Shown: one piece after another, positions 1 to 64,000 of the stretch
How positions within the stretch are numbered: position 1 is the stretch's first letter
Layout: the number at the start of each line of letters is the position of its first letter
DNA from: Prevotella sp.
GTDB lineage: Bacteria > Bacteroidota > Bacteroidia > Bacteroidales > Bacteroidaceae
Reading direction: 5' to 3'
Assembly (NCBI GenBank): GCA_017554105.1
Contig: JAFZIY010000017.1
Span: 310,001 to 374,000, forward strand
Length of the DNA: 64,000 nt
Position numbers and translations under genes: made by a program
Notes under the pieces: model-generated
What the model saw: the letters and a program-made list of their open reading frames with translations, nothing else
Databases searched by the model: none
What the model was told of the DNA's origin: nothing

Positions 1-368
1 GCGGCATAGCAAAGAAACGCATGCTCGCCGACCTGCAGAAGGCAAAAGATGCGAAACTTGGCTCAAAACTCTCACCCGAGGAACTGTCCGCATTCAAGCA
101 CGCCAAGGCAGACGCCCTCGTGGCACCCGTCAAGGGACAGATATTCTACGAGTTCAATGGCGACGGCGAGTGCGCACCATGCGTGGAGCCGTTCATCGGA
201 CAGCACTACGAAGAAGGACAGCCGTTCTGCTACATCCAGACACCATGGGGCGAGATTGAGACCATCCCTGCGGCACTGGGAGGAAAACTTGTAGAGGTAG
301 TGGCCAAGCAAGGCGCAAAGGTACAGAAGGGACAACCCCTCGCCTACGTTGAAAGAGACCACGAGTGA
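1..368 (+). CDS. Carboxyltransferase/biotinyl-type subunit, C-terminal fragment (5' end off window)
   Basis: The reading frame is open to the first base, so this is the 3' end of a longer gene; the Met at position 21 is probably internal. The visible part is a short helical linker followed by an ~75-residue biotinyl/lipoyl-like domain (VAPVKGQIF ... GGKLVEVVAKQGAKVQKGQPLAYVE), as at the C-terminus of oxaloacetate decarboxylase alpha or pyruvate carboxylase subunit B. The loop that normally holds the biotinylated lysine (AMKM) reads QTPWGEIET, with no lysine at the expected place. The missing upstream part should hold the carboxyltransferase barrel. A hairpin terminator follows. The family is recognised from domain shape only; the enzyme identity is inferred. 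Confidence 0.65.
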   Translation, partial: GIAKKRMLADLQKAKDAKLGSKLSPEELSAFKHAKADALVAPVKGQIFYEFNGDGECAPCVEPFIGQHYEEGQPFCYIQTPWGEIETIPAALGGKLVEVVAKQGAKVQKGQPLAYVERDHE

Positions 369-369
369 A

Positions 370-493
370 TTGAAAATTGATAATTGACAATTGACAGAGA
401 GTTAAACACTAGGCTCAAGTTTAGGGCCTAGTGTTTATCTTGTAAACCATAAACCGTAAGCCATCCCTCCCCTTGGGGAGGTCAGGAGGGGGT
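370..493. repeat. Mosaic of repeat families D, C and A
   Basis: Three short repeats lie in a row around a terminator: family D (TTGATAATTGACAATTGACA, 370-396), family C (GTAAACCATAAACCGTAA, 442-462) and the GC-rich palindrome family A (464-493). The A copy ends eight bases before the start codon of the HD gene and contributes AGGAGGGGG, a Shine-Dalgarno-like run. Confidence 0.8.
404..436 (+). terminator. Intrinsic terminator-like hairpin
   Basis: AAACACTAGGC (404-414) pairs perfectly with GCCTAGTGTTT (426-436) around an 11-base loop. It lies 35 bases after the stop of the carboxylase subunit and is followed by a moderately T-rich stretch. Confidence 0.7.
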
Positions 494-496
494 ATT

Positions 497-1048
497 ATGA
501 ATTATCAGGCAATCATAGACAAATACTACCAAGAGGACAATGAGTTGCGTCACATACTCATTACCCACAGCCGCGCGGTGACCAACATGGCACTGCGCAT
601 CGCCGACCAGCATCCTGAACTCGGAATTGACAGGCAGTTCGTGGAGGAGGCTGCAATGCTCCATGACATAGGCATCTTTCGCTGCGACGCACCAGGCATC
701 TGCTGCTACGGCACGGATCCATACATCTGTCACGGTCGTATCGGTGCCGAACTGCTTCGCGAGGAGGGATATCCCCGCCATGCACGCGTATGTGAGCGGC
801 ACACCGGCGCCGGACTCACGCTCGACGACATTGTATCGCAAGGACTGCCCCTGCCCCACCTGTCGTTCCTGCCCGAGACCATCGAGGAACGGCTTATATG
901 CTATGCCGACAAGTTCTTCTCGAAGACACGCCCCGACCGTGAGAAAACCTTCGAGCAGGCAGAGCACTCACTGATGAAGTTCGGAGAAGCAGGCGTGGAA
1001 CGCTTCCGCCAGTGGCACAAGATGTTCCAACAAAAAAATGACATTTGA
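497..1048 (+). CDS. HD-domain (HDIG-type) hydrolase
   Basis: A 183-residue single-domain HD protein, probably a phosphohydrolase acting on a nucleotide or similar phosphate ester; the substrate cannot be told. Motifs: H-DIG (MLHDIG), a further His in CHGRIGAELL, HARVCERHTG, and a late Asp in YADKFFS, the usual metal-binding pattern. An in-frame start at 473 would add eight residues that are read from repeat A; the start at 497 (MNYQAII) directly follows AGGAGGGGG and fits the family better. It is a lone gene between two terminators, convergent with aroB. Confidence 0.8.
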   Translation: MNYQAIIDKYYQEDNELRHILITHSRAVTNMALRIADQHPELGIDRQFVEEAAMLHDIGIFRCDAPGICCYGTDPYICHGRIGAELLREEGYPRHARVCERHTGAGLTLDDIVSQGLPLPHLSFLPETIEERLICYADKFFSKTRPDREKTFEQAEHSLMKFGEAGVERFRQWHKMFQQKNDI

Positions 1049-1052
1049 TAAG

Positions 1053-1096
1053 TGTCTTTTTGTAATTTAGGTGTCAACCTTATTTACAAAAAGACA
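1053..1096. terminator. Bidirectional terminator hairpin
   Basis: TGTCTTTTTGTAA (1053-1065) and its exact complement TTACAAAAAGACA (1084-1096) form a 13-bp stem between the convergent HD gene and aroB; a small inner GGTgtcaACC helix sits in the loop. T-rich on one arm and A-rich on the other, so it can serve both strands. Confidence 0.75.
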
Positions 1097-1107
1097 GTAA
1101 AATCCGT

Positions 1108-2154
1108 TTATCCCTCTCTATAGAAGTCGAGTGCTTCTTTTATCTCCTCTTCTGTTGCTGTCTGGTTGATGCGTATGTCGCCGATGTCGGCGAGGAGGGT
1201 GAAGTTTATGGTGCCTGCGGTGTTCTTCTTGTCGTGACGCATGAGGTCGAGCAGGGCAGGGTAGTCGTCGCAGGTGATGTTCATCTGTCCGTAGTTCTCG
1301 CGTATGAAGTTCACGGTCTGACGCATCCTGTCGGTGGGGAACGCAGTCTTCACGGCACTGAGGTACAGTTCGCAGATGATGCCGTAGGCTACGGCGTAGC
1401 CGTGGAGTATGGGACGGCCCTGCTGCATGGCGTATGACTCGAAGGCGTGGCCTATGGTGTGCCCGAGGTTGAGAGCCTTGCGTATGCCGTGCTCGTGGGG
1501 GTCTTGTGCCACGATGTCCTGCTTCACGGCGACGGACTGGCCCACCATGTGCTGCAACTGCGCGAGGTCGGGCTGTGCGAGATTGTAGTTGACGAGCTCT
1601 GCCCACCGCTCCGTGGTGCTTATGAGTCCGTGCTTGAGCATCTCGGCATAGCCGGAGCGCAGGTTCTCGCTGTCGAGGGTCTTGAGGAAGGTGGTGCTGA
1701 GCAGCACGTAGCGTGCGTCGCAGAACGCGCCTACCTCGTTCTTCAGTCCGTTGAAGTTGATACCGGTCTTGCCTCCCACGCTGGCATCGACCATGGCGAG
1801 GAGCGTGGTGGGTATGTTGATGATATCGATGCCGCGCTTGAAGGTGGCTGCCGCGAAGCCTCCGAGGTCGGTGATCATGCCGCCTCCGAGGTTGATGAGC
1901 AGCGAGTGGCGCGTGGCTCCGTTCTCACTGAGGTATTGCCAGATGGTGGTGAGCGACTGGAGGTCCTTGTTGGTGTCGCCCTGTGGCACGGTGATGTGTC
2001 TCGCGTTACGGAGGCACCTGTAGCGCTGTATCACGGGCAGGCATGCCTGTGCTGTCTTCTCATCGGTGAGGATGAAGAGGTTGTCGTGACCGCACTCGGA
2101 GATGGCTGCGGTGAGGTCGCGGTTGAGTGATTGGGATAGGATGATTTTCTGCAT
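1108..2154 (-). CDS. aroB: 3-dehydroquinate synthase
   Basis: Second step of the shikimate pathway: converts DAHP to 3-dehydroquinate using NAD+ and a divalent metal, in the cytoplasm. At 348 residues it is of normal length. The NAD/glycine motif GGGMITDLGGFAAA and the PTTLLAMVDASVGGKTGIN block are intact, as are the metal ligands in SGYAEMLKHG, NLGHTIGHAFE and LHGYAV. Immediately upstream of the ATG lies a repeat A copy (2157-2187) which, on this strand, gives AGGAGGGGG just before the start. No other shikimate gene is beside it. Identification is secure. Confidence 0.97.
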   Translation of the reverse strand: MQKIILSQSLNRDLTAAISECGHDNLFILTDEKTAQACLPVIQRYRCLRNARHITVPQGDTNKDLQSLTTIWQYLSENGATRHSLLINLGGGMITDLGGFAAATFKRGIDIINIPTTLLAMVDASVGGKTGINFNGLKNEVGAFCDARYVLLSTTFLKTLDSENLRSGYAEMLKHGLISTTERWAELVNYNLAQPDLAQLQHMVGQSVAVKQDIVAQDPHEHGIRKALNLGHTIGHAFESYAMQQGRPILHGYAVAYGIICELYLSAVKTAFPTDRMRQTVNFIRENYGQMNITCDDYPALLDLMRHDKKNTAGTINFTLLADIGDIRINQTATEEEIKEALDFYREG

Positions 2155-2156
2155 AG

Positions 2157-2187
2157 GGCCCCCTCCTGACCTCCCCCTGGGGGGAGG
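2157..2187. repeat. Repeat family A, upstream of aroB
   Basis: GC-rich palindromic element, GCCCCCTCCTGACC then CTCCCCCTGGGGGGAGG. The inner CTCCCCC/GGGGGAG arms pair. It starts three bases from the aroB start codon. Confidence 0.8.
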
Positions 2188-2210
2188 TTTTTTATGGGTT
2201 AAAGGTTATT

Positions 2211-3065
2211 CTATTTATAGATTTCTGCGAGGGAGTTGAGCAGTTTCTCTTCGCGTAGGTCGGAGGCTACGATGGTGCCGTCGGGTCCCACGAGGATATT
2301 CGAGGGTATGCTCATGATGCCATAGACGGGACTGGCGGCGCACTCCCATCCCTTGAGGTCGCTTATCTGGTGCCAGGGGAGGTTGAGTCGTTTCACGGCT
2401 CCCTGCCATGCCTCCTTGTCACCGTCGAAGGACACGCCCACGACGTCGAAGCCCTTGGCATTGTAGAGGTTATAGGCCTTCACCACGTTGGGCATCTCCT
2501 TCATGCAGGGACCGCACCAACTGGCCCAGAAGTCCACGAGGACGTAGTTGCCCTTTGCGCACCACTCGGAGAGTGAGTGCTGGTTGCCGTCGAGGTCGTT
2601 CATGGTGAGGTCGGTGTACTTGATGCCCGGCGCACGGAGTGCCATGAGTTCCATCCTCTTGCGTACGTCCTCCAGTTCAGGGTCGTCATACCACGGCGCA
2701 TCCTTCGGCATGAGCACCAGCAGGTCGTCGTAGTCGGCGAGTTCTCCTATCTCGGCGATGAATTTCTTAGCCATCTCGGAGTCGCTGCCGTCTGCTGCCA
2801 CCTCCTTGGCGAGGCCTATCAGATTATCTATTTCCGCCATTATACTCTTATAAATAACCTCTACTCCCTCCTTGTCGCCTGCCTGTGCCTTCTCTGCATA
2901 CTTGGCGGCGAGGTCGTCGGCACGCTTTGAAATCTCGTCGAACTTGTTCTGCCAAGCTAGGGATTTGGGAGATTGGTCGTCTGGGAGATTGGTGGTTTGG
3001 GTGTTTTGGGCCATTGCCACCATGGAAATAAGCACTGTGATGAGTGATAATAATGTTCTTTTCAT
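2211..3065 (-). CDS. TlpA-like thioredoxin-fold protein, secreted
   Basis: Predicted periplasmic thiol-disulfide oxidoreductase. A signal peptide (about residues 1-19, ending AMAQ) is followed by an unassigned helical region to about residue 140, then an AhpC/TSA-Redoxin domain with W183-C-G-P-C187 (WASWCGPCMKEMP). The cis-Pro region (SIPSNILVGPDGTI) is present. Residues ~21-35, just after cleavage, are encoded by repeat B (2960-3010), so the mature N-terminus is built from repeat sequence. It follows the exchanger gene on the same strand with repeat A between them. Partner and substrate unknown. Confidence 0.85.
   Translation of the reverse strand: MKRTLLSLITVLISMVAMAQNTQTTNLPDDQSPKSLAWQNKFDEISKRADDLAAKYAEKAQAGDKEGVEVIYKSIMAEIDNLIGLAKEVAADGSDSEMAKKFIAEIGELADYDDLLVLMPKDAPWYDDPELEDVRKRMELMALRAPGIKYTDLTMNDLDGNQHSLSEWCAKGNYVLVDFWASWCGPCMKEMPNVVKAYNLYNAKGFDVVGVSFDGDKEAWQGAVKRLNLPWHQISDLKGWECAASPVYGIMSIPSNILVGPDGTIVASDLREEKLLNSLAEIYK
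2960..3010. repeat. Repeat family B inside the TlpA-like CDS
   Basis: GGGAGATTGGTCGTCTGGG-type units, related to the GTCGTTTGGGGAGTTA repeats between genes elsewhere in the window, are read in frame as roughly NTQTTNLPDDQSPKS right after the signal peptide. Confidence 0.65.
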
Positions 3066-3102
3066 ATTGAATTTTGAATTACAATTTGCGAGTTTTGAAG
3101 GA

Positions 3103-3140
3103 CCCCACTCCTCCCTCCCCAGGGGGGATTAGAGGGGGGC
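3103..3140. repeat. Repeat family A spanning the end of the exchanger gene
   Basis: CCCCACTCC-TCCCTCCCC-AGGGGGGATTAGAGGGGGGC. Read on the minus strand, GCCCCCCTCTAA encodes the last residues (APL) and the stop of the exchanger. Confidence 0.75.
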
Positions 3141-4076
3141 AGTCGTTGCCTGTATCACCAGCCATGACATGTAGGCGAGGAAGATGGTGACGAGCACCGC
3201 ACCTTCCCACCGTGCCACGGTGTACCTGGTGTATGAGAAGAGCCACAGGAGCACCACGCTGCCGAGCATCACGGTTAGGTCGAGCCACGTGATGCCTTGT
3301 ATCGCCATGGGGTGGATGAGTCCGGTGACACCGAGTATCATGAGTATGTTGAACACGTTGCTGCCGATGACGTTGCCCATAGCTATGGCGCTCTGTCCCT
3401 TGCGCGCCGCCACGACACTGGTGGCGAGTTCTGGAAGTGAGGTACCGCCCGCCACGATGGTGAGTCCGATGACTGCCTCGCTCACTCCGAGGAGCGATGC
3501 CACGGCGGTGGCACCATCGACAAAGACGTTACTGCCCACGACGAGTGCCGTCAGTCCGATGAGGAAGAATGCTATGCCCTTCCATACGGGCATCTGCTTA
3601 GCCTCTGCAGGGGTATCGTCGCTCTTCCCTTTCATTGCGGTATATACGGTATATACCATAAAGGCGATGAAAACGGCGAAGAGAATGGCGGCGTCTATAC
3701 GTGAGATATCGCCTCCGATGATTGTCATAGGTATGAGCATTGCCGAGGCGAGCGCGGTGAAGGGGATGTCTTTCCGCACTGTCGATTTGAGTATCGTCAT
3801 CGGTGCCACCATCGCCGCTGTGCCTACAATGAGCATGGTGTTGAAGATGTTGCTGCCCACCACATTTCCCACGGCAAGGTCTGTCGTTCCACGCAGGGCT
3901 GAGATAAAACTGATGAAGAACTCGGGCATCGACGTGCCCATCGCCACTACGGTGAGTCCGATGACCATTGGTGGGATGTTCATCCTTGCGGCCAGCGATG
4001 TGGCGCCGTCGGTGAGCTTGCCCGCTCCCCACAGTACCATCACGATGCCGAAAACAATGTATATTATATTCATCAT
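3129..4076 (-). CDS. Calcium/sodium antiporter, CaCA family (YrbG-like)
   Basis: Inner-membrane cation/H+ or Na+/Ca2+ exchanger. It shows the internal two-fold repeat of the family: GLTVVAMGTSMPEFFIS with GNVVGSNIFN in the first half, and GLTIVAGGTSLPELATS with GNVIGSNVFN in the second; the conserved Glu and Asn of each alpha repeat are present. About ten membrane segments over 315 residues. The last residues TTAPL and the stop codon fall in repeat A. Ion selectivity cannot be told. A TATCTTTG element (4085-4092) sits only nine bases from the start, implying a very short leader. Confidence 0.9.
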   Translation of the reverse strand: MMNIIYIVFGIVMVLWGAGKLTDGATSLAARMNIPPMVIGLTVVAMGTSMPEFFISFISALRGTTDLAVGNVVGSNIFNTMLIVGTAAMVAPMTILKSTVRKDIPFTALASAMLIPMTIIGGDISRIDAAILFAVFIAFMVYTVYTAMKGKSDDTPAEAKQMPVWKGIAFFLIGLTALVVGSNVFVDGATAVASLLGVSEAVIGLTIVAGGTSLPELATSVVAARKGQSAIAMGNVIGSNVFNILMILGVTGLIHPMAIQGITWLDLTVMLGSVVLLWLFSYTRYTVARWEGAVLVTIFLAYMSWLVIQATTAPL

Positions 4077-4084
4077 AACGGCTG

Positions 4085-4092
4085 CAAAGATA
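4085..4092 (-). promoter_or_regulatory. -7 element for the exchanger gene
   Basis: TATCTTTG on the minus strand (TAnnTTTG consensus). Its downstream edge is eight bases from the start codon at 4076, so the leader would be only about five bases. No clear -33 TTG was seen. Confidence 0.5.
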
Positions 4093-4120
4093 TTAATTAT
4101 CGGCGAAATAAAGAAATTTT

Positions 4121-4273
4121 TTGGGGATTAGTTGTTTGGTAAGCCCCCTCATGGCCTCCCCCCGCAAGAGCCCCCTCCTGACCTCCCCCCGTAGGGGAGG
4201 GAGTTTGGGTGGTAGTTTTAAAGTAACGCAAAAAAAAGCCCCTCTCTGCGGGAGAGGGGTTTGGGGTGAGGCC
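4121..4273. repeat. Cluster of repeat B and repeat A copies before hsp20 end
   Basis: A short B unit (GGGGATTAGTTGTTTGG) is followed by two head-to-tail A copies (4142-4204) and then GCCCCTCTCTGCGGGAGAGGGG (about 4238-4260), a strong hairpin that can terminate the hsp20 transcript arriving on the minus strand. Confidence 0.75.
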
Positions 4274-4696
4274 TTACCCTACAGTTATCTGCCGTGCAAC
4301 CTTCACTTCCTCCTTCACTATCTTCGGCAGGTCGATGGTGAGCACTCCGTCGGCTACGCGTGCACCGATTTTCTCCTTGTCAACATCCTCGGGCAGTATC
4401 AGTGTCTGCTCGAACTTGGTGTACGAGAACTCACGGCGCAGGTAGTGGGTCTTCTTCTCCTCCTCCTTTGTCTCGTGACGGTTCTCCATCTTGATGTTGA
4501 GGTCGCCGTTCTGGTTGATGTTGATGTCGAAGTCCTCCTTCTTCATTCCCGGTGCTGCGAGTTCCACGATATACTCGTCCTTAGTCTCCTTTACGTTGAT
4601 TGCAGGTGCCGTAGCGTTTGTCTTGGGCATGAACTCTGTGTTGATGAAATCGTTGAAGATTTCTGGTAACCATGAATTTGTTCTTGTTGGATACAT
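4274..4696 (-). CDS. Hsp20/alpha-crystallin small heat-shock protein
   Basis: ATP-independent holdase chaperone of 140 residues. The alpha-crystallin domain runs from about residue 35 to 130 (VELAAPGMKKEDFDI ... GVLTIDLPK) and ends with the short C-terminal extension; the canonical I-X-I/V tail motif appears only as QITVG. Single gene. Its upstream region holds two copies of the palindrome GACA-N3-TGTC spaced 21 bp apart and no obvious TAnnTTTG element on this strand, so it may use a regulated or alternative promoter. Confidence 0.93.
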   Translation of the reverse strand: MYPTRTNSWLPEIFNDFINTEFMPKTNATAPAINVKETKDEYIVELAAPGMKKEDFDININQNGDLNIKMENRHETKEEEKKTHYLRREFSYTKFEQTLILPEDVDKEKIGARVADGVLTIDLPKIVKEEVKVARQITVG

Positions 4697-4813
4697 AGTA
4701 TTTACCTCCTGTTTATCTTTTATTAATAATGTTAGTTGTTGTTACTCCTCGGCGTTGTTGCCTCGGCGTTCATCAACAGTAATTGCAATGTATGTGCCGC
4801 ACCATGTATTCAT

Positions 4814-4845
4814 GACATTCTGTCGTAAGATAGCGACATTTTGTC
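4814..4845. promoter_or_regulatory. Paired GACA-N3-TGTC palindromes upstream of hsp20
   Basis: GACATTCTGTC (4814-4824) and GACATTTTGTC (4835-4845), start-to-start 21 bp, i.e. the same helix face, 118-149 bp upstream of the hsp20 start. Candidate operator or alternative promoter; no regulator identified. Confidence 0.5.
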
Positions 4846-4875
4846 AATGCGCTATATAAAAACGAGTGCGGATTA

Positions 4876-4905
4876 TTGTTATTTGAAATAAAAAAGCTAT
4901 CTTTG
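4876..4905 (+). promoter_or_regulatory. Promoter for the lipoprotein gene
   Basis: TTG (4876-4878), 19-bp spacer, TATCTTTG (4898-4905). The leader of ~75 bases contains two units of repeat G. Confidence 0.7.
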
Positions 4906-4917
4906 CAGGGACTTAAA

Positions 4918-4947
4918 GGGTGTTAGGTGATGGGTGTTAGGTGATGG
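4918..4947. repeat. Repeat family G, two tandem units
   Basis: GGTGTTAGGTGATG occurs twice in tandem in the leader of the lipoprotein gene; its reverse complement recurs at 18889-18923. Confidence 0.75.
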
Positions 4948-4983
4948 TATAGAATGTTCAACATGAAAACCTTTTATATAATT

Positions 4984-5988
4984 ATGAAAAAAATAATCTT
5001 TGCAATTACATCGATGATGCTTTTGACATCATGTGTGGGTGACATCAAGCAGAAAATCAAGGACATGCTTGGTGAGGCGAGTACTGACTCTGTGGCGGTA
5101 ACCAATAGCGGCGAGACGCAGGGTGCTGAGGTGGAAGACATCAAGGACATGCCGTTGCTTGCAGCGGGAGGATATGACGAGACCGACTGGTATGCTCCTG
5201 TGGGCTTTGTTCCGTCAGGTCTGCTCAGCGGTGACGAGTACGGTGCTCTCTCGGAGGAGCAGCAGAATGCCGAGAATGAACGCCATCTGAAGGAGACGGC
5301 GGCATTCATGGACATGCTGAAGCAGAACAAGGAGCGCTACACCAAGCTCTTCGTGGATGACACATGGAAGGACGTGGAGTTTGTAGAGGCTAACTTCGAC
5401 CGCGGTCAGGAGTCAACGTTCGCCATGGGATGGCAGGGCGAGGAACGTAAGGACCACATGCAGTATCTGCGCTATCGTCCCGTTGGTGGCAAGATAAACA
5501 TTCAGTATGAGTTCGGCATGCTGTTCACCAAGGAGTATGTTGACAGTCATAACTTCCTGAAGGTGACGGACAGGAACCTGGCGATGCCCGAGGACATCTT
5601 CAACAAGATAGAGAAGCAGACGGGCAAGAAGATTGCGAAGGTGCCTTACGGCTATGCCATGGGCAAGGACTACAGTTATTTCGTGGTGCAGTTCGTGAAC
5701 GAAGATCAGAAGGCTTACGCCATCCATGCCGTGAACACCCCCGAGGGACTGGCGCTGAGCGAGATGGAGGTTACCGATGTGGATGAGTCAGGCGAGGCAA
5801 TGTGGGCAGTTGACATGGAAGGGGAGTATCCTATGATGAACGTCCAGATTGCGGAGACTGCCGGCAACGTGCTGAAGATATGGTACACCGACCTTGCGCC
5901 TGAGCATGCCTGTCTCGGTGCGTTCATAGTGAAAGGACATAAGATAACGAAGAGGGAGCACAGCCAGAACTATATTTGGGTGAATTAA
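4984..5988 (+). CDS. Lipoprotein of unknown function
   Basis: A 334-residue protein with a type II signal peptide (MKKIIFAITSMMLLTSC, lipobox LTSC), acidic linker, and a globular region with no motif I recognise. The start at 4984 is chosen because it gives a proper lipoprotein signal; an upstream in-frame ATG at 4954 would add ten residues before it. It is a single gene with its own promoter and is convergent with DUF5606. Repeat A follows three bases after the stop. No function can be proposed from sequence. Confidence 0.8.
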   Translation: MKKIIFAITSMMLLTSCVGDIKQKIKDMLGEASTDSVAVTNSGETQGAEVEDIKDMPLLAAGGYDETDWYAPVGFVPSGLLSGDEYGALSEEQQNAENERHLKETAAFMDMLKQNKERYTKLFVDDTWKDVEFVEANFDRGQESTFAMGWQGEERKDHMQYLRYRPVGGKINIQYEFGMLFTKEYVDSHNFLKVTDRNLAMPEDIFNKIEKQTGKKIAKVPYGYAMGKDYSYFVVQFVNEDQKAYAIHAVNTPEGLALSEMEVTDVDESGEAMWAVDMEGEYPMMNVQIAETAGNVLKIWYTDLAPEHACLGAFIVKGHKITKREHSQNYIWVN

Positions 5989-5990
5989 AA

Positions 5991-6050
5991 AGCCCCCTCT
6001 AATCCCCCCTGGGGGGGAATCTCAATACTCTAAACTCTCAGTTCTAAACT
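5991..6050. repeat. Repeat A followed by family E-like units
   Basis: GCCCCCTCTAATCCCCCCTGGGGGG (5991-6018) then CTCAATACTC-TAAACTCTCAGTTC (6021-6050), related to the GAGTTGAGAG repeats at 43 kb. Confidence 0.65.
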
Positions 6051-6051
6051 A

Positions 6052-6091
6052 AAAAAAGAAGAACCCGTTATTTCTCGGGTTCTTCTTTTTT
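6052..6091. terminator. Bidirectional terminator
   Basis: AAAAAAGAAGAACCCG (6052-6067) pairs exactly with CGGGTTCTTCTTTTTT (6076-6091), 8-base loop. It separates two convergent genes; its left part sits beyond the DUF5606 stop and the right arm encodes that protein's final EPEK-type residues. Confidence 0.85.
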
Positions 6092-6502
6092 CTCTTCTTC
6101 TTTTTTCTCTTCCTCGAAGTCGGTGATGCCGTTCTTTACGAGGATGTTGTACCACTGGAACAGTTTCTTTATGTCGCTGTCGTGGACGCGCTCACGGTCG
6201 AAGTCGGGCAGTATCTCGGCGAAGTAGTCGCGCAGTACCTTGCTCGAAGCCTTCTTATAGTCGATGGACACTTCCTTGCCCTGCTCCTTGTCGCGCAGCG
6301 AGGTGAGGATGGTCATCAGTGGCACGTCCTCGGCATCGGTGTACATGGCGATGTCTGAGAGGCTTGTCACGCGGTCGGTGGCGAACACGGGCATGCGCTT
6401 GCGCTGGTCATCGAGGGTTTCCACGATGAGGTTTGCGCGTCCTCGGGATACTAGTTTGTAAAGTCCGGGTTTCCCGGCGATTGATAGAATTTGATCTTTC
6501 AT
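6068..6502 (-). CDS. DUF5606 domain protein
   Basis: A 144-residue protein starting MKDQILSIAGKPGLYKLVSRG, typical of the Bacteroidetes DUF5606 family, usually found beside coaE as here. It has an N-terminal SH3-like stretch and an acidic/lysine tail (EEKKEEEKKEE). An in-frame ATG at 6643 would run through the coaE end and is rejected. Last gene of the nusB operon; its 3' end overlaps the terminator stem. Role unknown; the operon suggests a housekeeping function. Confidence 0.85.
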   Translation of the reverse strand: MKDQILSIAGKPGLYKLVSRGRANLIVETLDDQRKRMPVFATDRVTSLSDIAMYTDAEDVPLMTILTSLRDKEQGKEVSIDYKKASSKVLRDYFAEILPDFDRERVHDSDIKKLFQWYNILVKNGITDFEEEKKEEEKKEEPEK

Positions 6503-6503
6503 T

Positions 6504-6543
6504 TCTTTATTATTTAATTCTTTAATTTTATAATTCTTTATAA
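6504..6543. repeat. AT-rich tandem repeat (family H) at the coaE/DUF5606 junction
   Basis: Units of TTTAATTC/TTAATTTTATAATTC. On the minus strand the coaE stop codon lies at its upstream edge. Confidence 0.6.
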
Positions 6544-7077
6544 TAAGCCCTCCAACTGTGGCAGCAGTGGCGTTCCGTCGTTTACTATCACGATGTTGCT
6601 GCGGCGAGCCACCTCCTCCTGCGGCATCTGGCAGTCTATCCATTCCTCTGCCTTCTCACGCGTTATGCCGTCGCGGCTCATTATGCGCTGCAGTCGGATG
6701 TCGCGCGGTGCCGTGACGCATACCACACGGTCGACAAGGCGGTAGAAGCCGCTCTCATAGAGTATGGCGCACTCCATCCACTCCATTCCTGAGGCTATGA
6801 AGTCGTCAGCCACGGCGGGATGCACTATGGCATTCACTGCCTGCTTGTTGTTGTCGCTGGCGAGCAGGAACTGTGCCAGGAGCGGTTTGTTGAGTCTCCC
6901 GTCGATGTACACGTCATCGCCCACGAGAGCCCGGAGCCTTGCCTTCAGTTGCTCGGAGGTGCGCATCAGCCGTTTTGCCGCGCTGTCGCAGTCGTAGATG
7001 TCGATGCCCCTTTCCTTCAGCAGTTGGCAGACGTAACTCTTGCCGCTGCCTATGCCTCCTGTGATTGCTGTCTTCAT
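6538..7077 (-). CDS. coaE: Dephospho-CoA kinase
   Basis: Last step of coenzyme A synthesis: phosphorylates the 3'-OH of dephospho-CoA. 179 residues, slightly short of the usual ~200. The P-loop GGIGSGKS is at residues 7-14, followed by the DCD substrate motif, and CVTAPRDIRLQRIMSRDG is the usual lid/Arg region. It overlaps the end of the YbbR-like gene by four bases (ATGA), so translation is coupled. The stop codon lies at the edge of an AT-rich repeat. Confidence 0.95.
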   Translation of the reverse strand: MKTAITGGIGSGKSYVCQLLKERGIDIYDCDSAAKRLMRTSEQLKARLRALVGDDVYIDGRLNKPLLAQFLLASDNNKQAVNAIVHPAVADDFIASGMEWMECAILYESGFYRLVDRVVCVTAPRDIRLQRIMSRDGITREKAEEWIDCQMPQEEVARRSNIVIVNDGTPLLPQLEGLL

Positions 7078-8057
7078 TGCTCTTCGATGAGATAGTCGAC
7101 GCTACTTATTTCGGGACGTGCGTTCCTCACTCCGTGTGGCACGGCGATAATCCTGATGGTGCATTTGTCGGTGGGATTGGCCTTGATGTCGTTGTAGTCG
7201 GCCACCACCTTGAAACTCTCAGGTCTTATAGAGCGGAACATGCTGGCACCGGTGACGAAAATCACCTTCACCCTTTGCGGGAAAGTGCGCAGCACCTTGC
7301 CCTCGGGCATGTTCACTGCCGTGATGGGCACCTCGATGCGCTGCTCGGTCATGATGTCGGGATAGAGTCCTATCTTCACGATGTTTGGAATGTACTTCAC
7401 GCCATAGATATGCCTCAGTCCCACGTTGCGCATAACAGTGTCGGTGAAGTTCTGCAGGTAGATAGACTCCGTGAACGCCTCCTTTATGCTATCGAGTTTC
7501 TCGTCGTCGGCATATATGAGTACGCTGTCGGGCCAGAACTTGACACTTGCGAGATAGTGGCTCTCGCCGGGGTCCACCCTTCCGCTCATCTTCACGGGCA
7601 CCTTCTTGCTGTGTCCGAAGGTATAGACGATGTCGAAGTGGTCGGGGCGTATGCTCGTGACCTTCGTCGACTTATACATCATCTGGTAAACGAGCCTCTG
7701 CAGGTCGCTGCTACTGATGGTACTCTTTTTCCTGTCGTCGGTGTATTTCGAGAAGTCTATCTCTATGGGCTTCAGTTTGCTGCCATAGACATAGGTCAGG
7801 ATGAAGAATCCCTTGTCGCGCACGCTGACGTGCAGTGTGTCCTCCACGTTGGTCGTCACCACCACGTTCTTGGGAACATTGGTGAGTCTGATGGGCACGA
7901 GCAGTTCGTGGTCGGTCTCCTCGTTAAGAGAGAGTACCAGCCAGAATCCACCGCTTGCGATGAGGAAGAACAAAAAAATCAGAAACTCCTTGTTAGCAAC
8001 GCTGAACAAGAAGTCCCTGAATTTGCGGCCGATGCTTCTTCCTTTGGAATTCTCCAT
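7074..8057 (-). CDS. YbbR-like (CdaR-type) membrane-anchored protein
   Basis: 327 residues; a cytoplasmic N-terminus, one membrane segment (about 24-44, FLIFLFFLIASGGFWLVLS) and an extracytoplasmic part with YbbR-like beta repeats (VPIRLTNVPKNVVV; VKMSGRVDPG; VPITAVNMPEGKVLRTFP). In Firmicutes YbbR/CdaR regulates the cyclase CdaA; no cyclase gene is here, so its partner is unknown. Fixed position between yajC and coaE is typical of Bacteroidetes. Confidence 0.85.
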   Translation of the reverse strand: MENSKGRSIGRKFRDFLFSVANKEFLIFLFFLIASGGFWLVLSLNEETDHELLVPIRLTNVPKNVVVTTNVEDTLHVSVRDKGFFILTYVYGSKLKPIEIDFSKYTDDRKKSTISSSDLQRLVYQMMYKSTKVTSIRPDHFDIVYTFGHSKKVPVKMSGRVDPGESHYLASVKFWPDSVLIYADDEKLDSIKEAFTESIYLQNFTDTVMRNVGLRHIYGVKYIPNIVKIGLYPDIMTEQRIEVPITAVNMPEGKVLRTFPQRVKVIFVTGASMFRSIRPESFKVVADYNDIKANPTDKCTIRIIAVPHGVRNARPEISSVDYLIEEQ

Positions 8058-8077
8058 CAGTGTAGTCGGGGATGATG

Positions 8078-8407
8078 TTATTTCTGCTGAGTAGCTGCGG
8101 CACCGGTGTTGTCAGCGAATACGTATCCGCGGTCCACCTTGATGGTGACGCCCTTTGCTATCTCCACCTCTATAGCGTTCTCGTTGTTGTCGATGCGCTT
8201 CACTATGCCGTGAATGCCACCGCCTACTACCACGCGTGTACCTTCTTCGAGAGAGTTCTGGAATGCGCGTATTTTCTTTTGCTGGTTCTGCTGTGGTCTG
8301 ATCATGAAGAAATACATGATGGCGAAGATTGCCAACAGCATGAGAATCATTGTCCATCCACCGCCTTGTCCTTGCTCAGCGGCCTGTAAAAACATTGAAG
8401 TTGTCAT
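8078..8407 (-). CDS. yajC: Preprotein translocase subunit YajC
   Basis: Small inner-membrane partner of the SecDF complex; 109 residues with one membrane segment (MILMLLAIFAIMYFFMIRPQ) followed by the conserved QNQQKKIRAFQNSLEEG and GIHGIVKRID region. 20 bases upstream of the YbbR gene in the nusB operon. Confidence 0.95.
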   Translation of the reverse strand: MTTSMFLQAAEQGQGGGWTMILMLLAIFAIMYFFMIRPQQNQQKKIRAFQNSLEEGTRVVVGGGIHGIVKRIDNNENAIEVEIAKGVTIKVDRGYVFADNTGAAATQQK

Positions 8408-8447
8408 TATTCTTTCTTTTTATTTTAGGTAATTGATTTAGTCTATG

Positions 8448-9440
8448 TTATTCCTCCTTGTCGTCGAGGCCGTTGTCCTCCTGCTGAGGCGCTGCCTGTC
8501 CCGACTGCTTGCCGATGGCCTTCACCACCTTTCCCGTGTCGATGAGATAGTGGGCTATGGCATCGAGCATGCCGTTGATGTATCCCGCGCTGCGCGGCGT
8601 GCTGTACGACTTGGCCAGTTCCACGTACTCGTTGATGGTGACGCTGATGGGGATGTTCGGGAATGTCACCATCTCGGCAATGGCTATCTGCATTATCACC
8701 ACGTCCATGTATGCCAGTCTGGAGAAGTCCCAGTTGCGCGACGTCTCGCTCATGTAGCGCTGATACTGGTCGGCGTTCAGGATGGTAGCCCTGAACAGTT
8801 TCCTTGCGAAGTCCTTGTCCTCCTCGTCCTTGTATTCCGGCAGCAGTTCCTGGTTCTTGTTGTTCTTCGGGTCGAAGCGCTTAATGGTTTTCAGCACGAA
8901 GGTGTCCACGATGTCCTTATCGTCGTTCCAGTATATGCTCTTCTCCTCGAAGAAGGCGTCGAGGTCGGTGTTCTCCATGATGAGCGTGCGGTAGATTTTC
9001 CTCCACAGCTCGCGGTCGGTGTCATAGTTCTCCTCTGCGGGGTTGGCCATATACTCCTTGTATGTGGCGCTCTGCTCTATTTGTGCGAGCAGTTTCCTTA
9101 CTACCTCGATATCGTTGGCCCATGTGGTTTTCTTGCTTTCGATAAACTCCTGCAGCATCTTGTTCTCCTCGAGCTGTATCTCGAACTTGTTGTTGCAGAA
9201 TTTCTGTGATGGTATCTCGGTGCCTTCCCTGCTTGCTCTTGCAGTGGCTATTTCGTTCTGTCTTCGTGCTTCCTTTGTAACGGCAACTATGAGCGAGAGC
9301 AGGATATTATACATATCGTAAGCCTTGGAGAGGCTGAAGAGCAACTCCTTCTCTGCATTATCCATGTTGCGATTGCCGTTTTGATAGTATGCGTAGGTTA
9401 ACTGGACTATCTTTATCCTTATTAGTTCTCTGTTTATCAT
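8448..9440 (-). CDS. nusB: Transcription antitermination factor NusB (long Bacteroidetes form)
   Basis: RNA-binding partner of NusE/S10 in rRNA antitermination. 330 residues, about twice the E. coli length, which is normal for Bacteroidetes: an N-terminal helical extension (MINRELIRIKIVQLTYAYYQ) and the conserved NusB core at the C-terminus (INEYVELAKSYSTPRSAGYINGMLDAIAHYL). First gene of a five-gene operon; its promoter at 9492-9522 is back to back with that of rplY. Confidence 0.92.
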   Translation of the reverse strand: MINRELIRIKIVQLTYAYYQNGNRNMDNAEKELLFSLSKAYDMYNILLSLIVAVTKEARRQNEIATARASREGTEIPSQKFCNNKFEIQLEENKMLQEFIESKKTTWANDIEVVRKLLAQIEQSATYKEYMANPAEENYDTDRELWRKIYRTLIMENTDLDAFFEEKSIYWNDDKDIVDTFVLKTIKRFDPKNNKNQELLPEYKDEEDKDFARKLFRATILNADQYQRYMSETSRNWDFSRLAYMDVVIMQIAIAEMVTFPNIPISVTINEYVELAKSYSTPRSAGYINGMLDAIAHYLIDTGKVVKAIGKQSGQAAPQQEDNGLDDKEE

Positions 9441-9491
9441 ATCTGTGATTCCGTATTTAGATCAAAGCTTCTTCGTGTCATTTATTTTTGG

Positions 9492-9522
9492 CAAAGGTAG
9501 TTAAAAAAGTTTTTTCTTGCAA
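9492..9522 (-). promoter_or_regulatory. Promoter of the nusB operon
   Basis: Minus-strand TTG (9520-9522), 20-bp spacer, TACCTTTG (9492-9499). Leader ~50 bases. Confidence 0.75.
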
Positions 9523-9560
9523 GAAAAGGTAAACTTTTTATTCGTTTTTTAATGGAAAAC

Positions 9561-9591
9561 TTGGTCAGTTCAAGAAAAAGTGATACCTTTG
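9561..9591 (+). promoter_or_regulatory. Promoter of the rplY operon
   Basis: TTG (9561-9563), 20-bp spacer, TACCTTTG (9584-9591). Divergent from the nusB promoter, with 38 bases between the two -33 elements. Leader about 90 bases. Confidence 0.8.
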
Positions 9592-9684
9592 CACCGCTTT
9601 TTCAAGCGCATCGTTGAGATTTTCTCGTGTGATGGCGAATTAAGAGCATGTATTATTAACAAACTTAATTTAGAGTAACACATT

Positions 9685-10293
9685 ATGAAAGAGATTAATG
9701 TAACAGGTCAGAAGCGTAGCGACCTTGGCAAGAAGGCTACCAAATTGTTGAGAAAAGAAGGTCTCGTTCCATGTAACCTCTATGGTGAGGCAAAGGACGA
9801 GAACGGCAAGCCAAAGGCAATGGCATTCGCAGTGCCTATGACAGACCTCCGCAAGCTGGTTTACACTCCACACATCTATGTCGTTAACCTCGTTATCGAC
9901 GGTGAGAGCCACCCAGCAATCATGAAGGAACTGCAGTTCCATCCAGTATCGGACGCACTGCTCCACATCGACTTCTATGAGATTCATGAGGACAAGCCAA
10001 TCACCATCGGTATTCCTGTTAAGCTGAACGGTCTGGCACAGGGTGTTCGTGACGGTGGTCGTCTGAGTCTTATCGTACGTAAGATTAATGTTACCGCTAA
10101 GTATCAGGACATCCCAGAGACACTTGACATCGACGTTACCAACATGACTATCGGTAAGAGCATCAAGGTGGGCGACCTGAGCTTCGAGGGACTGGAGATG
10201 GCTACAAGCAAGGAAGTTGTGGTTTGCACCATCAAGGCTACACGTAAGAGCAACGCCGCTCAGAATGCCGCTGCAGAGGAAGAGGCTGAATAA
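9685..10293 (+). CDS. rplY: 50S ribosomal protein L25 / stress protein Ctc
   Basis: 5S rRNA-binding protein of the large subunit. 202 residues: the L25 N-terminal domain ([23 protein letters not shown]) then the TL5/CTC C-terminal beta domain, ending in a low-complexity acidic tail (NAAAEEEAE). It heads a tight operon with pth (8-base gap), an S4 protein and purN. Own promoter at 9561-9591. Confidence 0.95.
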
Positions 10294-10301
10294 TACTTCG
10301 A

Positions 10302-10883
10302 ATGGACAAATACCTGATAGTGGGCTTAGGCAACCCTGGCGATGAGTATGCCGATACCCGCCACAACACAGGCTACATGATATTGGACGCTTTCGCTAAG
10401 GCGTCCAATATTGTTTTCGGTGACAAGCGCTATGGATACGTAGCGGAAACGTCGCTGAAAGGGCGTAAAGTGATATTGCTGAAGCCCACCACGTTCATGA
10501 ATCTTAGCGGAAATGCCGTGAGATACTGGCTCAACAAGGAGAATATCGACCAGAAACGGATGCTCGTCGTCGTTGACGATGTGGCATTGCCGTTGGGCAC
10601 GCTGAGACTCAAGGCTGGCGGCAGTAACGGCGGTCATAACGGACTGGGGCACATACAGCAACTCATAGGACAGGACTTTGCCCGTCTTAGGGTGGGCATC
10701 GGCAACGACTTCCCACGAGGGATGCAGGTCGACTGGGTGCTCGGACACTATAGTGAGGAGGAGATGAAGGTGCTCGGACCGCAGATGGAGGTGGCTGTCG
10801 AGGAGATAAAGAGTTTTGTCCTTGCAGGCATCGACATCACCATGAACCAGTACAACAAGCGAAAGCCTGCCGCTGAGCAATGA
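10302..10883 (+). CDS. pth: Peptidyl-tRNA hydrolase
   Basis: Releases peptides from stalled peptidyl-tRNA. 193 residues; active-site block [18 protein letters not shown] with the catalytic His, FMNLSGNAV, and [13 protein letters not shown] are all intact. Second gene after rplY, an arrangement common across bacteria. Confidence 0.97.
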
Positions 10884-10896
10884 TTTTAAAGGCGAT

Positions 10897-11367
10897 ATGG
10901 AGTCACGACCAAAGATAAAAGACAATCCCGAGGCACGCCTCGACAAGTGGCTGTGGGCAGCGCGCATCTTCAAGACACGCTCCGTTGCCGCCGATGCATG
11001 TAAGAACGGGCGCGTCATGATGAATGGAACCACCGTGAAACCCTCACGTTCGATAAAGGCTGGCGAGGTGGTGAGCGTGAGAAAACCGCCCGTCACCTAT
11101 TCCTTCAAGGTCCTGAAGTGCATAGAGCAGCGTGTCGGAGCAAAGCTGTTGCCCGAGATTTATGAGAACGTCACCGACCCCAAGCAGTATGAGATTTTTG
11201 AGATGAGCCGTATTAGCGGTTTCGTTAACCGCGCGCGAGGCACAGGAAGACCAACGAAGAAAGACCGCCGTGCCATGGAGGCTTTCGTCGATCCCGCGAT
11301 GTTCGGCTTCGAGGACCTTGACGATGATTTTGACGATATCGATAATGATTTCGATGACGAGGAATAA
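10897..11367 (+). CDS. hslR: S4-domain RNA-binding protein (Hsp15-like)
   Basis: Binds free 50S subunits carrying nascent chains in the known E. coli family member. Residues ~12-60 form the S4 domain (RLDKWLWAARIFKTRSVA ... KNGRVMMNGTTVKPS). The C-terminal third is longer than in Hsp15 and ends in an acidic run (DLDDDFDDIDNDFDDEE), a feature of the Bacteroidetes versions. 13 bases after pth. Confidence 0.88.
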   Translation: MESRPKIKDNPEARLDKWLWAARIFKTRSVAADACKNGRVMMNGTTVKPSRSIKAGEVVSVRKPPVTYSFKVLKCIEQRVGAKLLPEIYENVTDPKQYEIFEMSRISGFVNRARGTGRPTKKDRRAMEAFVDPAMFGFEDLDDDFDDIDNDFDDEE

Positions 11368-11388
11368 ACTACAACCTGAAGACCACAG

Positions 11389-11958
11389 ATGATGAACATA
11401 GCAATCTTCGTTTCCGGAAACGGAACAAACTGTGAGAACCTTATACGCCATTTCCAGACTTCGGACGTGGCTCGTGTGGAACTTGTAGTGAGCAATCGCG
11501 CCGATGCCTTCGCACTGCAGCGTGCAGAGCGTCTTGGCGTTGAGACCGCCGTTGTGAGGAAAGCGGACTTCGGCATCGAGGAGAATGTGATGCCGCTGTT
11601 GCGCCAGCATAATATAGGCTATGTCGTCTTGGCTGGTTTCCTGCTCATCGTTCCCGATTTCATCCTGAAGGAGTATGATGGCAGAATACTCAATATCCAT
11701 CCCTCGCTGCTTCCCAAGTATGGTGGCAAGGGAATGTATGGCCATCACGTTCACGAGGCGGTGAAGGCAGCGGGAGATAAGGAGACAGGCATCACTATCC
11801 ATCGCGTGAGCAACGTCTGCGACGGTGGGGAGATAGTGGAACAGTTCAAGGTGGCGCTCACTGACGAGGATACTGTCGAGGACATCGAGGCAAAGATTCA
11901 CCAACTCGAGATGAAACACTTCCCCGAAGTGGTGGAAAGGGAAATCAGGAAGTTATAA
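11389..11958 (+). CDS. purN: Phosphoribosylglycinamide formyltransferase
   Basis: Third step of purine synthesis, formyl transfer from 10-formyl-THF to GAR. 189 residues. SGNGTNCENLI binds the phosphoribosyl group; catalytic Asn and His are in ILNIHPSLLP and the Asp in VCDGGEIV. Last gene of the rplY operon, followed by a terminator. Confidence 0.95.
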   Translation: MMNIAIFVSGNGTNCENLIRHFQTSDVARVELVVSNRADAFALQRAERLGVETAVVRKADFGIEENVMPLLRQHNIGYVVLAGFLLIVPDFILKEYDGRILNIHPSLLPKYGGKGMYGHHVHEAVKAAGDKETGITIHRVSNVCDGGEIVEQFKVALTDEDTVEDIEAKIHQLEMKHFPEVVEREIRKL

Positions 11959-11980
11959 CAAGATACATTACATAGAAACA

Positions 11981-12016
11981 AGAAAGCGGCAAATGGTAAC
12001 CATCTGCCGCTTTTCT
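11981..12016. terminator. Terminator between purN and the barrel gene
   Basis: AGAAAGCGGCA-ATGG (11981-11996) pairs with CCAT-TGCCGCTTTTCT (12000-12016) with one internal mismatch; serves both convergent transcripts. Confidence 0.8.
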
Positions 12017-12036
12017 TTATATCTTCTAGTAACTTT

Positions 12037-15000
12037 TTAGCGTCTGCCGCCTCCACCGAAGCCGCCTCCACCGAAGCCACCGCCGAAGCCGCCTCCACCG
12101 AAGCCACCGCCGCCGGGTCTGCCGCCACCAGGCATTCCACCGCCAGGCATGCCACCGGGCATCATAGGCATTCCACCAGGACCGAAGCCTCCCTGACCTC
12201 TACGTCCCTGACGTCCACCGAAGGCATTGAAGCGATATGCAACGTGCAGCATGGCGTAACTGTTGATGGAGTTGTACCATGTGTCGGTGCGTGACATAGC
12301 ATTCAGTGTGCTTGTGAGCGAACTCTGCTGGTGCAGGATGTCATAGAACTGCAGCATCACTGTCAGTGACTTGCCTTTGAGGAAGCCGTGACTTATCTGC
12401 GCATTCCATATCAGCTCGTTGGTATTCATGGAGTTGTCCTTATATCCACGACGGCTCTGCTCATGAATGTCGGTAGATATCGATGTTCCCCATGGCAGGT
12501 AAACGGTGATGTTCGTACCATAGTTGAACTGCCATGTGTCGAGGTTGTTCTGCTCCTGGAGCAGGTTGCGTGCATGTGTGTAGTCGAGAGTACCGTTGAG
12601 TTCCACCTCGAGCCATGAGTTGCGGAAGCTGGCTCCCAGTCGTTCGCTGATACTTGTGGTACGTGTGGTGTTCTTCAGTGATTCCATGCTCATTCCCGCT
12701 GTTACGTATCCCACATAGTTAGAATAGTTGAGACGGGTGAAGGTGTTCGCATTGAAATATCCCGCGGAGTCGATAGCGGTATTGAACATGAATCCCACTC
12801 CTGCGTTCCAGTTGCCATTGATGTTTTCAGGCCGTGTGGTGCGTGCGCCCGTTGTGGCGTCGTAGCTTACCTTTTGGCTTATCGAGTTTCGCGTGTTGCT
12901 ATAGTTCGCGAAGGTCATTATGGTACGCTGATGCTCCTGGATGTAGTTGTTGTAGAACAAGTTCATGTTGTGTGTGAACGACGGTTTCAGTCCAGGGTTA
13001 CCGCGTGTGATGTTCAATGGGTCGCTGTTGTCAACGATGTCGATGAGGTCGGTCATCTGTGGCTGTGACGATGTTCCGCGATATTGCAACCTGAGGTTGT
13101 GCACATTAGAGAACTTATATCTGAAATCCAATGTCGGCGAGAAGTTAACCACTGTTCGCGATGTGTCGATGTGGTTGTTGAGGTAGTTCTGCACGAAGTT
13201 TGTGCGCTGTGGCTGCAGCATTGCTCCAACGTTCAACTGATACTTGTCTCTTACCAGGCGGAACATCAGTTGGAATTCGTGGATATAGTTCTTGTACTCC
13301 GAGAAGCGGCTCAGGCTGCTGTCAAGATAATCATCTATGGGTGAACTGAGACGTGAGAAATAGCGGTCCCATCCGCGGTAAACGGGTGAGAGACCATCGA
13401 AGGTGTTGTCAGCCACGTCACTGAAGTCGTATGTCGCGCGCTCGCTCTTGTTACGGTTGTACTCGAATCTGTAACTGAACTGCAGATAAGTCCTTGGGAA
13501 TATCGGCTCGCTATAGGTTGCCTGAAGACTGTAGTTGTGTGACTTCGTCGGCATTGTGTTATAGCGGTTTGTCTGGTATGTAGAGTCTTGTCCCAGGCTG
13601 TTCTTTACCTGATAGAGATGTACATTTGAGAGGGAGAGACTCTCGCTTCCGTTGTTGGAATATCTTGCCGTGGCAGTAAATGTGATGTTTCTTCCCACAT
13701 TGTTAAGTCTGCGGTTTATTTGCAGCGTTCCACCCACGTTCTTGTTGTCACCATAGGAGAGAGAACTTGAGTTGTTGGTGTTTACCATTACTCCCTCTTC
13801 TGCCATCTGGCTAATTGCGTCCGGGTCAAGCGGAGTGTCAGTATAGATGTATGGGTTATCGGAATAACTTGCCGAGTGTCCAATCTTCCTTCCGTCGTTA
13901 GACGACAGCGAGAACGTAGGACGGAAGAGTATCGTTGTCATTGAGTCGGGTTGCCATTCCACCCTCATCTGGAAGTTCCAGTTGTTGCGTCTTGAGTAGC
14001 TCTGGTTCAGACTGTTTGAGTATGATGAGAAGTCGCCCACGAAGTTCTCTGATGACTGGTCTGCGCGTGTGTCGTTGTTCGTGTGGTTCCAGCGTACGCT
14101 TCCCGACAGTATCAGTTTGTTTGTCTTCTCATAGTTGAAGTTGGCACCAAGCATCTTCGATGTGTTCAGACCGTTCTGTCCCATGCCGAATCTGCCACCG
14201 CCGCCACCGCCTGGGAATCCTCTGTCACCAGTGTTGTTGAGGTTGCCCATGAGCATCACGCGCATGTCGCTGTTGGAATAAGAGCCCATGAGTCGTGACG
14301 AGTAGCGTCCGTGGTTACCGATGCCGACATCAACGTTAGCCATAGTACCCCTGTTCATTCCGGGCAAAATACCGAAGTCGAGCACTGTCTCCTCGTTGCC
14401 GTCGTCGATACCTGTCATGCGCGCCATGTCGCTTTTCTCATCGTAGGCCTTGATGTTGTTGATTATTGATGTGGGAAGATTCTTCATCGCGGTCTGCGTG
14501 TCGCCGGTCATAAACTCCTTGCCGTCAACCTTGATCTTCTTCACTTCCTTTCCGTTAATGGTGATTTTTCCGTCTTCGGACACCTCTGCGCCGGGCAGTC
14601 TCTTCACGAGTTCCTCTACCACTGAGCCCTCAGGGGTGCGGAATGCCGCAGCGTTATACACAAAGGTGTCTTCCTTCAATATCACCTTTTTTGCCTGTCC
14701 TGTTGCCGTCACGCCCTGAAGCATTATGGCATCAGACTTCATCTTCATCGTTCCCAGCGCCACATCCTTGCCTTGTGAGATGGTGACATTCTGAGTCAAT
14801 AGGGCATAACCGATATTAGACACCTTGATGATGTACTTGCCATCCTCGGGTGCCTCGATGGTGAAATCACCATTCTCGTCGGTCAGTGCGCCGGAAATGA
14901 ATGTGGAATCGCTGCGGAGCAGCTGCACGGTACTTTGCATGATAGCCTCTTTCGAGTCGTTGTCAACTATCTTACCCGTGATTTTTCTTTCTTGTGCTTG

Positions 15001-15057
15001 TGCCATTGTCGCAATGCATAGCACAAAAACAGCGGTAAAAAGCTTTTTTAATATCAT
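12037..15057 (-). CDS. Outer-membrane beta-barrel protein with carboxypeptidase-regulatory and plug domains
   Basis: A 1006-residue TonB-receptor-like protein. From the N-terminus: signal peptide (MILKKLFTAVFVLCIATMAQAQ), a CarboxypepD-regulatory-like domain (GKIVDNDSKEAIMQSTVQL ... FTIEAPEDGKY), a plug-like region (EELVKRLPGAEVSEDGKITING), and a large barrel of the OMP_b-brl_3 type ending AMLHVAYRF. After the last strand comes a ~55-residue Gly/Met/Pro/Arg tail (GGMPGG, GGGFGG units). An in-frame ATG 16 codons upstream is less good because it precedes the signal peptide. Substrate unknown; no SusD partner is adjacent. Confidence 0.88.
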   Translation of the reverse strand: MILKKLFTAVFVLCIATMAQAQERKITGKIVDNDSKEAIMQSTVQLLRSDSTFISGALTDENGDFTIEAPEDGKYIIKVSNIGYALLTQNVTISQGKDVALGTMKMKSDAIMLQGVTATGQAKKVILKEDTFVYNAAAFRTPEGSVVEELVKRLPGAEVSEDGKITINGKEVKKIKVDGKEFMTGDTQTAMKNLPTSIINNIKAYDEKSDMARMTGIDDGNEETVLDFGILPGMNRGTMANVDVGIGNHGRYSSRLMGSYSNSDMRVMLMGNLNNTGDRGFPGGGGGGRFGMGQNGLNTSKMLGANFNYEKTNKLILSGSVRWNHTNNDTRADQSSENFVGDFSSYSNSLNQSYSRRNNWNFQMRVEWQPDSMTTILFRPTFSLSSNDGRKIGHSASYSDNPYIYTDTPLDPDAISQMAEEGVMVNTNNSSSLSYGDNKNVGGTLQINRRLNNVGRNITFTATARYSNNGSESLSLSNVHLYQVKNSLGQDSTYQTNRYNTMPTKSHNYSLQATYSEPIFPRTYLQFSYRFEYNRNKSERATYDFSDVADNTFDGLSPVYRGWDRYFSRLSSPIDDYLDSSLSRFSEYKNYIHEFQLMFRLVRDKYQLNVGAMLQPQRTNFVQNYLNNHIDTSRTVVNFSPTLDFRYKFSNVHNLRLQYRGTSSQPQMTDLIDIVDNSDPLNITRGNPGLKPSFTHNMNLFYNNYIQEHQRTIMTFANYSNTRNSISQKVSYDATTGARTTRPENINGNWNAGVGFMFNTAIDSAGYFNANTFTRLNYSNYVGYVTAGMSMESLKNTTRTTSISERLGASFRNSWLEVELNGTLDYTHARNLLQEQNNLDTWQFNYGTNITVYLPWGTSISTDIHEQSRRGYKDNSMNTNELIWNAQISHGFLKGKSLTVMLQFYDILHQQSSLTSTLNAMSRTDTWYNSINSYAMLHVAYRFNAFGGRQGRRGQGGFGPGGMPMMPGGMPGGGMPGGGRPGGGGFGGGGFGGGFGGGGFGGGGRR

Positions 15058-15275
15058 AAATTTATAAGAATTATTTGCCAAGCGAAAGATGCGTGGAAAT
15101 CGCATATTGATATTTATCAGGTTCGTTTTCTATGACGCTATCCACTTTGGAAAGTTTAATGCCAATATGCAAATCCTTCATTTTTATTCGATGGCGTTAT
15201 CATTCCCCGTATGCTGTCTTCCCGCGCTATAGAAACGGGTTAGACGCTTTTTTGACTTACAAAAATGATGAAAGA

Positions 15276-15307
15276 TTTTGCAAAAAAGAAATAAGTTCGT
15301 ATCTTTG
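15276..15307 (+). promoter_or_regulatory. Promoter of queF
   Basis: TTTTG (15276-15280), 19-bp spacer, TATCTTTG (15300-15307). The leader is only about 15 bases, which leaves no room for a preQ1 riboswitch. Confidence 0.75.
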
Positions 15308-15325
15308 TGGCAAAAATAAAATATA

Positions 15326-15799
15326 ATGGACGAAAACAGCCGCAAGAAGGAAGGACTGAAACTTCTGGGAGCCGAGGCGAAATATTACGACAACTATGCC
15401 CCCGAGGTGCTTGAGACCTTCGAGAATATGCATCCTGACCACGACTATTGGGTAAGGTTCAACTGCCCTGAGTTCACCACGTTGTGTCCTATCACGGGAC
15501 AGCCCGACTTCGCTGAGATACGCATAATGTATATCCCAGACAAGCGGATGGTGGAAAGCAAGAGCCTGAAACTTTATCTCTTCAGTTTCCGCAGCCATGG
15601 CGATTTCCACGAGGACTGTGTTAACGTAATAATGAAAGACCTCATCCGCCTGATGGATCCTAAGTATATCGAGGTGATAGGACTGTTCCTGCCGCGCGGT
15701 GGCATCAGCATCTACCCCTATGTCAACTACGGCAAGCCTGGTACGAAGTATGAACAACTGGCGGAGAAGAGGTTTAGTCTTAATTCCATTAATCCATAA
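15326..15799 (+). CDS. queF: NADPH-dependent 7-cyano-7-deazaguanine reductase
   Basis: Reduces preQ0 to preQ1 in queuosine biosynthesis. 157 residues, the short unimodular form. Nucleophilic Cys in [12 protein letters not shown], the substrate Glu/His region in [14 protein letters not shown] and [10 protein letters not shown]. Followed after the stop by repeat A and then an FtsB-like gene, so it may be monocistronic. No other queuosine gene is in the window. Confidence 0.96.
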
Positions 15800-15802
15800 A
15801 TG

Positions 15803-15832
15803 CCCACTCCCAACCCCTCCCTAGGGAGGGGA
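15803..15832. repeat. Repeat family A
   Basis: CCCACTCCCAACCCCTCCCTAGGGAGGGGAG between queF and the FtsB-like gene; the CTCCCTAGGGAG core is a perfect palindrome. Confidence 0.75.
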
Positions 15833-15865
15833 GAACATACAACAACCTATAACCCATCTAAATAA

Positions 15866-16204
15866 ATGACAAATAAACTGAAAGGTGTTTTAAAATTCCT
15901 TGGGCACAACAAATATTGGATAGTGCTCATCGTCGGAGGACTCGTTGTTGGTGTTGTCGATGAGAACTCGTTCCTGAAGAGGATACAGCTGGAAAGCAAG
16001 ATAAGCGACCTGAAAGACCAGATTCAGGAGTACAATAACCAGTATGACCGCGACATGGCGAGGCTTCGCGAGCTGGAAACCAACCCAAAGGCTATTGAGA
16101 AGATTGCCCGTGAGAGATATTTCATGAAGGCAGACGACGAGGATATCTTCGTACTGTCTGACGACAAACAAGAATTCGACGCACAGGATGAGACAGCTGA
16201 CTAA
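15866..16204 (+). CDS. Septum formation initiator family protein (FtsB/DivIC-like)
   Basis: 112 residues: short cytoplasmic start, one membrane segment (WIVLIVGGLVVGVV), a coiled coil (KISDLKDQIQEYNNQYDRDMARLRELE, in part) and the family signature IEKIARERYFMKADDED. Predicted bitopic divisome component. Overlaps the next gene by 17 bases, so they are co-translated. Confidence 0.88.
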   Translation: MTNKLKGVLKFLGHNKYWIVLIVGGLVVGVVDENSFLKRIQLESKISDLKDQIQEYNNQYDRDMARLRELETNPKAIEKIARERYFMKADDEDIFVLSDDKQEFDAQDETAD

Positions 16205-16616
16205 GACAGAGAGTGTGATAATGGTGGTCGGTGCGGCACTGATGGCCGTGGCTGCCGTGATGTTCGTGTTTGCCATCCGCAAGCCGGCAGCGTGGATAAT
16301 GCTCGCAGGTACAGGGGCTTTCGTGGCTATGCAGATGCGCCAGACATATCAAGGCAAGAATATTACCATACGTCGACTGCGCTCGATAATGACCGTTGGT
16401 AACATTTTCTTCGTCATTGCGGCACTGCTGATGGTGGAAAACGCATATCAGTTCCTGCTTCCGAAATTCATGGAAAACGGCATCGAAGGCTATAATGCGT
16501 ATGTTCATTATATACATAATAATTGGGTCATCGCATTGCTTGTCGGTTCGTTAATAGAGCTATATACAACACACAGAATTTCGTCTGAACTCAAAAAAGA
16601 GGAAAAAAAACTTTAA
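16188..16616 (+). CDS. Small integral membrane protein, unknown
   Basis: 142 residues with four predicted membrane segments (about 10-28, 33-48, 66-84, 110-126) and a basic/acidic C-terminus (SELKKEEKKL). It overlaps the FtsB-like gene by 17 bases in a different frame, and a later start would remove the first membrane segment. No domain recognised. Its operon position suggests an envelope or division-linked role, which is inference only. Confidence 0.75.
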   Translation: MRQLTKTESVIMVVGAALMAVAAVMFVFAIRKPAAWIMLAGTGAFVAMQMRQTYQGKNITIRRLRSIMTVGNIFFVIAALLMVENAYQFLLPKFMENGIEGYNAYVHYIHNNWVIALLVGSLIELYTTHRISSELKKEEKKL

Positions 16617-16675
16617 AAGACGCACAAAATGTTTTAAATAGCATAAATTTATTTCTTTACTTCAAGAATACATTG

Positions 16676-16683
16676 TATTTTTG
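16676..16683 (+). promoter_or_regulatory. -7 element for the DUF4369 lipoprotein
   Basis: TATTTTTG, 26 bases from the start codon; upstream -33 is only a T-rich run. Confidence 0.5.
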
Positions 16684-16709
16684 CCAACGCTTAAGAAGAA
16701 ATAAAACGT

Positions 16710-17546
16710 ATGAACAGAATCCTATATGCATTAATGGCAACATTGTTGCTCGCATCGTGTTCAAGCTCCTATAATATCACAGGTACGTCGAGTGTGCAGA
16801 TGCTCGATGGCAAAAAGCTTTACCTGAAGGATGTTAGAAGCGACAAGGACGAGAGCATCGACTCCTGCGATGTGGTGCATGGACAGTTCAAGTTTTATGG
16901 TACGATAGACTCAGTGAAAGTGGTAAACCTCTTCATCGATGATATCTATGTCACGCCATTGGTGCTCGAAAGCGGTGATATATTTGTGAAAATAGACAAC
17001 TCGCAGGCAACGGTGGGAGGTACGGAGCTCAATCAGGAACTCAATGATTTCATGAAGTCTTTCTTCCGTCTGCAAGACAAGGTGATGGATATCGAGCACG
17101 AGCAGAACCAGAGCATTATGGAAGGCCTCGACGAGCAGGAGACGATGAAGGGTCTTTACAACAAGCTCATCGGCCTGAGCCAGCAAAAGGACACGCTGTT
17201 CACCACCGTTGTCACTACAAACTATGAGAATGTGATCGGTCCCTGGGCATTTGTCTATAGGGTTTCTTATGAGACCGACCCCTATAATTACCCATATCCT
17301 TCTTGGATGACCAATGTTCTTTATACACGTGCGATGCAGCAGTTGCCATCATGGATAGAGTATATCATGGCAAAGGCACCGTTAGAGTTCAAGCAGGATA
17401 CTGAGGTGGCAAGTCTCTACAAGGCATTCCAAGAGAACCAGAACATGATCGAACCCATTGATTTAGCCGCGCCGCCAGTGGAACAGACACTGCCCGTGAC
17501 GCCTACTCCTAACGACTTGGCGCGTCCGGCGCAGCCTACTGAGTAA
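16710..17546 (+). CDS. DUF4369-type lipoprotein
   Basis: 278 residues. Signal peptide with lipobox LLASC at residue ~17. Residues ~20-110 resemble DUF4369 (DGKKLYLKDVRSDKDESIDSCDVVHGQFKFYG), a domain often placed before thioredoxin domains in Bacteroidetes; here no CxxC follows, only a helical region and a Pro/Thr-rich tail. Probably outer-membrane anchored. 13 bases before dihydroorotase. Confidence 0.75.
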   Translation: MNRILYALMATLLLASCSSSYNITGTSSVQMLDGKKLYLKDVRSDKDESIDSCDVVHGQFKFYGTIDSVKVVNLFIDDIYVTPLVLESGDIFVKIDNSQATVGGTELNQELNDFMKSFFRLQDKVMDIEHEQNQSIMEGLDEQETMKGLYNKLIGLSQQKDTLFTTVVTTNYENVIGPWAFVYRVSYETDPYNYPYPSWMTNVLYTRAMQQLPSWIEYIMAKAPLEFKQDTEVASLYKAFQENQNMIEPIDLAAPPVEQTLPVTPTPNDLARPAQPTE

Positions 17547-17559
17547 GCAAAATATACTT

Positions 17560-18888
17560 ATGGGAAAAAAGACACTGATTAAGAATGTCGATATAGTCAA
17601 TGAAGGATTGAGCCAGCATGGTTCAATCCTAATTGCTGATGACCGTATCGAAGACATATTCTACGGCGAGGTGCCAGCCATCAGCGATGCCGTGGTGATG
17701 GAGTGTGACGGAGCGAAGGCCCTGCCGGGCATCATCGACGACCATGTGCACTTCCGTGAGCCGGGACTGACGCATAAGGCTGACATCGAGAGTGAGAGCC
17801 GTGCGGCGGCGTATGGTGGCGTGACATCGTTCTTCGACATGCCGAATACCGTTCCACAGACCACCACTCTTGAGGCTTTTCAGCAGAAACGAGACATCGC
17901 GAGCCGTGAAAGCCACGTCAACTATGCTTTCTTCTTCGGTGCCACCAACGATAATGTGGACGTGCTGAGGAAACTCGACGAGCACGCCGTTCCCGGTGTG
18001 AAACTCTTCATGGGGTCGAGTACGGGCAATATGCTCGTTGACCGCAAGGCCGCGCTTAATCAGATATTCAGCACCGTAAGGCTGCCTATAATGACGCACT
18101 GCGAGGACACGGGCATCATTAATCGTAACATGAAGGAGGCCAAGGAGAGGTATGGCGACGACCCTGATGTAAAATACCATCCCGGGATACGCTCTGCCGA
18201 GGCATGCTATGAGAGTACCTCACTGGCTGTGGAGCTGGCCCGTCGCCATGGCGCACGACTGCATGTGGCCCATCTCACCACGGCTCGCGAACTGGAACTT
18301 TTCACTCCCGACAATCCTGACATCACCGCCGAGGCAGTGATTGCCCACCTGATGTTCTGCGACGAGGACTACAAACGTCTCGGTACGGTAATAAAGTGCA
18401 ACCCCGCAGTGAAGTCCCGCGCTGACCGCGAGACCCTTCGCCGCGCTCTCACCGACGGCAGAATAGCGACCGTTGGCACCGACCATGCGCCACACTTGTG
18501 GAGCGAGAAGCAGGGCGGCTGTGCCCGTGCCGCGTCAGGTATGCCGATGATACAGTTCTCACTGGTGTCCATGCTGCAACTCGTTGACGAGGGAGTGCTC
18601 AGCATTGAGCGCGTGGCCGAACTGATGTGCCATGCTCCTGCACGGCTGTTCGAGGTGCGCGACCGTGGTTTCCTGCGTCCTGGCATGAAGGCGGACATTG
18701 CCATCGTAAGGCGCGGAGAGCCTTGGAAGGTGGAGAAAGACGTGATACAGAGCAAGTGCGGATGGAGTCCTATGGAGGGACACGGGTTCTCCTGGCGTGT
18801 GGAACACACATTCTGCAACGGTAACCATATATATAATAAAGGTGTGTTCTGTTCCGACAGCCGTGGCGAGGAACTAACTTTTAGATAA
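17560..18888 (+). CDS. pyrC: Dihydroorotase
   Basis: Third step of pyrimidine synthesis; zinc amidohydrolase. 442 residues, the length of the class I form. Metal ligands: DDHVHFREPG (HxH), further His residues in MTHCED and HVAHLTTA, and the catalytic Asp in VGTDHAPH. The carboxylated Lys of class I is not conserved in an obvious GVTSFFDMPNT context but GVKLFMGSSTG fits it. Class and exact symbol (pyrC versus allantoinase-like) are less sure than the fold. Confidence 0.88.
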   Translation: MGKKTLIKNVDIVNEGLSQHGSILIADDRIEDIFYGEVPAISDAVVMECDGAKALPGIIDDHVHFREPGLTHKADIESESRAAAYGGVTSFFDMPNTVPQTTTLEAFQQKRDIASRESHVNYAFFFGATNDNVDVLRKLDEHAVPGVKLFMGSSTGNMLVDRKAALNQIFSTVRLPIMTHCEDTGIINRNMKEAKERYGDDPDVKYHPGIRSAEACYESTSLAVELARRHGARLHVAHLTTARELELFTPDNPDITAEAVIAHLMFCDEDYKRLGTVIKCNPAVKSRADRETLRRALTDGRIATVGTDHAPHLWSEKQGGCARAASGMPMIQFSLVSMLQLVDEGVLSIERVAELMCHAPARLFEVRDRGFLRPGMKADIAIVRRGEPWKVEKDVIQSKCGWSPMEGHGFSWRVEHTFCNGNHIYNKGVFCSDSRGEELTFR

Positions 18889-18923
18889 TACCCCATCACC
18901 TAACACCTATCCCCCATCACCCG
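18889..18923. repeat. Repeat family G
   Basis: CCCCATCACCTAACACC units directly after the dihydroorotase stop and just before the next start; inverted relative to the copy at 4918. Confidence 0.7.
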
Positions 18924-18926
18924 ATA

Positions 18927-19742
18927 ATGACCATTCAACTCGATTATAGCATCAGTGACGTGCGTCAGTATATCAACTGGATATATTTCTTCCATGCCTG
19001 GAGCATGAACGGCAAGCCAGAGGAGGAGGAGAAAGAGAAGTTGAGAAAAGACGCCGAGGAGATGCTCGACGACATGTCGGGCAAATACGGCACGCATGTG
19101 TTGTTTGCCATCTGCCGTGCCAACAGCGATGGCGACGATATCATCCTCGACGGTGTGCGTCTGCCGATGCTGAGGCAACAGGTGTCGAAGGGTGGACGCG
19201 GACCATTTCTTTCACTTGCCGATTTCGTGCGACCGCTGTCGCAGGGCATTGAGGACAAGGTGGGAGTGTTCATGGCTACCACCGCGAAGGATATGGAGAA
19301 GCAGGGCGAGGGCGACCCATACACCCGCATGCTGGCGCAGACCCTTGCCGACCGTCTTGCCGAGGCTACGGTGGAGAGGATGCACCTTGAGGTGAGGAAG
19401 CACTACTGGGGTTATGCCAAAGACGAGGACCTCACCGTCGAGGACATGCTCAACGAGCGTTTCACAGGCATCCGTCCTGCCGTAGGCTATCCTTCGCTGC
19501 CCGACGCGAGCCTTAATTTCATTATACACAAGATGCTCGGTGCACGGAAAATAGGCATCAGACTGACGCAGAGCGGTATGATGGTACCCCACTCGTCTGT
19601 AAGCGGTCTGATGATAGCCCATCCACAGGCGCGCTATTTTTCGGTGGGTAAGATTGGCGAGGACCAACTCTCCGACTATGCCGACCGTCGTGGAATACCA
19701 GTGGAGCTGGCACGCCGTTTCCTTGCATCGAACCTTATTTGA
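18927..19742 (+). CDS. Stand-alone methionine synthase (MetH) reactivation domain protein
   Basis: 271 residues. The C-terminal half carries the AdoMet-binding activation-domain signature: IRPAVGYPSLPDAS (the RPAxGYP motif), LTQSGMMVPHSSVSGLMIAHP and ARYFSVGKIGEDQLSDYA. In MetH this domain remethylates oxidised cob(II)alamin with AdoMet; free-standing versions are known, for example in Thermotoga maritima, working with a MetH that lacks it. The N-terminal part (19-120) has the helical start of the domain. The gene ends in an ATTTGA that overlaps the next start. Confidence 0.85.
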   Translation: MTIQLDYSISDVRQYINWIYFFHAWSMNGKPEEEEKEKLRKDAEEMLDDMSGKYGTHVLFAICRANSDGDDIILDGVRLPMLRQQVSKGGRGPFLSLADFVRPLSQGIEDKVGVFMATTAKDMEKQGEGDPYTRMLAQTLADRLAEATVERMHLEVRKHYWGYAKDEDLTVEDMLNERFTGIRPAVGYPSLPDASLNFIIHKMLGARKIGIRLTQSGMMVPHSSVSGLMIAHPQARYFSVGKIGEDQLSDYADRRGIPVELARRFLASNLI

Positions 19743-20932
19743 ACATTAAACCACAAGCCGTGATAGCGAGAATATTTCTTTTACTGGTAGTAGTCATAGT
19801 GCTGCCGTTCCTTCATATCGATTGGGGCATGATGAAAGAGCGCTGGCGCAGAAGTGTATGGAAGCGTCTTCTGTGGTGGCTCCCATGCGTCGCCATGCTC
19901 ATATATACCGTCATGTTGGCGCAGTTGCGCAGTTTCGCACCTCTTGAGACATGGGAACTGTTCCTCTATCTGCTGCTGCTCGGTGTCATCATAGTGCCTG
20001 TAGCGTTGTTTGCCCTATGCTCTATCATTGGAGCCTTCTGCAAGCGCATGGGATGGGCGCGCCGCAATTATGGCATAAGAGTGGGTGCTATTCTGGCCGT
20101 GCTGTGTGTCGTGCTGGTGCTCTATGGCTCATTTATCGGCAATAAGGGTGTGAATGTCCGCCGTGTGGACTACTCTTCCAGTCAGTTGCCGCCGTCGTTC
20201 GACGGTTATCGTATTGTTCTTTTCAGCGATGCCCATGTGGGAAGTTTCATCTGGGGAAGCATAGGTCAGTTGCAGAATGTTGTTGACACGATAAACAGCC
20301 AGCATGCACAGATGATAGCGTTTACCGGCGACCTGCAGAACATGCACCCCGACGAGTTGCTTCCTGCCATGCCGATACTGAGCAAGTTGAGTGCTCCCGA
20401 CGGAGTTTTCTCTGTTCTCGGCAATCACGACTATGGCGACTACCTTCGGGCAGACTCCGCAACCACCGCACATAACCATCGGCTGATGCTCGACCGTCAG
20501 AAGCAGATGGGATGGCGGTTGCTGATGGACGAGAACAGTGTCGTGCACCGAAATGGCGACAGCATTTTCGTGGCCGGAATGCAAAACGACGGCAAGGTAT
20601 CCATCCCTTCAAAGGGAGATCCCGACAAGGCGATGGCTGGTGTGCCGCAAGGAGCCTTTACCATCATGCTCGAACATGACCCCTCGTCATGGCGCCGCAC
20701 CGTACTGCCCCACACCACGGCACAGCTGACACTCAGCGGACACACCCACGGAGGTCAGGTTAGAGTGGCAGGACTGTCACCCTCCGCCTTGACTTACGAT
20801 GAGTACGACGGCATGTATATTGCTAAAAGCAACAGAGCACTTTTCGTCTCGTCTGGAATCAGTGGTTTCGTACCCTTCCGGATAGGAGTAAAACCAGAGG
20901 TGGTGGTTATAACATTACACAAGAAAGGCTGA
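19739..20932 (+). CDS. Membrane-anchored metallophosphoesterase (YkuE/YaeI-like)
   Basis: 397 residues. Three to four N-terminal membrane segments (about 7-23, 41-58, 71-96, 113-130) precede a calcineurin-like phosphoesterase domain: FSDAHVGS, AFTGDLQN, LGNHDYG, EHDP, SGHTHGGQ. Metal residues are complete. The family includes lipid-headgroup phosphohydrolases such as a UDP-diacylglucosamine-type activity; substrate not determined. The TTG start (19739) overlaps the previous stop (TTGA) and keeps the first membrane segment; a GTG ~20 bases on is an alternative. Confidence 0.85.
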   Translation: MNIKPQAVIARIFLLLVVVIVLPFLHIDWGMMKERWRRSVWKRLLWWLPCVAMLIYTVMLAQLRSFAPLETWELFLYLLLLGVIIVPVALFALCSIIGAFCKRMGWARRNYGIRVGAILAVLCVVLVLYGSFIGNKGVNVRRVDYSSSQLPPSFDGYRIVLFSDAHVGSFIWGSIGQLQNVVDTINSQHAQMIAFTGDLQNMHPDELLPAMPILSKLSAPDGVFSVLGNHDYGDYLRADSATTAHNHRLMLDRQKQMGWRLLMDENSVVHRNGDSIFVAGMQNDGKVSIPSKGDPDKAMAGVPQGAFTIMLEHDPSSWRRTVLPHTTAQLTLSGHTHGGQVRVAGLSPSALTYDEYDGMYIAKSNRALFVSSGISGFVPFRIGVKPEVVVITLHKKG

Positions 20933-20952
20933 GCAATTGCTCAGCCTTTCTT
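20921..20952. terminator. Bidirectional terminator
   Basis: A perfect 16-bp inverted repeat, AAGAAAGGCTGAGCAA and its complement, with no unpaired loop base in the DNA, between convergent phosphoesterase and plsC genes. The phosphoesterase stop codon lies in the left arm. Confidence 0.9.
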
Positions 20953-20983
20953 ATTATATTATATATGGTGATTGTCAACGTGG

Positions 20984-21745
20984 TTACTGGTCTGGGTTCT
21001 CCACAAACCCCTGATACTCTGGCTCCAGCGCAGACATTATGGCGGCATAGCTCTTGTCCATGGCGTTCTTCACGTTCTCTGCACCTTGTCCCGTAGGAGG
21101 TATTGGCTCGTGAATGGTAAGCGACAGCGGATGCCAGTGTACGAAGTGCCAGTCCTTGGTGCGTGGCATCACCTTGAACGACCCGTTGATGGTGAGTGGC
21201 ACCACGGGCAGTTGCAGTTCGTCGGCAAGCATGAACGCACCGCGACGGAATGTGCCCATGTGACCCGTGAACGAGCGCGCTCCCTCAGGGAACACCACCA
21301 CGCTGATGCCGTGCTTCAGTATGTCGCGTGCCTTGTCGTAAGTCTGCTTTATCTTGCTCGGACCGCGCTTGTCAACGAATATCTGGTTGCTCTTCTGACA
21401 GGCATAGCCCACGAACGGTATTTTCTTCAACTGGTGCTTCATCATCCACTTGAAGTTACGGCATAGGTGACCGAAGATGAGGAAGATGTCGAAGGCACCC
21501 TGATGGTTGGAGACAAAGACATAACTCTGTCCCTTTACCAGATTCTCGCGTCCCTCCACCTTCACGGGGATGAAGAGCACGCGGAGGATGAACTGTGCCC
21601 ACCACTTGCCGGGATAGTATCCCCAGTAACTGGCATCACCCACCGCGGTGCCTATTCCCACGGTGACGGCGGTGACGATGGTGGAGAGTATCAGTAACGG
21701 GATGAACACCAGTATCTGGTATATGCAGTATAGGAAGTGTAGCAT
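20984..21745 (-). CDS. plsC: 1-acyl-sn-glycerol-3-phosphate acyltransferase
   Basis: Makes phosphatidic acid from lysophosphatidic acid at the inner membrane. 253 residues; an N-terminal hydrophobic segment, then the acyltransferase motif NHQGAFD (HX4D), FVDKRGPSK, and FPEGARSF. Last gene of the lptD-dpm1-plsC set; between it and dpm1 lies repeat B. Confidence 0.93.
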   Translation of the reverse strand: MLHFLYCIYQILVFIPLLILSTIVTAVTVGIGTAVGDASYWGYYPGKWWAQFILRVLFIPVKVEGRENLVKGQSYVFVSNHQGAFDIFLIFGHLCRNFKWMMKHQLKKIPFVGYACQKSNQIFVDKRGPSKIKQTYDKARDILKHGISVVVFPEGARSFTGHMGTFRRGAFMLADELQLPVVPLTINGSFKVMPRTKDWHFVHWHPLSLTIHEPIPPTGQGAENVKNAMDKSYAAIMSALEPEYQGFVENPDQ

Positions 21746-21746
21746 G

Positions 21747-21808
21747 GTGGTTTGGTCGTTTGGGGAGTTAGTTGTTTGGTCGTTTGGGGAGTTAGGAGTT
21801 ACGAGTTA
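21747..21808. repeat. Repeat family B, tandem, at the dpm1/plsC junction
   Basis: GGTCGTTTGGGGAGTTAGTT occurs twice, followed by GGAGTTACGAGTTAGG; the dpm1 stop codon (minus strand, 21799-21801) lies inside. Confidence 0.8.
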
Positions 21809-22545
21809 GGCAGCGGTGGGTATTTGCGTGTCCAGCCGTCCCATCTCAGTCGCATCACGCCGAAGAAAGCCTCACCGAAGATGCCGCCACTCATCTTCGA
21901 TACTCCCTCGCGGCGGTTAACGAAGATTACGGGCACTTCCTTTATCTTGAAGCCTATCTTGTAGGCGGTGTACTTCATCTCTATCTGGAAGCCGTAGCCC
22001 TTGAAGCGTACCTTGTCGAGTTCTATGGTCTCCAGCACGCGGCGCTTGTAGCACTTGAAGCCAGCCGTGGTGTCATGGACATTGAATCCTGTCATCAGTC
22101 GCACGTACTTCGATGCGAAATAACTCATCAGCACACGACCTATGGGCCAGTTCACTACGTTCACGCCACTGACATAGCGCGAGCCGATGGCAAGGTCGTA
22201 GCCCTCGTCGGCACATGCGCTGTAGAGGCGCGGCAGGTCGTTGGGGTCGTGACTGAAGTCGGCATCCATCTCGAAGACATATTCATAGCCGTGCTCAAGA
22301 GCCCACTTGAAGCCGGTGATGTATGCCGTGCCGAGTCCCAGTTTTCCCGAGCGCTCGATGATGAAGAGCCTTCCCTCGAACTCCCTGTCAATAAGTGAGT
22401 GCACTATGGCTGCCGTGCCGTCGGGTGACCCGTCGTCAATTACAAGAATATGGAATACTTTCTCGAGACCGAATACCGCGCGGATAATCTTCTCGATGTT
22501 CTCCTTCTCGTTGTAGGTAGGAATTATAACGATGCTGTCCTCCAT
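21799..22545 (-). CDS. Polyprenol-phosphate mannosyltransferase-like GT2 (Dpm1-like)
   Basis: 248-residue soluble GT2 enzyme that transfers a sugar from a nucleotide sugar to polyprenyl phosphate. IIPTYNEKENI, VIDDGSPDGT and EMDADFSHDPNDLP (the DxD region) are clear, with FKCYKRRVLE and GVSKMSGG further on. No C-terminal membrane segments, as in the short Dpm1 class. The sugar is not certain. 59 bases downstream of lptD on the same strand; the last two residues and stop are within repeat sequence. Confidence 0.88.
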   Translation of the reverse strand: MEDSIVIIPTYNEKENIEKIIRAVFGLEKVFHILVIDDGSPDGTAAIVHSLIDREFEGRLFIIERSGKLGLGTAYITGFKWALEHGYEYVFEMDADFSHDPNDLPRLYSACADEGYDLAIGSRYVSGVNVVNWPIGRVLMSYFASKYVRLMTGFNVHDTTAGFKCYKRRVLETIELDKVRFKGYGFQIEMKYTAYKIGFKIKEVPVIFVNRREGVSKMSGGIFGEAFFGVMRLRWDGWTRKYPPLPNS

Positions 22546-22550
22546 ATCTT

Positions 22551-22586
22551 AGTGGTTTAGGGGATTGGTTGTTTAGTCGTTTGGGA
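22551..22586. repeat. Repeat family B between lptD and dpm1
   Basis: GGTTTAGGGGATTGGTTGTTTAGTCGTTTGGG, one and a half units. Confidence 0.7.
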
Positions 22587-22604
22587 ACTCAAAGTTCAAT
22601 GTCC

Positions 22605-25460
22605 TTAGTACCATTGCACGGCATTTGAATAACCGGAGCGTTTGTCATACTTCAGGGCGTCGGTGAGCGTCGAGGCGTTACACCTGAACGTGAAGTTATA
22701 ACTGGTATATGGTGCCAGCACCACCGAGCACGACATGTTGAAGCAGTGCAGGTCGCGATTGAGTGATGCCGTGGTCATGCTTATCTTATGGTTCTCGAAG
22801 TCATAGCCACTGGCGAAGTTGATGTTCCATCCCTCGCTGATGCGTATGTTTCCCGAGATGTTGAACGTCTGCGAGAACTTATATGGGTAGCGCATGGTCT
22901 TGTAGTTGAACTTGCCGCCGGTGTTCTCGCGCATCGAGATACCGTATGACAGTGTCAGCGACCACGGCATGGAGAATGCCATATAGCCGTCGTCGTCGGT
23001 ATCTGCCTTGTTTTTCCTTTTCTTAGCACGGTGCTTGCCTCGCTCCAGTTCGTCGTCGATATTGCTCTCGATGTTGGTGTCTATGCCCTCACCGTCGTCG
23101 TATTCCTCATCATCGTCGTCTTTTCCGCCGCCACCGAACCATTTCCTGAGTTTCTCGGGGTTGAGGTTCACCCTGAACACTTGCGACATACCCTGGAATC
23201 GTCCGAAGCGTCCGCGTCCCCATTCGGTATGAGTGCCGACATACGGCTTACCGTTCTCGTCGAGGTCGTAGGCATATGTGGCGAAACGGGCATTGAGGGC
23301 GAAGGTATAGTTCTTCCACCATTTCAGTCGTATGTTCATGTTAAGGTCGCTCCATGGCCTTTCCTTGTCCGTCATGTTATACGACATATTGAGAGACAGG
23401 TCGTCGATGATGCTTATCTTCTTGAATCCCGTGGAGTCCTTGTCCGACCGTATCTTCATCTCCACGTTGTTGCCCAGCGTGAAGTTGAACGTTCCCGCCT
23501 TGTTCCTGTTGGGCAGACCGTAGAGTTGGCCTTCGAACGGAGAGTAGTCCACCAAGGTGGTGTTACCTTCCGCGTCGGTCTTGAGATACGACTCATAGAA
23601 ACCGTATCGCGAGGAGCCGAAGCCAGGCGCGTAACTGAACGACACCGTAGGCGAGAGGACGTGTCTGATGGCCACCACCTTGTCGCCGAATAACTTCCTC
23701 GAGGGCACGAACATACCGTAGAGTTTCGTTGATACTCCTATGTTGAGGTTCCAGTTATAGACGTTGTAGAAGCCGTTGATGGTGTCGCGCACCTCCGTCT
23801 GGTTCTCCTCGTCCCACGAGCGCATCGTCTTGTTGAAGTACATGCGGTCGGTGAAGTTCATCGAGGGGTTGATGTTTATGTATTTCAGCAGCGTGAAATT
23901 CGCCTTGATGGGTATGGAGTGGTTCATACCGTTGCGCCAGTCCCTACTGAGGTTCGTGTGCAGAATCTTGTCCTCCTTGGCCTTTATGGAATTGCTCATC
24001 TGTCCCGTGTAACTGAGGTTGATTTTCTCGTACCACAGTTCCTTGCCCCCCGAGTGCTTGCGCTTGAAAGGATAGAACGGAGCCACCGAGACGTCGAGGC
24101 TGGGCAGTGTCATGTCTATTGTCGAGTCGCGCATGTTCTGGTCGAGGTTCACCGTTCCCCTCAGGGACATTCCGAGACTCGAGAACCTAGTGCTCCAACT
24201 TACCGACGACGTACGTACGCTCTGCGTCATCGCCTGCGGGTTATACATCGACGTCAGGTTGTTCTTCTCGTAACTCGACGTTGCGAAGTTCACCTTTGCC
24301 GAGAGTGTGGTGAAAGGGTTGGCCTTGGTGTCCTGCGAGTGAGTCCACTGAATCTTGAAACTCTCTCTCTCAGTGAAGTCCGGCATTCCCTTGTCGCCGT
24401 TCTTCGTGTCCTGATAACTCACGAGGAACGTGCCGTTGTACTTATATCTCTTGCGGTAGTTCGAGGTGGCGGTGACACCCCACGAGCCCTTGGTGTAAAT
24501 CTCGCCTATCAGTTTCAGGTCCCACTTGTCGCTTATGGCGAAGTAGTAGCCTCCGTCGCGCAGGTAGAAGCCGCGTGAGTTCTCGTCACCGTACGACGGC
24601 ATGATGAAACCGCTCGAATATTTCTTCGTGAACGGGAAGAAACCATAAGGTATGGCAAGGGGCAGCGGCACGTCGCACACCACGAGGTAGGCGGGACCGA
24701 ACACCACGTCCTTTCCCGGTCTTACCTTCGCCCTTGACAACGCTATGTAGAAGTCAGGATGCTCCTCGTCACACGTCGTGTACCGTCCGTGCTCCAGGTA
24801 CAGCACGCCCGCGGAGTCGCGTTTCGTGTGCTGTCCGGAGAGATAGCCGTCCTCCTGCTCGGTATATACATCGTTGATGAAACCCTTCTTCGTCTTGAAG
24901 TTGAACGCCATCTGCTTGCTCTCATACTCGTCGTTGCCCATCTTGAACACCGGTTTCCCCTCGATGTTACCCAGTGAGTCGGCGATACCGCTGGCACGCA
25001 CTATGTTGCTGTCCATGTTTATGGCCACCCTCTCGCTCGAGAGGTCCATGTTCTCGTACTTCACGCCCGTTTTTCCGTACAGGTATGCCGTGCGTGATGA
25101 AGCATAGTAAACTATGGAGTCTCTTGCGGAATAGTGCACCGGGGCGTCAATGCCGTTCGACTTGCTTCTGTTGATGCTGTCGAGGCGTATGGAGTCATCG
25201 ATGATCTTGTTGTGCATCATGATTGCCTGATGCAGCGAGTCCAGCACCGTGGTGTCGTTGCTTGCCGAGTCGGGCATCTCCTCTACCCTCGGTATCCGTG
25301 TGGCGTTGGGAGCCAGAAGCGTCTCTATGAACGCGGTGTCCTCGTCGATGGAGTCGTTCACCCCATTCCCTTTCGCTCCGTTGAGAAAAGACACGTGCAC
25401 CCCTGCCATCATAAAGATGAAGGCACCGAGCATCAAAAATAACAACATGTTTCTTCTCAT
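22605..25460 (-). CDS. lptD: LPS-assembly protein LptD-like outer-membrane protein
   Basis: 951 residues. Signal peptide/anchor (MLLFLMLGAFIFMMAGVHV), an OstA-like beta-jellyroll region at ~115-270 (YGKTGVKYENMDL, GIADSLGNIEGKPVFKM), and a barrel of 26-type strands with LPLAIPYGFFPFTKKYSSGFIMPSYG, the LptD family signature in Bacteroidetes. An acidic/Lys loop (DDDDEEYDDGEG, KHRAKKRKNK) is present near residue 770-800. It inserts lipopolysaccharide/lipooligosaccharide into the outer membrane. Preceded by tandem promoter repeats and followed by two lipid enzymes. Confidence 0.9.
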   Translation of the reverse strand: MRRNMLLFLMLGAFIFMMAGVHVSFLNGAKGNGVNDSIDEDTAFIETLLAPNATRIPRVEEMPDSASNDTTVLDSLHQAIMMHNKIIDDSIRLDSINRSKSNGIDAPVHYSARDSIVYYASSRTAYLYGKTGVKYENMDLSSERVAINMDSNIVRASGIADSLGNIEGKPVFKMGNDEYESKQMAFNFKTKKGFINDVYTEQEDGYLSGQHTKRDSAGVLYLEHGRYTTCDEEHPDFYIALSRAKVRPGKDVVFGPAYLVVCDVPLPLAIPYGFFPFTKKYSSGFIMPSYGDENSRGFYLRDGGYYFAISDKWDLKLIGEIYTKGSWGVTATSNYRKRYKYNGTFLVSYQDTKNGDKGMPDFTERESFKIQWTHSQDTKANPFTTLSAKVNFATSSYEKNNLTSMYNPQAMTQSVRTSSVSWSTRFSSLGMSLRGTVNLDQNMRDSTIDMTLPSLDVSVAPFYPFKRKHSGGKELWYEKINLSYTGQMSNSIKAKEDKILHTNLSRDWRNGMNHSIPIKANFTLLKYININPSMNFTDRMYFNKTMRSWDEENQTEVRDTINGFYNVYNWNLNIGVSTKLYGMFVPSRKLFGDKVVAIRHVLSPTVSFSYAPGFGSSRYGFYESYLKTDAEGNTTLVDYSPFEGQLYGLPNRNKAGTFNFTLGNNVEMKIRSDKDSTGFKKISIIDDLSLNMSYNMTDKERPWSDLNMNIRLKWWKNYTFALNARFATYAYDLDENGKPYVGTHTEWGRGRFGRFQGMSQVFRVNLNPEKLRKWFGGGGKDDDDEEYDDGEGIDTNIESNIDDELERGKHRAKKRKNKADTDDDGYMAFSMPWSLTLSYGISMRENTGGKFNYKTMRYPYKFSQTFNISGNIRISEGWNINFASGYDFENHKISMTTASLNRDLHCFNMSCSVVLAPYTSYNFTFRCNASTLTDALKYDKRSGYSNAVQWY

Positions 25461-25477
25461 CAGAGCATATTTGGCTG

Positions 25478-25509
25478 CAAAGTTACGAAAAAACGAGGGC
25501 AGGACAAAA
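25478..25509 (-). promoter_or_regulatory. lptD proximal promoter (repeat unit 1)
   Basis: Minus strand TTTTG (25505-25509), 19-bp spacer, TAACTTTG (25478-25485), about 18 bases from the start codon. Confidence 0.75.
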
Positions 25510-25561
25510 GAAGTTTACTTCTTTTTTATGCCGAGTGTAAGTAACATCGCCTATTTCTCGG

Positions 25562-25593
25562 CAAAGTTACGAAAAGTCGAGCGCAGAACAAAA
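25562..25593 (-). promoter_or_regulatory. lptD distal promoter (repeat unit 2)
   Basis: Minus strand TTTTG (25589-25593), 19-bp spacer, TAACTTTG (25562-25569): the same spacing as unit 1. A third TAACTTTG lies at 25643-25650 with a poorer upstream element. Confidence 0.7.
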
Positions 25594-25681
25594 CAATTCC
25601 TTGTTTTTTATGCCGAGACAAAGTAACTTCGCCATTAAATGGCAAAGTTACAACTTATTTTTCTTTTTCTTCGTTCAAATT

Positions 25682-25720
25682 TGGTAATCGTCTTACCAGA
25701 TAGTGGTAACACCATTACCA
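25682..25720. promoter_or_regulatory. Tandem TGGTAA-N5-TTACCA palindromes
   Basis: TGGTAA-tcgtc-TTACCA (25682-25698) and TGGTAA-cacca-TTACCA (25704-25720), 22 bp apart. Operator-like; regulator unknown. Could instead be weak terminator hairpins for the small acidic gene. Confidence 0.45.
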
Positions 25721-25802
25721 ATATATAAACGAATAGCAGCTGCAGCCAAATGGTTGCAACCGCTATTGTTATTACCCACACGTTGGGCGTGATAAAATAA
25801 TG

Positions 25803-26036
25803 CTAGTCAGTCCATTTATAGCCTGAGACGCCACGGAATCGTCCGAACGAGAATGCTTTCTCGTCATTCTCCTCTTCCTCGTCATCATCGAGGGTGTCGT
25901 TCTCCTTGCCCAGCACCGAGCCCTCTTCGTCGCCGTCAAGCGTTCCAGAACCGAAGTTTACTGGAGGAGTATTTTGCAAAAGTTCCGAACCACTTACGAT
26001 ACTGGCAGTAGGCGAATTATATATTTTCTTGTTCAT
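25803..26036 (-). CDS. Small acidic protein, unknown
   Basis: 77 residues starting MNKKIYNSPTASIVSGSELL; the start has a good AGGAGA seven bases upstream, better than the in-frame start at 26132 which would overlap the previous gene. The middle is very acidic (LDDDEEEENDE) and the end aromatic/basic (FSFGRFRGVSGYKWTD). No signal peptide. Small proteins beginning MKK-Y-xPxxxV occur in many Prevotella genomes, function unknown. 92 bases after the secreted Ig-like gene, probably co-transcribed. Confidence 0.7.
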   Translation of the reverse strand: MNKKIYNSPTASIVSGSELLQNTPPVNFGSGTLDGDEEGSVLGKENDTLDDDEEEENDEKAFSFGRFRGVSGYKWTD

Positions 26037-26070
26037 AACGTATATCTCCTGTTTATTTAATTGCATATTT

Positions 26071-26120
26071 GAACTTCGTTCTAAATCGTTCACGTTCGGA
26101 ATAACTTGAACGTTGTTCAA
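26071..26120. promoter_or_regulatory. GAAC/GTTC palindromes between the Ig-like and small acidic genes
   Basis: GAACTTCGTTC (26071-26081) and TTGAACGTTGTTCAA (26106-26120) lie in the 92-base intercistronic space. Either RNA hairpins or protein sites. Confidence 0.35.
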
Positions 26121-26128
26121 TTCTTCTC

Positions 26129-29100
26129 TCACTTAATCACGATTTTCTTGCCGTCCTTAATATATATACCCTTCTGAGGATTCAAGACACGCACCCCTTG
26201 CAGGTTATAGTAAACACCGTCAGCAGAATCCGCACTGACACTGCTTATACCTGTAGGTACTGTCTCCTCGAATGCGACGAACGTAACCTTTGCACTCGCA
26301 CCTCCTGAGATGTTCAGGTAACCCTTGCCTGCCTGCAGGGTGTTCTTCAACATATAGTAGCCCAAGCCATTTGAGCCATTGCCAAGTACATAGATATCGG
26401 TTGTTGTCTGGTTGCCAGTGATACCAACAACCGAAGCGTCGGTACATGCCAGCATCTTGTTGTTGGCAAGTGCTGCAACATCGCTGGTACGCTTCAATTG
26501 AACAGTACCCGAACCCTTAAGCATCACGGCAGCACCTGCAGGAACCTTATCCACTTCCTCAGCAATGATTTTCTGTGTCGTTGCCTCCGTAATCTGATAA
26601 GCCGTCACGCCCTCAGTCTGCGAGAAGTCGATGTCAGCAGTAGCCACCCAAGTGAGGTAACCAGCAGAACTAAACGTAAGATTTATCTCATGCGCCGGCT
26701 GTGCGCCGCCACCTACAACCACGTTGTCGAGGAAGAAACGATCATAGCTTCCTGCACCGGAGAAGGTAATGGTAACTTCATCGCTGTTTCCTACAATCGT
26801 ATATTGGTCGAAGGTCGTAAACTCTCGCTGAGTAAGATTTCCTGTGCTCAACGTCATCGTGCTCTCTCCGTTGGCAAACGTAGCATTGGTCAAAGTGACA
26901 TTTACCGTTGCGTCCTCAGTATCGTTAGTGGCTATCCATGGAGCAAGAGCGAAACTAAGAGGTGCCTCTCCCACAACGCTGAAGGCAGGAGAAGTGGCTG
27001 AGCCAGCATTATTTGCACTACCCATTTTCACATATCCGGGACCTGCCTGACAATTAGTTGTTTCCCAATCGAGGCCAGTGATTGTAACATAACCGCTACT
27101 ACCACCCCAATTGTTATTCGTGCCATTGCATGCAGAGAAATCTTCGTTCAAGACTTCTGTTGCTCCTTCCACTGCATCAGCAGGCGCATATACCTTGAGT
27201 GTGTAGGTGGCGCTGCTCTCTTCTGTGGTTTCGGTTGCAGGAGCGGTGGCAGTGATGGTCACAGTGCCAGGACCAAGAACGTCGATAACGTTATTGCCGT
27301 GGAACTTGACAATGCTCTCGTCACTACTTGTATATACAAGGTTTCCACTGACGCCCTCTGTGGTGGCAGCCTGCTTGTTGTAGTTGTCGCCGTAAGTGAT
27401 TTCCACAACGGACTCTGCGAAGGAAACGGCAGATGATTTCTTGTTCACGGTAAGCGTGTAGGAAGCGGTTGCAGCAGCATAATGTTCTGTCTCTGTTCCG
27501 CTTGCGGTTATCGTAACCGTTCCCGCACCATTTACGGTCACTGCACCTGTCTGTGCATCTACTTCGGCAACACTTGTATCGGAGCTTGAATAGGTTATTG
27601 TTCCGTTATAGTCTTCAGGCTTATTCACTTCTGGTGCAGTGAAATCATCGCCAATAGTGATTGTATATTCCGTTGGATTGTATGACAGTGCCGAACTCTC
27701 CTGATTGATGGTATATTCGGCGGTTGCTTCTTCACTCGTACCATATTCGTTTGTTGCCGTAGCCTTAATCGTGGTATGCGAATTTATGGTAACGGTTGCA
27801 CTCGTTCCCTCGACGGTAACAGGGTCGCCGTCGTTCACACTATAGGTAATGCTCATTGCCGTCCGCGCGGTAATCGTAACCTGTGTACCGTAGTCTACTA
27901 CAGTTCCCGATGCAGGAGAGAAGGTTACGGTTGGAGCCACATTTGACGGCACCTTGCGGTAAATCTGAACGGGTGTTTGTCCACTTGAATAACAAGAGAA
28001 GAGTTTGCTTGTAGAATTATACTTCAGCAGATTATGAGAGAAAGAACCCTGGAACGTTATGGTTGCATTCCCACCGCTGATACTTATGGTTGCCTTGGCA
28101 TTATTTCCTGCTGCATCAAGTGTCTTTGCTCCCAAATTGTTGCTTGAAGAAGATGTTGCACAAAGATAGCCATCGTTGACATGGAAATACCATGCTCCTA
28201 CGGAACCTTCAAGAACGGCAGCTGTTACCGGGTCATCTGGATTATCCTGAGAGGTGGAGGTTATCTCAATAGTACTCTTGTCTGCCGATACGGCCGCAGA
28301 TTTTAAAAGGGTTGCTTTATAATTGTTAGTTTGTTTCGCACCAAGCACGTAGCCCCCAGCCCCGTCAGAAGGAATGTATGTAATCAGTATCTGGTCGTCA
28401 GCAGATAGCATCGAAGCATCCGTCACTAATTCGTAAGTACCTATGGCATCTACAGAGAAAGGAGCCTCTACTATCAATGTATATGAAGCGGTGGCTTCGT
28501 TCCAAGCATCGGTCTCAGAGGTGGTAACAGTAACAGAGGCCGTTCCCGTTGCCTTAGGCTGTATATATCCATTTGATTGAATGGTAGCAATTTCGGGATC
28601 AGAGATGGTGTATGTTGGAGTGCCATCTCCAGGATTGGTCAGTGCGGGACCGTTTTGATTAGTTCCCAGATATGCAGTGACTGTCTCTTGGGCGAAACTC
28701 AGCACGGGAGTTCCTTTGGCCACATGTAGTAAGTATGAAGCAGAGCCCTGTGCGTAGGTTTCCGTCTGGGCCGTTGACACGGTGATAGTAGTCTCACCGT
28801 ACTTTTTCAGCGTTATCTGACCACTACTGCTAATGGTTGCCACATCAGTGTTGCTGCTTGAATAAGACTTTGCGCCGTCACTGGATGTTGTAAATTCGGG
28901 CATAGTATATGGTTCACCGATAGTTGCATTATCCTCTTCTACGGCGAAACTGTTGTTTGGGTTTTCTTCTCCAGAAGGTGTTTCAGTAGTATAGGTTACT
29001 GAAATAGATGCGAGCCTTCTGTTTCCTGAAGATCCTCCTATCGTAAACTTTACGCTATTAGCCTCTCCCGTCCAAGTACCACTACTATAAGTGCCTACAT

Positions 29101-29425
29101 CTGTTGTTATTGCATTGCTTCCATCACTTGAACCAAAACCAAGAACTATTTGGGTGATTGTCTTGCCATTTGCCTCTACAGTAAAATAATTACCACCGTA
29201 GGCACGTATAGCAGTTCCACTCGTATAGTATTTTGGTGCATTACTGTTTGTCCCCTTATCGAAGGTTATTGTAATACCGGTACCAGTTACAGTTGTAATG
29301 GTTTGTTGATTCGTGTATCCTTGCTCTGAGAAAGTGATGGTTTCTACAGCAGCAGAAATACCTCCCCCGCCGAATAGCACAAACAAGGCTATCAGCAGGC
29401 TTTTAAAGTAAAATTTTTGTTTCAT
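26129..29425 (-). CDS. Large secreted Ig-like (BIG) repeat protein with C-terminal sorting-type tail
   Basis: 1098 residues. Signal peptide (KSLLIALFVLFGGGGISAA), then several bacterial Ig-like/BIG2 repeats (SYSSSNTDVATISSSGQITLKKYGETTITV and similar, ~165-315 and ~575-760), a chitobiase-like domain (~495-570, PTVTFSPASGTVVDYG), and a beta-sandwich (~770-900, NEDFSACNGTNNNWGG). The end GVYYNLQGVRVLNPQKGIYIKDGKKIVIK-type tail (seen as residues ~1065-1098) is typical of T9SS-like or Prevotella surface proteins. Adhesin or carbohydrate-binding role likely; no catalytic motif. Own promoter at 29473-29505. Confidence 0.85.
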   Translation of the reverse strand: MKQKFYFKSLLIALFVLFGGGGISAAVETITFSEQGYTNQQTITTVTGTGITITFDKGTNSNAPKYYTSGTAIRAYGGNYFTVEANGKTITQIVLGFGSSDGSNAITTDVGTYSSGTWTGEANSVKFTIGGSSGNRRLASISVTYTTETPSGEENPNNSFAVEEDNATIGEPYTMPEFTTSSDGAKSYSSSNTDVATISSSGQITLKKYGETTITVSTAQTETYAQGSASYLLHVAKGTPVLSFAQETVTAYLGTNQNGPALTNPGDGTPTYTISDPEIATIQSNGYIQPKATGTASVTVTTSETDAWNEATASYTLIVEAPFSVDAIGTYELVTDASMLSADDQILITYIPSDGAGGYVLGAKQTNNYKATLLKSAAVSADKSTIEITSTSQDNPDDPVTAAVLEGSVGAWYFHVNDGYLCATSSSSNNLGAKTLDAAGNNAKATISISGGNATITFQGSFSHNLLKYNSTSKLFSCYSSGQTPVQIYRKVPSNVAPTVTFSPASGTVVDYGTQVTITARTAMSITYSVNDGDPVTVEGTSATVTINSHTTIKATATNEYGTSEEATAEYTINQESSALSYNPTEYTITIGDDFTAPEVNKPEDYNGTITYSSSDTSVAEVDAQTGAVTVNGAGTVTITASGTETEHYAAATASYTLTVNKKSSAVSFAESVVEITYGDNYNKQAATTEGVSGNLVYTSSDESIVKFHGNNVIDVLGPGTVTITATAPATETTEESSATYTLKVYAPADAVEGATEVLNEDFSACNGTNNNWGGSSGYVTITGLDWETTNCQAGPGYVKMGSANNAGSATSPAFSVVGEAPLSFALAPWIATNDTEDATVNVTLTNATFANGESTMTLSTGNLTQREFTTFDQYTIVGNSDEVTITFSGAGSYDRFFLDNVVVGGGAQPAHEINLTFSSAGYLTWVATADIDFSQTEGVTAYQITEATTQKIIAEEVDKVPAGAAVMLKGSGTVQLKRTSDVAALANNKMLACTDASVVGITGNQTTTDIYVLGNGSNGLGYYMLKNTLQAGKGYLNISGGASAKVTFVAFEETVPTGISSVSADSADGVYYNLQGVRVLNPQKGIYIKDGKKIVIK

Positions 29426-29472
29426 AATTATTATTTTGTACGTTTAATATCTATAGGTCTTGTTAGCGGGTG

Positions 29473-29505
29473 CAAAGTTAGGCATTTTACATAGATAATG
29501 CAAAA
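29473..29505 (-). promoter_or_regulatory. Promoter of the Ig-like protein gene
   Basis: Minus strand TTTTG (29501-29505), 20-bp spacer, TAACTTTG (29473-29480). Confidence 0.75.
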
Positions 29506-29543
29506 TTTATCCGATACTTTTTTAAAATATGTATGAAATGGCT

Positions 29544-30539
29544 CTACGCTACTTTCTTTCCCATGAACGACTGGGATATCCAGGCATAGATGCCGAGCAG
29601 GACCACGAGGAGGGTCTGCAGGGTGTGTACGATAAGCACGAAATAAAGGGCTTGCTGGTCGGCTACACCATAGAGGATGAGCATGGTCTTGACAGCGAAA
29701 TGCCAGGGACCGGCACCGTTGGGGGTGGGTACGATGACAGCTATGGAGCCTACGATGAAGGTGACAAGGGCACAGGAAAGGCCGAGACCGGCGGTGCCCT
29801 CGAAACAGAAGAACGTAAGGTAGTAATGGATGAAATAACTGCCCCAGATGGCAAGGGTGTAGAAAAGGAACAGGGGCTTGTTACGCACGCTGCGCAACGA
29901 CATCATGCCTTGCCAGATGCCACTGAGGGTGGTGCGTACCTTGTTGTAGATGCTGAGACGGCGCAGAAGGAAATGGAGTAGGATGAGGGCGGCAATGCCA
30001 CAGACGGCAGTGACGAGGTAACCGGTAAGGGAGAAGCCGGACAGGATGGAGTCGAGACTGGTGCCTGTCTTCTCGAAGAAGGTGCCGAAGACGGTCATCT
30101 GCCACAATAGGGTGGCGAGGGTGATGAAGAGCACGAGCACGGAGTCGATAGCACGCTCGGTGACCACAGTGCCGAGGGACTTGGGGAACGACACGCCGTC
30201 GTACTGACGGAGGACACCGCAGCGGGTGAACTCGCCGATGCGGGGCACCACGAGGGAGGCGGCATAGCTCATGAAGATGCTGTTGATGCAGGTCATGGTA
30301 CGGGGATGCTCGCCCACAGGCTCGAGCGTCTGACGCCAGCGCCAGCCACGGAACATCTGGGCAAGGGCACCGAAGGGCATGGAGAGTAGCATCCACGTCC
30401 AGTTCATCTCGTGAAGCATCACGTCCTTGACGCTCCCGAAGTCGAAGTCACGGTACATCCAGTAGAGGATCGCCGCGCCCAGCACTATAGGCATGGCGAT
30501 GCGCACCACACTCGAAATGATTCTCTTTTGCGCTGACAT
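29544..30539 (-). CDS. Flippase-like/lysylphosphatidylglycerol synthase TM-region protein
   Basis: 331 residues with about eight membrane segments and the family patterns (RGWRWRQTLEP, FMSYAASLVVPRIGEFTRCG, VVTERAIDSVLVL, PTPNGAGPWHFAV). UPF0104/AglD2-type; such proteins are thought to move lipids across the inner membrane. The start at 30539 is chosen because the TTG at 30557 lies within the -7 element TATCTTTG (30555-30562). Lone gene. Confidence 0.85.
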   Translation of the reverse strand: MSAQKRIISSVVRIAMPIVLGAAILYWMYRDFDFGSVKDVMLHEMNWTWMLLSMPFGALAQMFRGWRWRQTLEPVGEHPRTMTCINSIFMSYAASLVVPRIGEFTRCGVLRQYDGVSFPKSLGTVVTERAIDSVLVLFITLATLLWQMTVFGTFFEKTGTSLDSILSGFSLTGYLVTAVCGIAALILLHFLLRRLSIYNKVRTTLSGIWQGMMSLRSVRNKPLFLFYTLAIWGSYFIHYYLTFFCFEGTAGLGLSCALVTFIVGSIAVIVPTPNGAGPWHFAVKTMLILYGVADQQALYFVLIVHTLQTLLVVLLGIYAWISQSFMGKKVA

Positions 30540-30554
30540 ATTCGGATTTGGGTG

Positions 30555-30562
30555 CAAAGATA
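30555..30562 (-). promoter_or_regulatory. -7 element of the flippase-like gene
   Basis: TATCTTTG on the minus strand, 16 bases before the ATG at 30539. Confidence 0.55.
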
Positions 30563-30898
30563 GCGGAAAAGTGGGAAAGTTGGAAAATTAAAAGATTAAA
30601 AAATTAAAACATTAGAAAATTGGTGGACATATATATGACCTGCAATGCGTGGAGGTGTGGTTCCTGACCCCACCCCTGCCCCTCCCCTTGAGGGGCGGGG
30701 AGACATCAGGACAGGTGATTGGTGATTGAGAGTTCCATACACTTGTAGTGGAAACATCCCTAACGACTCCCCGCCCCTCAAGGGGAGGGGGAAGGGGTGG
30801 GGTCTAAAAGTAGATAATTGCCTAAAAAAAGTGGGAATGGGAAATAAATGGGGGATGGTGTCGTTATATTGATAAAGACTGATAACTACTATTACGCT
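30558..30898. repeat. Non-coding region with an inverted pair of repeat A
   Basis: After an AT-rich stretch of family H type (AAATTAAAAGATTAAA), two long A copies face each other: 30666-30702 (CCACCCCTGCCCCTCC...) and 30768-30804 (its near reverse complement), 65 bases apart; together they could fold into a large hairpin. No gene is supported. Confidence 0.75.
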
Positions 30899-31783
30899 AT
30901 GAGGAAGATTCTGAATATACTGGTGCTGGCGATGATGTCGCTGACAGCGTATGCCACGGGATATGAGTCGGACATTATATTTATCGACGGGGTGGAATGG
31001 GAACTGCTGGGCAGGCCGGTGTATGCCGAGCGGGAACTGTGGGACGCCCTGAAGGCGGTGCTGCCGAAGGAACGTACCACGAGGTCGTCTAACTGGGACG
31101 GCTTCACGACGTACTGGAGCATACAGAGGGGTGTGCTCTGCATGGACAGCGTCAGGTATGAGTTGTACGACAGCGACACGAAGAGGATATGGACGGAATG
31201 CATGCCGTCGGCCACCCTGCTCCAGGTGTTCAAGAAATATGCGAAGAAGAAACGCATCGTGGCCTCATGGCTCACCGGTGACATCCGCGTGGCAAGGGGT
31301 AAGATGATTTATTACCAGCACTCTTTCTTCGAGAGGAACTACGAGAACGAGCGCATCATAAGCATCAAGGAGGGGAAGGTTGGCGAGGTGAAGGAGTACC
31401 AGAACTACGTCAAGGAGGGCTTCGCCTTCGAGGACTTACAATCACGTCCCAGGTTTGACAATAACGGCAAGGGCAGTGTTGACCTGCGCGAGATGTTCCC
31501 GATACATTTAGAGAACTACCCAGAACTCGTTGGTTACAACCGCATAGTGTTCCGCATAAACAAGGCAAGGGTGGATGAACAGGGACGGCTCGTGGAGTGC
31601 GAGGTGAGGGTGTTGAGACCTGCCGACAACCAACGCCTGGCTGCCGAGATGGAGGAGGCGCTGAAGGCATATAGTCCCTGGCGCGTGTCGTACATCAACG
31701 GTGAGTACCATGCATACGGGATACAAGGATACACTTTTACCTATGGCCTACCCCTAACCCCTCCCGAAGGGAAGGGGAAATGA
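30899..31783 (+). CDS. Secreted protein of unknown function
   Basis: 294 residues with a cleavable signal (MRKILNILVLAMMSLTAYA). No recognised motif; the last third (YPELVGYNRIVFRINKARVDEQG ... AEMEEALKAYSPW) looks like a weak TonB C-terminal-type fold, and TonB_C-like spacing is only suggested. The start at 30899 gives the signal peptide; 30848 would add 17 residues. The final residues GLPLTPPEGKGK and the stop lie inside repeat A (31746-31776), so the natural end may have been replaced. Confidence 0.65.
   Translation: MRKILNILVLAMMSLTAYATGYESDIIFIDGVEWELLGRPVYAERELWDALKAVLPKERTTRSSNWDGFTTYWSIQRGVLCMDSVRYELYDSDTKRIWTECMPSATLLQVFKKYAKKKRIVASWLTGDIRVARGKMIYYQHSFFERNYENERIISIKEGKVGEVKEYQNYVKEGFAFEDLQSRPRFDNNGKGSVDLREMFPIHLENYPELVGYNRIVFRINKARVDEQGRLVECEVRVLRPADNQRLAAEMEEALKAYSPWRVSYINGEYHAYGIQGYTFTYGLPLTPPEGKGK
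31746..31776. repeat. Repeat family A overlapping the 3' end of the secreted protein gene
   Basis: GCCTACCCCTAACCCCTCCCGAAGGGAAGGG; inverted copy at 31810-31841. Encodes LPLTPPEG. Confidence 0.75.
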
Positions 31784-31809
31784 AAATGCAATTGGGTTTA
31801 GGGTTGGTC

Positions 31810-31841
31810 TCCCTTCCCTTCGGGAGGGGTTTAGGGTAGGC
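31810..31841. repeat. Repeat family A, inverted partner, overlapping the 3' end of the TIGR04076-like gene
   Basis: CCCTTCCCTTCGGGAGGGGTTTAGGGTAGGC. On the minus strand GCCTACCCTAA gives the last residues (SLP) and stop of that gene. Confidence 0.75.
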
Positions 31842-32130
31842 TCTCAATATAAAAACTGAACGGTCGGAAGCCGTCGTTGCAACTAATCATGGCGCTCATG
31901 GGGTTCTTCATCCAACCGTCGTAGAAGTTACCCTCGCCTTTTGCCAGCGACTCGACATACTCGCGCATGGAATACCATGCAGCGGGACACAGTCCCTCGG
32001 GGCACTTGCCGTCGATGGATATCCACTGCTGCCCTTCCCTGATATCACAGGCGTGCTCTATGGGGTTCTCATATTGTTCCATGAGGTCCTCATAGACGGT
32101 CTGGCGAACGGCGGTGATTTGAACTTTCAA
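31831..32130 (-). CDS. TIGR04076-like small protein
   Basis: 99 residues. Pattern VQITAVRQTVYEDLMEQY ... CDIREGQQWISIDGKCPEGLCPAAWYSM resembles the TIGR04076 family (Cys-containing, function unknown). The only in-frame start near the usual N-terminus is TTG (32130) and it lies in the tandem repeat F (AACTTTCAACTTT); an ATG at 32147 is out of frame. Both ends are therefore embedded in repeats. Activity unknown. Confidence 0.6.
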   Translation of the reverse strand: MKVQITAVRQTVYEDLMEQYENPIEHACDIREGQQWISIDGKCPEGLCPAAWYSMREYVESLAKGEGNFYDGWMKNPMSAMISCNDGFRPFSFYIESLP

Positions 32131-32194
32131 CTTTCAACTTTGAACATTAACGCTTCGGTTCCCTCCCCTACGGGGGGAGGTTAGGAGGGGGCTC
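32119..32194. repeat. Repeat F then repeat A, between TIGR04076-like and VanW genes
   Basis: F: GAACTTTCAACTTTCAACTTTGAAC (32121-32145). A: CCCTCCCCTACGGGGGGAGGTTAGGAGGGGGC (32161-32194). On the minus strand, the A copy encodes the final GAPS and stop of VanW. Confidence 0.8.
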
Positions 32195-33014
32195 CCTCAC
32201 GTATTTCGAGGTCGGGGGGACATTCGTACATCACCTTGGCGTGGTTGGTACGTATCAGTTTACTGTCGAGTTTCTTTCCCGTGACGCGGTCGAAGGTGTC
32301 GCGGAACACTTGTCCGTTGCGATAGACGACACCATCCTCGCGCGAGAAGTACTCGTTCTCGGCATGTATATGGAAGGTGTGTGCCTGCTGGTCCTGTGCA
32401 CGCAGTTCACCGCAGAGGTACTCGTCGTCCACCCACAGCCTTAGCTGATAGGTGTTCTGCGTGTCGTTCCTCACGCGGTAGTCGATGTAGTTGTACGAGA
32501 TGCTGGTGCCCGTGCCGAAGGGTATCTTACGCCCGAAGTCGGGGAAGAGGTCGTAGCCGTCGTGGTGGTGGTGCTCGGCGATGGTGAGGTCGCTGTGTAG
32601 CACCATCCAGTGGATGAGGTTAGACAGTTGGCACATGCCTCCTCCGATGCCCTGCGAGGGGTGTCCTCCGGAGATGGTCAGTCCTTCCTTGTAACCCTTG
32701 CTTGCCGTGGTGCGTCCTATCTGCTTCCATACGGAGAATGTCTCGCCCGGGCGGATGAGCAGTCCGTCGATGTGCTTTACCGCCAGTGCGAGGTTTGTCG
32801 CCTTGTTCTCCTGCAACTGCATGTTGACATTTCCCAGTCGGCGACGTATGAGTGAGTTATGCTTATATATCACGACGGGCAGGGAGTCATCGACACGTTC
32901 CCTGGCAAAGGCCGTCTTATGCAGACGGTCCTGCAGGTTACGCTTGAGTATCTCCTTCTCCATCGAGAGACGATAGGTGAAGGGGCACAATTCACAAAAC
33001 AGTTTACGGCTCAT
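32181..33014 (-). CDS. VanW family protein
   Basis: 277 residues. VanW domain from about residue 90: PGETFSVWKQIGRTTASKGY, GGGMCQLSNLIHWMVLHSDL, HHHHDGYDLFPD, IPFGTGTSISYNYIDYRV. VanW accompanies some vancomycin-resistance operons but is widespread and its role is unknown; no van gene is here, so nothing suggests resistance. N-terminus carries Cys (CELCPF). Its start is overlapped by the end of the next lipoprotein gene by four bases. Last residues GAPS and stop are from repeat A. Confidence 0.85.
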   Translation of the reverse strand: MSRKLFCELCPFTYRLSMEKEILKRNLQDRLHKTAFARERVDDSLPVVIYKHNSLIRRRLGNVNMQLQENKATNLALAVKHIDGLLIRPGETFSVWKQIGRTTASKGYKEGLTISGGHPSQGIGGGMCQLSNLIHWMVLHSDLTIAEHHHHDGYDLFPDFGRKIPFGTGTSISYNYIDYRVRNDTQNTYQLRLWVDDEYLCGELRAQDQQAHTFHIHAENEYFSREDGVVYRNGQVFRDTFDRVTGKKLDSKLIRTNHAKVMYECPPDLEIREGAPS

Positions 33015-33580
33015 TTCTTGGTATGTTTCTCAACGAACTCGGTCATGTTCTCAACCAGGCTTACGCCGTCCATGCCTCTCTGGAGCCAGTCGTTGATTTT
33101 CCACGCGCCGTTCTCATTAACGAGCGACACCTCGGTGGTCATTTTTGAGCCGTCCTCGTTAACTACATCATAGGATGCGGTCACGGGGTCTTTCATGTCA
33201 ACGTCGATGTTCTCTATCTTTACCTTGCCGCCCTTGCCGAGCCACAGCATGTTCTCGTCGGTGAAGAAGCACTCTTCCTGGTTATCGAGGTTACCACATG
33301 CCACGCGAACCTTGCGGAGCAGTTCGTTGAAACTTGCGGAGCAGTACTGTCCGAAGAGGTCGATGTTGGCTTCCATGCCGTCTTCTGACGGAGTGGCGAG
33401 CACGTTAGCATCATCGTATGCCTTTGTCAGCATCTCGACGATGTCTTTCTTTGTCTGGTCCTGGTCGGCAGCCACGTTCTCGGTCTCAGCCTTTACTTCC
33501 TTGTTGGCGTCCTTAGAGGCGCAAGATACCATCACGCATGCGGTCATGGCGATGGCGATAAGAAACATATTCCTTTTCAT
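33011..33580 (-). CDS. Lipoprotein, DUF3828-like
   Basis: 189 residues. Lipobox VMVSC at ~residue 19 (MKRNMFLIAIAMTACVMVSC); the rest is a small alpha-beta domain (VEMLTKAYDDANVLA ... AWKINDWLQRGMDGVSLVEN) of the DUF3828/NTF2-like kind, a calcineurin-like fold with no clear catalytic residues. The start at 33580 follows from the signal peptide. The ATGA overlap (33011-33014) couples it to VanW. Confidence 0.75.
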   Translation of the reverse strand: MKRNMFLIAIAMTACVMVSCASKDANKEVKAETENVAADQDQTKKDIVEMLTKAYDDANVLATPSEDGMEANIDLFGQYCSASFNELLRKVRVACGNLDNQEECFFTDENMLWLGKGGKVKIENIDVDMKDPVTASYDVVNEDGSKMTTEVSLVNENGAWKINDWLQRGMDGVSLVENMTEFVEKHTKK

Positions 33581-34012
33581 GTTGTTATTATTTAGGTTTT
33601 TTATAAAGTTATCATATAGAGGTGCTAAAAGCGGCATCAAAATTACAAATATCTTTTATAACCTCCAAACTTTTGAAAATGTTATTTTCGTTTTTCATTA
33701 CTTTTTTTTCTTTGCCCCGTTTTCGAGACCTTTTATACCTTCTTCTCTACCTTCTTCTCTACCCCACCCCTGGCTCCTCCCCTCATAGGGGCGGGGAAGG
33801 CCTACCCCTAGCCCCTCCCAAAGGGAAGGGAATGTATTCAAATGTTAAAAAATGCATTAACGATAAACTTTTTTCAAAAATAATTTGGTTTATAAAATAA
33901 ACTTCTTTATATTTGCACCGTGATTCGAACACAGATGGTCAAAACCGCGCTTTCTGCAGGGGTGCGGAGGAGGCCAAGAACAAAAGTTTAACACACTAAA
34001 AAGTAAAGAACA
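33581..34012. other. Non-coding region with repeat A pair and a plus-strand promoter
   Basis: 432 bases. AT-rich near the lipoprotein; two adjacent A copies at 33761-33799 and 33801-33830; a promoter (TTG 33885-33887, 20-bp spacer, TATATTTG 33908-33915); then a ~95-base leader to the membrane protein gene. A GATTCGAAC stretch is not part of a tRNA. Confidence 0.8.
33885..33915 (+). promoter_or_regulatory. Promoter of the membrane protein/wHTH pair
   Basis: TTG 33885-33887, 20-bp spacer, TATATTTG 33908-33915. Confidence 0.75.
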
Positions 34013-34696
34013 ATGGAAGAGAACAACAACATGACTGCCGAGCGCAGTCTGGAAATCATCACGAAACAGATAGAACAGAGTCGTCGCGACGTATCGAAGG
34101 ACGTGGGACAGAGTCTTTTTATCTCAGGACTCTGCACGATGTGCATGGCACTGTTTATTGGCCTATGCATACTATGCACTGCCAATACTGCCTTTTATCT
34201 TCTGTTTTTAACATTACCTATTGTAATATATGCTATCCTGCGCTATGTGAACAGGAACCAGACACCCACACCCAGCAGTCTCATCGGCTCGATGGTACAC
34301 AAGACGTGGGTGACGTTTGCCATTTTCGCCATCGCATTCTTCGTGCTTGCCAATCTTTACAATGCCTTTATGGGGCGAATGGAAAGTGCTGAGGTCTATG
34401 CGCGCATGATGGTTCACCCTTTCCGTATCATTCTCTTGCTCATGGGTATGACCATTACGATAACGGGCTATATCCTCAAGAGCCGCTGGCTGGTATGGTG
34501 CGGTATTATTGGCGGTCTGGGTGGTTTCATGTGGGAGTCGTTCTATGTGACGCAGACGATAGTGGGCAGACTATTCCCTCTCGGCTCCAACTACATGGGA
34601 ATTGCCAGTGGTCTGATTCCCGGCATCATCATCGCCCTCTTTGCCTTCATCGGCCTGACGCTCCCAGGTATGATGCTTAAAAAGAAAAGTCTATGA
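34013..34696 (+). CDS. Integral membrane protein, unknown
   Basis: 227 residues; six predicted membrane segments after a polar, charged N-terminus (ERSLEIITKQIEQSRRDVSKDVG). No recognised family. It overlaps the following winged-helix regulator by four bases (ATGA), so the two are translated together; in such pairs the regulator often controls its own unit. Function unknown. Confidence 0.75.
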   Translation: MEENNNMTAERSLEIITKQIEQSRRDVSKDVGQSLFISGLCTMCMALFIGLCILCTANTAFYLLFLTLPIVIYAILRYVNRNQTPTPSSLIGSMVHKTWVTFAIFAIAFFVLANLYNAFMGRMESAEVYARMMVHPFRIILLLMGMTITITGYILKSRWLVWCGIIGGLGGFMWESFYVTQTIVGRLFPLGSNYMGIASGLIPGIIIALFAFIGLTLPGMMLKKKSL

Positions 34697-34992
34697 TGTT
34701 CCCGACATTAGACCCATTGCTGCACTCCGAACTGCGACTGGCCATCATGTCGTTGCTGTTCGGTTCGGAGGAGGCCGAGTTCCCGTATATCAAGGAGCAG
34801 ACGGGAGCCACGGCGGGCAATCTGAGCGTGCAGATAGACAAACTCTCGGCGGCGGGATACATAGAGGTGGAGAAGACCTTCAAGGGCAAGAAGCCCTGCA
34901 CCGTCTGTCGCATCACTCCCGCTGGCATGAAAGCCTTCGAGGACTATGTCAAGGCGCTGAAGAGTTATCTCAAGGTGAAAAAGACCACATGA
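34693..34992 (+). CDS. Winged-helix transcriptional regulator
   Basis: 99 residues, a compact MarR/ArsR-related winged helix (PF13601-like): LLHSELRLAIMSLLFGSEEAEFPYIKEQTGATAGNLSVQIDKLSAAGYIEVEK in part. No ligand domain. Translation-coupled to the membrane protein. Likely autoregulatory; target unknown. Confidence 0.85.
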   Translation: MMFPTLDPLLHSELRLAIMSLLFGSEEAEFPYIKEQTGATAGNLSVQIDKLSAAGYIEVEKTFKGKKPCTVCRITPAGMKAFEDYVKALKSYLKVKKTT

Positions 34993-35092
34993 CCTGCTGT
35001 CGTTTGTCGGTATGAGTGCCCGAAAAGTGACGTCGAATGGCGATTTCACTACTTTTAACTCCAAAAAAGACTGTTATACGTAGTTTTATTTC

Positions 35093-35100
35093 TATTTTTG
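35093..35100 (+). promoter_or_regulatory. -7 element for Cys-module protein 1
   Basis: TATTTTTG, 20 bases before the ATG at 35121. Confidence 0.6.
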
Positions 35101-35120
35101 CAAATAAAATCAGACGAGAC

Positions 35121-35555
35121 ATGAAAAGAGGAAAAAGAATTTGCAAGACCCTGAAGGAGATTCGGGCACAGGTGGCACGGGCTAACGACATACCGTACGA
35201 GCCCACGGAGTGCAAGCACAAGGGCGACTGCGCAGGCACTTGTCCGAAGTGTGAGGAGGAGGTGCGCTACATTGAGCACCAACTGAACATACGCCGTATG
35301 CTGGGCAAGGCGGTGGCTGTGGTGGGAGTGAGTGCCGGACTGGCTGCGCTCACCGCATGCAACGGTCCCATAAAGCACCTTGTACGTCCCGACGTAAGGG
35401 GTAAGATGCCAGCACACGACTATGTGGACTCCACGGACCAGCAGAACAACGTCAAGAAGGGAGTGAAGGTGAATCCCGACAGCATCTACGAGCTTGAGGG
35501 TGACGTCGCAGCACCGGAGCCTGACGACCAGGATCCTAAACGACCAAACGACTAA
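35121..35555 (+). CDS. Cys-module protein 1 (short tail)
   Basis: 144 residues, first of five paralogues. Residues 1-60 form the shared module: basic start (MKRGKRIC), then C31-x5-C37-x3-C41-x2-C44 (ECKHKGDCAGTCPKC) and VRYIEHQLNIRRMLGK. A hydrophobic Ala/Gly segment (62-79) ends in LTAC, a lipobox-like site at residue 80. The rest is a polar tail; its end (DPKRPND and stop) is read from repeat B. No domain is recognised in the tail. Start at 35121 matches the paralogues; an upstream ATG at 35037 is rejected since it would precede the module and the promoter. Confidence 0.75.
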   Translation: MKRGKRICKTLKEIRAQVARANDIPYEPTECKHKGDCAGTCPKCEEEVRYIEHQLNIRRMLGKAVAVVGVSAGLAALTACNGPIKHLVRPDVRGKMPAHDYVDSTDQQNNVKKGVKVNPDSIYELEGDVAAPEPDDQDPKRPND

Positions 35556-35572
35556 TCCCCTAAACGACCAAA
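35534..35572. repeat. Repeat family B between Cys-module proteins 1 and 2
   Basis: CCTAAACGACCAAACGACTAATCCCC then CTAAACGACCAAATATG: the stop of protein 1 (35553-35555) is inside and the next ATG is just beyond. Confidence 0.8.
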
Positions 35573-35573
35573 T

Positions 35574-36269
35574 ATGAAACGGGGAAAGAAGATTTGCAAA
35601 ACGCTGAAGGAGATACGCCTTCAGGTAGCGCGGGCGAACGACATACCGTACGAGCCCACAGAGTGCAAGCACAAGGGCGACTGCCTCGGCACATGTCCAA
35701 AGTGCGAGCAGGAGGTGCGCTACATAGAGCAGCAGCTCGATGTCCGCCGCATGCTGGGTAAGGCTGTGGCAGTAGCAGGAGTGGGTGCCGGACTTGCTGC
35801 GCTCACGGCATGCCATACTCACAATGTGTTGCCGCCGAACTCCCTTGCAGGCGATGTTGAGGCTACTACTGTCGTGACATCCGACGGACAGCAGAGCGAT
35901 TGCAAGGACCCCAACGCGATGGTGGTGAGGACCGACTCCCTAAACGATAATCAACTTGTGGGCGATATTGACCCCATGCCTCAGTTTCCTGGTGGAACAG
36001 AAAAGCTTTTGGAGTTCTTGAGAGAGAACACCCACTATCCCGAGGCGGCGGCGAAAGACAGCATAGAGGGACGTGTCGTCGTAAAATTCACGGTTGAGAA
36101 AGACGGTTCGATAAGCAATCCTGAGGTGGTGCGGTCCGCTCATCCATTGCTCGACGAGGAGGCCCTGCGGGTGGTGGGTATTATGCCGAAGTGGACTCCT
36201 GGCATGTATTTCGGAAAGCCTGCACGTACAAAGTCTGCTGTTCCCATAATCTTCAAAATGGACAAATAA
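35574..36269 (+). CDS. Cys-module protein 2 with TonB C-terminal domain
   Basis: 231 residues. Shared module 1-60 (C31, C37, C41, C44), hydrophobic segment 62-79 ending TAC at 80, then a linker, then a TonB C-terminal domain (about 140-231): PQFPGGTEKLLEFL, YPEAAAKDSIEGRVVVKFTV, GSISNPEVVRS, ALRVVGIMPKWTPG. The domain should face the periplasm and bind TonB-box sequences of outer-membrane proteins. No proline-rich spacer. Stop codon overlaps the radical SAM start (TAATG). Confidence 0.85.
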   Translation: MKRGKKICKTLKEIRLQVARANDIPYEPTECKHKGDCLGTCPKCEQEVRYIEQQLDVRRMLGKAVAVAGVGAGLAALTACHTHNVLPPNSLAGDVEATTVVTSDGQQSDCKDPNAMVVRTDSLNDNQLVGDIDPMPQFPGGTEKLLEFLRENTHYPEAAAKDSIEGRVVVKFTVEKDGSISNPEVVRSAHPLLDEEALRVVGIMPKWTPGMYFGKPARTKSAVPIIFKMDK

Positions 36270-36892
36270 TGCAGAGCGCACCAATCATAGGACTGGGACG
36301 GCACCGTCTCTCGGTAGACGGCAAGGGGGTTACCACGCTGGTGGCATTCCACGGGTGTACGCTGCACTGCCACTACTGCCTCAACTCCTCGTGCCTGATG
36401 CCCGGTGGTGTATGGCGTGAGGTGACCACCGAGGAACTGCTTGAGGAGGTGCGCATCGACAATCTCTATTTCGTCGCCACCGGAGGAGGAATAACGTTCG
36501 GTGGCGGCGAGCCTTGTCTAAGGAGTCTTTTCATTGAGGAGTTCGCCGGTATGATGCCACAGGAATGGAACATCACCATAGAGACATGCCTCAACGTGGA
36601 GCGACAGCATGTGGAACGCCTGCTGCCCATAGTAAGTCAGTGGATTATCGACGTGAAGGACATGAACCGCGAGATATACAAGGCATATACAGGCAAGAGC
36701 AACAAACGCACCATAGACAACCTGCGGTGGTTGCTGCGCCACGAGGGGATGGCAGAGCGCATCATATTACGACTGCCGCACATCCCTGAATACAATACCA
36801 ATGAGAATGTCAAGCAGAGCAGACGACTGCTGAAAGACATGGGCATCAAGACCTTCGACGAGTTCGATTATATAGTAAAGGCCCCCTCCTAA
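36269..36892 (+). CDS. Radical SAM protein, activase-like
   Basis: 207 residues. Radical SAM cluster C30-x3-C34-x2-C37 (HGCTLHCHYC), AdoMet motif GGGEP at 78-82, and downstream DVKDMNREIYKAYTGK and LRLPHIPEYN. Layout resembles glycyl-radical-enzyme activases such as PflA, without a ferredoxin-type insert or a SPASM domain. Its ATG shares the final base of the protein 2 stop codon, so translation is coupled. The C-terminal KAPS and stop lie in repeat A. Substrate not known; no pflB-type gene is nearby. Confidence 0.85.
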   Translation: MQSAPIIGLGRHRLSVDGKGVTTLVAFHGCTLHCHYCLNSSCLMPGGVWREVTTEELLEEVRIDNLYFVATGGGITFGGGEPCLRSLFIEEFAGMMPQEWNITIETCLNVERQHVERLLPIVSQWIIDVKDMNREIYKAYTGKSNKRTIDNLRWLLRHEGMAERIILRLPHIPEYNTNENVKQSRRLLKDMGIKTFDEFDYIVKAPS

Positions 36893-36988
36893 ACCTCCCC
36901 CGTAGGGGAGGGATGGGGTCTAAAACCATAAACTGTAAACCATAAACTGTAAACCATAAACTGTAAACCCTTCCCTTCGGGAGGGGCT
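36880..36988. repeat. Mosaic of repeats A, C (three 15-bp units) and A
   Basis: A (36880-36920, AGGCCCCCTCCTAAACC/CCCGTAGGGGAGGG), then AAACCATAAACTGTA repeated three times (36924-36969), then A (36969-36988). It separates the radical SAM gene from the CDF transporter and supplies the stop of the former. Confidence 0.85.
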
Positions 36989-36994
36989 TTCATT

Positions 36995-37885
36995 ATGAAA
37001 ACAAATCGCGAGAAAGAAATATATAAAGTAACGCTGGTCGGCAGCGGCGGTAACCTGCTGCTCGTTGTCCTGAAGTTCGTTGCCGGAGTGCTGGGGAACA
37101 GTGCTGCGATGATAGCCGATGCCGTGCACTCGCTGTCTGATTTCTTCACCGACCTCATAGTGCTCTTCTTCGTTAAGGTAAGCGCTAAGCCACAGGACGA
37201 GTCGCACGACTATGGGCACGGGAAGTTCGAGACGCTGGCAACGCTGCTTATAGGACTGGCACTGGGAGGTGCTGCCATAGGTATCATCGTCTCGGGCGGT
37301 ACGAAGTTCGCTCACTGGCTGCAGGGAGAGACATTGCAGACACCGGGAATGCTGGCATTCTGGGCGGCTATTATCTCCATCGCCGTGAAGGAGGTGCTTT
37401 ACCGATATACCGTTGCCAAGGGACGCACGCTGAAGTCGCAGGCCGTCGTTGCCAACGCATGGCACCATCGTAGCGACGCACTCTCCTCCATAGGTGCTGC
37501 CATCGGCATCGGAGGAGCGATATTGTTAGGCGAGCGATGGGCAGTGCTCGACCCTCTGGCATCCATCGTGGTGGGTGGTATGCTGATAAAGGTGGCATGG
37601 GACCTGCTGAAGGGCTGTCTTGGAGAACTAACAGACCAGTCGCTGTCGTCCGATGAGGAACGTAAGATTGAGGATATCATCCATTCATTCCCCGATGTCT
37701 CGGAGCCTCATAACCTCAGGACACGCAAGATAGGAAACCGCGTCGCCATCGAGGTGCATATCAGGATGGACGGTGACATCCCTCTCTCCATCGCCCACGA
37801 GAGGGCAACGGAAATAGAGAGGAAGATAAAGGAGTGCTTCGGGTGGGAAACGCTGGTAACGCTTCACATGGAGCCAAAGAAATGA
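36995..37885 (+). CDS. Cation diffusion facilitator (CDF) transporter
   Basis: 296 residues with six membrane segments and a cytoplasmic C-terminal domain. Metal-site motifs: DAVHSLSDFFTD (segment II) and HHRSDALSS (segment V); C-terminal HNLRTRKIGNRVAIEVHIRMDGD. Proton-coupled efflux of Zn, Fe or Mn; the metal is not certain. The ATG follows a repeat A copy. Ends at a good terminator and is convergent with the Cys-module genes. Confidence 0.92.
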   Translation: MKTNREKEIYKVTLVGSGGNLLLVVLKFVAGVLGNSAAMIADAVHSLSDFFTDLIVLFFVKVSAKPQDESHDYGHGKFETLATLLIGLALGGAAIGIIVSGGTKFAHWLQGETLQTPGMLAFWAAIISIAVKEVLYRYTVAKGRTLKSQAVVANAWHHRSDALSSIGAAIGIGGAILLGERWAVLDPLASIVVGGMLIKVAWDLLKGCLGELTDQSLSSDEERKIEDIIHSFPDVSEPHNLRTRKIGNRVAIEVHIRMDGDIPLSIAHERATEIERKIKECFGWETLVTLHMEPKK

Positions 37886-37914
37886 AAAGGCCGGATATAT
37901 CCGACCTTTTTTTT
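37885..37914. terminator. Terminator between CDF transporter and Cys-module protein 3
   Basis: AAAAGGCCGGATA / TATCCGACCTTTT stem with one mismatch, then a T tract. Confidence 0.85.
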
Positions 37915-37927
37915 GTAACTATGCTTA

Positions 37928-38668
37928 TTATCGTTTGAAAGATACGGGTATGGTGTACTTAACCCTGACTGGCTTGCCGTCTTGCTCTCCAGGTATCCAC
38001 TTAGGCATAATGCTTACTACACGCAGAGCCTCCTTGTCATACAGTGGATGAACAGATTTTACTACCTTCGGGTCGGTTATGGAACCATCCTTCTCGACTA
38101 CGAAAGATACGATAACACGTCCCATGACGCACGTTTGGTCCATTTCCTCAGTATAGTTAATATTGTCATGAATAAACTCCATAAGTTTCTGTTGCCCTCC
38201 AGGGAACGAGGGCAGATGCTCTGCCACGTCACCAAAGATCATATTCTCCTTAATGGTATCAGTCGCAACCACCATTGATTTAGGCTCCTTGCAGTCGCTG
38301 CTCTGTCCGTCGGGGGTGATGTCTGGTGCTGGTGGCATTCCCTCAGGCAACTGATGCTCCTCGGGGTCGGGGTTGGTTGCTACTACATCGCCCTCAAGGA
38401 CATTGGTCTGCACCGTCCTATGTGTATGGCATGCGGTAAGCGCGGCAAGTCCGGCACTCACGCCAGCCACTGCCACCGCCTTTCCCAGCATGCGGCGTAT
38501 ATCGAGTTGGTGCTCGATATAGCGCACTTCCTGCTCACACTTGGGGCAGGTGCCGAGGCAGTCGCCTTTGTGCTTGCATTCCGTGGGCTCGTAAGGAATA
38601 TCATTCGACCGCGCTACTTGCAGGCGTATTTCCTTCAGTGTCTTGCAAATTTTCTTTCCTCGTTTCAT
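37928..38668 (-). CDS. Cys-module protein 3 with TonB C-terminal domain
   Basis: 246 residues, closest paralogue of protein 2. Module 1-60 with C31, C37, C41, C44; hydrophobic segment ending LTACHTHR; TonB C-terminal domain ~150-246 (PSFPGGQQKLMEFI, GSITDPKVVKSVHPL, ALRVVSIMPKWIPG). Last gene of a minus-strand operon with proteins 4 and 5, convergent with the CDF gene. Confidence 0.85.
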   Translation of the reverse strand: MKRGKKICKTLKEIRLQVARSNDIPYEPTECKHKGDCLGTCPKCEQEVRYIEHQLDIRRMLGKAVAVAGVSAGLAALTACHTHRTVQTNVLEGDVVATNPDPEEHQLPEGMPPAPDITPDGQSSDCKEPKSMVVATDTIKENMIFGDVAEHLPSFPGGQQKLMEFIHDNINYTEEMDQTCVMGRVIVSFVVEKDGSITDPKVVKSVHPLYDKEALRVVSIMPKWIPGEQDGKPVRVKYTIPVSFKR

Positions 38669-38718
38669 ATTTGGTTGTTTGGAGGGGTGGTCGTTTAGTC
38701 GTTTGGGAGATTGGAACT
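38669..38718. repeat. Repeat family B between Cys-module proteins 3 and 4
   Basis: TTGGTTGTTTGGAGGGGTGG-TCGTTTAGTCGTTTGGG. Confidence 0.75.
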
Positions 38719-38721
38719 CAA

Positions 38722-39378
38722 TTATCTTCCGTGTCCGTAGACGTCATCCCTGTAATATCTGCTATCTACTGCTCCCACAACAACAACTTCGCCCATAAGG
38801 CGATCATCCTCCTTCATGACTACCTCAACTACCTGCTGTCGCTGCGAAGCGTTAAACGAGGATGTCTTATATCCGACATACGCTACGTCCAAAGGACAGC
38901 CTTCAGGAACCTCAATGGCGAACATGCCATTTATGTCGCTGACCTCTCCTTTCTTGGTGCCCTTGCGAAGGATTGTAGCACCTATAATAGCCTCTCCTGT
39001 TTCATCGATAACTCGTCCGCGAATCACTGTTCCCTGCTCGCCTTCGTTGAGCAGACTCTTTACCTTCAACGTCTGCAGTGCGGAGATTACGGTGCTGTCC
39101 TTAGGTACGGTGACGGTGTTCTGTGCAAAAGCCTCTATCGGCTGCGCTGCCATGCTCACGCCCATTGCCACGCCTGCCACAGTGGCTACCTTGCCCATTA
39201 TGCGACGGACATTCAACTGGTGCTCTATGTAGCGCACCTCCTCCTCGCACTTAGGGCATGTGCCGAGGCAGTCGCCCTTGTGCTTGCACTCCGTCGGCTC
39301 GTATGGTATATCGTTCGCCCGCGCCACCTGCAAGCGGATATCCTTTAGCGTCTGACAAATCTTCTTTCCTCTTTTCAT
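38722..39378 (-). CDS. Cys-module protein 4 with SusC-type N-terminal-extension-like domain and TonB-box-like motif
   Basis: 218 residues. Module 1-60 as in the others; hydrophobic segment (62-79) followed by EAFAQ, a signal-peptidase I-like AxA site rather than a lipobox. Then a CarboxypepD-regulatory-like domain (~110-185: VIRGRVIDETGEAIIGATI, INGMFAIEVPEGCPLDVAYVGYKT) and MGEVVVVGAVDS, which matches the EVVVVG TonB-box region of SusC receptors, without any barrel. Ends DDVYGHGR. Confidence 0.8.
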   Translation of the reverse strand: MKRGKKICQTLKDIRLQVARANDIPYEPTECKHKGDCLGTCPKCEEEVRYIEHQLNVRRIMGKVATVAGVAMGVSMAAQPIEAFAQNTVTVPKDSTVISALQTLKVKSLLNEGEQGTVIRGRVIDETGEAIIGATILRKGTKKGEVSDINGMFAIEVPEGCPLDVAYVGYKTSSFNASQRQQVVEVVMKEDDRLMGEVVVVGAVDSRYYRDDVYGHGR

Positions 39379-39396
39379 ACCTTATTATGCTCTAAA

Positions 39397-40038
39397 TTAG
39401 AAACCATGTCCATATACATCGTCACTCTGTACACGTCCTTTTATTGGCACCACATAGCCCTGAACATCTTCATTAAGGACCATCTCAATGACTTGCAATT
39501 GCTCTGATGCTTCAAACAAGAAAGGAATATATCCTACATAGTTTATTTGCAAAGGACAGCCTTCAGGAACTTCTACCGCGAACAGACCATTCTGGTCGGT
39601 AATAGCCCATTTATTGATATCCTTGCGACCGACTATCGCACCTATTATCCCGATGCTATCGCTATCTATTACACGGCCTCGCACTACTATTCCCTTCTCG
39701 CCATCTTTGAGCAAGCTCTCCACCTTCAACGTCTGAAGTGCGGAGATTACGGTGCTGTCCTTGGGTGCCGTGACGGTGTTCTGTGCCATTGCCTCCATCG
39801 GCTGTGCTGCCAAACTGACTCCCATTGCCATGCCAGCCACAGCAGCAGCCTTGCCGAGCATGCGACGGATGTTCAGTTGATGCTCTATATAGCGCACCTC
39901 CTGCTCACACTTAGGGCATGTTCCTAGGCAGTCGCCCTTGTGTTTGCATTCCGTCGGCTCATATGGTATATCATTCGCCCGTGCCACTTGCAGGCGGATA
40001 TCCTTCAGTGTCTGACAAATTTTCTTTCCCCGTTTCAT
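39397..40038 (-). CDS. Cys-module protein 5 with SusC-type N-terminal-extension-like domain
   Basis: 213 residues, paralogue of protein 4 (module 1-60, EAMAQ cleavage-like site). The regulatory-like domain is present (VVRGRVIDSDSIGIIGAIV, VEVPEGCPLQINYVGYIP) but the TonB-box-like stretch is eroded (GYVVPIKGRV); the last residues DDVYGHGF match protein 4. First gene of the operon 5-4-3; 18 bases before protein 4. Confidence 0.8.
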   Translation of the reverse strand: MKRGKKICQTLKDIRLQVARANDIPYEPTECKHKGDCLGTCPKCEQEVRYIEHQLNIRRMLGKAAAVAGMAMGVSLAAQPMEAMAQNTVTAPKDSTVISALQTLKVESLLKDGEKGIVVRGRVIDSDSIGIIGAIVGRKDINKWAITDQNGLFAVEVPEGCPLQINYVGYIPFLFEASEQLQVIEMVLNEDVQGYVVPIKGRVQSDDVYGHGF

Positions 40039-40040
40039 AT

Positions 40041-40171
40041 ATTGGTCGTTTAGTCGTTGGGGGAGTTAGTCGTTTAGTTGTTTGGGCGTTTAGGTATTGT
40101 GCCTTCAACCAAACTCCCTTCCCTTCGGGAGGGGATGGGGGTAGGCTCCCAAACGACTAATCTCCCAGATG
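40041..40171. repeat. Repeats B-A-B in the leader of the Cys-module operon
   Basis: B (40041-40094), A (40114-40148) and B (40148-40171) fill almost the whole ~140-base leader between the promoter and protein 5. Confidence 0.8.
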
Positions 40172-40185
40172 ACAAAATTACGCCA

Positions 40186-40193
40186 CAAAGATA
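40186..40193 (-). promoter_or_regulatory. -7 element of the Cys-module operon 5-4-3
   Basis: TATCTTTG on the minus strand; a second match TAATTTTG lies at 40173-40180. No clean -33. Confidence 0.5.
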
Positions 40194-40256
40194 AAAAAAA
40201 AGGTTGAAACATAGAAAAGTTGGAGAAGAAAAGTGTAGAATATAAGATAAAATGAG

Positions 40257-40264
40257 TATATTTG
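40257..40264 (+). promoter_or_regulatory. -7 element of the GH3 gene
   Basis: TATATTTG 44 bases before the ATG. No convincing -33 element at the usual distance. Confidence 0.5.
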
Positions 40265-40307
40265 CATCGGTTAAGTCATAATCACCGAACAAACATCAAA
40301 TTACAAT

Positions 40308-42785
40308 ATGAGAAAGATAGCATTAACAGCGATTGTCTCCTGCGTGACAATGATGTCAATGGCGCAGAGCAGTGTAAAACCAGCCATCCCCCGTGATGCG
40401 GCGTTAGAAGCAAAGGTTGAGAAGACCCTCTCGCGAATGACTCTCGACGAGAAAGTGGGACAGATGTTAGAACTAAACCTCGACATGTTGGGCAAGATGA
40501 CTGTCGAGAATGCCAAGGTTGACCGTGAGAAAGTGCTCTCCGTGCTGCAGCAATATGGCTCGTCAAAGGAAGAGACGGATAAGGTAATGAGCATGACCGA
40601 CACTCAGATTATAGAGAGGTTCGGCAACTATCCCGTTGACATCTACAAGGGAGAGACAAAGAGAGTGTGGAAGCCCAACGAGACGATGCTCGACACGATA
40701 TTCTCGAAGTGGAAGGTGGGCTCGATACTGAATGCCCCTGGCTCACGGGCGGCTACCCTGGAGCAGTGGAAAGACTGGATAGGAAAGATACAGGAGAAGT
40801 CGATGAAGCACATCGGAATACCCGACATCTACGGTCTCGACCACAACCACGGCGTCACATATACTCAGGGGGGCATTCTCTTCCCACAGCCCATAAACCT
40901 CGGAGCATCGTTCAACACCGAACTGGCACGACAGATGGCTGAGGTGGCAGCATACGAGAGCCGAGCAGGAAACTGTCCGTGGGTGTATAATCCCGTCATC
41001 GACCTCGGTAGAGACCAGCGATGGTCACGCATCTGGGAGAGTTTCGGAGAGGATGCCATCGTCAATGCACGCATGGTGGAGGCCGAGGTGCTGGGATATC
41101 AGGGCAAGGACCCCAACCACGTGGGACCATACAACGTGGCAACCAGTGTGAAGCACTACATGGCATACGGAGCACCATGGAGCGGCAAGGACCGCACACC
41201 GGCATACATCTCACCAGCAATGCTGCGCGAGAAATACTTCGAGCCTTTCAAGGCTGCCGTACAGGCAGGAGCACTCAGCATCATGGCTAACTCGGCGAGC
41301 ATAAACGGAGTGCCTGTGCATGCCAGCTATGAGTACCTTACCAAATGGCTGAAGGAAGACCTCGGCTGGGACGGTATGATTGTTACCGACTGGGCAGACA
41401 TCAACAACCTCTATACACGCGAGCATGTGGCAAAGGACAAGAAAGACGCCATACGCATCGCAATCAATGCGGGCATCGACATGTCAATGGATCCTTACAG
41501 CGTGGAGTTCTGTGTTCTCTTGAAGGAACTGGTGAACGAGGGCAAGGTGTCGATGGAGCGCATCGACGATGCCGTACGTCGCATACTGCGACTGAAATAC
41601 CGTCTCGGACTCTTCGACAAGCCCACCACCGGAGGTAAGGGATATGAGAAGTTCGGCTCAAAGGAGTTTGCCGACCATGCCCTGCATGCCGCAGAGGAGG
41701 GTGAGGTGCTACTGAAGAACGAGGGCATACTTCCACTGAAACAGGGAACAAAGATTCTTCTCACCGGACCCAACGCTAACCAGATGCGCTGCCTCAACGG
41801 AGGATGGAGTTACACATGGCAGGGCTCGGGAGCAGAGGACCTTGCGGAGCAGTATAACACCATCTATGAGGCTCTGTGCAACAAATACGGCAAGGACAAC
41901 GTGACACTCGAGCAAGGAGTGACATACAACGAGCAAGGCGCCTACTACGAGGAGAACGAGCCACAGATAGACCGTGCCGTAGGTGCTGCAGGCAATGCCG
42001 ATGTCATCATTGCGTGTATCGGAGAGAACAGTTACTGCGAGACTCCCGGTAACCTCACCGACCTTTGGCTCTCGGAGAACCAGCGCTCGCTGGTGAAGGC
42101 CCTGGCAAAGACGGGCAAGCCCATCATCCTGGTGCTCAACGGCGGTCGTCCACGTCTCATTGCCGACATCGAGCCACTGGCAAAGGCTGTCGTTGACATA
42201 CTGCTGCCGGGCAACTACGGTGGAGACGCTCTCGCTAACCTCCTTGCGGGCGATGCAAACTTCTCGGCAAAGATGCCTTACACCTATCCTCGCGAGATAA
42301 ACTCGCTGAACACCTACGACTACAAGGTAAGTGAGGAGGTGGGAACCATGAGCGGAGCATACAACTACGATGCCAAGGTGTCGCTGCAATGGCCCTTCGG
42401 TTACGGACTCAGTTACACCACCTATGAATACAGTAACCTGCGTGTCGACAAGTCACGTTTCACCGCCGATGACATGCTGACCATTTCCGTAGATGTGAAG
42501 AATACCGGTAGCCGCGCGGGCAAAGAGCCTGTGCTGCTCTATAGTAGCGACATCGTGGCATCCATCGTGCCCGACAATCGTCGACTAAGAGACTTTACAA
42601 AGATTGAACTGCAGCCAGGAGAGCAGAAGACAGTGACTTTCAGTCTGCCCGCAAAGCGTCTTGCCTTCGTAGGTGCTGACGGCAAATGGGTGCTCGAGGA
42701 GGGTGACTTCACGTTGAAGGTAGGCAATCAGACTACCAACATCGAGTGCACGCAGACAAAGAAGTGGGAAGAGCCAAACATCTGA
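40308..42785 (+). CDS. Glycoside hydrolase family 3 (beta-glucosidase-like)
   Basis: 825 residues. Signal peptide ([20 protein letters not shown]). GH3 N-terminal domain with the VTDW motif containing the nucleophile Asp361, substrate motif KHYMAYG, and a GH3 C-terminal and fibronectin-like domain ([17 protein letters not shown]). Releases beta-linked glucose or xylose from oligosaccharides in the periplasm; specificity not determined. Longer N-terminal insert than the other two GH3 copies of this window. Own promoter; no susC/D pair is beside it. Confidence 0.92.
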
Positions 42786-42826
42786 TACAGTAAGCCCTAA
42801 ACTTTAAACCGTAAACTATGAACCAT
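42786..42826. repeat. Repeat family C at the ccsA 3' end
   Basis: ACTTTAAACCGTAAACTATGAACCATATA; on the minus strand it provides the last residues (YGS) and the stop of CcsA. Confidence 0.7.
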
Positions 42827-43640
42827 ATACGTGCACGCTGGAGCCTTGGGCTGAAGGAAGATAATTGATTCCCCACCAGCACATCTGTAGCAGCACGAAT
42901 GAAATGAGCAGTATCCACAAAGCAAGCCTCGGCTTGTGAGTGGGTAACTGCCTGTAATGCACATACACGAGATAGGCGAACCATGTGATGGCAGCCCACG
43001 TCTCCTTGGGGTCCCATGACCAGTAATGCCCCCATGCCTCCTTGGCCCATAGGGCACCGAAGAGCATGCCAATGGTCATAAAGGCGAGGCCAACGTAGAC
43101 GAGGTCGTCCAGCTGGGAGTTGAGAGTTCTTTCTGAGGAAAGCGCCCCTTCGGGTCGAGCGGAGAGTTGAGAGTTGAGAGATTTCTCTTTGATGAGTAAT
43201 AATATGGCCATCAGCGTAGCAACTCCAAACACGGCGTAGGCGAACATATATACAATGACATGAGGAGCAAACCACGGGCTCTGCAAGGCCGGCATAAGCG
43301 TCTTGGAATGTATCTCTGGCTTGAAAAGGTTGACACAGATAAACACCAGTGCCAGCACCGTAGAGAACGAGAGTATCCACTTATACTTCCACCGAGAATA
43401 TACGATGATACCCGCCAACGGTAGGAAGAACGAATACCAAAGGCGCGTCTCACCCATAGTGCGCAGTGGCGGGTGCTCCAACGATATCCACATCGCCAGG
43501 ATGAAAGCGAAGAAAACAGCGAGTCCGACGATGGTTGATGTATATGCCAACGTCGTCTTATCCTTCCATGCTGCCCATGCTCCCACGGCCCAAAGCAGCA
43601 CCGCTGCGATAGCGAAATATATAAAGTATTCCCAAGTCAT
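42816..43640 (-). CDS. ccsA: Cytochrome c biogenesis protein CcsA (heme-handling)
   Basis: 274 residues, about eight membrane segments; WWD heme-binding motif as WGHYWSWDPKETWA, with HVIVYMFAYA and MGETRLWY. With ResB/CcsB it delivers heme to CxxCH proteins outside the membrane (system II). Starts at MTWEYFIYF; the in-frame ATG at 43724 lies in resB. Overlaps the resB stop by four bases (ATGA). A loop at ~153-175 (LNSQL ... LNSQL) is encoded by repeat E. The end is read from repeat C. Confidence 0.9.
   Translation of the reverse strand: MTWEYFIYFAIAAVLLWAVGAWAAWKDKTTLAYTSTIVGLAVFFAFILAMWISLEHPPLRTMGETRLWYSFFLPLAGIIVYSRWKYKWILSFSTVLALVFICVNLFKPEIHSKTLMPALQSPWFAPHVIVYMFAYAVFGVATLMAILLLIKEKSLNSQLSARPEGALSSERTLNSQLDDLVYVGLAFMTIGMLFGALWAKEAWGHYWSWDPKETWAAITWFAYLVYVHYRQLPTHKPRLALWILLISFVLLQMCWWGINYLPSAQGSSVHVYGS
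43116..43182. repeat. Repeat family E inside the ccsA CDS
   Basis: GGGAGTTGAGAGTTC and GGAGAGTTGAGAGTTGAGAG units flanking a CCCCTTCGGG stretch, read in frame as a loop between two membrane segments. Confidence 0.75.
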
Positions 43641-44536
43641 ATGCGTTTCCTCCCTCCAAGAACAAACATACACACTGCTCCACCCAACATCATATAAATG
43701 CCCGTATAGACGAATGGTAGCCACGGGTCGCTCACAAGTTCCAATATCGAGACCTGGCTCATAGTGCCCATCTGCGTATCATAGTCATACTGATAGATTT
43801 TCCAACCTTCCACCTCCACAGGCTTGTTCACATCTACGGTAGTATGGATATTCTTTCCCGACGTTGTCATGATCTGTATCTCCGATGCAAAACGCTTGGG
43901 CGAGCCGTCGTCGTAAGTCTCCATGATAAACTTTTTCAGTTCGATGGACAGTGGCATCTCACGAACGATACCCTCCTGCGTAAGTGCTCGCCGCTCTGGC
44001 TCCCCCGCCACCGTTATCATCCTCAGCCGTTGCACGTCAGCATTGCCCAGTGTTGCGGTGGTCATTGCGAGGAATAATCCGAGGTGGTTCAAGAGAAAAG
44101 GGACATCCTTTTTTAAACTGACAATTGATAATTGACAATGGATAATTCGCCTGAGGATGACCAACCCCAATATCATCGCCATATACACATAAATCAGCAC
44201 AAAGGGCCAGAATGTCAGCATGCCTTTTAGCCATGTGCCATGATTCTCCTGTCGTGTAAGTCCCATGATGATAGTCAGCACCACAGCATATACCAACGTT
44301 GGTATCGCCGCCTTATAGGTACTGATGAAACGGAAGGCATAGACCTTCTTACGTAACAGGAACATCATGGCGATAACAGCAAGGAACCCTGCCAGAACAA
44401 TCCCATTGACAGGCCACGCAAACGCCTCCCAAACCACAGGGCCGACACATAGTTCAAGTATCAGTCCCACAGTGATTATTCCTCCTCCGATGAGGAAACC
44501 CTCTTTAATTGTCCAGGGTTTTATCCACATAGTCAA
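43637..44536 (-). CDS. resB: Cytochrome c biogenesis protein ResB/CcsB
   Basis: 299 residues (start at 44536 or 44530). Four membrane segments plus an extracytoplasmic domain (residues ~150-260) and a final membrane segment, the ResB/CcsB pattern; FIMETYDDGSPKRFASEI and VEVEGWKIYQYDYD are conserved. Partner of CcsA in system II cytochrome c maturation. A short loop (~129-141, HCQLSIVS) is encoded by repeat D. Confidence 0.85.
   Translation of the reverse strand: MTMWIKPWTIKEGFLIGGGIITVGLILELCVGPVVWEAFAWPVNGIVLAGFLAVIAMMFLLRKKVYAFRFISTYKAAIPTLVYAVVLTIIMGLTRQENHGTWLKGMLTFWPFVLIYVYMAMILGLVILRRIIHCQLSIVSLKKDVPFLLNHLGLFLAMTTATLGNADVQRLRMITVAGEPERRALTQEGIVREMPLSIELKKFIMETYDDGSPKRFASEIQIMTTSGKNIHTTVDVNKPVEVEGWKIYQYDYDTQMGTMSQVSILELVSDPWLPFVYTGIYMMLGGAVCMFVLGGRKRI
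44119..44148. repeat. Repeat family D inside the resB CDS
   Basis: CTGACAATTGATAATTGACA followed by ATGGATAATTC, in frame. Confidence 0.75.
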
Positions 44537-44604
44537 TAGTCGTTTTTACGTTTGGGATTCTTGGGAAACCAGCCACAATGATTCCCATGAAATACATGAA
44601 AGTC

Positions 44605-45171
44605 TTACTTTTGCTTTTTTCGGTGACAAAGGTAAACAAAATACTTGGTATTACCGAGGAATAACAATGCAAAAAACGTAAGAAATATTCCAAAGATGAT
44701 GATGAATGACGGTTGTGATGCCTGTTTGCTGCCTCCAAACTGACATTGGTACTGAATCATACGGTCAACATAGGCATCCAACATCGTCCAATTACCTGCC
44801 TGTACCTCGGCGATGAGACGAGGGAACACCTCGCAAATGTACTTCTGATGTTCGGCACCAAGTGATGCCGGTAAGGTATCAGCAGGAGCATACCATGCGA
44901 TGCTTCCGTCAGCCTGTCGATGGGGAAATAAACGCAGTGACTGCCAGTTATTGTCACGGAACAGGTATTCTACGAAAATCTGTTCACAGGACAGGCTGTC
45001 ATTGGGTTCAACCACCCGTCGGGCGTGAACGTTCAATGGCATGATGTTCTCGCCATCGTTTATGAGTAGTTGACAAAAATGACTCGCCTGAGCCTGTGGC
45101 ATGACTCGGAGAGACGCTTTTGATAAGGCTGACCCCGCCAGTAGCAGGGTCAGCATGAGAATACGTACCAT
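44605..45171 (-). CDS. Membrane-anchored protein, unknown, in the cytochrome c operon
   Basis: 188 residues: N-terminal signal peptide (MVRILMLTLLLAGSALSKA), a soluble extracytoplasmic domain with a few Cys residues (CQLLIN, CEQIFVEYLF, CEVFPRL, QYQCQF), then one C-terminal membrane segment (PSFIIIFGIFLTFFALLFLG). No recognised family. The position between the di-heme protein and resB suggests a part in heme delivery or cytochrome assembly, by context only. Confidence 0.65.
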   Translation of the reverse strand: MVRILMLTLLLAGSALSKASLRVMPQAQASHFCQLLINDGENIMPLNVHARRVVEPNDSLSCEQIFVEYLFRDNNWQSLRLFPHRQADGSIAWYAPADTLPASLGAEHQKYICEVFPRLIAEVQAGNWTMLDAYVDRMIQYQCQFGGSKQASQPSFIIIFGIFLTFFALLFLGNTKYFVYLCHRKKQK

Positions 45172-45174
45172 AGT

Positions 45175-46896
45175 TTAAATGCTCTGCAGGAACCTGACGA
45201 TAGCATCGCGGTCTTTCTTTGGCAGATAGAAGAATCGCTCGGTAGATTTGTATGCATCGCTTTTCTTGGAGTATGCATGCCACATGATGGCTTCGATTTC
45301 ATTACGGGCACGGCAGTCATGCAGACGATCTTCAGCACCTGTGTTTATGAGGGAGAGTCCACGCCCCCAGAGTGGTGTGGTACGACACCATGAACCATGG
45401 ATACCGTTCTTCATATACAGTCGGTGGTGAATCATGTCGGTGTAAGGATAGATGTCTTGCTTGGGATATCTTGGCAGACTGAGATTGTTATTGACAATGG
45501 GCGATGGAGCCCAATAGTCGTCACTGCCCGTTGTCCACTTGGCGCGGTGGCAGTTAGCACACCCAATCTCATTGAACAAATACTTGCCACGTTGTACCTG
45601 TTTGTCGTTGAGGTCGCGGGCACGTGGAATGGCTAATCCGCGATGCCACACCATGAACGACCAGAAATTATTGTCTGTCATTTCTGGCTGGAAATTATGG
45701 TATGGATTGTCGAACTGGTTCGTCTTTGGGTCGAGAAGTGCTGCCACAGCCTCGGCAATGCCCTCATCAGTGCCGTCGTAATAGTATGGTGACGATGGGT
45801 CTTTCTTGATAGCGGCAATCACATCGGGATTCTTCGACATTGCCTTTGCCCATGCAGTGGTGGTGTATAGGTATGGACGGTCGGAACGTGATACGTTGGT
45901 TATGTTCCATATGGCGTTTGCTCCAGCACCGTCTTGCAACGAGGCACGTGTCATGGCGTATGTGAAACGCTTGATTTTCTTTGTGCCATCAGCCAGTGTG
46001 TACCACGCACCAGCAGCCCAGTCGTTGGCTTCCTTGTCCCAGAAGTTGGGATTCAGTTCCACGTATGGTGCCTCGTGCTGATACTGCATTTTGATGCTAT
46101 CCTCGGGTATGGCATCAAGCAGTCCACTACCGATTATACCTATGGTAGATTCGAGACGGAAGGCTAGGTTTGTTGGCTTGGGGTCAGTGTTAAAGGCATC
46201 GATGTCAATACTGAGTTCTGGATAGATGAGTTGGTATGTCTCACCATCGGGGAACTGCATGGGTAGTCCGCTTTCCATAGCCATGACAGGCAACCAAGAC
46301 AGATGAATACCACTCTCGTCAACAGGTGGGAGGAACGGTGATACAGCACGTGTTTGCGGCATACCTGTCACTTCTGAGATATAGGGACCGTCGTCGCTGT
46401 TCTCGCCATCTACTGGATGGTAGATTACAAGCAGATAGCCGTTGCCTCGCTGGTCGGCGTTGTATGACTCGACGCGCTTGCCATGTCCGTAACCAGGATG
46501 ACAATGGATGCATGACGAGCGAACGTATGCAGGACCAAGACCTCCGAAACTAGCGGAACTGGTAGGCGTAAAGTCGTGCTCGAAGAGTAGTTCACCGCGT
46601 TTGAAGGCTGACATCAGGTTAGCGTTCTGCGTGGAGGGTGTCTCGTCTTCATAACAGCCAGCCACCGTGTTCGTGGTGGTACCCAGTTCTCCACCGGGAA
46701 ACCATTCCTCGGCCTTGAAGCCTGCTGTCTCCTTGCCGATATACTTGTAGTCTTCCTCATCCGTTGTGCTTATGCCGTTATCAACGACCTCAGGCATATC
46801 ACTGTCCGAACAAGCAGTGAAGGCTACGCATAAAGCGCAGCCTACAATGCATACAGCAAAATCATGTTCAATGCTTTTGGTAATCATATATTTCAT
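45175..46896 (-). CDS. Di-heme oxidoreductase/peroxidase-like lipoprotein
   Basis: 573 residues. Lipobox AFTAC at ~residue 29. Two c-type heme sites: C129-I-H-C-H and C446-A-N-C-H, as in the DUF1111/di-heme cytochrome-c peroxidase-like family. Expected at the periplasmic side of the outer membrane. It needs cytochrome c maturation, matching resB/ccsA downstream in the same operon. The start directly follows repeat D; Met4 is an alternative start. Confidence 0.85.
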   Translation of the reverse strand: MKYMITKSIEHDFAVCIVGCALCVAFTACSDSDMPEVVDNGISTTDEEDYKYIGKETAGFKAEEWFPGGELGTTTNTVAGCYEDETPSTQNANLMSAFKRGELLFEHDFTPTSSASFGGLGPAYVRSSCIHCHPGYGHGKRVESYNADQRGNGYLLVIYHPVDGENSDDGPYISEVTGMPQTRAVSPFLPPVDESGIHLSWLPVMAMESGLPMQFPDGETYQLIYPELSIDIDAFNTDPKPTNLAFRLESTIGIIGSGLLDAIPEDSIKMQYQHEAPYVELNPNFWDKEANDWAAGAWYTLADGTKKIKRFTYAMTRASLQDGAGANAIWNITNVSRSDRPYLYTTTAWAKAMSKNPDVIAAIKKDPSSPYYYDGTDEGIAEAVAALLDPKTNQFDNPYHNFQPEMTDNNFWSFMVWHRGLAIPRARDLNDKQVQRGKYLFNEIGCANCHRAKWTTGSDDYWAPSPIVNNNLSLPRYPKQDIYPYTDMIHHRLYMKNGIHGSWCRTTPLWGRGLSLINTGAEDRLHDCRARNEIEAIMWHAYSKKSDAYKSTERFFYLPKKDRDAIVRFLQSI

Positions 46897-46913
46897 TTGT
46901 CAATTATCAATTC
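46897..46913. repeat. Repeat family D between imelysin and the di-heme gene
   Basis: GTCAATTATCAATTC; the imelysin stop (46907-46909) is inside. Confidence 0.7.
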
Positions 46914-48205
46914 TTCAAAATCCAGTTGGCTGCAGCGTTTAGTTCATTGTCCAGCTCGCCGATGGCTTCCATAGCTGTCTTCACACATGTTGCACCAGGA
47001 TTCTCCACGAACGACTTTCCACTATTCTGGCATGCTTGCAGGGCAGCGAGTGCTGCGGTGAGTTTTGTCTGGAGCGCAGAAGCCTCTGTAGGATTGTATT
47101 TCATAAGATAAGACATCACCGAACTATTGGTGGCCGATGTTCCTTCCACATTATTGTAGAGTGCATTTTGTATGCTCATGATGTTGCCATAGAAATCGGT
47201 AAACGAGTTATGGCTATATGGCGACTCAATGTAGTTAGGATCATCATCGGAATCACCCGTACCTGTAGCGGCGCGGTAGGCCTGTCCCATCTTCTGGTCG
47301 GCCACCTCGGCACAGATGTTTGAGCAACCACCTACGAGGATTTCCTCTATAACCTTCTTCCATGAGTTATAGGTACTGTTGCCTGCATTCACGGCCATAA
47401 GGTTCTCACCATAGGTCAAACCGTTTTTGCTTACTTTTGTTTCGAAGTCATCGGATGTCTTGGCGCATTCTGCCACACGGCTCTTATGGGTTGCATTAGC
47501 ATTTGGGTTCCATGCTACTTCCAACTGGAAACACTTGTCGCGAAGATCACCTGCTACGGCCGTAGCGAAGATTACCTCTTCCTTGCCCGTCACATCGCCC
47601 TTGGCGGTAATATCGCTATTAGATTCCTTTTCATCATTGTTGAAAAAGGCGGCACTGCGGTTCTTACCGTCGCGGAAGAAAATAAACTCGATACCGTGGA
47701 AGCCAAGGTTTTCTGCCGTCAAGCTAGTGCGGGCGTACTCGATACCATCGGCAGCGTCGAGTCTTGCAATCTTGGCATCATCGGTCAAGTCCTCACCTAA
47801 AGTCGGTACGTCAAGTGGCCAGGTATCAATGTGCGGGTCTATCTCGAAATCACTCGCTGCACCATAGAGAAATGCCTCGCTCTGCTCCCAGTATTTGCGA
47901 GCTGTCTTGTACGAGATACAGATGGCATCAATCTCGCTCTGGTTAACGGTGGTGCCTGCCTTCAGTTTTACCTTCAGCGCACTAATCTTATTATATAGAT
48001 TCTCGCTCTCATTGGCAAGATTTGTATAGGTGGGATATACCACATCGTTCAGGTACTGTTTTACCAAAGCCTCAATAGCCTCGTTCTGTTCCTTAGTTAC
48101 ATTGACGGGCGTGTCGTTCTCGTCGTCACTGGAGCATGAAACCATGCTCGTTGTCATAATACCTGCTGCTACAAACAGCATTGCGAGTTTTAAAATCTTA
48201 TTCAT
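46907..48205 (-). CDS. Imelysin (peptidase M75/EfeO-type) lipoprotein
   Basis: 432 residues. Lipobox SMVSC; helical imelysin fold with the GxHxxE motif (GFHGIEFIFFRD) and the conserved DPHIDTWPLD stretch. Imelysins are iron-uptake associated surface lipoproteins, not proven proteases. Between the porin-like gene and the di-heme gene, giving an iron-related operon. The stop codon comes from repeat D. Confidence 0.9.
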   Translation of the reverse strand: MNKILKLAMLFVAAGIMTTSMVSCSSDDENDTPVNVTKEQNEAIEALVKQYLNDVVYPTYTNLANESENLYNKISALKVKLKAGTTVNQSEIDAICISYKTARKYWEQSEAFLYGAASDFEIDPHIDTWPLDVPTLGEDLTDDAKIARLDAADGIEYARTSLTAENLGFHGIEFIFFRDGKNRSAAFFNNDEKESNSDITAKGDVTGKEEVIFATAVAGDLRDKCFQLEVAWNPNANATHKSRVAECAKTSDDFETKVSKNGLTYGENLMAVNAGNSTYNSWKKVIEEILVGGCSNICAEVADQKMGQAYRAATGTGDSDDDPNYIESPYSHNSFTDFYGNIMSIQNALYNNVEGTSATNSSVMSYLMKYNPTEASALQTKLTAALAALQACQNSGKSFVENPGATCVKTAMEAIGELDNELNAAANWILKN

Positions 48206-48220
48206 TACTTTACTATAAAT

Positions 48221-48243
48221 TATTAATTATCAATTATCAATTA
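48221..48243. repeat. Repeat family D between porin and imelysin genes
   Basis: TTAATTATCAATTATCAATTA; the porin stop codon is at its edge (48241-48243). Confidence 0.7.
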
Positions 48244-49545
48244 CAAAAAGAAGCCTTCGTAGGCAATGCCAATATTCAGACTTGGCTCATTGTTACATGG
48301 GTCTTTCAGACGTCGCAGAGAGTAGTCTGCTTTTATTGCAATCTGTGGAATAGGATAATAGTTTACACCGCATACGATGTTTGTCCGTTCAGTGTAATTG
48401 TTTGTGGCTTTGGGTTGCGTGTGTTCAGGCAGATATGAGTTGTACTTCTCAAAGCGTCCGAATACGTACAGTTTCTGGTTATCTTGCCTGAGACTACGTA
48501 TCTGCGAAAAAATATTATAACCAGCCTCGATACCTGCGGAATAAGCATTCTTTCCTACATACGTCTTATTATAAGGCGAGGTTCCACGTTGGTTGATCTT
48601 TGCCTGATTAAGCAGGGGAGTGTCGGAGACATAGCCATAGTCTATTTGTCCACGTACAATCCAGTTCCAGCGATTCAGCGTCATGTCAACAGATCCTATA
48701 AAAGTATTGGCCATCACTTTGTCGTATGTCTTGCCAGCACCCTCCATCTCGTTGGGCGATGTGTTATGCATAGCCTGTCCGTAGTAACCGCTCAGTCCGA
48801 GACGCAGGCCTTTTACAGGATAGTAGTCGAGCCGTGCGGCAAAGCCGTACTTGTTGGCAGGCTTGAACTCGTATGCTGATTTGTTTCCACCTTTTATCCA
48901 GTTGTCGCGGCTGTATTGCAGGGCATTGAGTCCTGCCACCATGAGCAGCTCATAGCGTAACTTCCCTACTCTCCCCCAAAACGACACGCCAGTGTCATGC
49001 CACGTGGACGGCAGGATGGTGTTCTCGCCCTCGGGGCGATATACTGTGAAAAAATTAAGAGGCTCGTGATGAGCGTTGTTCAGTCCTACAGGTACGATGA
49101 TATGTCCTAACCGCAGGTTGGCAGCTTTCGAAAAGCTCTTCTGAAGCCAGAACTGTTCGAGTTCCACCTCACCTCCTTTTTCTATTTTGTGTTCATACTC
49201 GCCACCTTCGTCGGTCTCTATCTCAATGGCTGAGCCAGTACCTGTATGCTCAAACTCAATCTCCGTGCCCATGGTCCAACCTTTGCCGAAGTCATAACCT
49301 ATATATATAACAGCATGGGGGATGTCGAAACGGCCGTTGCTCGGATCGTCTTTATACTTGGCAGGGTTACGATAGCGATACTGATTGTCACTATAAAAGT
49401 TACGGCTATAAGCCACTTCACCATAACCACCAACACTAAGTCTGTTACCCTTGGCATGTGTCATTACGCTGTCGGCAGTGCTTTCCTGTGCGTTTGCCAT
49501 TCCGGCCATTGCCACCATCATCAAAAACAAGAATGCTCTTTTCAT
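48241..49545 (-). CDS. Outer-membrane porin-like beta-barrel protein
   Basis: 434 residues; signal peptide (MKRAFLFLMMVAMAGMANAQ), then alternating strands (SVGGYGEVAYSR, WTMGTEIEFEHTG, LRLGHIIVPVGL ... PSTWHDTGVSFWG) and a C-terminal barrel end (IAYEGFFL). Resembles phosphate-porin-like/OprO-type barrels of Bacteroidetes. First gene of the operon porin-imelysin-di-heme-unknown-resB-ccsA; promoter at 49579-49609. Confidence 0.85.
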   Translation of the reverse strand: MKRAFLFLMMVAMAGMANAQESTADSVMTHAKGNRLSVGGYGEVAYSRNFYSDNQYRYRNPAKYKDDPSNGRFDIPHAVIYIGYDFGKGWTMGTEIEFEHTGTGSAIEIETDEGGEYEHKIEKGGEVELEQFWLQKSFSKAANLRLGHIIVPVGLNNAHHEPLNFFTVYRPEGENTILPSTWHDTGVSFWGRVGKLRYELLMVAGLNALQYSRDNWIKGGNKSAYEFKPANKYGFAARLDYYPVKGLRLGLSGYYGQAMHNTSPNEMEGAGKTYDKVMANTFIGSVDMTLNRWNWIVRGQIDYGYVSDTPLLNQAKINQRGTSPYNKTYVGKNAYSAGIEAGYNIFSQIRSLRQDNQKLYVFGRFEKYNSYLPEHTQPKATNNYTERTNIVCGVNYYPIPQIAIKADYSLRRLKDPCNNEPSLNIGIAYEGFFL

Positions 49546-49578
49546 TTTATTTCATTCATCTAACTCAAAAAGTGGTTG

Positions 49579-49609
49579 CAAATGTACGACTGCTTGAGAG
49601 AAACGGCAA
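49579..49609 (-). promoter_or_regulatory. Promoter of the porin-imelysin-cytochrome operon
   Basis: Minus strand TTG (49607-49609), 20-bp spacer, TACATTTG (49579-49586). Confidence 0.7.
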
Positions 49610-49675
49610 TACCTAAAAATAATGAAAGAGCCCATTTTGGACTCTTTCCCGCATTTTGAGACATAAAAATACCTA
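49608..49675. promoter_or_regulatory. Palindrome and direct repeats in the divergent regulatory space
   Basis: GAAAGAG-CCCATTTTGGA-CTCTTTC (49624-49648) is a near-perfect inverted repeat; AATACCTA occurs on both sides (about 49609-49616 and 49668-49675). Placed between the two divergent promoters, so it is a candidate operator for the adjacent regulator. Confidence 0.45.
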
Positions 49676-49685
49676 CTTGTGATTA

Positions 49686-49716
49686 TTGTCAATGTCGAAA
49701 AATAAGACTAATTTTG
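49686..49716 (+). promoter_or_regulatory. Promoter of the hemerythrin-LuxR regulator gene
   Basis: TTG (49686-49688), 20-bp spacer, TAATTTTG (49709-49716). Confidence 0.7.
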
Positions 49717-49757
49717 CACCAGATAATCATATATAGGTAGTTTAATGTTTTTATTAT

Positions 49758-50720
49758 ATGAAAAGTCAGAAGATGTATGAGGCGGATGACAAGATGATTT
49801 CGTTAATCCGTGATAATTATAACCTGTTGCAGGCATTGGGTAGTTTTGGCATCAGCTTAGGTTTTGGCGACAAGACCGTACAAGAAACATGTAAGGATAA
49901 CGGGGTTGACACCTATACTTTCCTCGCAGTTGTTAACTTCACTATAAATGGTTATGGTGAATTCGAGAATGATGAGCAGATTTCCGTTCCCACGTTGCTA
50001 CACTATCTTGAAGCCAGTCATTCCTATTTTCTTGACTTTCAGTTGCCTTTTATACGCAGGGAACTCATGGAGTCGCTCAATGAAAACGATTCGCTGGCGC
50101 GCCTCATAATTCGCTTCTACGATGAGTATGCCCACGAAATACGACGTCACATGAAATATGAACAGAAGACCCTTTTCCCCTATGTGGAGTCGCTCATCGA
50201 AGGTCGTTCTGCCAATGACTATAATGTTGAAACTTTCTCAAAGCATCATGGCTCCGCCGATAAAAAGCTGCGTGAGTTAAAACTGCTCATCATTAAGTAT
50301 CTTCCGCAGGACGGCCTGCATAACAACCAGTTGACAGCCACGCTTCACGATATCTACGCCAACGAAGAATGGCTGCGCCAGCATGCACAGGTGGAAGACC
50401 GCATTTTCGTGCCAGCCATCCGCCGTTTGGAAAATATTGCTAAGCGCAACAATGTGACGAAGAACATCTCAGATATTGTGTCTAAAAGTGCCATCGGTAA
50501 TAAGACCGAAGTCCTCTCCGACCGTGAGAAAGAAGTGATTGTCTCGCTCGTGCAAGGCATGTCGAACAAAGAAATTGCAGACCACCTCTGCATATCGACG
50601 AACACTGTCATTACACACCGCCGCAATATAGCTCGCAAACTCCAGATTCACAGTCCTGCGGGGCTAACCATCTATGCTATCATCAATGGATTGGTGGATA
50701 TATCATCTGTTAACATCTAA
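49758..50720 (+). CDS. Hemerythrin-LuxR fusion regulator
   Basis: 320 residues. N-terminal ScdA/RIC-like segment (~15-60, LLQALGSFGISLGFG), a hemerythrin-like four-helix domain (~75-235) with metal ligands His (EASHSYF), His-x3-His..Glu (YAHEIRRHMKYEQKTLFPYVE), HH (SKHHGS), His (TLHDIY) and His..Glu (QHAQVEDRIFVP), and a C-terminal LuxR helix-turn-helix (~250-315, LSDREKEVIVSLVQGMSNKEIADHL). Di-iron chemistry suggests sensing of NO, O2 or iron. It faces the iron/cytochrome operon, which it may control. Overlaps the next gene 3' by 18 bases. Confidence 0.88.
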   Translation: MKSQKMYEADDKMISLIRDNYNLLQALGSFGISLGFGDKTVQETCKDNGVDTYTFLAVVNFTINGYGEFENDEQISVPTLLHYLEASHSYFLDFQLPFIRRELMESLNENDSLARLIIRFYDEYAHEIRRHMKYEQKTLFPYVESLIEGRSANDYNVETFSKHHGSADKKLRELKLLIIKYLPQDGLHNNQLTATLHDIYANEEWLRQHAQVEDRIFVPAIRRLENIAKRNNVTKNISDIVSKSAIGNKTEVLSDREKEVIVSLVQGMSNKEIADHLCISTNTVITHRRNIARKLQIHSPAGLTIYAIINGLVDISSVNI

Positions 50721-51608
50721 CCTTCTCCACCTCTTAAGAATCGGGAAGAAGCCACGCATCATCTGCTTGTACTCTTCCTTTGTCATGGGTTTTGGCATGT
50801 TCTTGTTTACCTCGTCTACAAACTGTGAACAATGCTCAATCATTTCTTCCATCGTGCACTCCTGTAGGAAATGACCATCCTTATAGCAATATTGACAATA
50901 ATCGAAGTTGGTGCTACCATCAGCATTCGTTCCGCAGTCCTCGATGCGTGTCAAGGGCATGCCACAACTTTGGCAGAACTGAGGTAGCTGTCCCTCACGA
51001 AAAGCCTTCTCTTTCTTTGGGAACGTTGCTTCGTAAGCCTCGAAAGCCTCTGGGTTTTCATCTGCCACGAAATAGCCCTTGGGAGGACAATAGGTGACCT
51101 CAGTGATGCCGTTCGACTTTAGCCAATCAGGTATGAGTTCCTGGGCGAGGAAGTAAGGCACTACGGCATCCTTCGGTTCAGCATGATAGTGGATGTTCAC
51201 CTTGCTGGCGAGGTCGAAGCCTGCATGACAGTAAAAGTCAATGTTGCCCTCCATGCATAGGAAACCTATACCTATCTGGCGTGCCTTCTCCAGCGCATAC
51301 TGAAGCATCTTTAAGCCATAGCCCTTGCGCTTATAATCGGGATGGATACTGATAGGACCGAAAGTCCATGAAGGTTTGCGGCTGCCGTCGTCAAGTACTA
51401 ATTCTGCCTTCGAGAACATCACATGGCCAATAATCTGGTCTTCCTCTATCATCACGAAGTCCAGTTCTGAAATAAAGTCAGGATTCGTTCTATACTGATT
51501 GAGCACATAATGCTCTGTGCATCCCGGACGGTACACGTTCCAGAAAGCCTCACGCGTAAGGTTTTCCACCTCACGATAATCTTGCGGTTGTTCTAATCTA
51601 ATATGCAT
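50703..51608 (-). CDS. GNAT acetyltransferase fused to a zinc-ribbon domain
   Basis: 301 residues. GNAT domain ~1-190 (VFVMIEEDQIIGHVM-type beta strands, ISIHPDYKRKGYGLKMLQYALE as the acetyl-CoA motif) and a zinc-ribbon-like part ~215-255 with CQSCGMPL and CQYCYK. Substrate unknown. Converges with the regulator gene and overlaps its end. Confidence 0.85.
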   Translation of the reverse strand: MHIRLEQPQDYREVENLTREAFWNVYRPGCTEHYVLNQYRTNPDFISELDFVMIEEDQIIGHVMFSKAELVLDDGSRKPSWTFGPISIHPDYKRKGYGLKMLQYALEKARQIGIGFLCMEGNIDFYCHAGFDLASKVNIHYHAEPKDAVVPYFLAQELIPDWLKSNGITEVTYCPPKGYFVADENPEAFEAYEATFPKKEKAFREGQLPQFCQSCGMPLTRIEDCGTNADGSTNFDYCQYCYKDGHFLQECTMEEMIEHCSQFVDEVNKNMPKPMTKEEYKQMMRGFFPILKRWRRLDVNR

Positions 51609-51661
51609 TTCTGTATCAATTTGGCATTTGTATTATGCCATGATATTTTGTGTTATTATGA

Positions 51662-51686
51662 GCCCCGTCGCTCATAGCAACGGGGC
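51662..51686. terminator. Hairpin after the esterase cluster
   Basis: GCCCCGT (51662-51668) / ACGGGGC (51680-51686) stem 14 bases beyond the esterase stop; followed on the plus strand by a T run but poor in T on the minus strand, so terminator function is only likely. Confidence 0.45.
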
Positions 51687-51699
51687 CACTTGTTTTTTA

Positions 51700-54622
<2,923 letters not shown>

Positions 54623-54629
54623 ATTCTAT

Positions 54630-56972
54630 TTATCTCTTTAAAAGGTTGAGTTTTACATTAGGCTTCATAACGTTGTTCACCTTCTTGCTCCAAGTCTTAA
54701 CTTTGGCGGTAGCCTGAGCCTCAACGTTATTGGCCGAAGAACAGATCATGAAGGTATAGACACCGGCGTCAGTCTTCCATGCAGAAGCCTTCTCGTTGAA
54801 CGAGGCGAGGTCTTCAGTGGAGATCTTCATGGTGACGGTCTCTGTCTCACCAGGCTGCAATAGGCGGGTCTTGGCATAGTTACGAAGTTCCTTCTCAGGT
54901 TTGTTCATCTTCTTGCTGTCAGGTGCAGCAACGAACAGTTCCACTACGTTTCGACCAGCCTTGTCACCTGTATTCTTCACATCCACCTTGATGGTATAGA
55001 TGCCATTGGCTTCTGTGACGTTCAGGTTCTCATAGCCGAAAGTCGTATAACTCAGTCCGAAACCGAAAGGATATGCCACGGGTTTGCCGAACGAGTCAAA
55101 GTAACGGTAGCCCACATAGATATCCTCCTCATAGTTGGTAAAGTCGATATTCGCCTCGGGTTTGCGCTCCTTGGGGGCTGCGTCCTTGTTGTAGCCCCAC
55201 ATGAACATGGCACCAAGCGTCTTGTCATCGACATTAGCGGGGAAGTTCTTATCTGCATAGGCATCGCCATAGTTAATCTCGAACGTCATGGGCAACTTAC
55301 CGCTGGGATTCACCTTACCAGAGAGTACATCGGCCACGCTGAAGCCACTCTCCTGACCACCCTGCCACGTGCATACCACAGCATCGACCTGGTCCTGCCA
55401 CGAGGCCACGTCGATAGGACTGCAGATGTCAAGCAGTACAACTACCTTCTTACCCTTGGCGTGATAAGCCTCGCTGACAGACTTGATGAGTTGCTTCTCA
55501 CCTTCTTTCAGATAGAAATCAGCCTCGCTGCGGTCGGCAGCCTCACCGCTCTTGCGACCCAATGAGATGATGGCCACGTTGCTACCATCAACGGCGGAAT
55601 TGAGTTCTTCGGCAGTAAACTGCTTTTCCTCAGCACGTGCCGGAGGTAGCAGCGAGAAGGCAGGACGACCTTCTGGGAACAGACGTTTCTCTTCATCGGC
55701 GATATGCTTGGTGTAAGTGCCGATGAGGGGTTTGTAAACTCCATAACCTACACTGCGCATGCCCTCTATAAGAGATACCGTGTAATGTCCTACACTGGTT
55801 CCTCCAAAGCCAGAGCCACCAGAAATCCAGTCGTAGGAAGTGCATCCAAACAATGCGACAACCCTTCCCGTAAGTGGAAGGACACCACTGTTTTTCAATA
55901 GGACGATACCGTCGGCACCCACCTCGCGAACCACCTGCGCATGCGCCTTCAGGTCAGGATTGTTACTTGCCTTATAGCCTTTGAAGTTATGTGTCTTGAC
56001 GACATACACCAAGATGCGCTTCACGTTGGCATTCAGGATATCCATCGACAGTTCACCACTCTTGGCAGCAGCGAGGATGGCCTGATATTGTTTGTCCTGT
56101 CCGGGCTGCAACATGTCGTTACCCGCCTTCATGGCAGCAACGGCATCGTCACCAGCGTTCCAGTCGGATACGTACATACCCTTCCAACCCCATTCATCGC
56201 GGACAATCTTTGTCAACAACTCATGGTTCTGCAGGGCATAAGGGCCATTCAGCTTGTTATAAGAGGTCATGATGGTCCAGGGATTGCTCTCCTTAATCAT
56301 TATCTCGAAAGCCTTCAGGTAAATCTCACGAAGTGCACGCTGCGATATCTGCGAAATGTTATTGTTACGATTCGTCTCCTGGTTGTTGGCGATGAAGTGC
56401 TTCGGGCATGCGGCCGTTCCCTCGCTTTGCACACCATTCACATAACCTGCGGCGATGGTTCCAGAGAGATAGGGGTCCTCGCTGTAGTACTCATGGTTAC
56501 GACCACAGAGCACGTTACGGATAAGGTTCATTGAGGGTGACAGAATCCAATCGAGACCAAACTCCTTTACCTCGTTGCCGATGCCCTTACCTACTTTATA
56601 GGCAGCCTCGCGGTCCCATGTGGAGGCGAGAGTCATCGAGGCCACAAAATCCGTAGGATAATAATCGTTATGGTCCCATGCGCGCTTGCTGTCCATACGC
56701 AGACCCTGCTGACTGTCGGCGCAGTAGGTTTCAGGGATTCCGAGACGTGCCACGCCAAAAGTACTGCCCGCAGTACCGGGGAACTTAGCCTCATCGTTGA
56801 AATGCATTCCACAACCCAACACCAAATGACACTTCTCCTCGAGCGTCATGGACTTAATCACCTCATCGATGTTATCAGCTTTCAGTAGCTGGGCAGAAGT
56901 ACAAAGGCTGTAGCCGCACATGGCGACTACAGCTACACTTTTAAAAATAACTAATCTTATGGAATCTTTCAT
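54630..56972 (-). CDS. Glycoside hydrolase family 3, copy A of the cluster
   Basis: 780 residues. Signal peptide (~1-27, YSLCTSAQ); GH3 N-domain with VSDW, nucleophile Asp270, KHFIANNQE, then C-domain (TSYDWISGGSGFGG) and fibronectin-like domain. Ends NNVMKPNVKLNLLKR, like the next copy. Beta-glucosidase or xylosidase; specificity unknown. Confidence 0.92.
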   Translation of the reverse strand: MKDSIRLVIFKSVAVVAMCGYSLCTSAQLLKADNIDEVIKSMTLEEKCHLVLGCGMHFNDEAKFPGTAGSTFGVARLGIPETYCADSQQGLRMDSKRAWDHNDYYPTDFVASMTLASTWDREAAYKVGKGIGNEVKEFGLDWILSPSMNLIRNVLCGRNHEYYSEDPYLSGTIAAGYVNGVQSEGTAACPKHFIANNQETNRNNNISQISQRALREIYLKAFEIMIKESNPWTIMTSYNKLNGPYALQNHELLTKIVRDEWGWKGMYVSDWNAGDDAVAAMKAGNDMLQPGQDKQYQAILAAAKSGELSMDILNANVKRILVYVVKTHNFKGYKASNNPDLKAHAQVVREVGADGIVLLKNSGVLPLTGRVVALFGCTSYDWISGGSGFGGTSVGHYTVSLIEGMRSVGYGVYKPLIGTYTKHIADEEKRLFPEGRPAFSLLPPARAEEKQFTAEELNSAVDGSNVAIISLGRKSGEAADRSEADFYLKEGEKQLIKSVSEAYHAKGKKVVVLLDICSPIDVASWQDQVDAVVCTWQGGQESGFSVADVLSGKVNPSGKLPMTFEINYGDAYADKNFPANVDDKTLGAMFMWGYNKDAAPKERKPEANIDFTNYEEDIYVGYRYFDSFGKPVAYPFGFGLSYTTFGYENLNVTEANGIYTIKVDVKNTGDKAGRNVVELFVAAPDSKKMNKPEKELRNYAKTRLLQPGETETVTMKISTEDLASFNEKASAWKTDAGVYTFMICSSANNVEAQATAKVKTWSKKVNNVMKPNVKLNLLKR

Positions 56973-56990
56973 ATTGTGATATTCTTGATA

Positions 56991-59366
56991 TTATCGCTTC
57001 AAAAGGTTCATCTGAGCCTGAGGCTTCATCACGTTGTTGGCCTTAGTCTGGAAGGATTTTACTGGAGCGGTAAGAGTTGCCTTGATGTCCTGAGAAGAGG
57101 CACCAATGAGGAACTGGTATTCTCCTTCAGCAACCACCCATGCAGAGGCAGCCTCATCAAACGAAGCCAACTCAGGAGCAGTGATGCTCAAGGTGAGTGT
57201 CTGACTCTCGCCAGGTTTCAACAACTTGGTCTTGGCAAAGGCCTTCAACTCCTTCGCAGGCTTGTTGGCTGCCTTGTTGTTTGGTGCAGAGATATATACC
57301 TCAACCACTTCCTTACCTTCGAACTTACCTGTGTTCTTCACGGCAACGGAGATGTCATAGATATCATTCTTCTGGGTAATCTTGGCATCGCTATACTCGA
57401 AGGTGGTGTAACTCAAACCATAGCCGAATGGATAGCTGACTGGCACCTCGAACGAGTCGAAGTAACGATAGCCCACATAGATGTCTTCCTCATAGTCGGT
57501 ATAGTCAACATTCTTTACATTGCCCTTCTTACCCTGGTTCAGCATGTCGATGCGTGGGTCCTCGTCGATGGGGAAGTTCTTTGATGAATAGGCATCATTG
57601 AATTTGATAGGCCACGTCATGGTGAACTTACCGGAAGGTGACTGCTTGCCGCTGAGAACATCGACAACACTGTTACCGCCTTCCTGACCTGCCTGCCAAG
57701 CACAAAGGATGGCATCAGGCAACTCCTTCCATGAGGCTGTCTCAATGACACCACCGATGTTCAGCAGCACTACTACCTGTTTGCCAGCCTTATGATATAC
57801 ATCGCACACCTGCTGGATGAGTTTCATCTCAGAGTCGTTGAGGTTGAAGTCGGCCACTTTACGGTCTATGAACTCACCAGAGATACGTCCGATGGTGATG
57901 ATAGCGACATCAGCCACTTTAGCCTGTGCGGCCAACTCATCAGCCGTGAACTGCTTCTCTGCAGGCAACGTGCCAGGCATGAAGTTGACGAGCATAGCAG
58001 CCTGCTTATCCTTCTTGGCCATCTCCTCGAGGGCTTTCTTCTGTGCTTCCTTGGCTTCGGCGATATACTTCTCATAGGTGGTTTTCAACTCGTCGCTTAC
58101 GGTATAGCCACCATTCTTCAGGCCATCAAGCAAAGAAACGACATAGGCGTGGTTCACATTACCAGAACCTGTACCGCCAGCAATGAAGTCGTAAGAAGTG
58201 CAGCCATAAAGGGCAACGTTCTTAATATTTGAAGCAAGAGGTAAGGGGCGAGAGGCGAGATCCTCTCCTCCATTTTTCATGAGCACCATACCCTCGGCTG
58301 CTGATTGACGGGTAACGGCAGCGTGAGCCTTCAGGTCTGGCTTGTTTGAGTATTTATATCCCTGATAGCGTGGAGTGCGTTCAATAAGGTTCAGTACTCG
58401 CTGTACGCAACGGTCGAGGTCGGCTTCGTCGAGCTTGCCGCTCTTCACACCAGCCACGATGCTGTCGAACTGCTCGTTCTTACCAGGCTGCAACATGTCG
58501 TTACCAGCCCACATCTGCTTGGCACCGTCCTTGCCTCCGAACCAGTCGGTCATTACCGTTCCCTCATAGCCCCACTCATCGCGCAGGATAGTGGTCACGA
58601 GGTCCTTGCTCTCAGAGGTATAGATTCCGTTGATATAGTTGTAAGAGGTCATTACCGTCCAAGGCTTTGCCTCTTTGATGGCAATCTCGAATCCCTTGAG
58701 GTAAATCTCGCGCAGGGCACGCTGAGAGATATGCGCATCGGTATTCATGCGGTTGGTCTCCTGATTGTTAGCGGCAAAGTGCTTGATGCTCGTACCCACG
58801 TTGTTCTTCTGCACACCAGTAATGTAGGCGGCAGCGGTCTTACCAGCCACAACAGGGTCTTCAGAGTAATACTCGAAGTTACGACCACAGAGTGGGTTAC
58901 GCATGATATTGAGGGCGGGAGCCAACAGCACGTCAGCACCATACTCCTTGACCTCCTCACCAATGGCCTGTCCAACATCTTCCACCAACTTGGTGTTCCA
59001 TGTCGAGGCTAACAGTGTTCCGATGGGGAAATGTGTACAATAGTAAGTGGCGGCATCACCCTCGCGCTTGGCGTCAATGCGCAGTCCGGCAGGACCGTCG
59101 GCCAATACGATGGCAGGGATGCCCAGCGAGTCGAGTGGATAGGTAGTACCAGCAGCACCAGGTACAAGATTCTTGGTGGCACCAATAACAGCATTGTCGC
59201 CAGAGAATCCTTCCATACCTACACCTATCACAAAGTGAGCCTTGTCTTCAAGTGACAGTTTAGACATCACCTCTTCCTGATCAATTGTGTTATTCATCAT
59301 TTTGTCGGCAGTATTACAACCCATGATAAGGGCAACCATGCCAAGGGCAAAAAAAACTTTCTTCAT
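56991..59366 (-). CDS. Glycoside hydrolase family 3, copy B of the cluster (lipoprotein)
   Basis: 791 residues. Lipobox LIMGC at residue 17, so this one is membrane-anchored; VMTDW with nucleophile Asp274, KHFAANNQE, and TSYDFIAGGTGSGN. C-terminal NNVMKPQAQMNLLKR. Clearly a duplicate of copy A with a different location in the cell. 18 bases before copy A. Confidence 0.92.
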   Translation of the reverse strand: MKKVFFALGMVALIMGCNTADKMMNNTIDQEEVMSKLSLEDKAHFVIGVGMEGFSGDNAVIGATKNLVPGAAGTTYPLDSLGIPAIVLADGPAGLRIDAKREGDAATYYCTHFPIGTLLASTWNTKLVEDVGQAIGEEVKEYGADVLLAPALNIMRNPLCGRNFEYYSEDPVVAGKTAAAYITGVQKNNVGTSIKHFAANNQETNRMNTDAHISQRALREIYLKGFEIAIKEAKPWTVMTSYNYINGIYTSESKDLVTTILRDEWGYEGTVMTDWFGGKDGAKQMWAGNDMLQPGKNEQFDSIVAGVKSGKLDEADLDRCVQRVLNLIERTPRYQGYKYSNKPDLKAHAAVTRQSAAEGMVLMKNGGEDLASRPLPLASNIKNVALYGCTSYDFIAGGTGSGNVNHAYVVSLLDGLKNGGYTVSDELKTTYEKYIAEAKEAQKKALEEMAKKDKQAAMLVNFMPGTLPAEKQFTADELAAQAKVADVAIITIGRISGEFIDRKVADFNLNDSEMKLIQQVCDVYHKAGKQVVVLLNIGGVIETASWKELPDAILCAWQAGQEGGNSVVDVLSGKQSPSGKFTMTWPIKFNDAYSSKNFPIDEDPRIDMLNQGKKGNVKNVDYTDYEEDIYVGYRYFDSFEVPVSYPFGYGLSYTTFEYSDAKITQKNDIYDISVAVKNTGKFEGKEVVEVYISAPNNKAANKPAKELKAFAKTKLLKPGESQTLTLSITAPELASFDEAASAWVVAEGEYQFLIGASSQDIKATLTAPVKSFQTKANNVMKPQAQMNLLKR

Positions 59367-59428
59367 AGACTTTATTTATTTTACTACGAACATCCATTAG
59401 TGTAATTCGTGAAATTCGTAGTTGATTA

Positions 59429-60769
<1,341 letters not shown>

Positions 60770-60792
60770 TTACTAATTGCGCCTAGCATTCT

Positions 60793-60809
60793 TTGCAACT
60801 GAGTTGCAA
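60793..60809. promoter_or_regulatory. Perfect palindrome overlapping the methyltransferase promoter
   Basis: TTGCAACT-G-AGTTGCAA, 8-bp arms with a one-base centre, 12 bases upstream of TACCTTTG (60821-60828). Looks like the binding site of a dimeric regulator; a Fur-family metal regulator is one candidate given the ZIP transporter downstream. Confidence 0.55.
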
Positions 60810-60820
60810 GTTATATATTG

Positions 60821-60828
60821 TACCTTTG
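60821..60828 (+). promoter_or_regulatory. -7 element of the methyltransferase gene
   Basis: TACCTTTG, 31 bases before the ATG; the -33 region is the palindrome itself. Confidence 0.6.
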
Positions 60829-60858
60829 CTGCCGTAAACTTAAATAAAGAAGGCTATA

Positions 60859-61521
60859 ATGGCAGACAAAATTAAGAAATCGTACAAGTTTAGCAAAAAT
60901 TTCTACGACGATGCGATTACACAGGGTAAATGGTGGAGTAAACTGTACTTCAAATTGCTTTGGGGAGGTGTCGATGACAATGAGATTGCCCGTAGAGTGC
61001 TGGATTGGATTCCCGATGATTTCTCAGGCAAGTTGCTTGATGTTCCTGTTGGAACTGCAGTGTTTACTACTGCGAAATACAAACGTCTGACACATGCGGA
61101 TATAACCTGCTTGGACTACAGCCGGGATATGCTGGAGCAGGCAGAACACAGATTTCGTGAGGAAGGTATTACTAACATCCATACGATACAAGGTGATGTA
61201 GGCGCATTGCCCTTCGAGGCAGGAGTGTTTGACAAGGTGTTATGCATGAATGGACTCCATGTGTTTCCCAATAAGGACAAAGCCTATGCCGAAATACTTC
61301 GCACCCTGAAATCCGGAGGTGAATTGTTGGCCTGCTTCTACATTGCAGGTAAACAGAAGATTGCCGACTGTCTTGCCCGTACCGTCATGACCCGCATGGG
61401 CTGGTTCACTCCACCTTTCGACACAGCCGATGACGTTAAGCGCAGGCTGGAACAATATTATGATATCCTCGACTTTCATGTAGAAGGTGCTATGCTCTAT
61501 TTCAGGGTCAAGAAAAAATAG
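60859..61521 (+). CDS. Class I SAM-dependent methyltransferase
   Basis: 220 residues. Rossmann motif LLDVPVGTAVF, acidic loop CLDYSRDMLEQA, GDVGALPFEAGVFDKVLCMNG as post I; the ubiE/COQ5-like group. Substrate unknown. Has its own promoter with an operator-like palindrome. Confidence 0.85.
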   Translation: MADKIKKSYKFSKNFYDDAITQGKWWSKLYFKLLWGGVDDNEIARRVLDWIPDDFSGKLLDVPVGTAVFTTAKYKRLTHADITCLDYSRDMLEQAEHRFREEGITNIHTIQGDVGALPFEAGVFDKVLCMNGLHVFPNKDKAYAEILRTLKSGGELLACFYIAGKQKIADCLARTVMTRMGWFTPPFDTADDVKRRLEQYYDILDFHVEGAMLYFRVKKK

Positions 61522-61577
61522 ATTTTTCTATTCGCATGGTTTTCTTCAAATCCATACTCGAGAAGACTCAAATAAAT

Positions 61578-61608
61578 TTGGTTTTTCACTCACTTATCCG
61601 TACCTTTG
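61578..61608 (+). promoter_or_regulatory. Promoter of the ZIP transporter gene
   Basis: TTG (61578-61580), 20-bp spacer, TACCTTTG (61601-61608); the first ATG is only five bases further. Confidence 0.7.
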
Positions 61609-61612
61609 CAGC

Positions 61613-62413
61613 ATGACGACTATGATTATTGGATTATTGATTCCACTACTGGGTACGATGCTCGGCTCAGCTTTCGTGTTCTTCATGAAAGATGAGATGT
61701 CTGCAAGATTACAGAAAACGTTGTTGGGCTTTGCATCGGGTGTGATGGTCGCTGCATCGGTATGGTCGCTGCTTATTCCGTCGATGGAAATGGTAGCCCC
61801 CTCCCAACCCTCTCCCGTAGGGGAGGCTTTCGCTTCAGCGGCGCCTGCTGCCGTAGGATTTCTGTTAGGTATGGGCTTCTTGCTGCTGATTGACGAACTT
61901 ACGCCACACCTGCATATCGGAACAGACAAGCCAGAGGGAGTGAAGTCACATCTTTCCAAGACAGCCATGCTAGCCTTGGCTGTTACCATTCACAACCTGC
62001 CTGAAGGTATGGCTGTGGGTGTGGTCTTTGCAGGAGCAGAAAACGGAGTGGGAGAAATCTCATTGGCCAGTGCCGTAGCTGTCGCATTGGGTATTGCCAT
62101 TCAGAACGTGCCGGAAGGTGCTATAATCTCCATGCCGATGCGGGCGGCAGGCAATTCAAAGTGGAAATCATTCGTTATCGGCTCATTGAGCGGTGCCGTA
62201 GAACCTGTCGGTGCCGTTGCAGTCTTGCTGTTGGCATCATTGTTAATGCCTGTTCTTCCTTATATGTTAGCATTTGCTGCTGGGGCCATGTTCTATGTGG
62301 TTGTCGAAGAGCTTATTCCCGAATCCTCCAGCGGCCATCACAGTAATCTTAGTACCATCGGCTTTGCCATTGGCTTTGTCCTGATGATGGTGCTCGATGT
62401 GGTAATGGGATAA
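61613..62413 (+). CDS. ZIP family metal transporter
   Basis: 266 residues with eight membrane segments; metal-binding motifs HNLPEG (segment IV) and QNVPEGAI (segment V). Imports Zn, Fe or Mn. The start at 61613 follows the promoter so closely that the mRNA would be leaderless or nearly so; the ATG at 61622 is an alternative with an ~8-base leader. The cytoplasmic loop at ~61-73 (VAPSQPSPVGEAF) is encoded by repeat A in frame. Confidence 0.9.
   Translation: MTTMIIGLLIPLLGTMLGSAFVFFMKDEMSARLQKTLLGFASGVMVAASVWSLLIPSMEMVAPSQPSPVGEAFASAAPAAVGFLLGMGFLLLIDELTPHLHIGTDKPEGVKSHLSKTAMLALAVTIHNLPEGMAVGVVFAGAENGVGEISLASAVAVALGIAIQNVPEGAIISMPMRAAGNSKWKSFVIGSLSGAVEPVGAVAVLLLASLLMPVLPYMLAFAAGAMFYVVVEELIPESSSGHHSNLSTIGFAIGFVLMMVLDVVMG
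61794..61829. repeat. Repeat family A inside the ZIP transporter CDS
   Basis: GCCCCCTCCCAACCCTCTCCC-GTAGGGGAGGC type sequence, in frame. Confidence 0.75.
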
Positions 62414-62456
62414 GCCGTAATCCAATTCTCCTTTTATTGATTATAAGTATTTCGCA

Positions 62457-62954
62457 ATGAAGAATAAGTTACATATTTTTGGTTACCTTTTGGGACTGCT
62501 CATCTTTGTGATTGGCATTCCTGCTCTGATGTGGCTGGTGTCTGGTCGTGGATGGCCATACGTCCCAAACTCTTCCACGATATGTATAATTGCCGTGTTA
62601 CTCGCCGTCTGCGGACTGGGACTCAGCATTTACAGTATCGTCTACATGCGCATCGTTGGCAAGGGAAATCCCTTTGATGCCTACGGCCATGAGGTGGCTC
62701 CCCGTACAAAGCATCTGATGACAGATGGTCCGTACCGCCTATGTCGTAATCCGATGCTAGTGGGCATATACATCTATGACTTGGGTGTCCTTGTCTGGCT
62801 TTGGTCTATATGGCCATTGTTCATAGTCCTCATTGAAGTCATTCTGCTTACCCTGCAAGTGCGCAGCGAGGAGAAAAGACTGGAGAAAGACTTTGGACAG
62901 GAGTACCTTGATTACAAGAAGAGAGTTGGAAGATATTTCCCTAAATTTTCATGA
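62457..62954 (+). CDS. Isoprenylcysteine methyltransferase-like membrane protein
   Basis: 165 residues with four to five membrane segments; the C-terminal region carries the ICMT/phospholipid methyltransferase pattern (GPYRLCRNPMLVGIYIYD ... EEKRLEKDFGQEYLDYKKRVGRYFP). Methyl acceptor unknown. 43 bases after the ZIP gene. Confidence 0.8.
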   Translation: MKNKLHIFGYLLGLLIFVIGIPALMWLVSGRGWPYVPNSSTICIIAVLLAVCGLGLSIYSIVYMRIVGKGNPFDAYGHEVAPRTKHLMTDGPYRLCRNPMLVGIYIYDLGVLVWLWSIWPLFIVLIEVILLTLQVRSEEKRLEKDFGQEYLDYKKRVGRYFPKFS

Positions 62955-62960
62955 ATAAGT

Positions 62961-63758
62961 ATGAAGTGGACTGTACTTGTTGATAACCGCACAAATAACG
63001 ACCAGTTAAAAACTGAGCATGGCTTGTCAATCCTATTAGAAACGACAAACGGGCGAAGGCACCATCGCATCCTGCTTGACACAGGAGCAAGTGATGCTTT
63101 TATCCATAATGCAGAGAAGATGGGTATCGACCTCAGGACTATTGACTACGTGTTTATTTCCCACGGACATAGCGACCATGCCGGAGGATTGAAGCATTTC
63201 ATGGAAATCAACAAGAAGGCAAAGGTGATAGTATCTCCTGAGGCTCTCAAGGGAAAGTATTATTCCAAACGTCACTATATGCATAGCATCACGACAGAAT
63301 GGCCTGAGATTCCGCAGGAACGATTACTTACGATTGAGCATAGTGGGAGCATAGATGGTGGGATATACATCATTGCCCACATTCCCCATACTTATCCTAT
63401 GCCAAAAGGCAACCAGTATCTTTTCGTACAGGACTCACAAGACCAGCACATCCCAGATGATTTCCGTCACGAACTGGCTTTGTATGCAGACGGACTATTG
63501 TTCACAGGATGTGCTCATAGCGGTTTGGAAAACATACTTGCAGCATGTCCTGAAAAAGTTAATACAGTAGTCGGAGGTTTTCATCTGCTCGACGGTCAGG
63601 AGTCGGAAGAAGAACTGAAGGCTTTGGCACTAAGACTGAAAAACAAATACCCCAATACACATTTCTTCACCAGCCATTGTACTGGTGACTCCGTGTTTGC
63701 CATCCTGCAAGACGTGATGGGCGACCAAATACATGGCTTTTCCTGTGGAACTTGTTAG
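62961..63758 (+). CDS. Metallo-beta-lactamase fold hydrolase
   Basis: 265 residues. Metal motif SHGHSDHAGG, later His in TGCAHSG and HCTGD. Similar to the MBL-fold group annotated as dihydropterin-phosphate synthase-like proteins in archaea and anaerobes; activity not determined. Six bases after the ICMT-like gene, so likely co-transcribed. Confidence 0.85.
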   Translation: MKWTVLVDNRTNNDQLKTEHGLSILLETTNGRRHHRILLDTGASDAFIHNAEKMGIDLRTIDYVFISHGHSDHAGGLKHFMEINKKAKVIVSPEALKGKYYSKRHYMHSITTEWPEIPQERLLTIEHSGSIDGGIYIIAHIPHTYPMPKGNQYLFVQDSQDQHIPDDFRHELALYADGLLFTGCAHSGLENILAACPEKVNTVVGGFHLLDGQESEEELKALALRLKNKYPNTHFFTSHCTGDSVFAILQDVMGDQIHGFSCGTC

Positions 63759-63768
63759 CCACGAGGTG

Positions 63769-63792
63769 GCCCGTCAAAAGATATTGACGGGC
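63769..63792. terminator. Hairpin at the convergent junction
   Basis: GCCCGTCAA (63769-63777) / TTGACGGGC (63784-63792), inside the 3' end of the TonB-dependent receptor; no clear T tract. Confidence 0.4.
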
Positions 63793-64000
63793 ACCACGAG
63801 CTTGAATGTTATGTTACGTCCCATGTTATAGACACCCTGTCTACCGGTAATGCTGTTCATGTCAGCATATTTCAGTCGACTCAGGTGACTCTGATAGGCA
63901 CGGTTCAATAAGTTGTCGGCTGTGATGTACAGTTCGGCCACCTTCTTACCGTTCCAGGTCAGGTCTGTTCCTGCCAAGAGACTCAGCAACGTATAACTGG
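63774..64000 (-). CDS. TonB-dependent receptor, C-terminal fragment (5' end off window)
   Basis: Frame open to the last base. The ~75 visible residues contain the last barrel strands: AELYITADNLLNRAYQSHLSRL, MGRNITFKLVVPVNIF, ending with an aromatic residue as in outer-membrane barrels. Substrate unknown; convergent with the MBL gene. Confidence 0.8.
   Translation of the reverse strand, partial: SYTLLSLLAGTDLTWNGKKVAELYITADNLLNRAYQSHLSRLKYADMNSITGRQGVYNMGRNITFKLVVPVNIF

Follow-up and report, generated by a model that had tools for sequence, protein, structure and literature searches.

Module genes around a radical-SAM gene

The window analysed here, a stretch of 64,000 nucleotides from a Prevotella sp. 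contig, holds five open reading frames (P1–P5) that share one N-terminal module, all of them found where the first-pass annotation had placed them. A gene for a small radical-SAM enzyme lies among them, and its ATG overlaps the TAA of P2, the second module gene.

35121..35555, plus strand: P1, module, lipobox segment and short acidic tail (ORF, Pfam, signal-site patterns)
35574..36269, plus strand: P2, module, lipobox segment and TonB_C (ORF, Pfam, signal-site patterns)
36269..36892, plus strand: radical-SAM enzyme, pyruvate formate-lyase (PFL) activase-like (CX3CX2C, GGGEP and DxK; fold model)
37928..38668, minus strand: P3, module, lipobox segment and TonB_C (ORF, Pfam, signal-site patterns)
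38722..39378, minus strand: P4, module, AxA-type signal segment and CarboxypepD_reg/SusC N-terminal domain (Pfam, NCBIfam)
39397..40038, minus strand: P5, module, AxA-type signal segment and SusC-N-terminal-like domain (Pfam, NCBIfam)
35121..35306, plus strand: module copy 1 (residues 1–62 of P1)
35574..35759, plus strand: module copy 2 (P2)
38483..38668, minus strand: module copy 3 (P3)
39193..39378, minus strand: module copy 4 (P4)
39853..40038, minus strand: module copy 5 (P5)

Residues 1–62 of P2–P5 are 87–90% identical to copy 1, which bears out the near-identical N-termini described before, and a search at E ≤ 1 found only these five copies in the window's genome. Behind the module the proteins differ, again as described: two carry TonB_C (Pfam, 7.9e-20 and 3.8e-16), two a CarboxypepD_reg-like or SusC-N-like domain (7.5e-17 and 3e-05, the latter below the Pfam cutoff) and one, P1, has no C-terminal family match in Pfam or NCBIfam. 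P4 and P5 also match the N-terminal part of the SusC model TIGR04056 (8.5e-25 and 8.6e-12, both below its whole-protein cutoff). The C-terminal parts in the family match Bacteroidota TonB, SusC-N-terminal (CarboxypepD_reg) and OmpA proteins but in the window proteins, in contrast, these matches (Pfam, NCBIfam) start well behind the module.

Codons 1–52 of P2 and P5 differ at 22 synonymous and 2 non-synonymous codons, exactly the earlier count, and dN/dS lies at 0.006–0.098 over the ten pairs of the five copies (two ranges), so the module is under strong purifying selection, as the annotation had argued. A signal-peptide-like segment follows it, with the predicted lipobox in three proteins and an AxA-type site in two. 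A Tat signal (P1–P3 read RRMLGK) was rejected because only 59 of 109 family members have the second Arg.

A module family with five conserved cysteines

Removal of truncated duplicates reduced 142 module sequences to 135, of which 131 were used for residue-conservation and C-terminal-domain counts. The sample was collected partly with the peptide patterns MKRGK[KR]IC and ECKHKGD, which biases conservation at those positions. A fifth conserved cysteine, C8, is present in 109/109 and 131/131 members of two alignments, also in the profile-found sequences within the same alignment, and at least 90% of the 131 retain C37. The annotation had called four cysteines and H33 invariant: the Cys pattern indeed does not vary freely, but H33, invariant in the window's five proteins, is not so in the family, with His in 91, Tyr in 14 and Phe in 4 of 109 members.

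Searches with the five window proteins gave no Pfam or NCBIfam model for the module, in agreement with the annotation, which knew no described family of this plan. When the C-terminal domains joined to it were counted, as the annotation had advised, the 131 members gave 61 TonB_C, 15 CarbopepD_reg_2 and 4 OmpA; the module is joined to several domains and not to that of one known family only. It also exists without a signal segment, either fused to a radical-SAM enzyme, fused to a tubulin/FtsZ-like protein, or alone.

The module plausibly holds a metal site, which may be an auxiliary Fe–S cluster or zinc. Its predicted model is of moderate confidence (pLDDT 73.9), and a fold search of the PDB with this model gave no match at E ≤ 0.001. 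A PDB sequence search with the module profile gave five matches at E 0.39–0.99 only, LysW and anti-TRAP among them. The Pfam families listed for 84 modules were weak zinc-ribbon, DUF7129 or Fer4 matches (best 0.004), with no detectable SPASM or RRE similarity among the families listed (25 of 29).

An unusual targeting segment had been offered as one reading. The signal segment does adjoin the module, but the explanation is insufficient because of the radical-SAM link, the members without a signal segment and the tails enriched in a Gly motif. It is in our view very improbable that the module has no link to the enzyme and is either a signal peptide of unusual length or a domain of the zinc anti-sigma (ZAS) kind. 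A lipobox-like or AxA-type site follows it in 111 of 131 proteins (simple patterns), and H33-x3-C37 and C41-x2-C44 resemble ZAS motifs; yet a hydrophobic run of 11 residues is missing from 6 of the 131 members, no anti-sigma family stands among the same 25 of 29 families listed, and module and enzyme co-occur exactly in the genomes surveyed.

The radical-SAM enzyme and its association with the module

The radical-SAM partner in the same window (36269–36889) had been overlooked in the first-pass annotation. The cysteines of its CX3CX2C motif (C30, C34 and C37) are invariant in 25 sequences, and its DxK pair aligns, by count, with residues 129 and 131 of PFL activase (PFL-AE), D129 and K131, which we take to be functional residues. 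The fold model (pLDDT 92.6) gives a TM of 0.84 to 3cb8 (PFL-AE range 0.82–0.84); the best solved relatives are the PFL-AE structures 3c8f and 3cb8, the latter holding a peptide substrate. As modelled, the enzyme resembles PFL-AE and the glycyl-radical activases in fold, CX3CX2C motif and DxK pair, and is unlike PFL-AE in its length (207 versus 245 residues), its Cys-rich module partner, its scores below the NCBIfam cutoffs and its presence in some genomes (five of 13 carriers tested) in which no protein matched the glycyl-radical domain PF01228.

It is very improbable that this is an ordinary glycyl-radical-enzyme activase, placed beside module genes by chance. Its best NCBIfam subfamily is TIGR02494, glycyl-radical enzyme activating protein (1.2e-35), and PF01228 matches occur in 8 of 13 carriers tested (five weak, 21.5–26.2 bits, and three clear). 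However, the TIGR02494 score of 123.2 bits stays below the curated cutoff of 174.35 (the listed equivalog models are far below theirs), a search with PF01228 (none specific to anaerobic ribonucleotide reductase) found no match at E ≤ 0.001 in 5 of the 13 carriers, including the window's genome, and the enzyme co-occurs with the module in 29 of 29 genomes. A defence link of the window enzyme was also rejected; PADLOC gave a weak viperin match only (3.6e-4).

A survey of 60 relatives found module and enzyme in the same 15 genomes, and a survey of 393 genomes of the order likewise in the same 15. Together they hold 29 distinct positive genomes and 0 discordant ones, each positive genome with one enzyme and 1–5 modules. 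These figures exclude the phylum of G818, for which unequal draws gave no genome-by-genome comparison: a search of 239 genomes had one match, G818 itself, and a module search of a larger draw of 398 had two, G818 and G1096. From 26 module loci, 25 of them without an enzyme in the retrieved stretch, 24 genomes were reached, and the enzyme is present in 23 of these; G1231, a MAG, has the module and no enzyme match, and the enzymes of G1222 and G1239 are identical to those of G005 and G764. The loci used were 25 of the 34 enzyme-less ones among L033–L090 together with L068, which has an enzyme; the nine others carry isolate names already among the 25. Because the distribution is patchy in both surveys and one copy lies on a plasmid of Segatella copri HDE06, a cultured carrier with two module-TonB proteins, the system may move horizontally.

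Of 52 enzyme loci, 50 are distinct after two duplicates were dropped. Three encode fusions; at 36 a module gene lies on the same strand in the locus, in 35 cases at most 134 bp away, so that a modifying enzyme would be fused to, or share its locus with, a putative precursor in 39 of 50. At ten loci no module gene lies within about 1.5 kb, and at one it lies on the opposite strand. At the loci viewed, no exporter or peptidase was noticed by eye beside the system.

Three genomes encode enzyme and module as a single polypeptide with the module at its C-terminus, and the next ORF encodes 71–76 aa with no module. Auxiliary-cluster (SPASM/twitch) domains sit at the C-terminus in other radical-SAM enzymes, and radical-SAM/SPASM RiPP maturases are similar in that an enzyme with a Cys-rich C-terminal domain lies beside a small putative-substrate ORF. 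They differ in that no SPASM match was found here (one fusion protein, L138, at E ≤ 0.01, and the 25 of 29 families listed for 84 modules) and in that the Cys domain is mostly on putative substrates. The natural fusion and the five cysteines would suit a ferredoxin-like or auxiliary Fe–S domain that only supplies electrons, its envelope fusions bringing the enzyme to the membrane and not the substrate to the enzyme. We consider this improbable, since up to five module genes stand against one enzyme per surveyed genome and the motif enrichment in the same proteins would be unexplained.

Glycine-centred motifs and a putative modification of exported proteins

The tails and linkers behind the module carry a Gly-centred motif, with a tight form, [LMIV]xG[DE][VIA], and a loose form, Phi-x-G-x-[V/I/L/M/P]. 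Its occurrences in the window are as follows.

35394..35408, plus strand: VRGKM (loose form), P1 tail
35493..35507, plus strand: LEGDV, P1 tail
35844..35858, plus strand: LAGDV, P2 linker
35955..35969, plus strand: LVGDI, P2 linker before the TonB_C domain
38384..38398, minus strand: LEGDV, P3 linker
38225..38239, minus strand: IFGDV, P3 linker before the TonB_C domain
38785..38799, minus strand: LMGEV, P4 (alternatively a TonB-box-like SusC segment)

In 42 short tails the tight motif reaches a density of 13.2 per 1000 aa; the figure is 0.45 for 321 other ORFs and 0.41 for 25 ORFs of lipoprotein-like character. In 40 of these 42 tails, EM without a preset motif finds [QE]L[ME]G[DE]V with a log-likelihood of 298 (25 starts), against 97–109 for five shuffled sets (8 starts each), and the loose form is present in 37 of the 40 against a mean of 12.0 in shuffles. 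By density the loose form is just 5.6-fold above background (20.6 versus 3.7 per 1000 aa), and the tight motif occurs in only 71 of 127 tails (from 132 closed proteins, five tails shorter than 15 residues being excluded). A count in three fusion-genome peptides, L141 and P1–P5 gave one tight motif (LIGDI or LVGDI) and one or two loose ones in each of the 71–76 aa ORFs of the fusion genomes, and no tight motif in P5 or in the tubulin/FtsZ-like module protein.

Bacteroidota have a surface-export signal, and LxGDV was considered as such a signal or as a TonB box; its presence in Firmicutes-labelled members and in the module-free fusion-genome peptides speaks against this. A thioether (sactipeptide) reading was set aside too, as Cys residues are not regular beside the motif (by eye).

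The enzyme could instead modify the module itself, for example at conserved Cys or Gly, making it the product, perhaps metal-binding, and the tail motif a separate binding motif. This we regard as unlikely. In its favour, the tails vary far more than the module, where five Cys and several Gly are conserved, the tight motif is missing from some module proteins, and tail-less modules adjoin the enzyme, as in G661 (L140), where no motif peptide was flagged nearby. Against this, three genomes have the module inside the enzyme and the motif on a neighbouring module-free peptide, and the motif recurs across otherwise different tails.

On balance we favour a RiPP-like system: the module would serve the small, dedicated radical-SAM enzyme as its recognition or partner domain, module carriers would be the enzyme's substrates, and the Gly motifs of their tails would be modified before export. 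The proteins have a RiPP-type layout, with a conserved leader or recognition part and a variable part that holds a recurrent motif; the modification itself we infer from sequence. The N-terminal Cys-rich module would dock the new protein, still in the cytoplasm, on the enzyme, a relative of glycyl-radical-enzyme activases, which would act on Gly-centred motifs, typically LEGDV, of the flexible tail or linker. Export would then proceed via the signal segment directly behind the module, which would be cut off by signal peptidase II (lipobox) or I. The end product would be a modified envelope protein, either TonB-like, SusC-N-terminal-like, OmpA-like or a short acidic lipoprotein. The PFL target site, which we take to be V-S-G-Y, is similarly centred on Gly with a hydrophobic residue two positions before, and the Gly C-alpha may be the target here.

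In a more far-reaching version, which we put forward tentatively, the activase relative would have become a modifier of exported proteins in general. The enzyme's own auxiliary Fe–S or zinc domain would be a portable and self-removing tag ahead of the signal peptide, and the Gly C-alpha of LxG[DE]V would be attacked. The products could then be TonB, OmpA and lipoproteins with modified glycines, whether cross-linked, cleaved or even carrying a radical, in anaerobes labelled as two phyla.

Work on bufferins (PMC12452194) describes bufferins and other MNIO-modified precursors as Sec-exported, some being predicted lipoproteins, with preliminary results that make the signal peptide part of the recognition sequence. 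The putatively modified module proteins would be like them as post-translationally modified Sec-exported proteins; bufferins differ by an MNIO enzyme, a DUF2063/RRE partner and Cys-derived heterocycles (PMC12452194), where the present system has a radical-SAM enzyme, a Gly motif and a Cys module that the putative substrate itself bears. No described system of this kind was found in the open-licence PMC literature, the limited coverage of which makes this weak evidence.

The pairing of module and enzyme suggests a so far undescribed chemical modification of exported proteins. To our knowledge, work on radical-SAM peptide modification has centred on small natural products and on radical enzymes. 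In the window's genome, a single enzyme appears to serve up to five functionally different envelope proteins. If true, gut and rumen bacteria would have a new system for modifying proteins, a role would be given to proteins now annotated solely as 'energy transducer TonB', and the detachable tag could serve to bring a radical enzyme to other proteins.

A cysteine-rich module and its family

Five proteins in the window begin with a shared Cys-rich module (residues 1-62), and all five lie where the first-pass annotation had placed them, in a stretch that also holds a homologue of the radical-SAM enzyme discussed below:

35121-35555, plus strand, module protein P1
35574-36269, plus strand, module protein P2
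36269-36889, plus strand, enzyme homologue, similar to pyruvate formate-lyase (PFL) activases; its ATG overlaps the TAA of P2
37928-38668, minus strand, module protein P3
38722-39378, minus strand, module protein P4
39397-40038, minus strand, module protein P5

Over the module, copies 2-5 are 87-90% identical to copy 1, with dN/dS of 0.006-0.098 (ten pairs, two ranges). The earlier hand count of 22 synonymous and 2 non-synonymous codon differences over codons 1-52 of proteins 2 and 5 was exact, and the C-terminal ends are likewise as described: TonB_C in two, a CarboxypepD_reg/SusC N-terminal domain in two (for one of these the match is under the Pfam cutoff) and no domain match in the fifth. 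Directly after the module each protein has a hydrophobic Ala/Gly segment; its end is a lipobox in P1-P3, and P4 and P5 have an AxA-type site there. A search of the same genome at E<=1 found no sixth copy. The sequence AAACGACTAA occurs five times in the window (0.09 expected), at 22573, 35546, 38695, 40066 and 40151; four of these adjoin module genes, and two of the four are inside short degenerate 8-base tandem repeats. A perfect 14-base tandem repeat, AAACCATAAACTGT (36923-36969, 3.4 copies), sits between the enzyme gene and a cation-efflux gene of the zinc transporter type.

Profile and pattern searches gave a family of 135 proteins, a sample partly biased by the peptide patterns used to find members. 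Among 131 module proteins G4, C8, L11, R15, A19, N22, I24, C31, G39, C41 and C44 are invariant and C37 is retained in at least 90%, so that the four Cys first reported are indeed conserved but the module has five, with C8 as the additional one. H33, also taken as invariant, is so in the window's five, but 18 of 109 family members have Tyr or Phe at this position. C-terminal domains in the 131 are TonB_C (61), CarbopepD_reg_2 (15), CarboxypepD_reg (11), OmpA (4) and three further families (1 each), with 37 to 70 proteins matching no family, a range because overlaps between these counts are not given. Simple patterns place a lipobox-like site in 86 of the 131 and an AxA-type site in another 25, and find neither in 20; a hydrophobic run of 11 is absent in six, five of them among those 20. 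The kinds of carrier (TonB, SusC-like, OmpA and short lipoproteins) suggest a link with the cell envelope. One genome (G822; loci L129, L131, L132 and L134) has seven module matches, of which one contains an in-frame TGA; on inspection by eye, several stand at the start of OmpA-type proteins, and in L129 the C-terminal part is of a different kind.

The five Cys are possible ligands of an auxiliary Fe-S cluster or of zinc. The structural model, of moderate confidence (pLDDT 73.9), shows helices 3-21 and 42-60 flanking a Cys loop and does not decide between the two; among the Pfam families shown, every match was weak (zinc-ribbon, DUF7129 and Fer4; best 0.004).

Linkage to a radical-SAM enzyme

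Module copies without a signal segment made the radical-SAM partner recognisable. In three genomes (G562, G798 and G658) the module forms the C-terminal end of a radical-SAM protein; in G661 it is an 88-residue ORF adjoining one, and in G1096 it ends a tubulin/FtsZ-like protein that adjoins one. The same genome draws were searched with an enzyme profile (A4, E<=1e-40) and module profiles (A2, 0.001; A3, 1e-4). The module was present in 15/60 genomes of the relatives draw, all among the 36 of the same genus, and in 15/393 of the order draw, and in both draws the 15 enzyme-positive genomes were the identical ones. Combined, these are 29 distinct positive genomes, zero discordant, each with exactly one enzyme match; the negatives are not to be summed because the draws overlap. 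Of 24 genomes reached via 26 further module loci, 23 had the enzyme, with 25 of these loci having none within the fetched stretch; two of the 24 genomes repeat survey genomes. The 50 distinct enzyme loci comprise three fusions, 36 loci with a module gene on the same strand (35 of them within 134 bp), one with a module on the opposite strand and ten with no module within about 1.5 kb.

The distribution is patchy: the module was found in 2/395 genomes of the phylum draw and in 2/398 from the phylum of a Firmicutes-labelled genome, which is counted in and whose label rests on MAG record titles. The Segatella copri plasmid NZ_CP137558.1 (L209:6133-8621; PLSDB type non-mobilizable) encodes two module-TonB proteins and the enzyme in the vicinity of mobC and a gene for a relaxase; the annotations of module proteins and enzyme read just "energy transducer TonB" and "radical SAM protein". 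The finding is compatible with horizontal spread but does not prove it.

Two loci show other surroundings. L140:6847-13878 (G661) is a same-strand row of an HTH-like ORF (by eye), DUF1848, a 1250-aa Sel1/BspA-LRR protein, the enzyme, a tail-less module and a DUF3800 protein that matches the PADLOC candidate PDC-S51 (4.7e-102); a defence-type use of the pair might be at hand there. L141:6992-9802 (G1096) encodes a 405-aa tubulin/FtsZ-family protein with a C-terminal module, then the enzyme, a 64-aa ORF and a DUF6994 protein.

A glycine motif in the tails

Sequences downstream of the module and signal segment (tails) vary in length and composition yet repeat a short element (LEGDV, LMGDV, LAGEP, VRGKM, NGLIE, TGILP and others). 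All share a Gly, and the residue two places before it is mostly hydrophobic. The tight form, [LMIV]xG[DE][VIA], occurs 94 times, in 71 of 127 tails, against an average of 9.9 and a maximum of 20 in shuffles; these and the following motif statistics overstate significance because some tails are related by descent. The density of the tight form per 1,000 residues is 13.2 in 42 short tails, compared with 0.45 in 321 further ORFs from these loci and 0.41 in 25 lipoprotein-like ORFs; for the loose form, Phi-x-G-x-[V/I/L/M/P], the contrast is only 5.6-fold (20.6 versus 3.7). An EM search of 40 tails with no preset motif returned [QE]-L-[ME]-G-[DE]-V at log-likelihood 298 (25 starts), compared with 97-109 for shuffled tails (five sets, 8 starts each). 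Among the window's proteins, P5 lacks the tight form.

More telling than the tail statistics, though thinner, are independent motif carriers beside fusions, small acidic ORFs of 71-76 residues that lack the module and directly follow the enzyme-module fusion:

L137:8210-8422, tight LIGDI, loose IEGIL and LEGLI
L138:8117-8338, tight LVGDI, loose TTGLI
L139:7698-7925, tight LVGDI, loose TTGIL

Each has one tight copy; further CTGLI/CTGLL were seen by eye in L138 and L139, and the two ORFs searched against Pfam (L137 and L138) had no match. The tubulin/FtsZ-like protein has no tight motif, only loose ones (ITGIL, NYGEI and IIGKV).

Proposed action and relation to known systems

The enzyme has 207 residues with C30-x3-C34-x2-C37, GGGEP and D128-x-K130 invariant. 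Its closest solved sequences are PFL activating enzymes (3e-25), and its model (pLDDT 92.6) has a TM of 0.84 to 3cb8, a PFL activase with peptide substrate; its NCBIfam scores are under every cutoff listed. Among 13 carriers hand-picked from the positives, PF01228 (Gly_radical, E<=0.001) had no match in five (G000, G764, G715, G627 and G818), weak matches of 21.5-26.2 bits in five (G562, G658, G798, G661 and G454) and clear matches in three (G740, G820 and G1096); in several carriers, therefore, no canonical activase target of the PF01228 type was found. SPASM had no match in the fusion protein of L138 (E<=0.01), nor among 25 of 29 families shown for 84 modules.

Relatives of the enzyme take hydrogen from a backbone Gly in a substrate loop. 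A module carried by the enzyme goes with a separate motif peptide, and a module carried by the motif protein goes with a separate enzyme. The simplest account is that the module probably serves as a docking or partner domain, with the attack falling on the Gly motif. Placed on the substrate, the module would become a tag: the enzyme would attack the Gly motif of the module-bearing protein. Lying ahead of the signal segment, the module would remain cytoplasmic, and signal peptidase would release it once the protein has been exported, much as a leader peptide is removed. Co-occurrence, gene linkage, natural fusions and motif enrichment are observed; that the proteins are modified, at which position, with what metal and at what stage, is inferred. 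In its mode of action the pair would resemble RiPP systems whose precursors are exported by Sec; bufferins have been published as one such case, in a paper that terms signal peptides on precursors highly unusual (PMC12452194). Bufferins are modified by an MNIO enzyme, and none was noticed here.

We call the system a variant of radical-SAM peptide modification, because its enzyme shares fold and motifs with the PFL-type activases yet scores below the curated cutoffs, and several carriers lack a detected canonical target. What may go beyond that category is a partner domain borne by the substrate, together with Gly-directed modification of envelope proteins.
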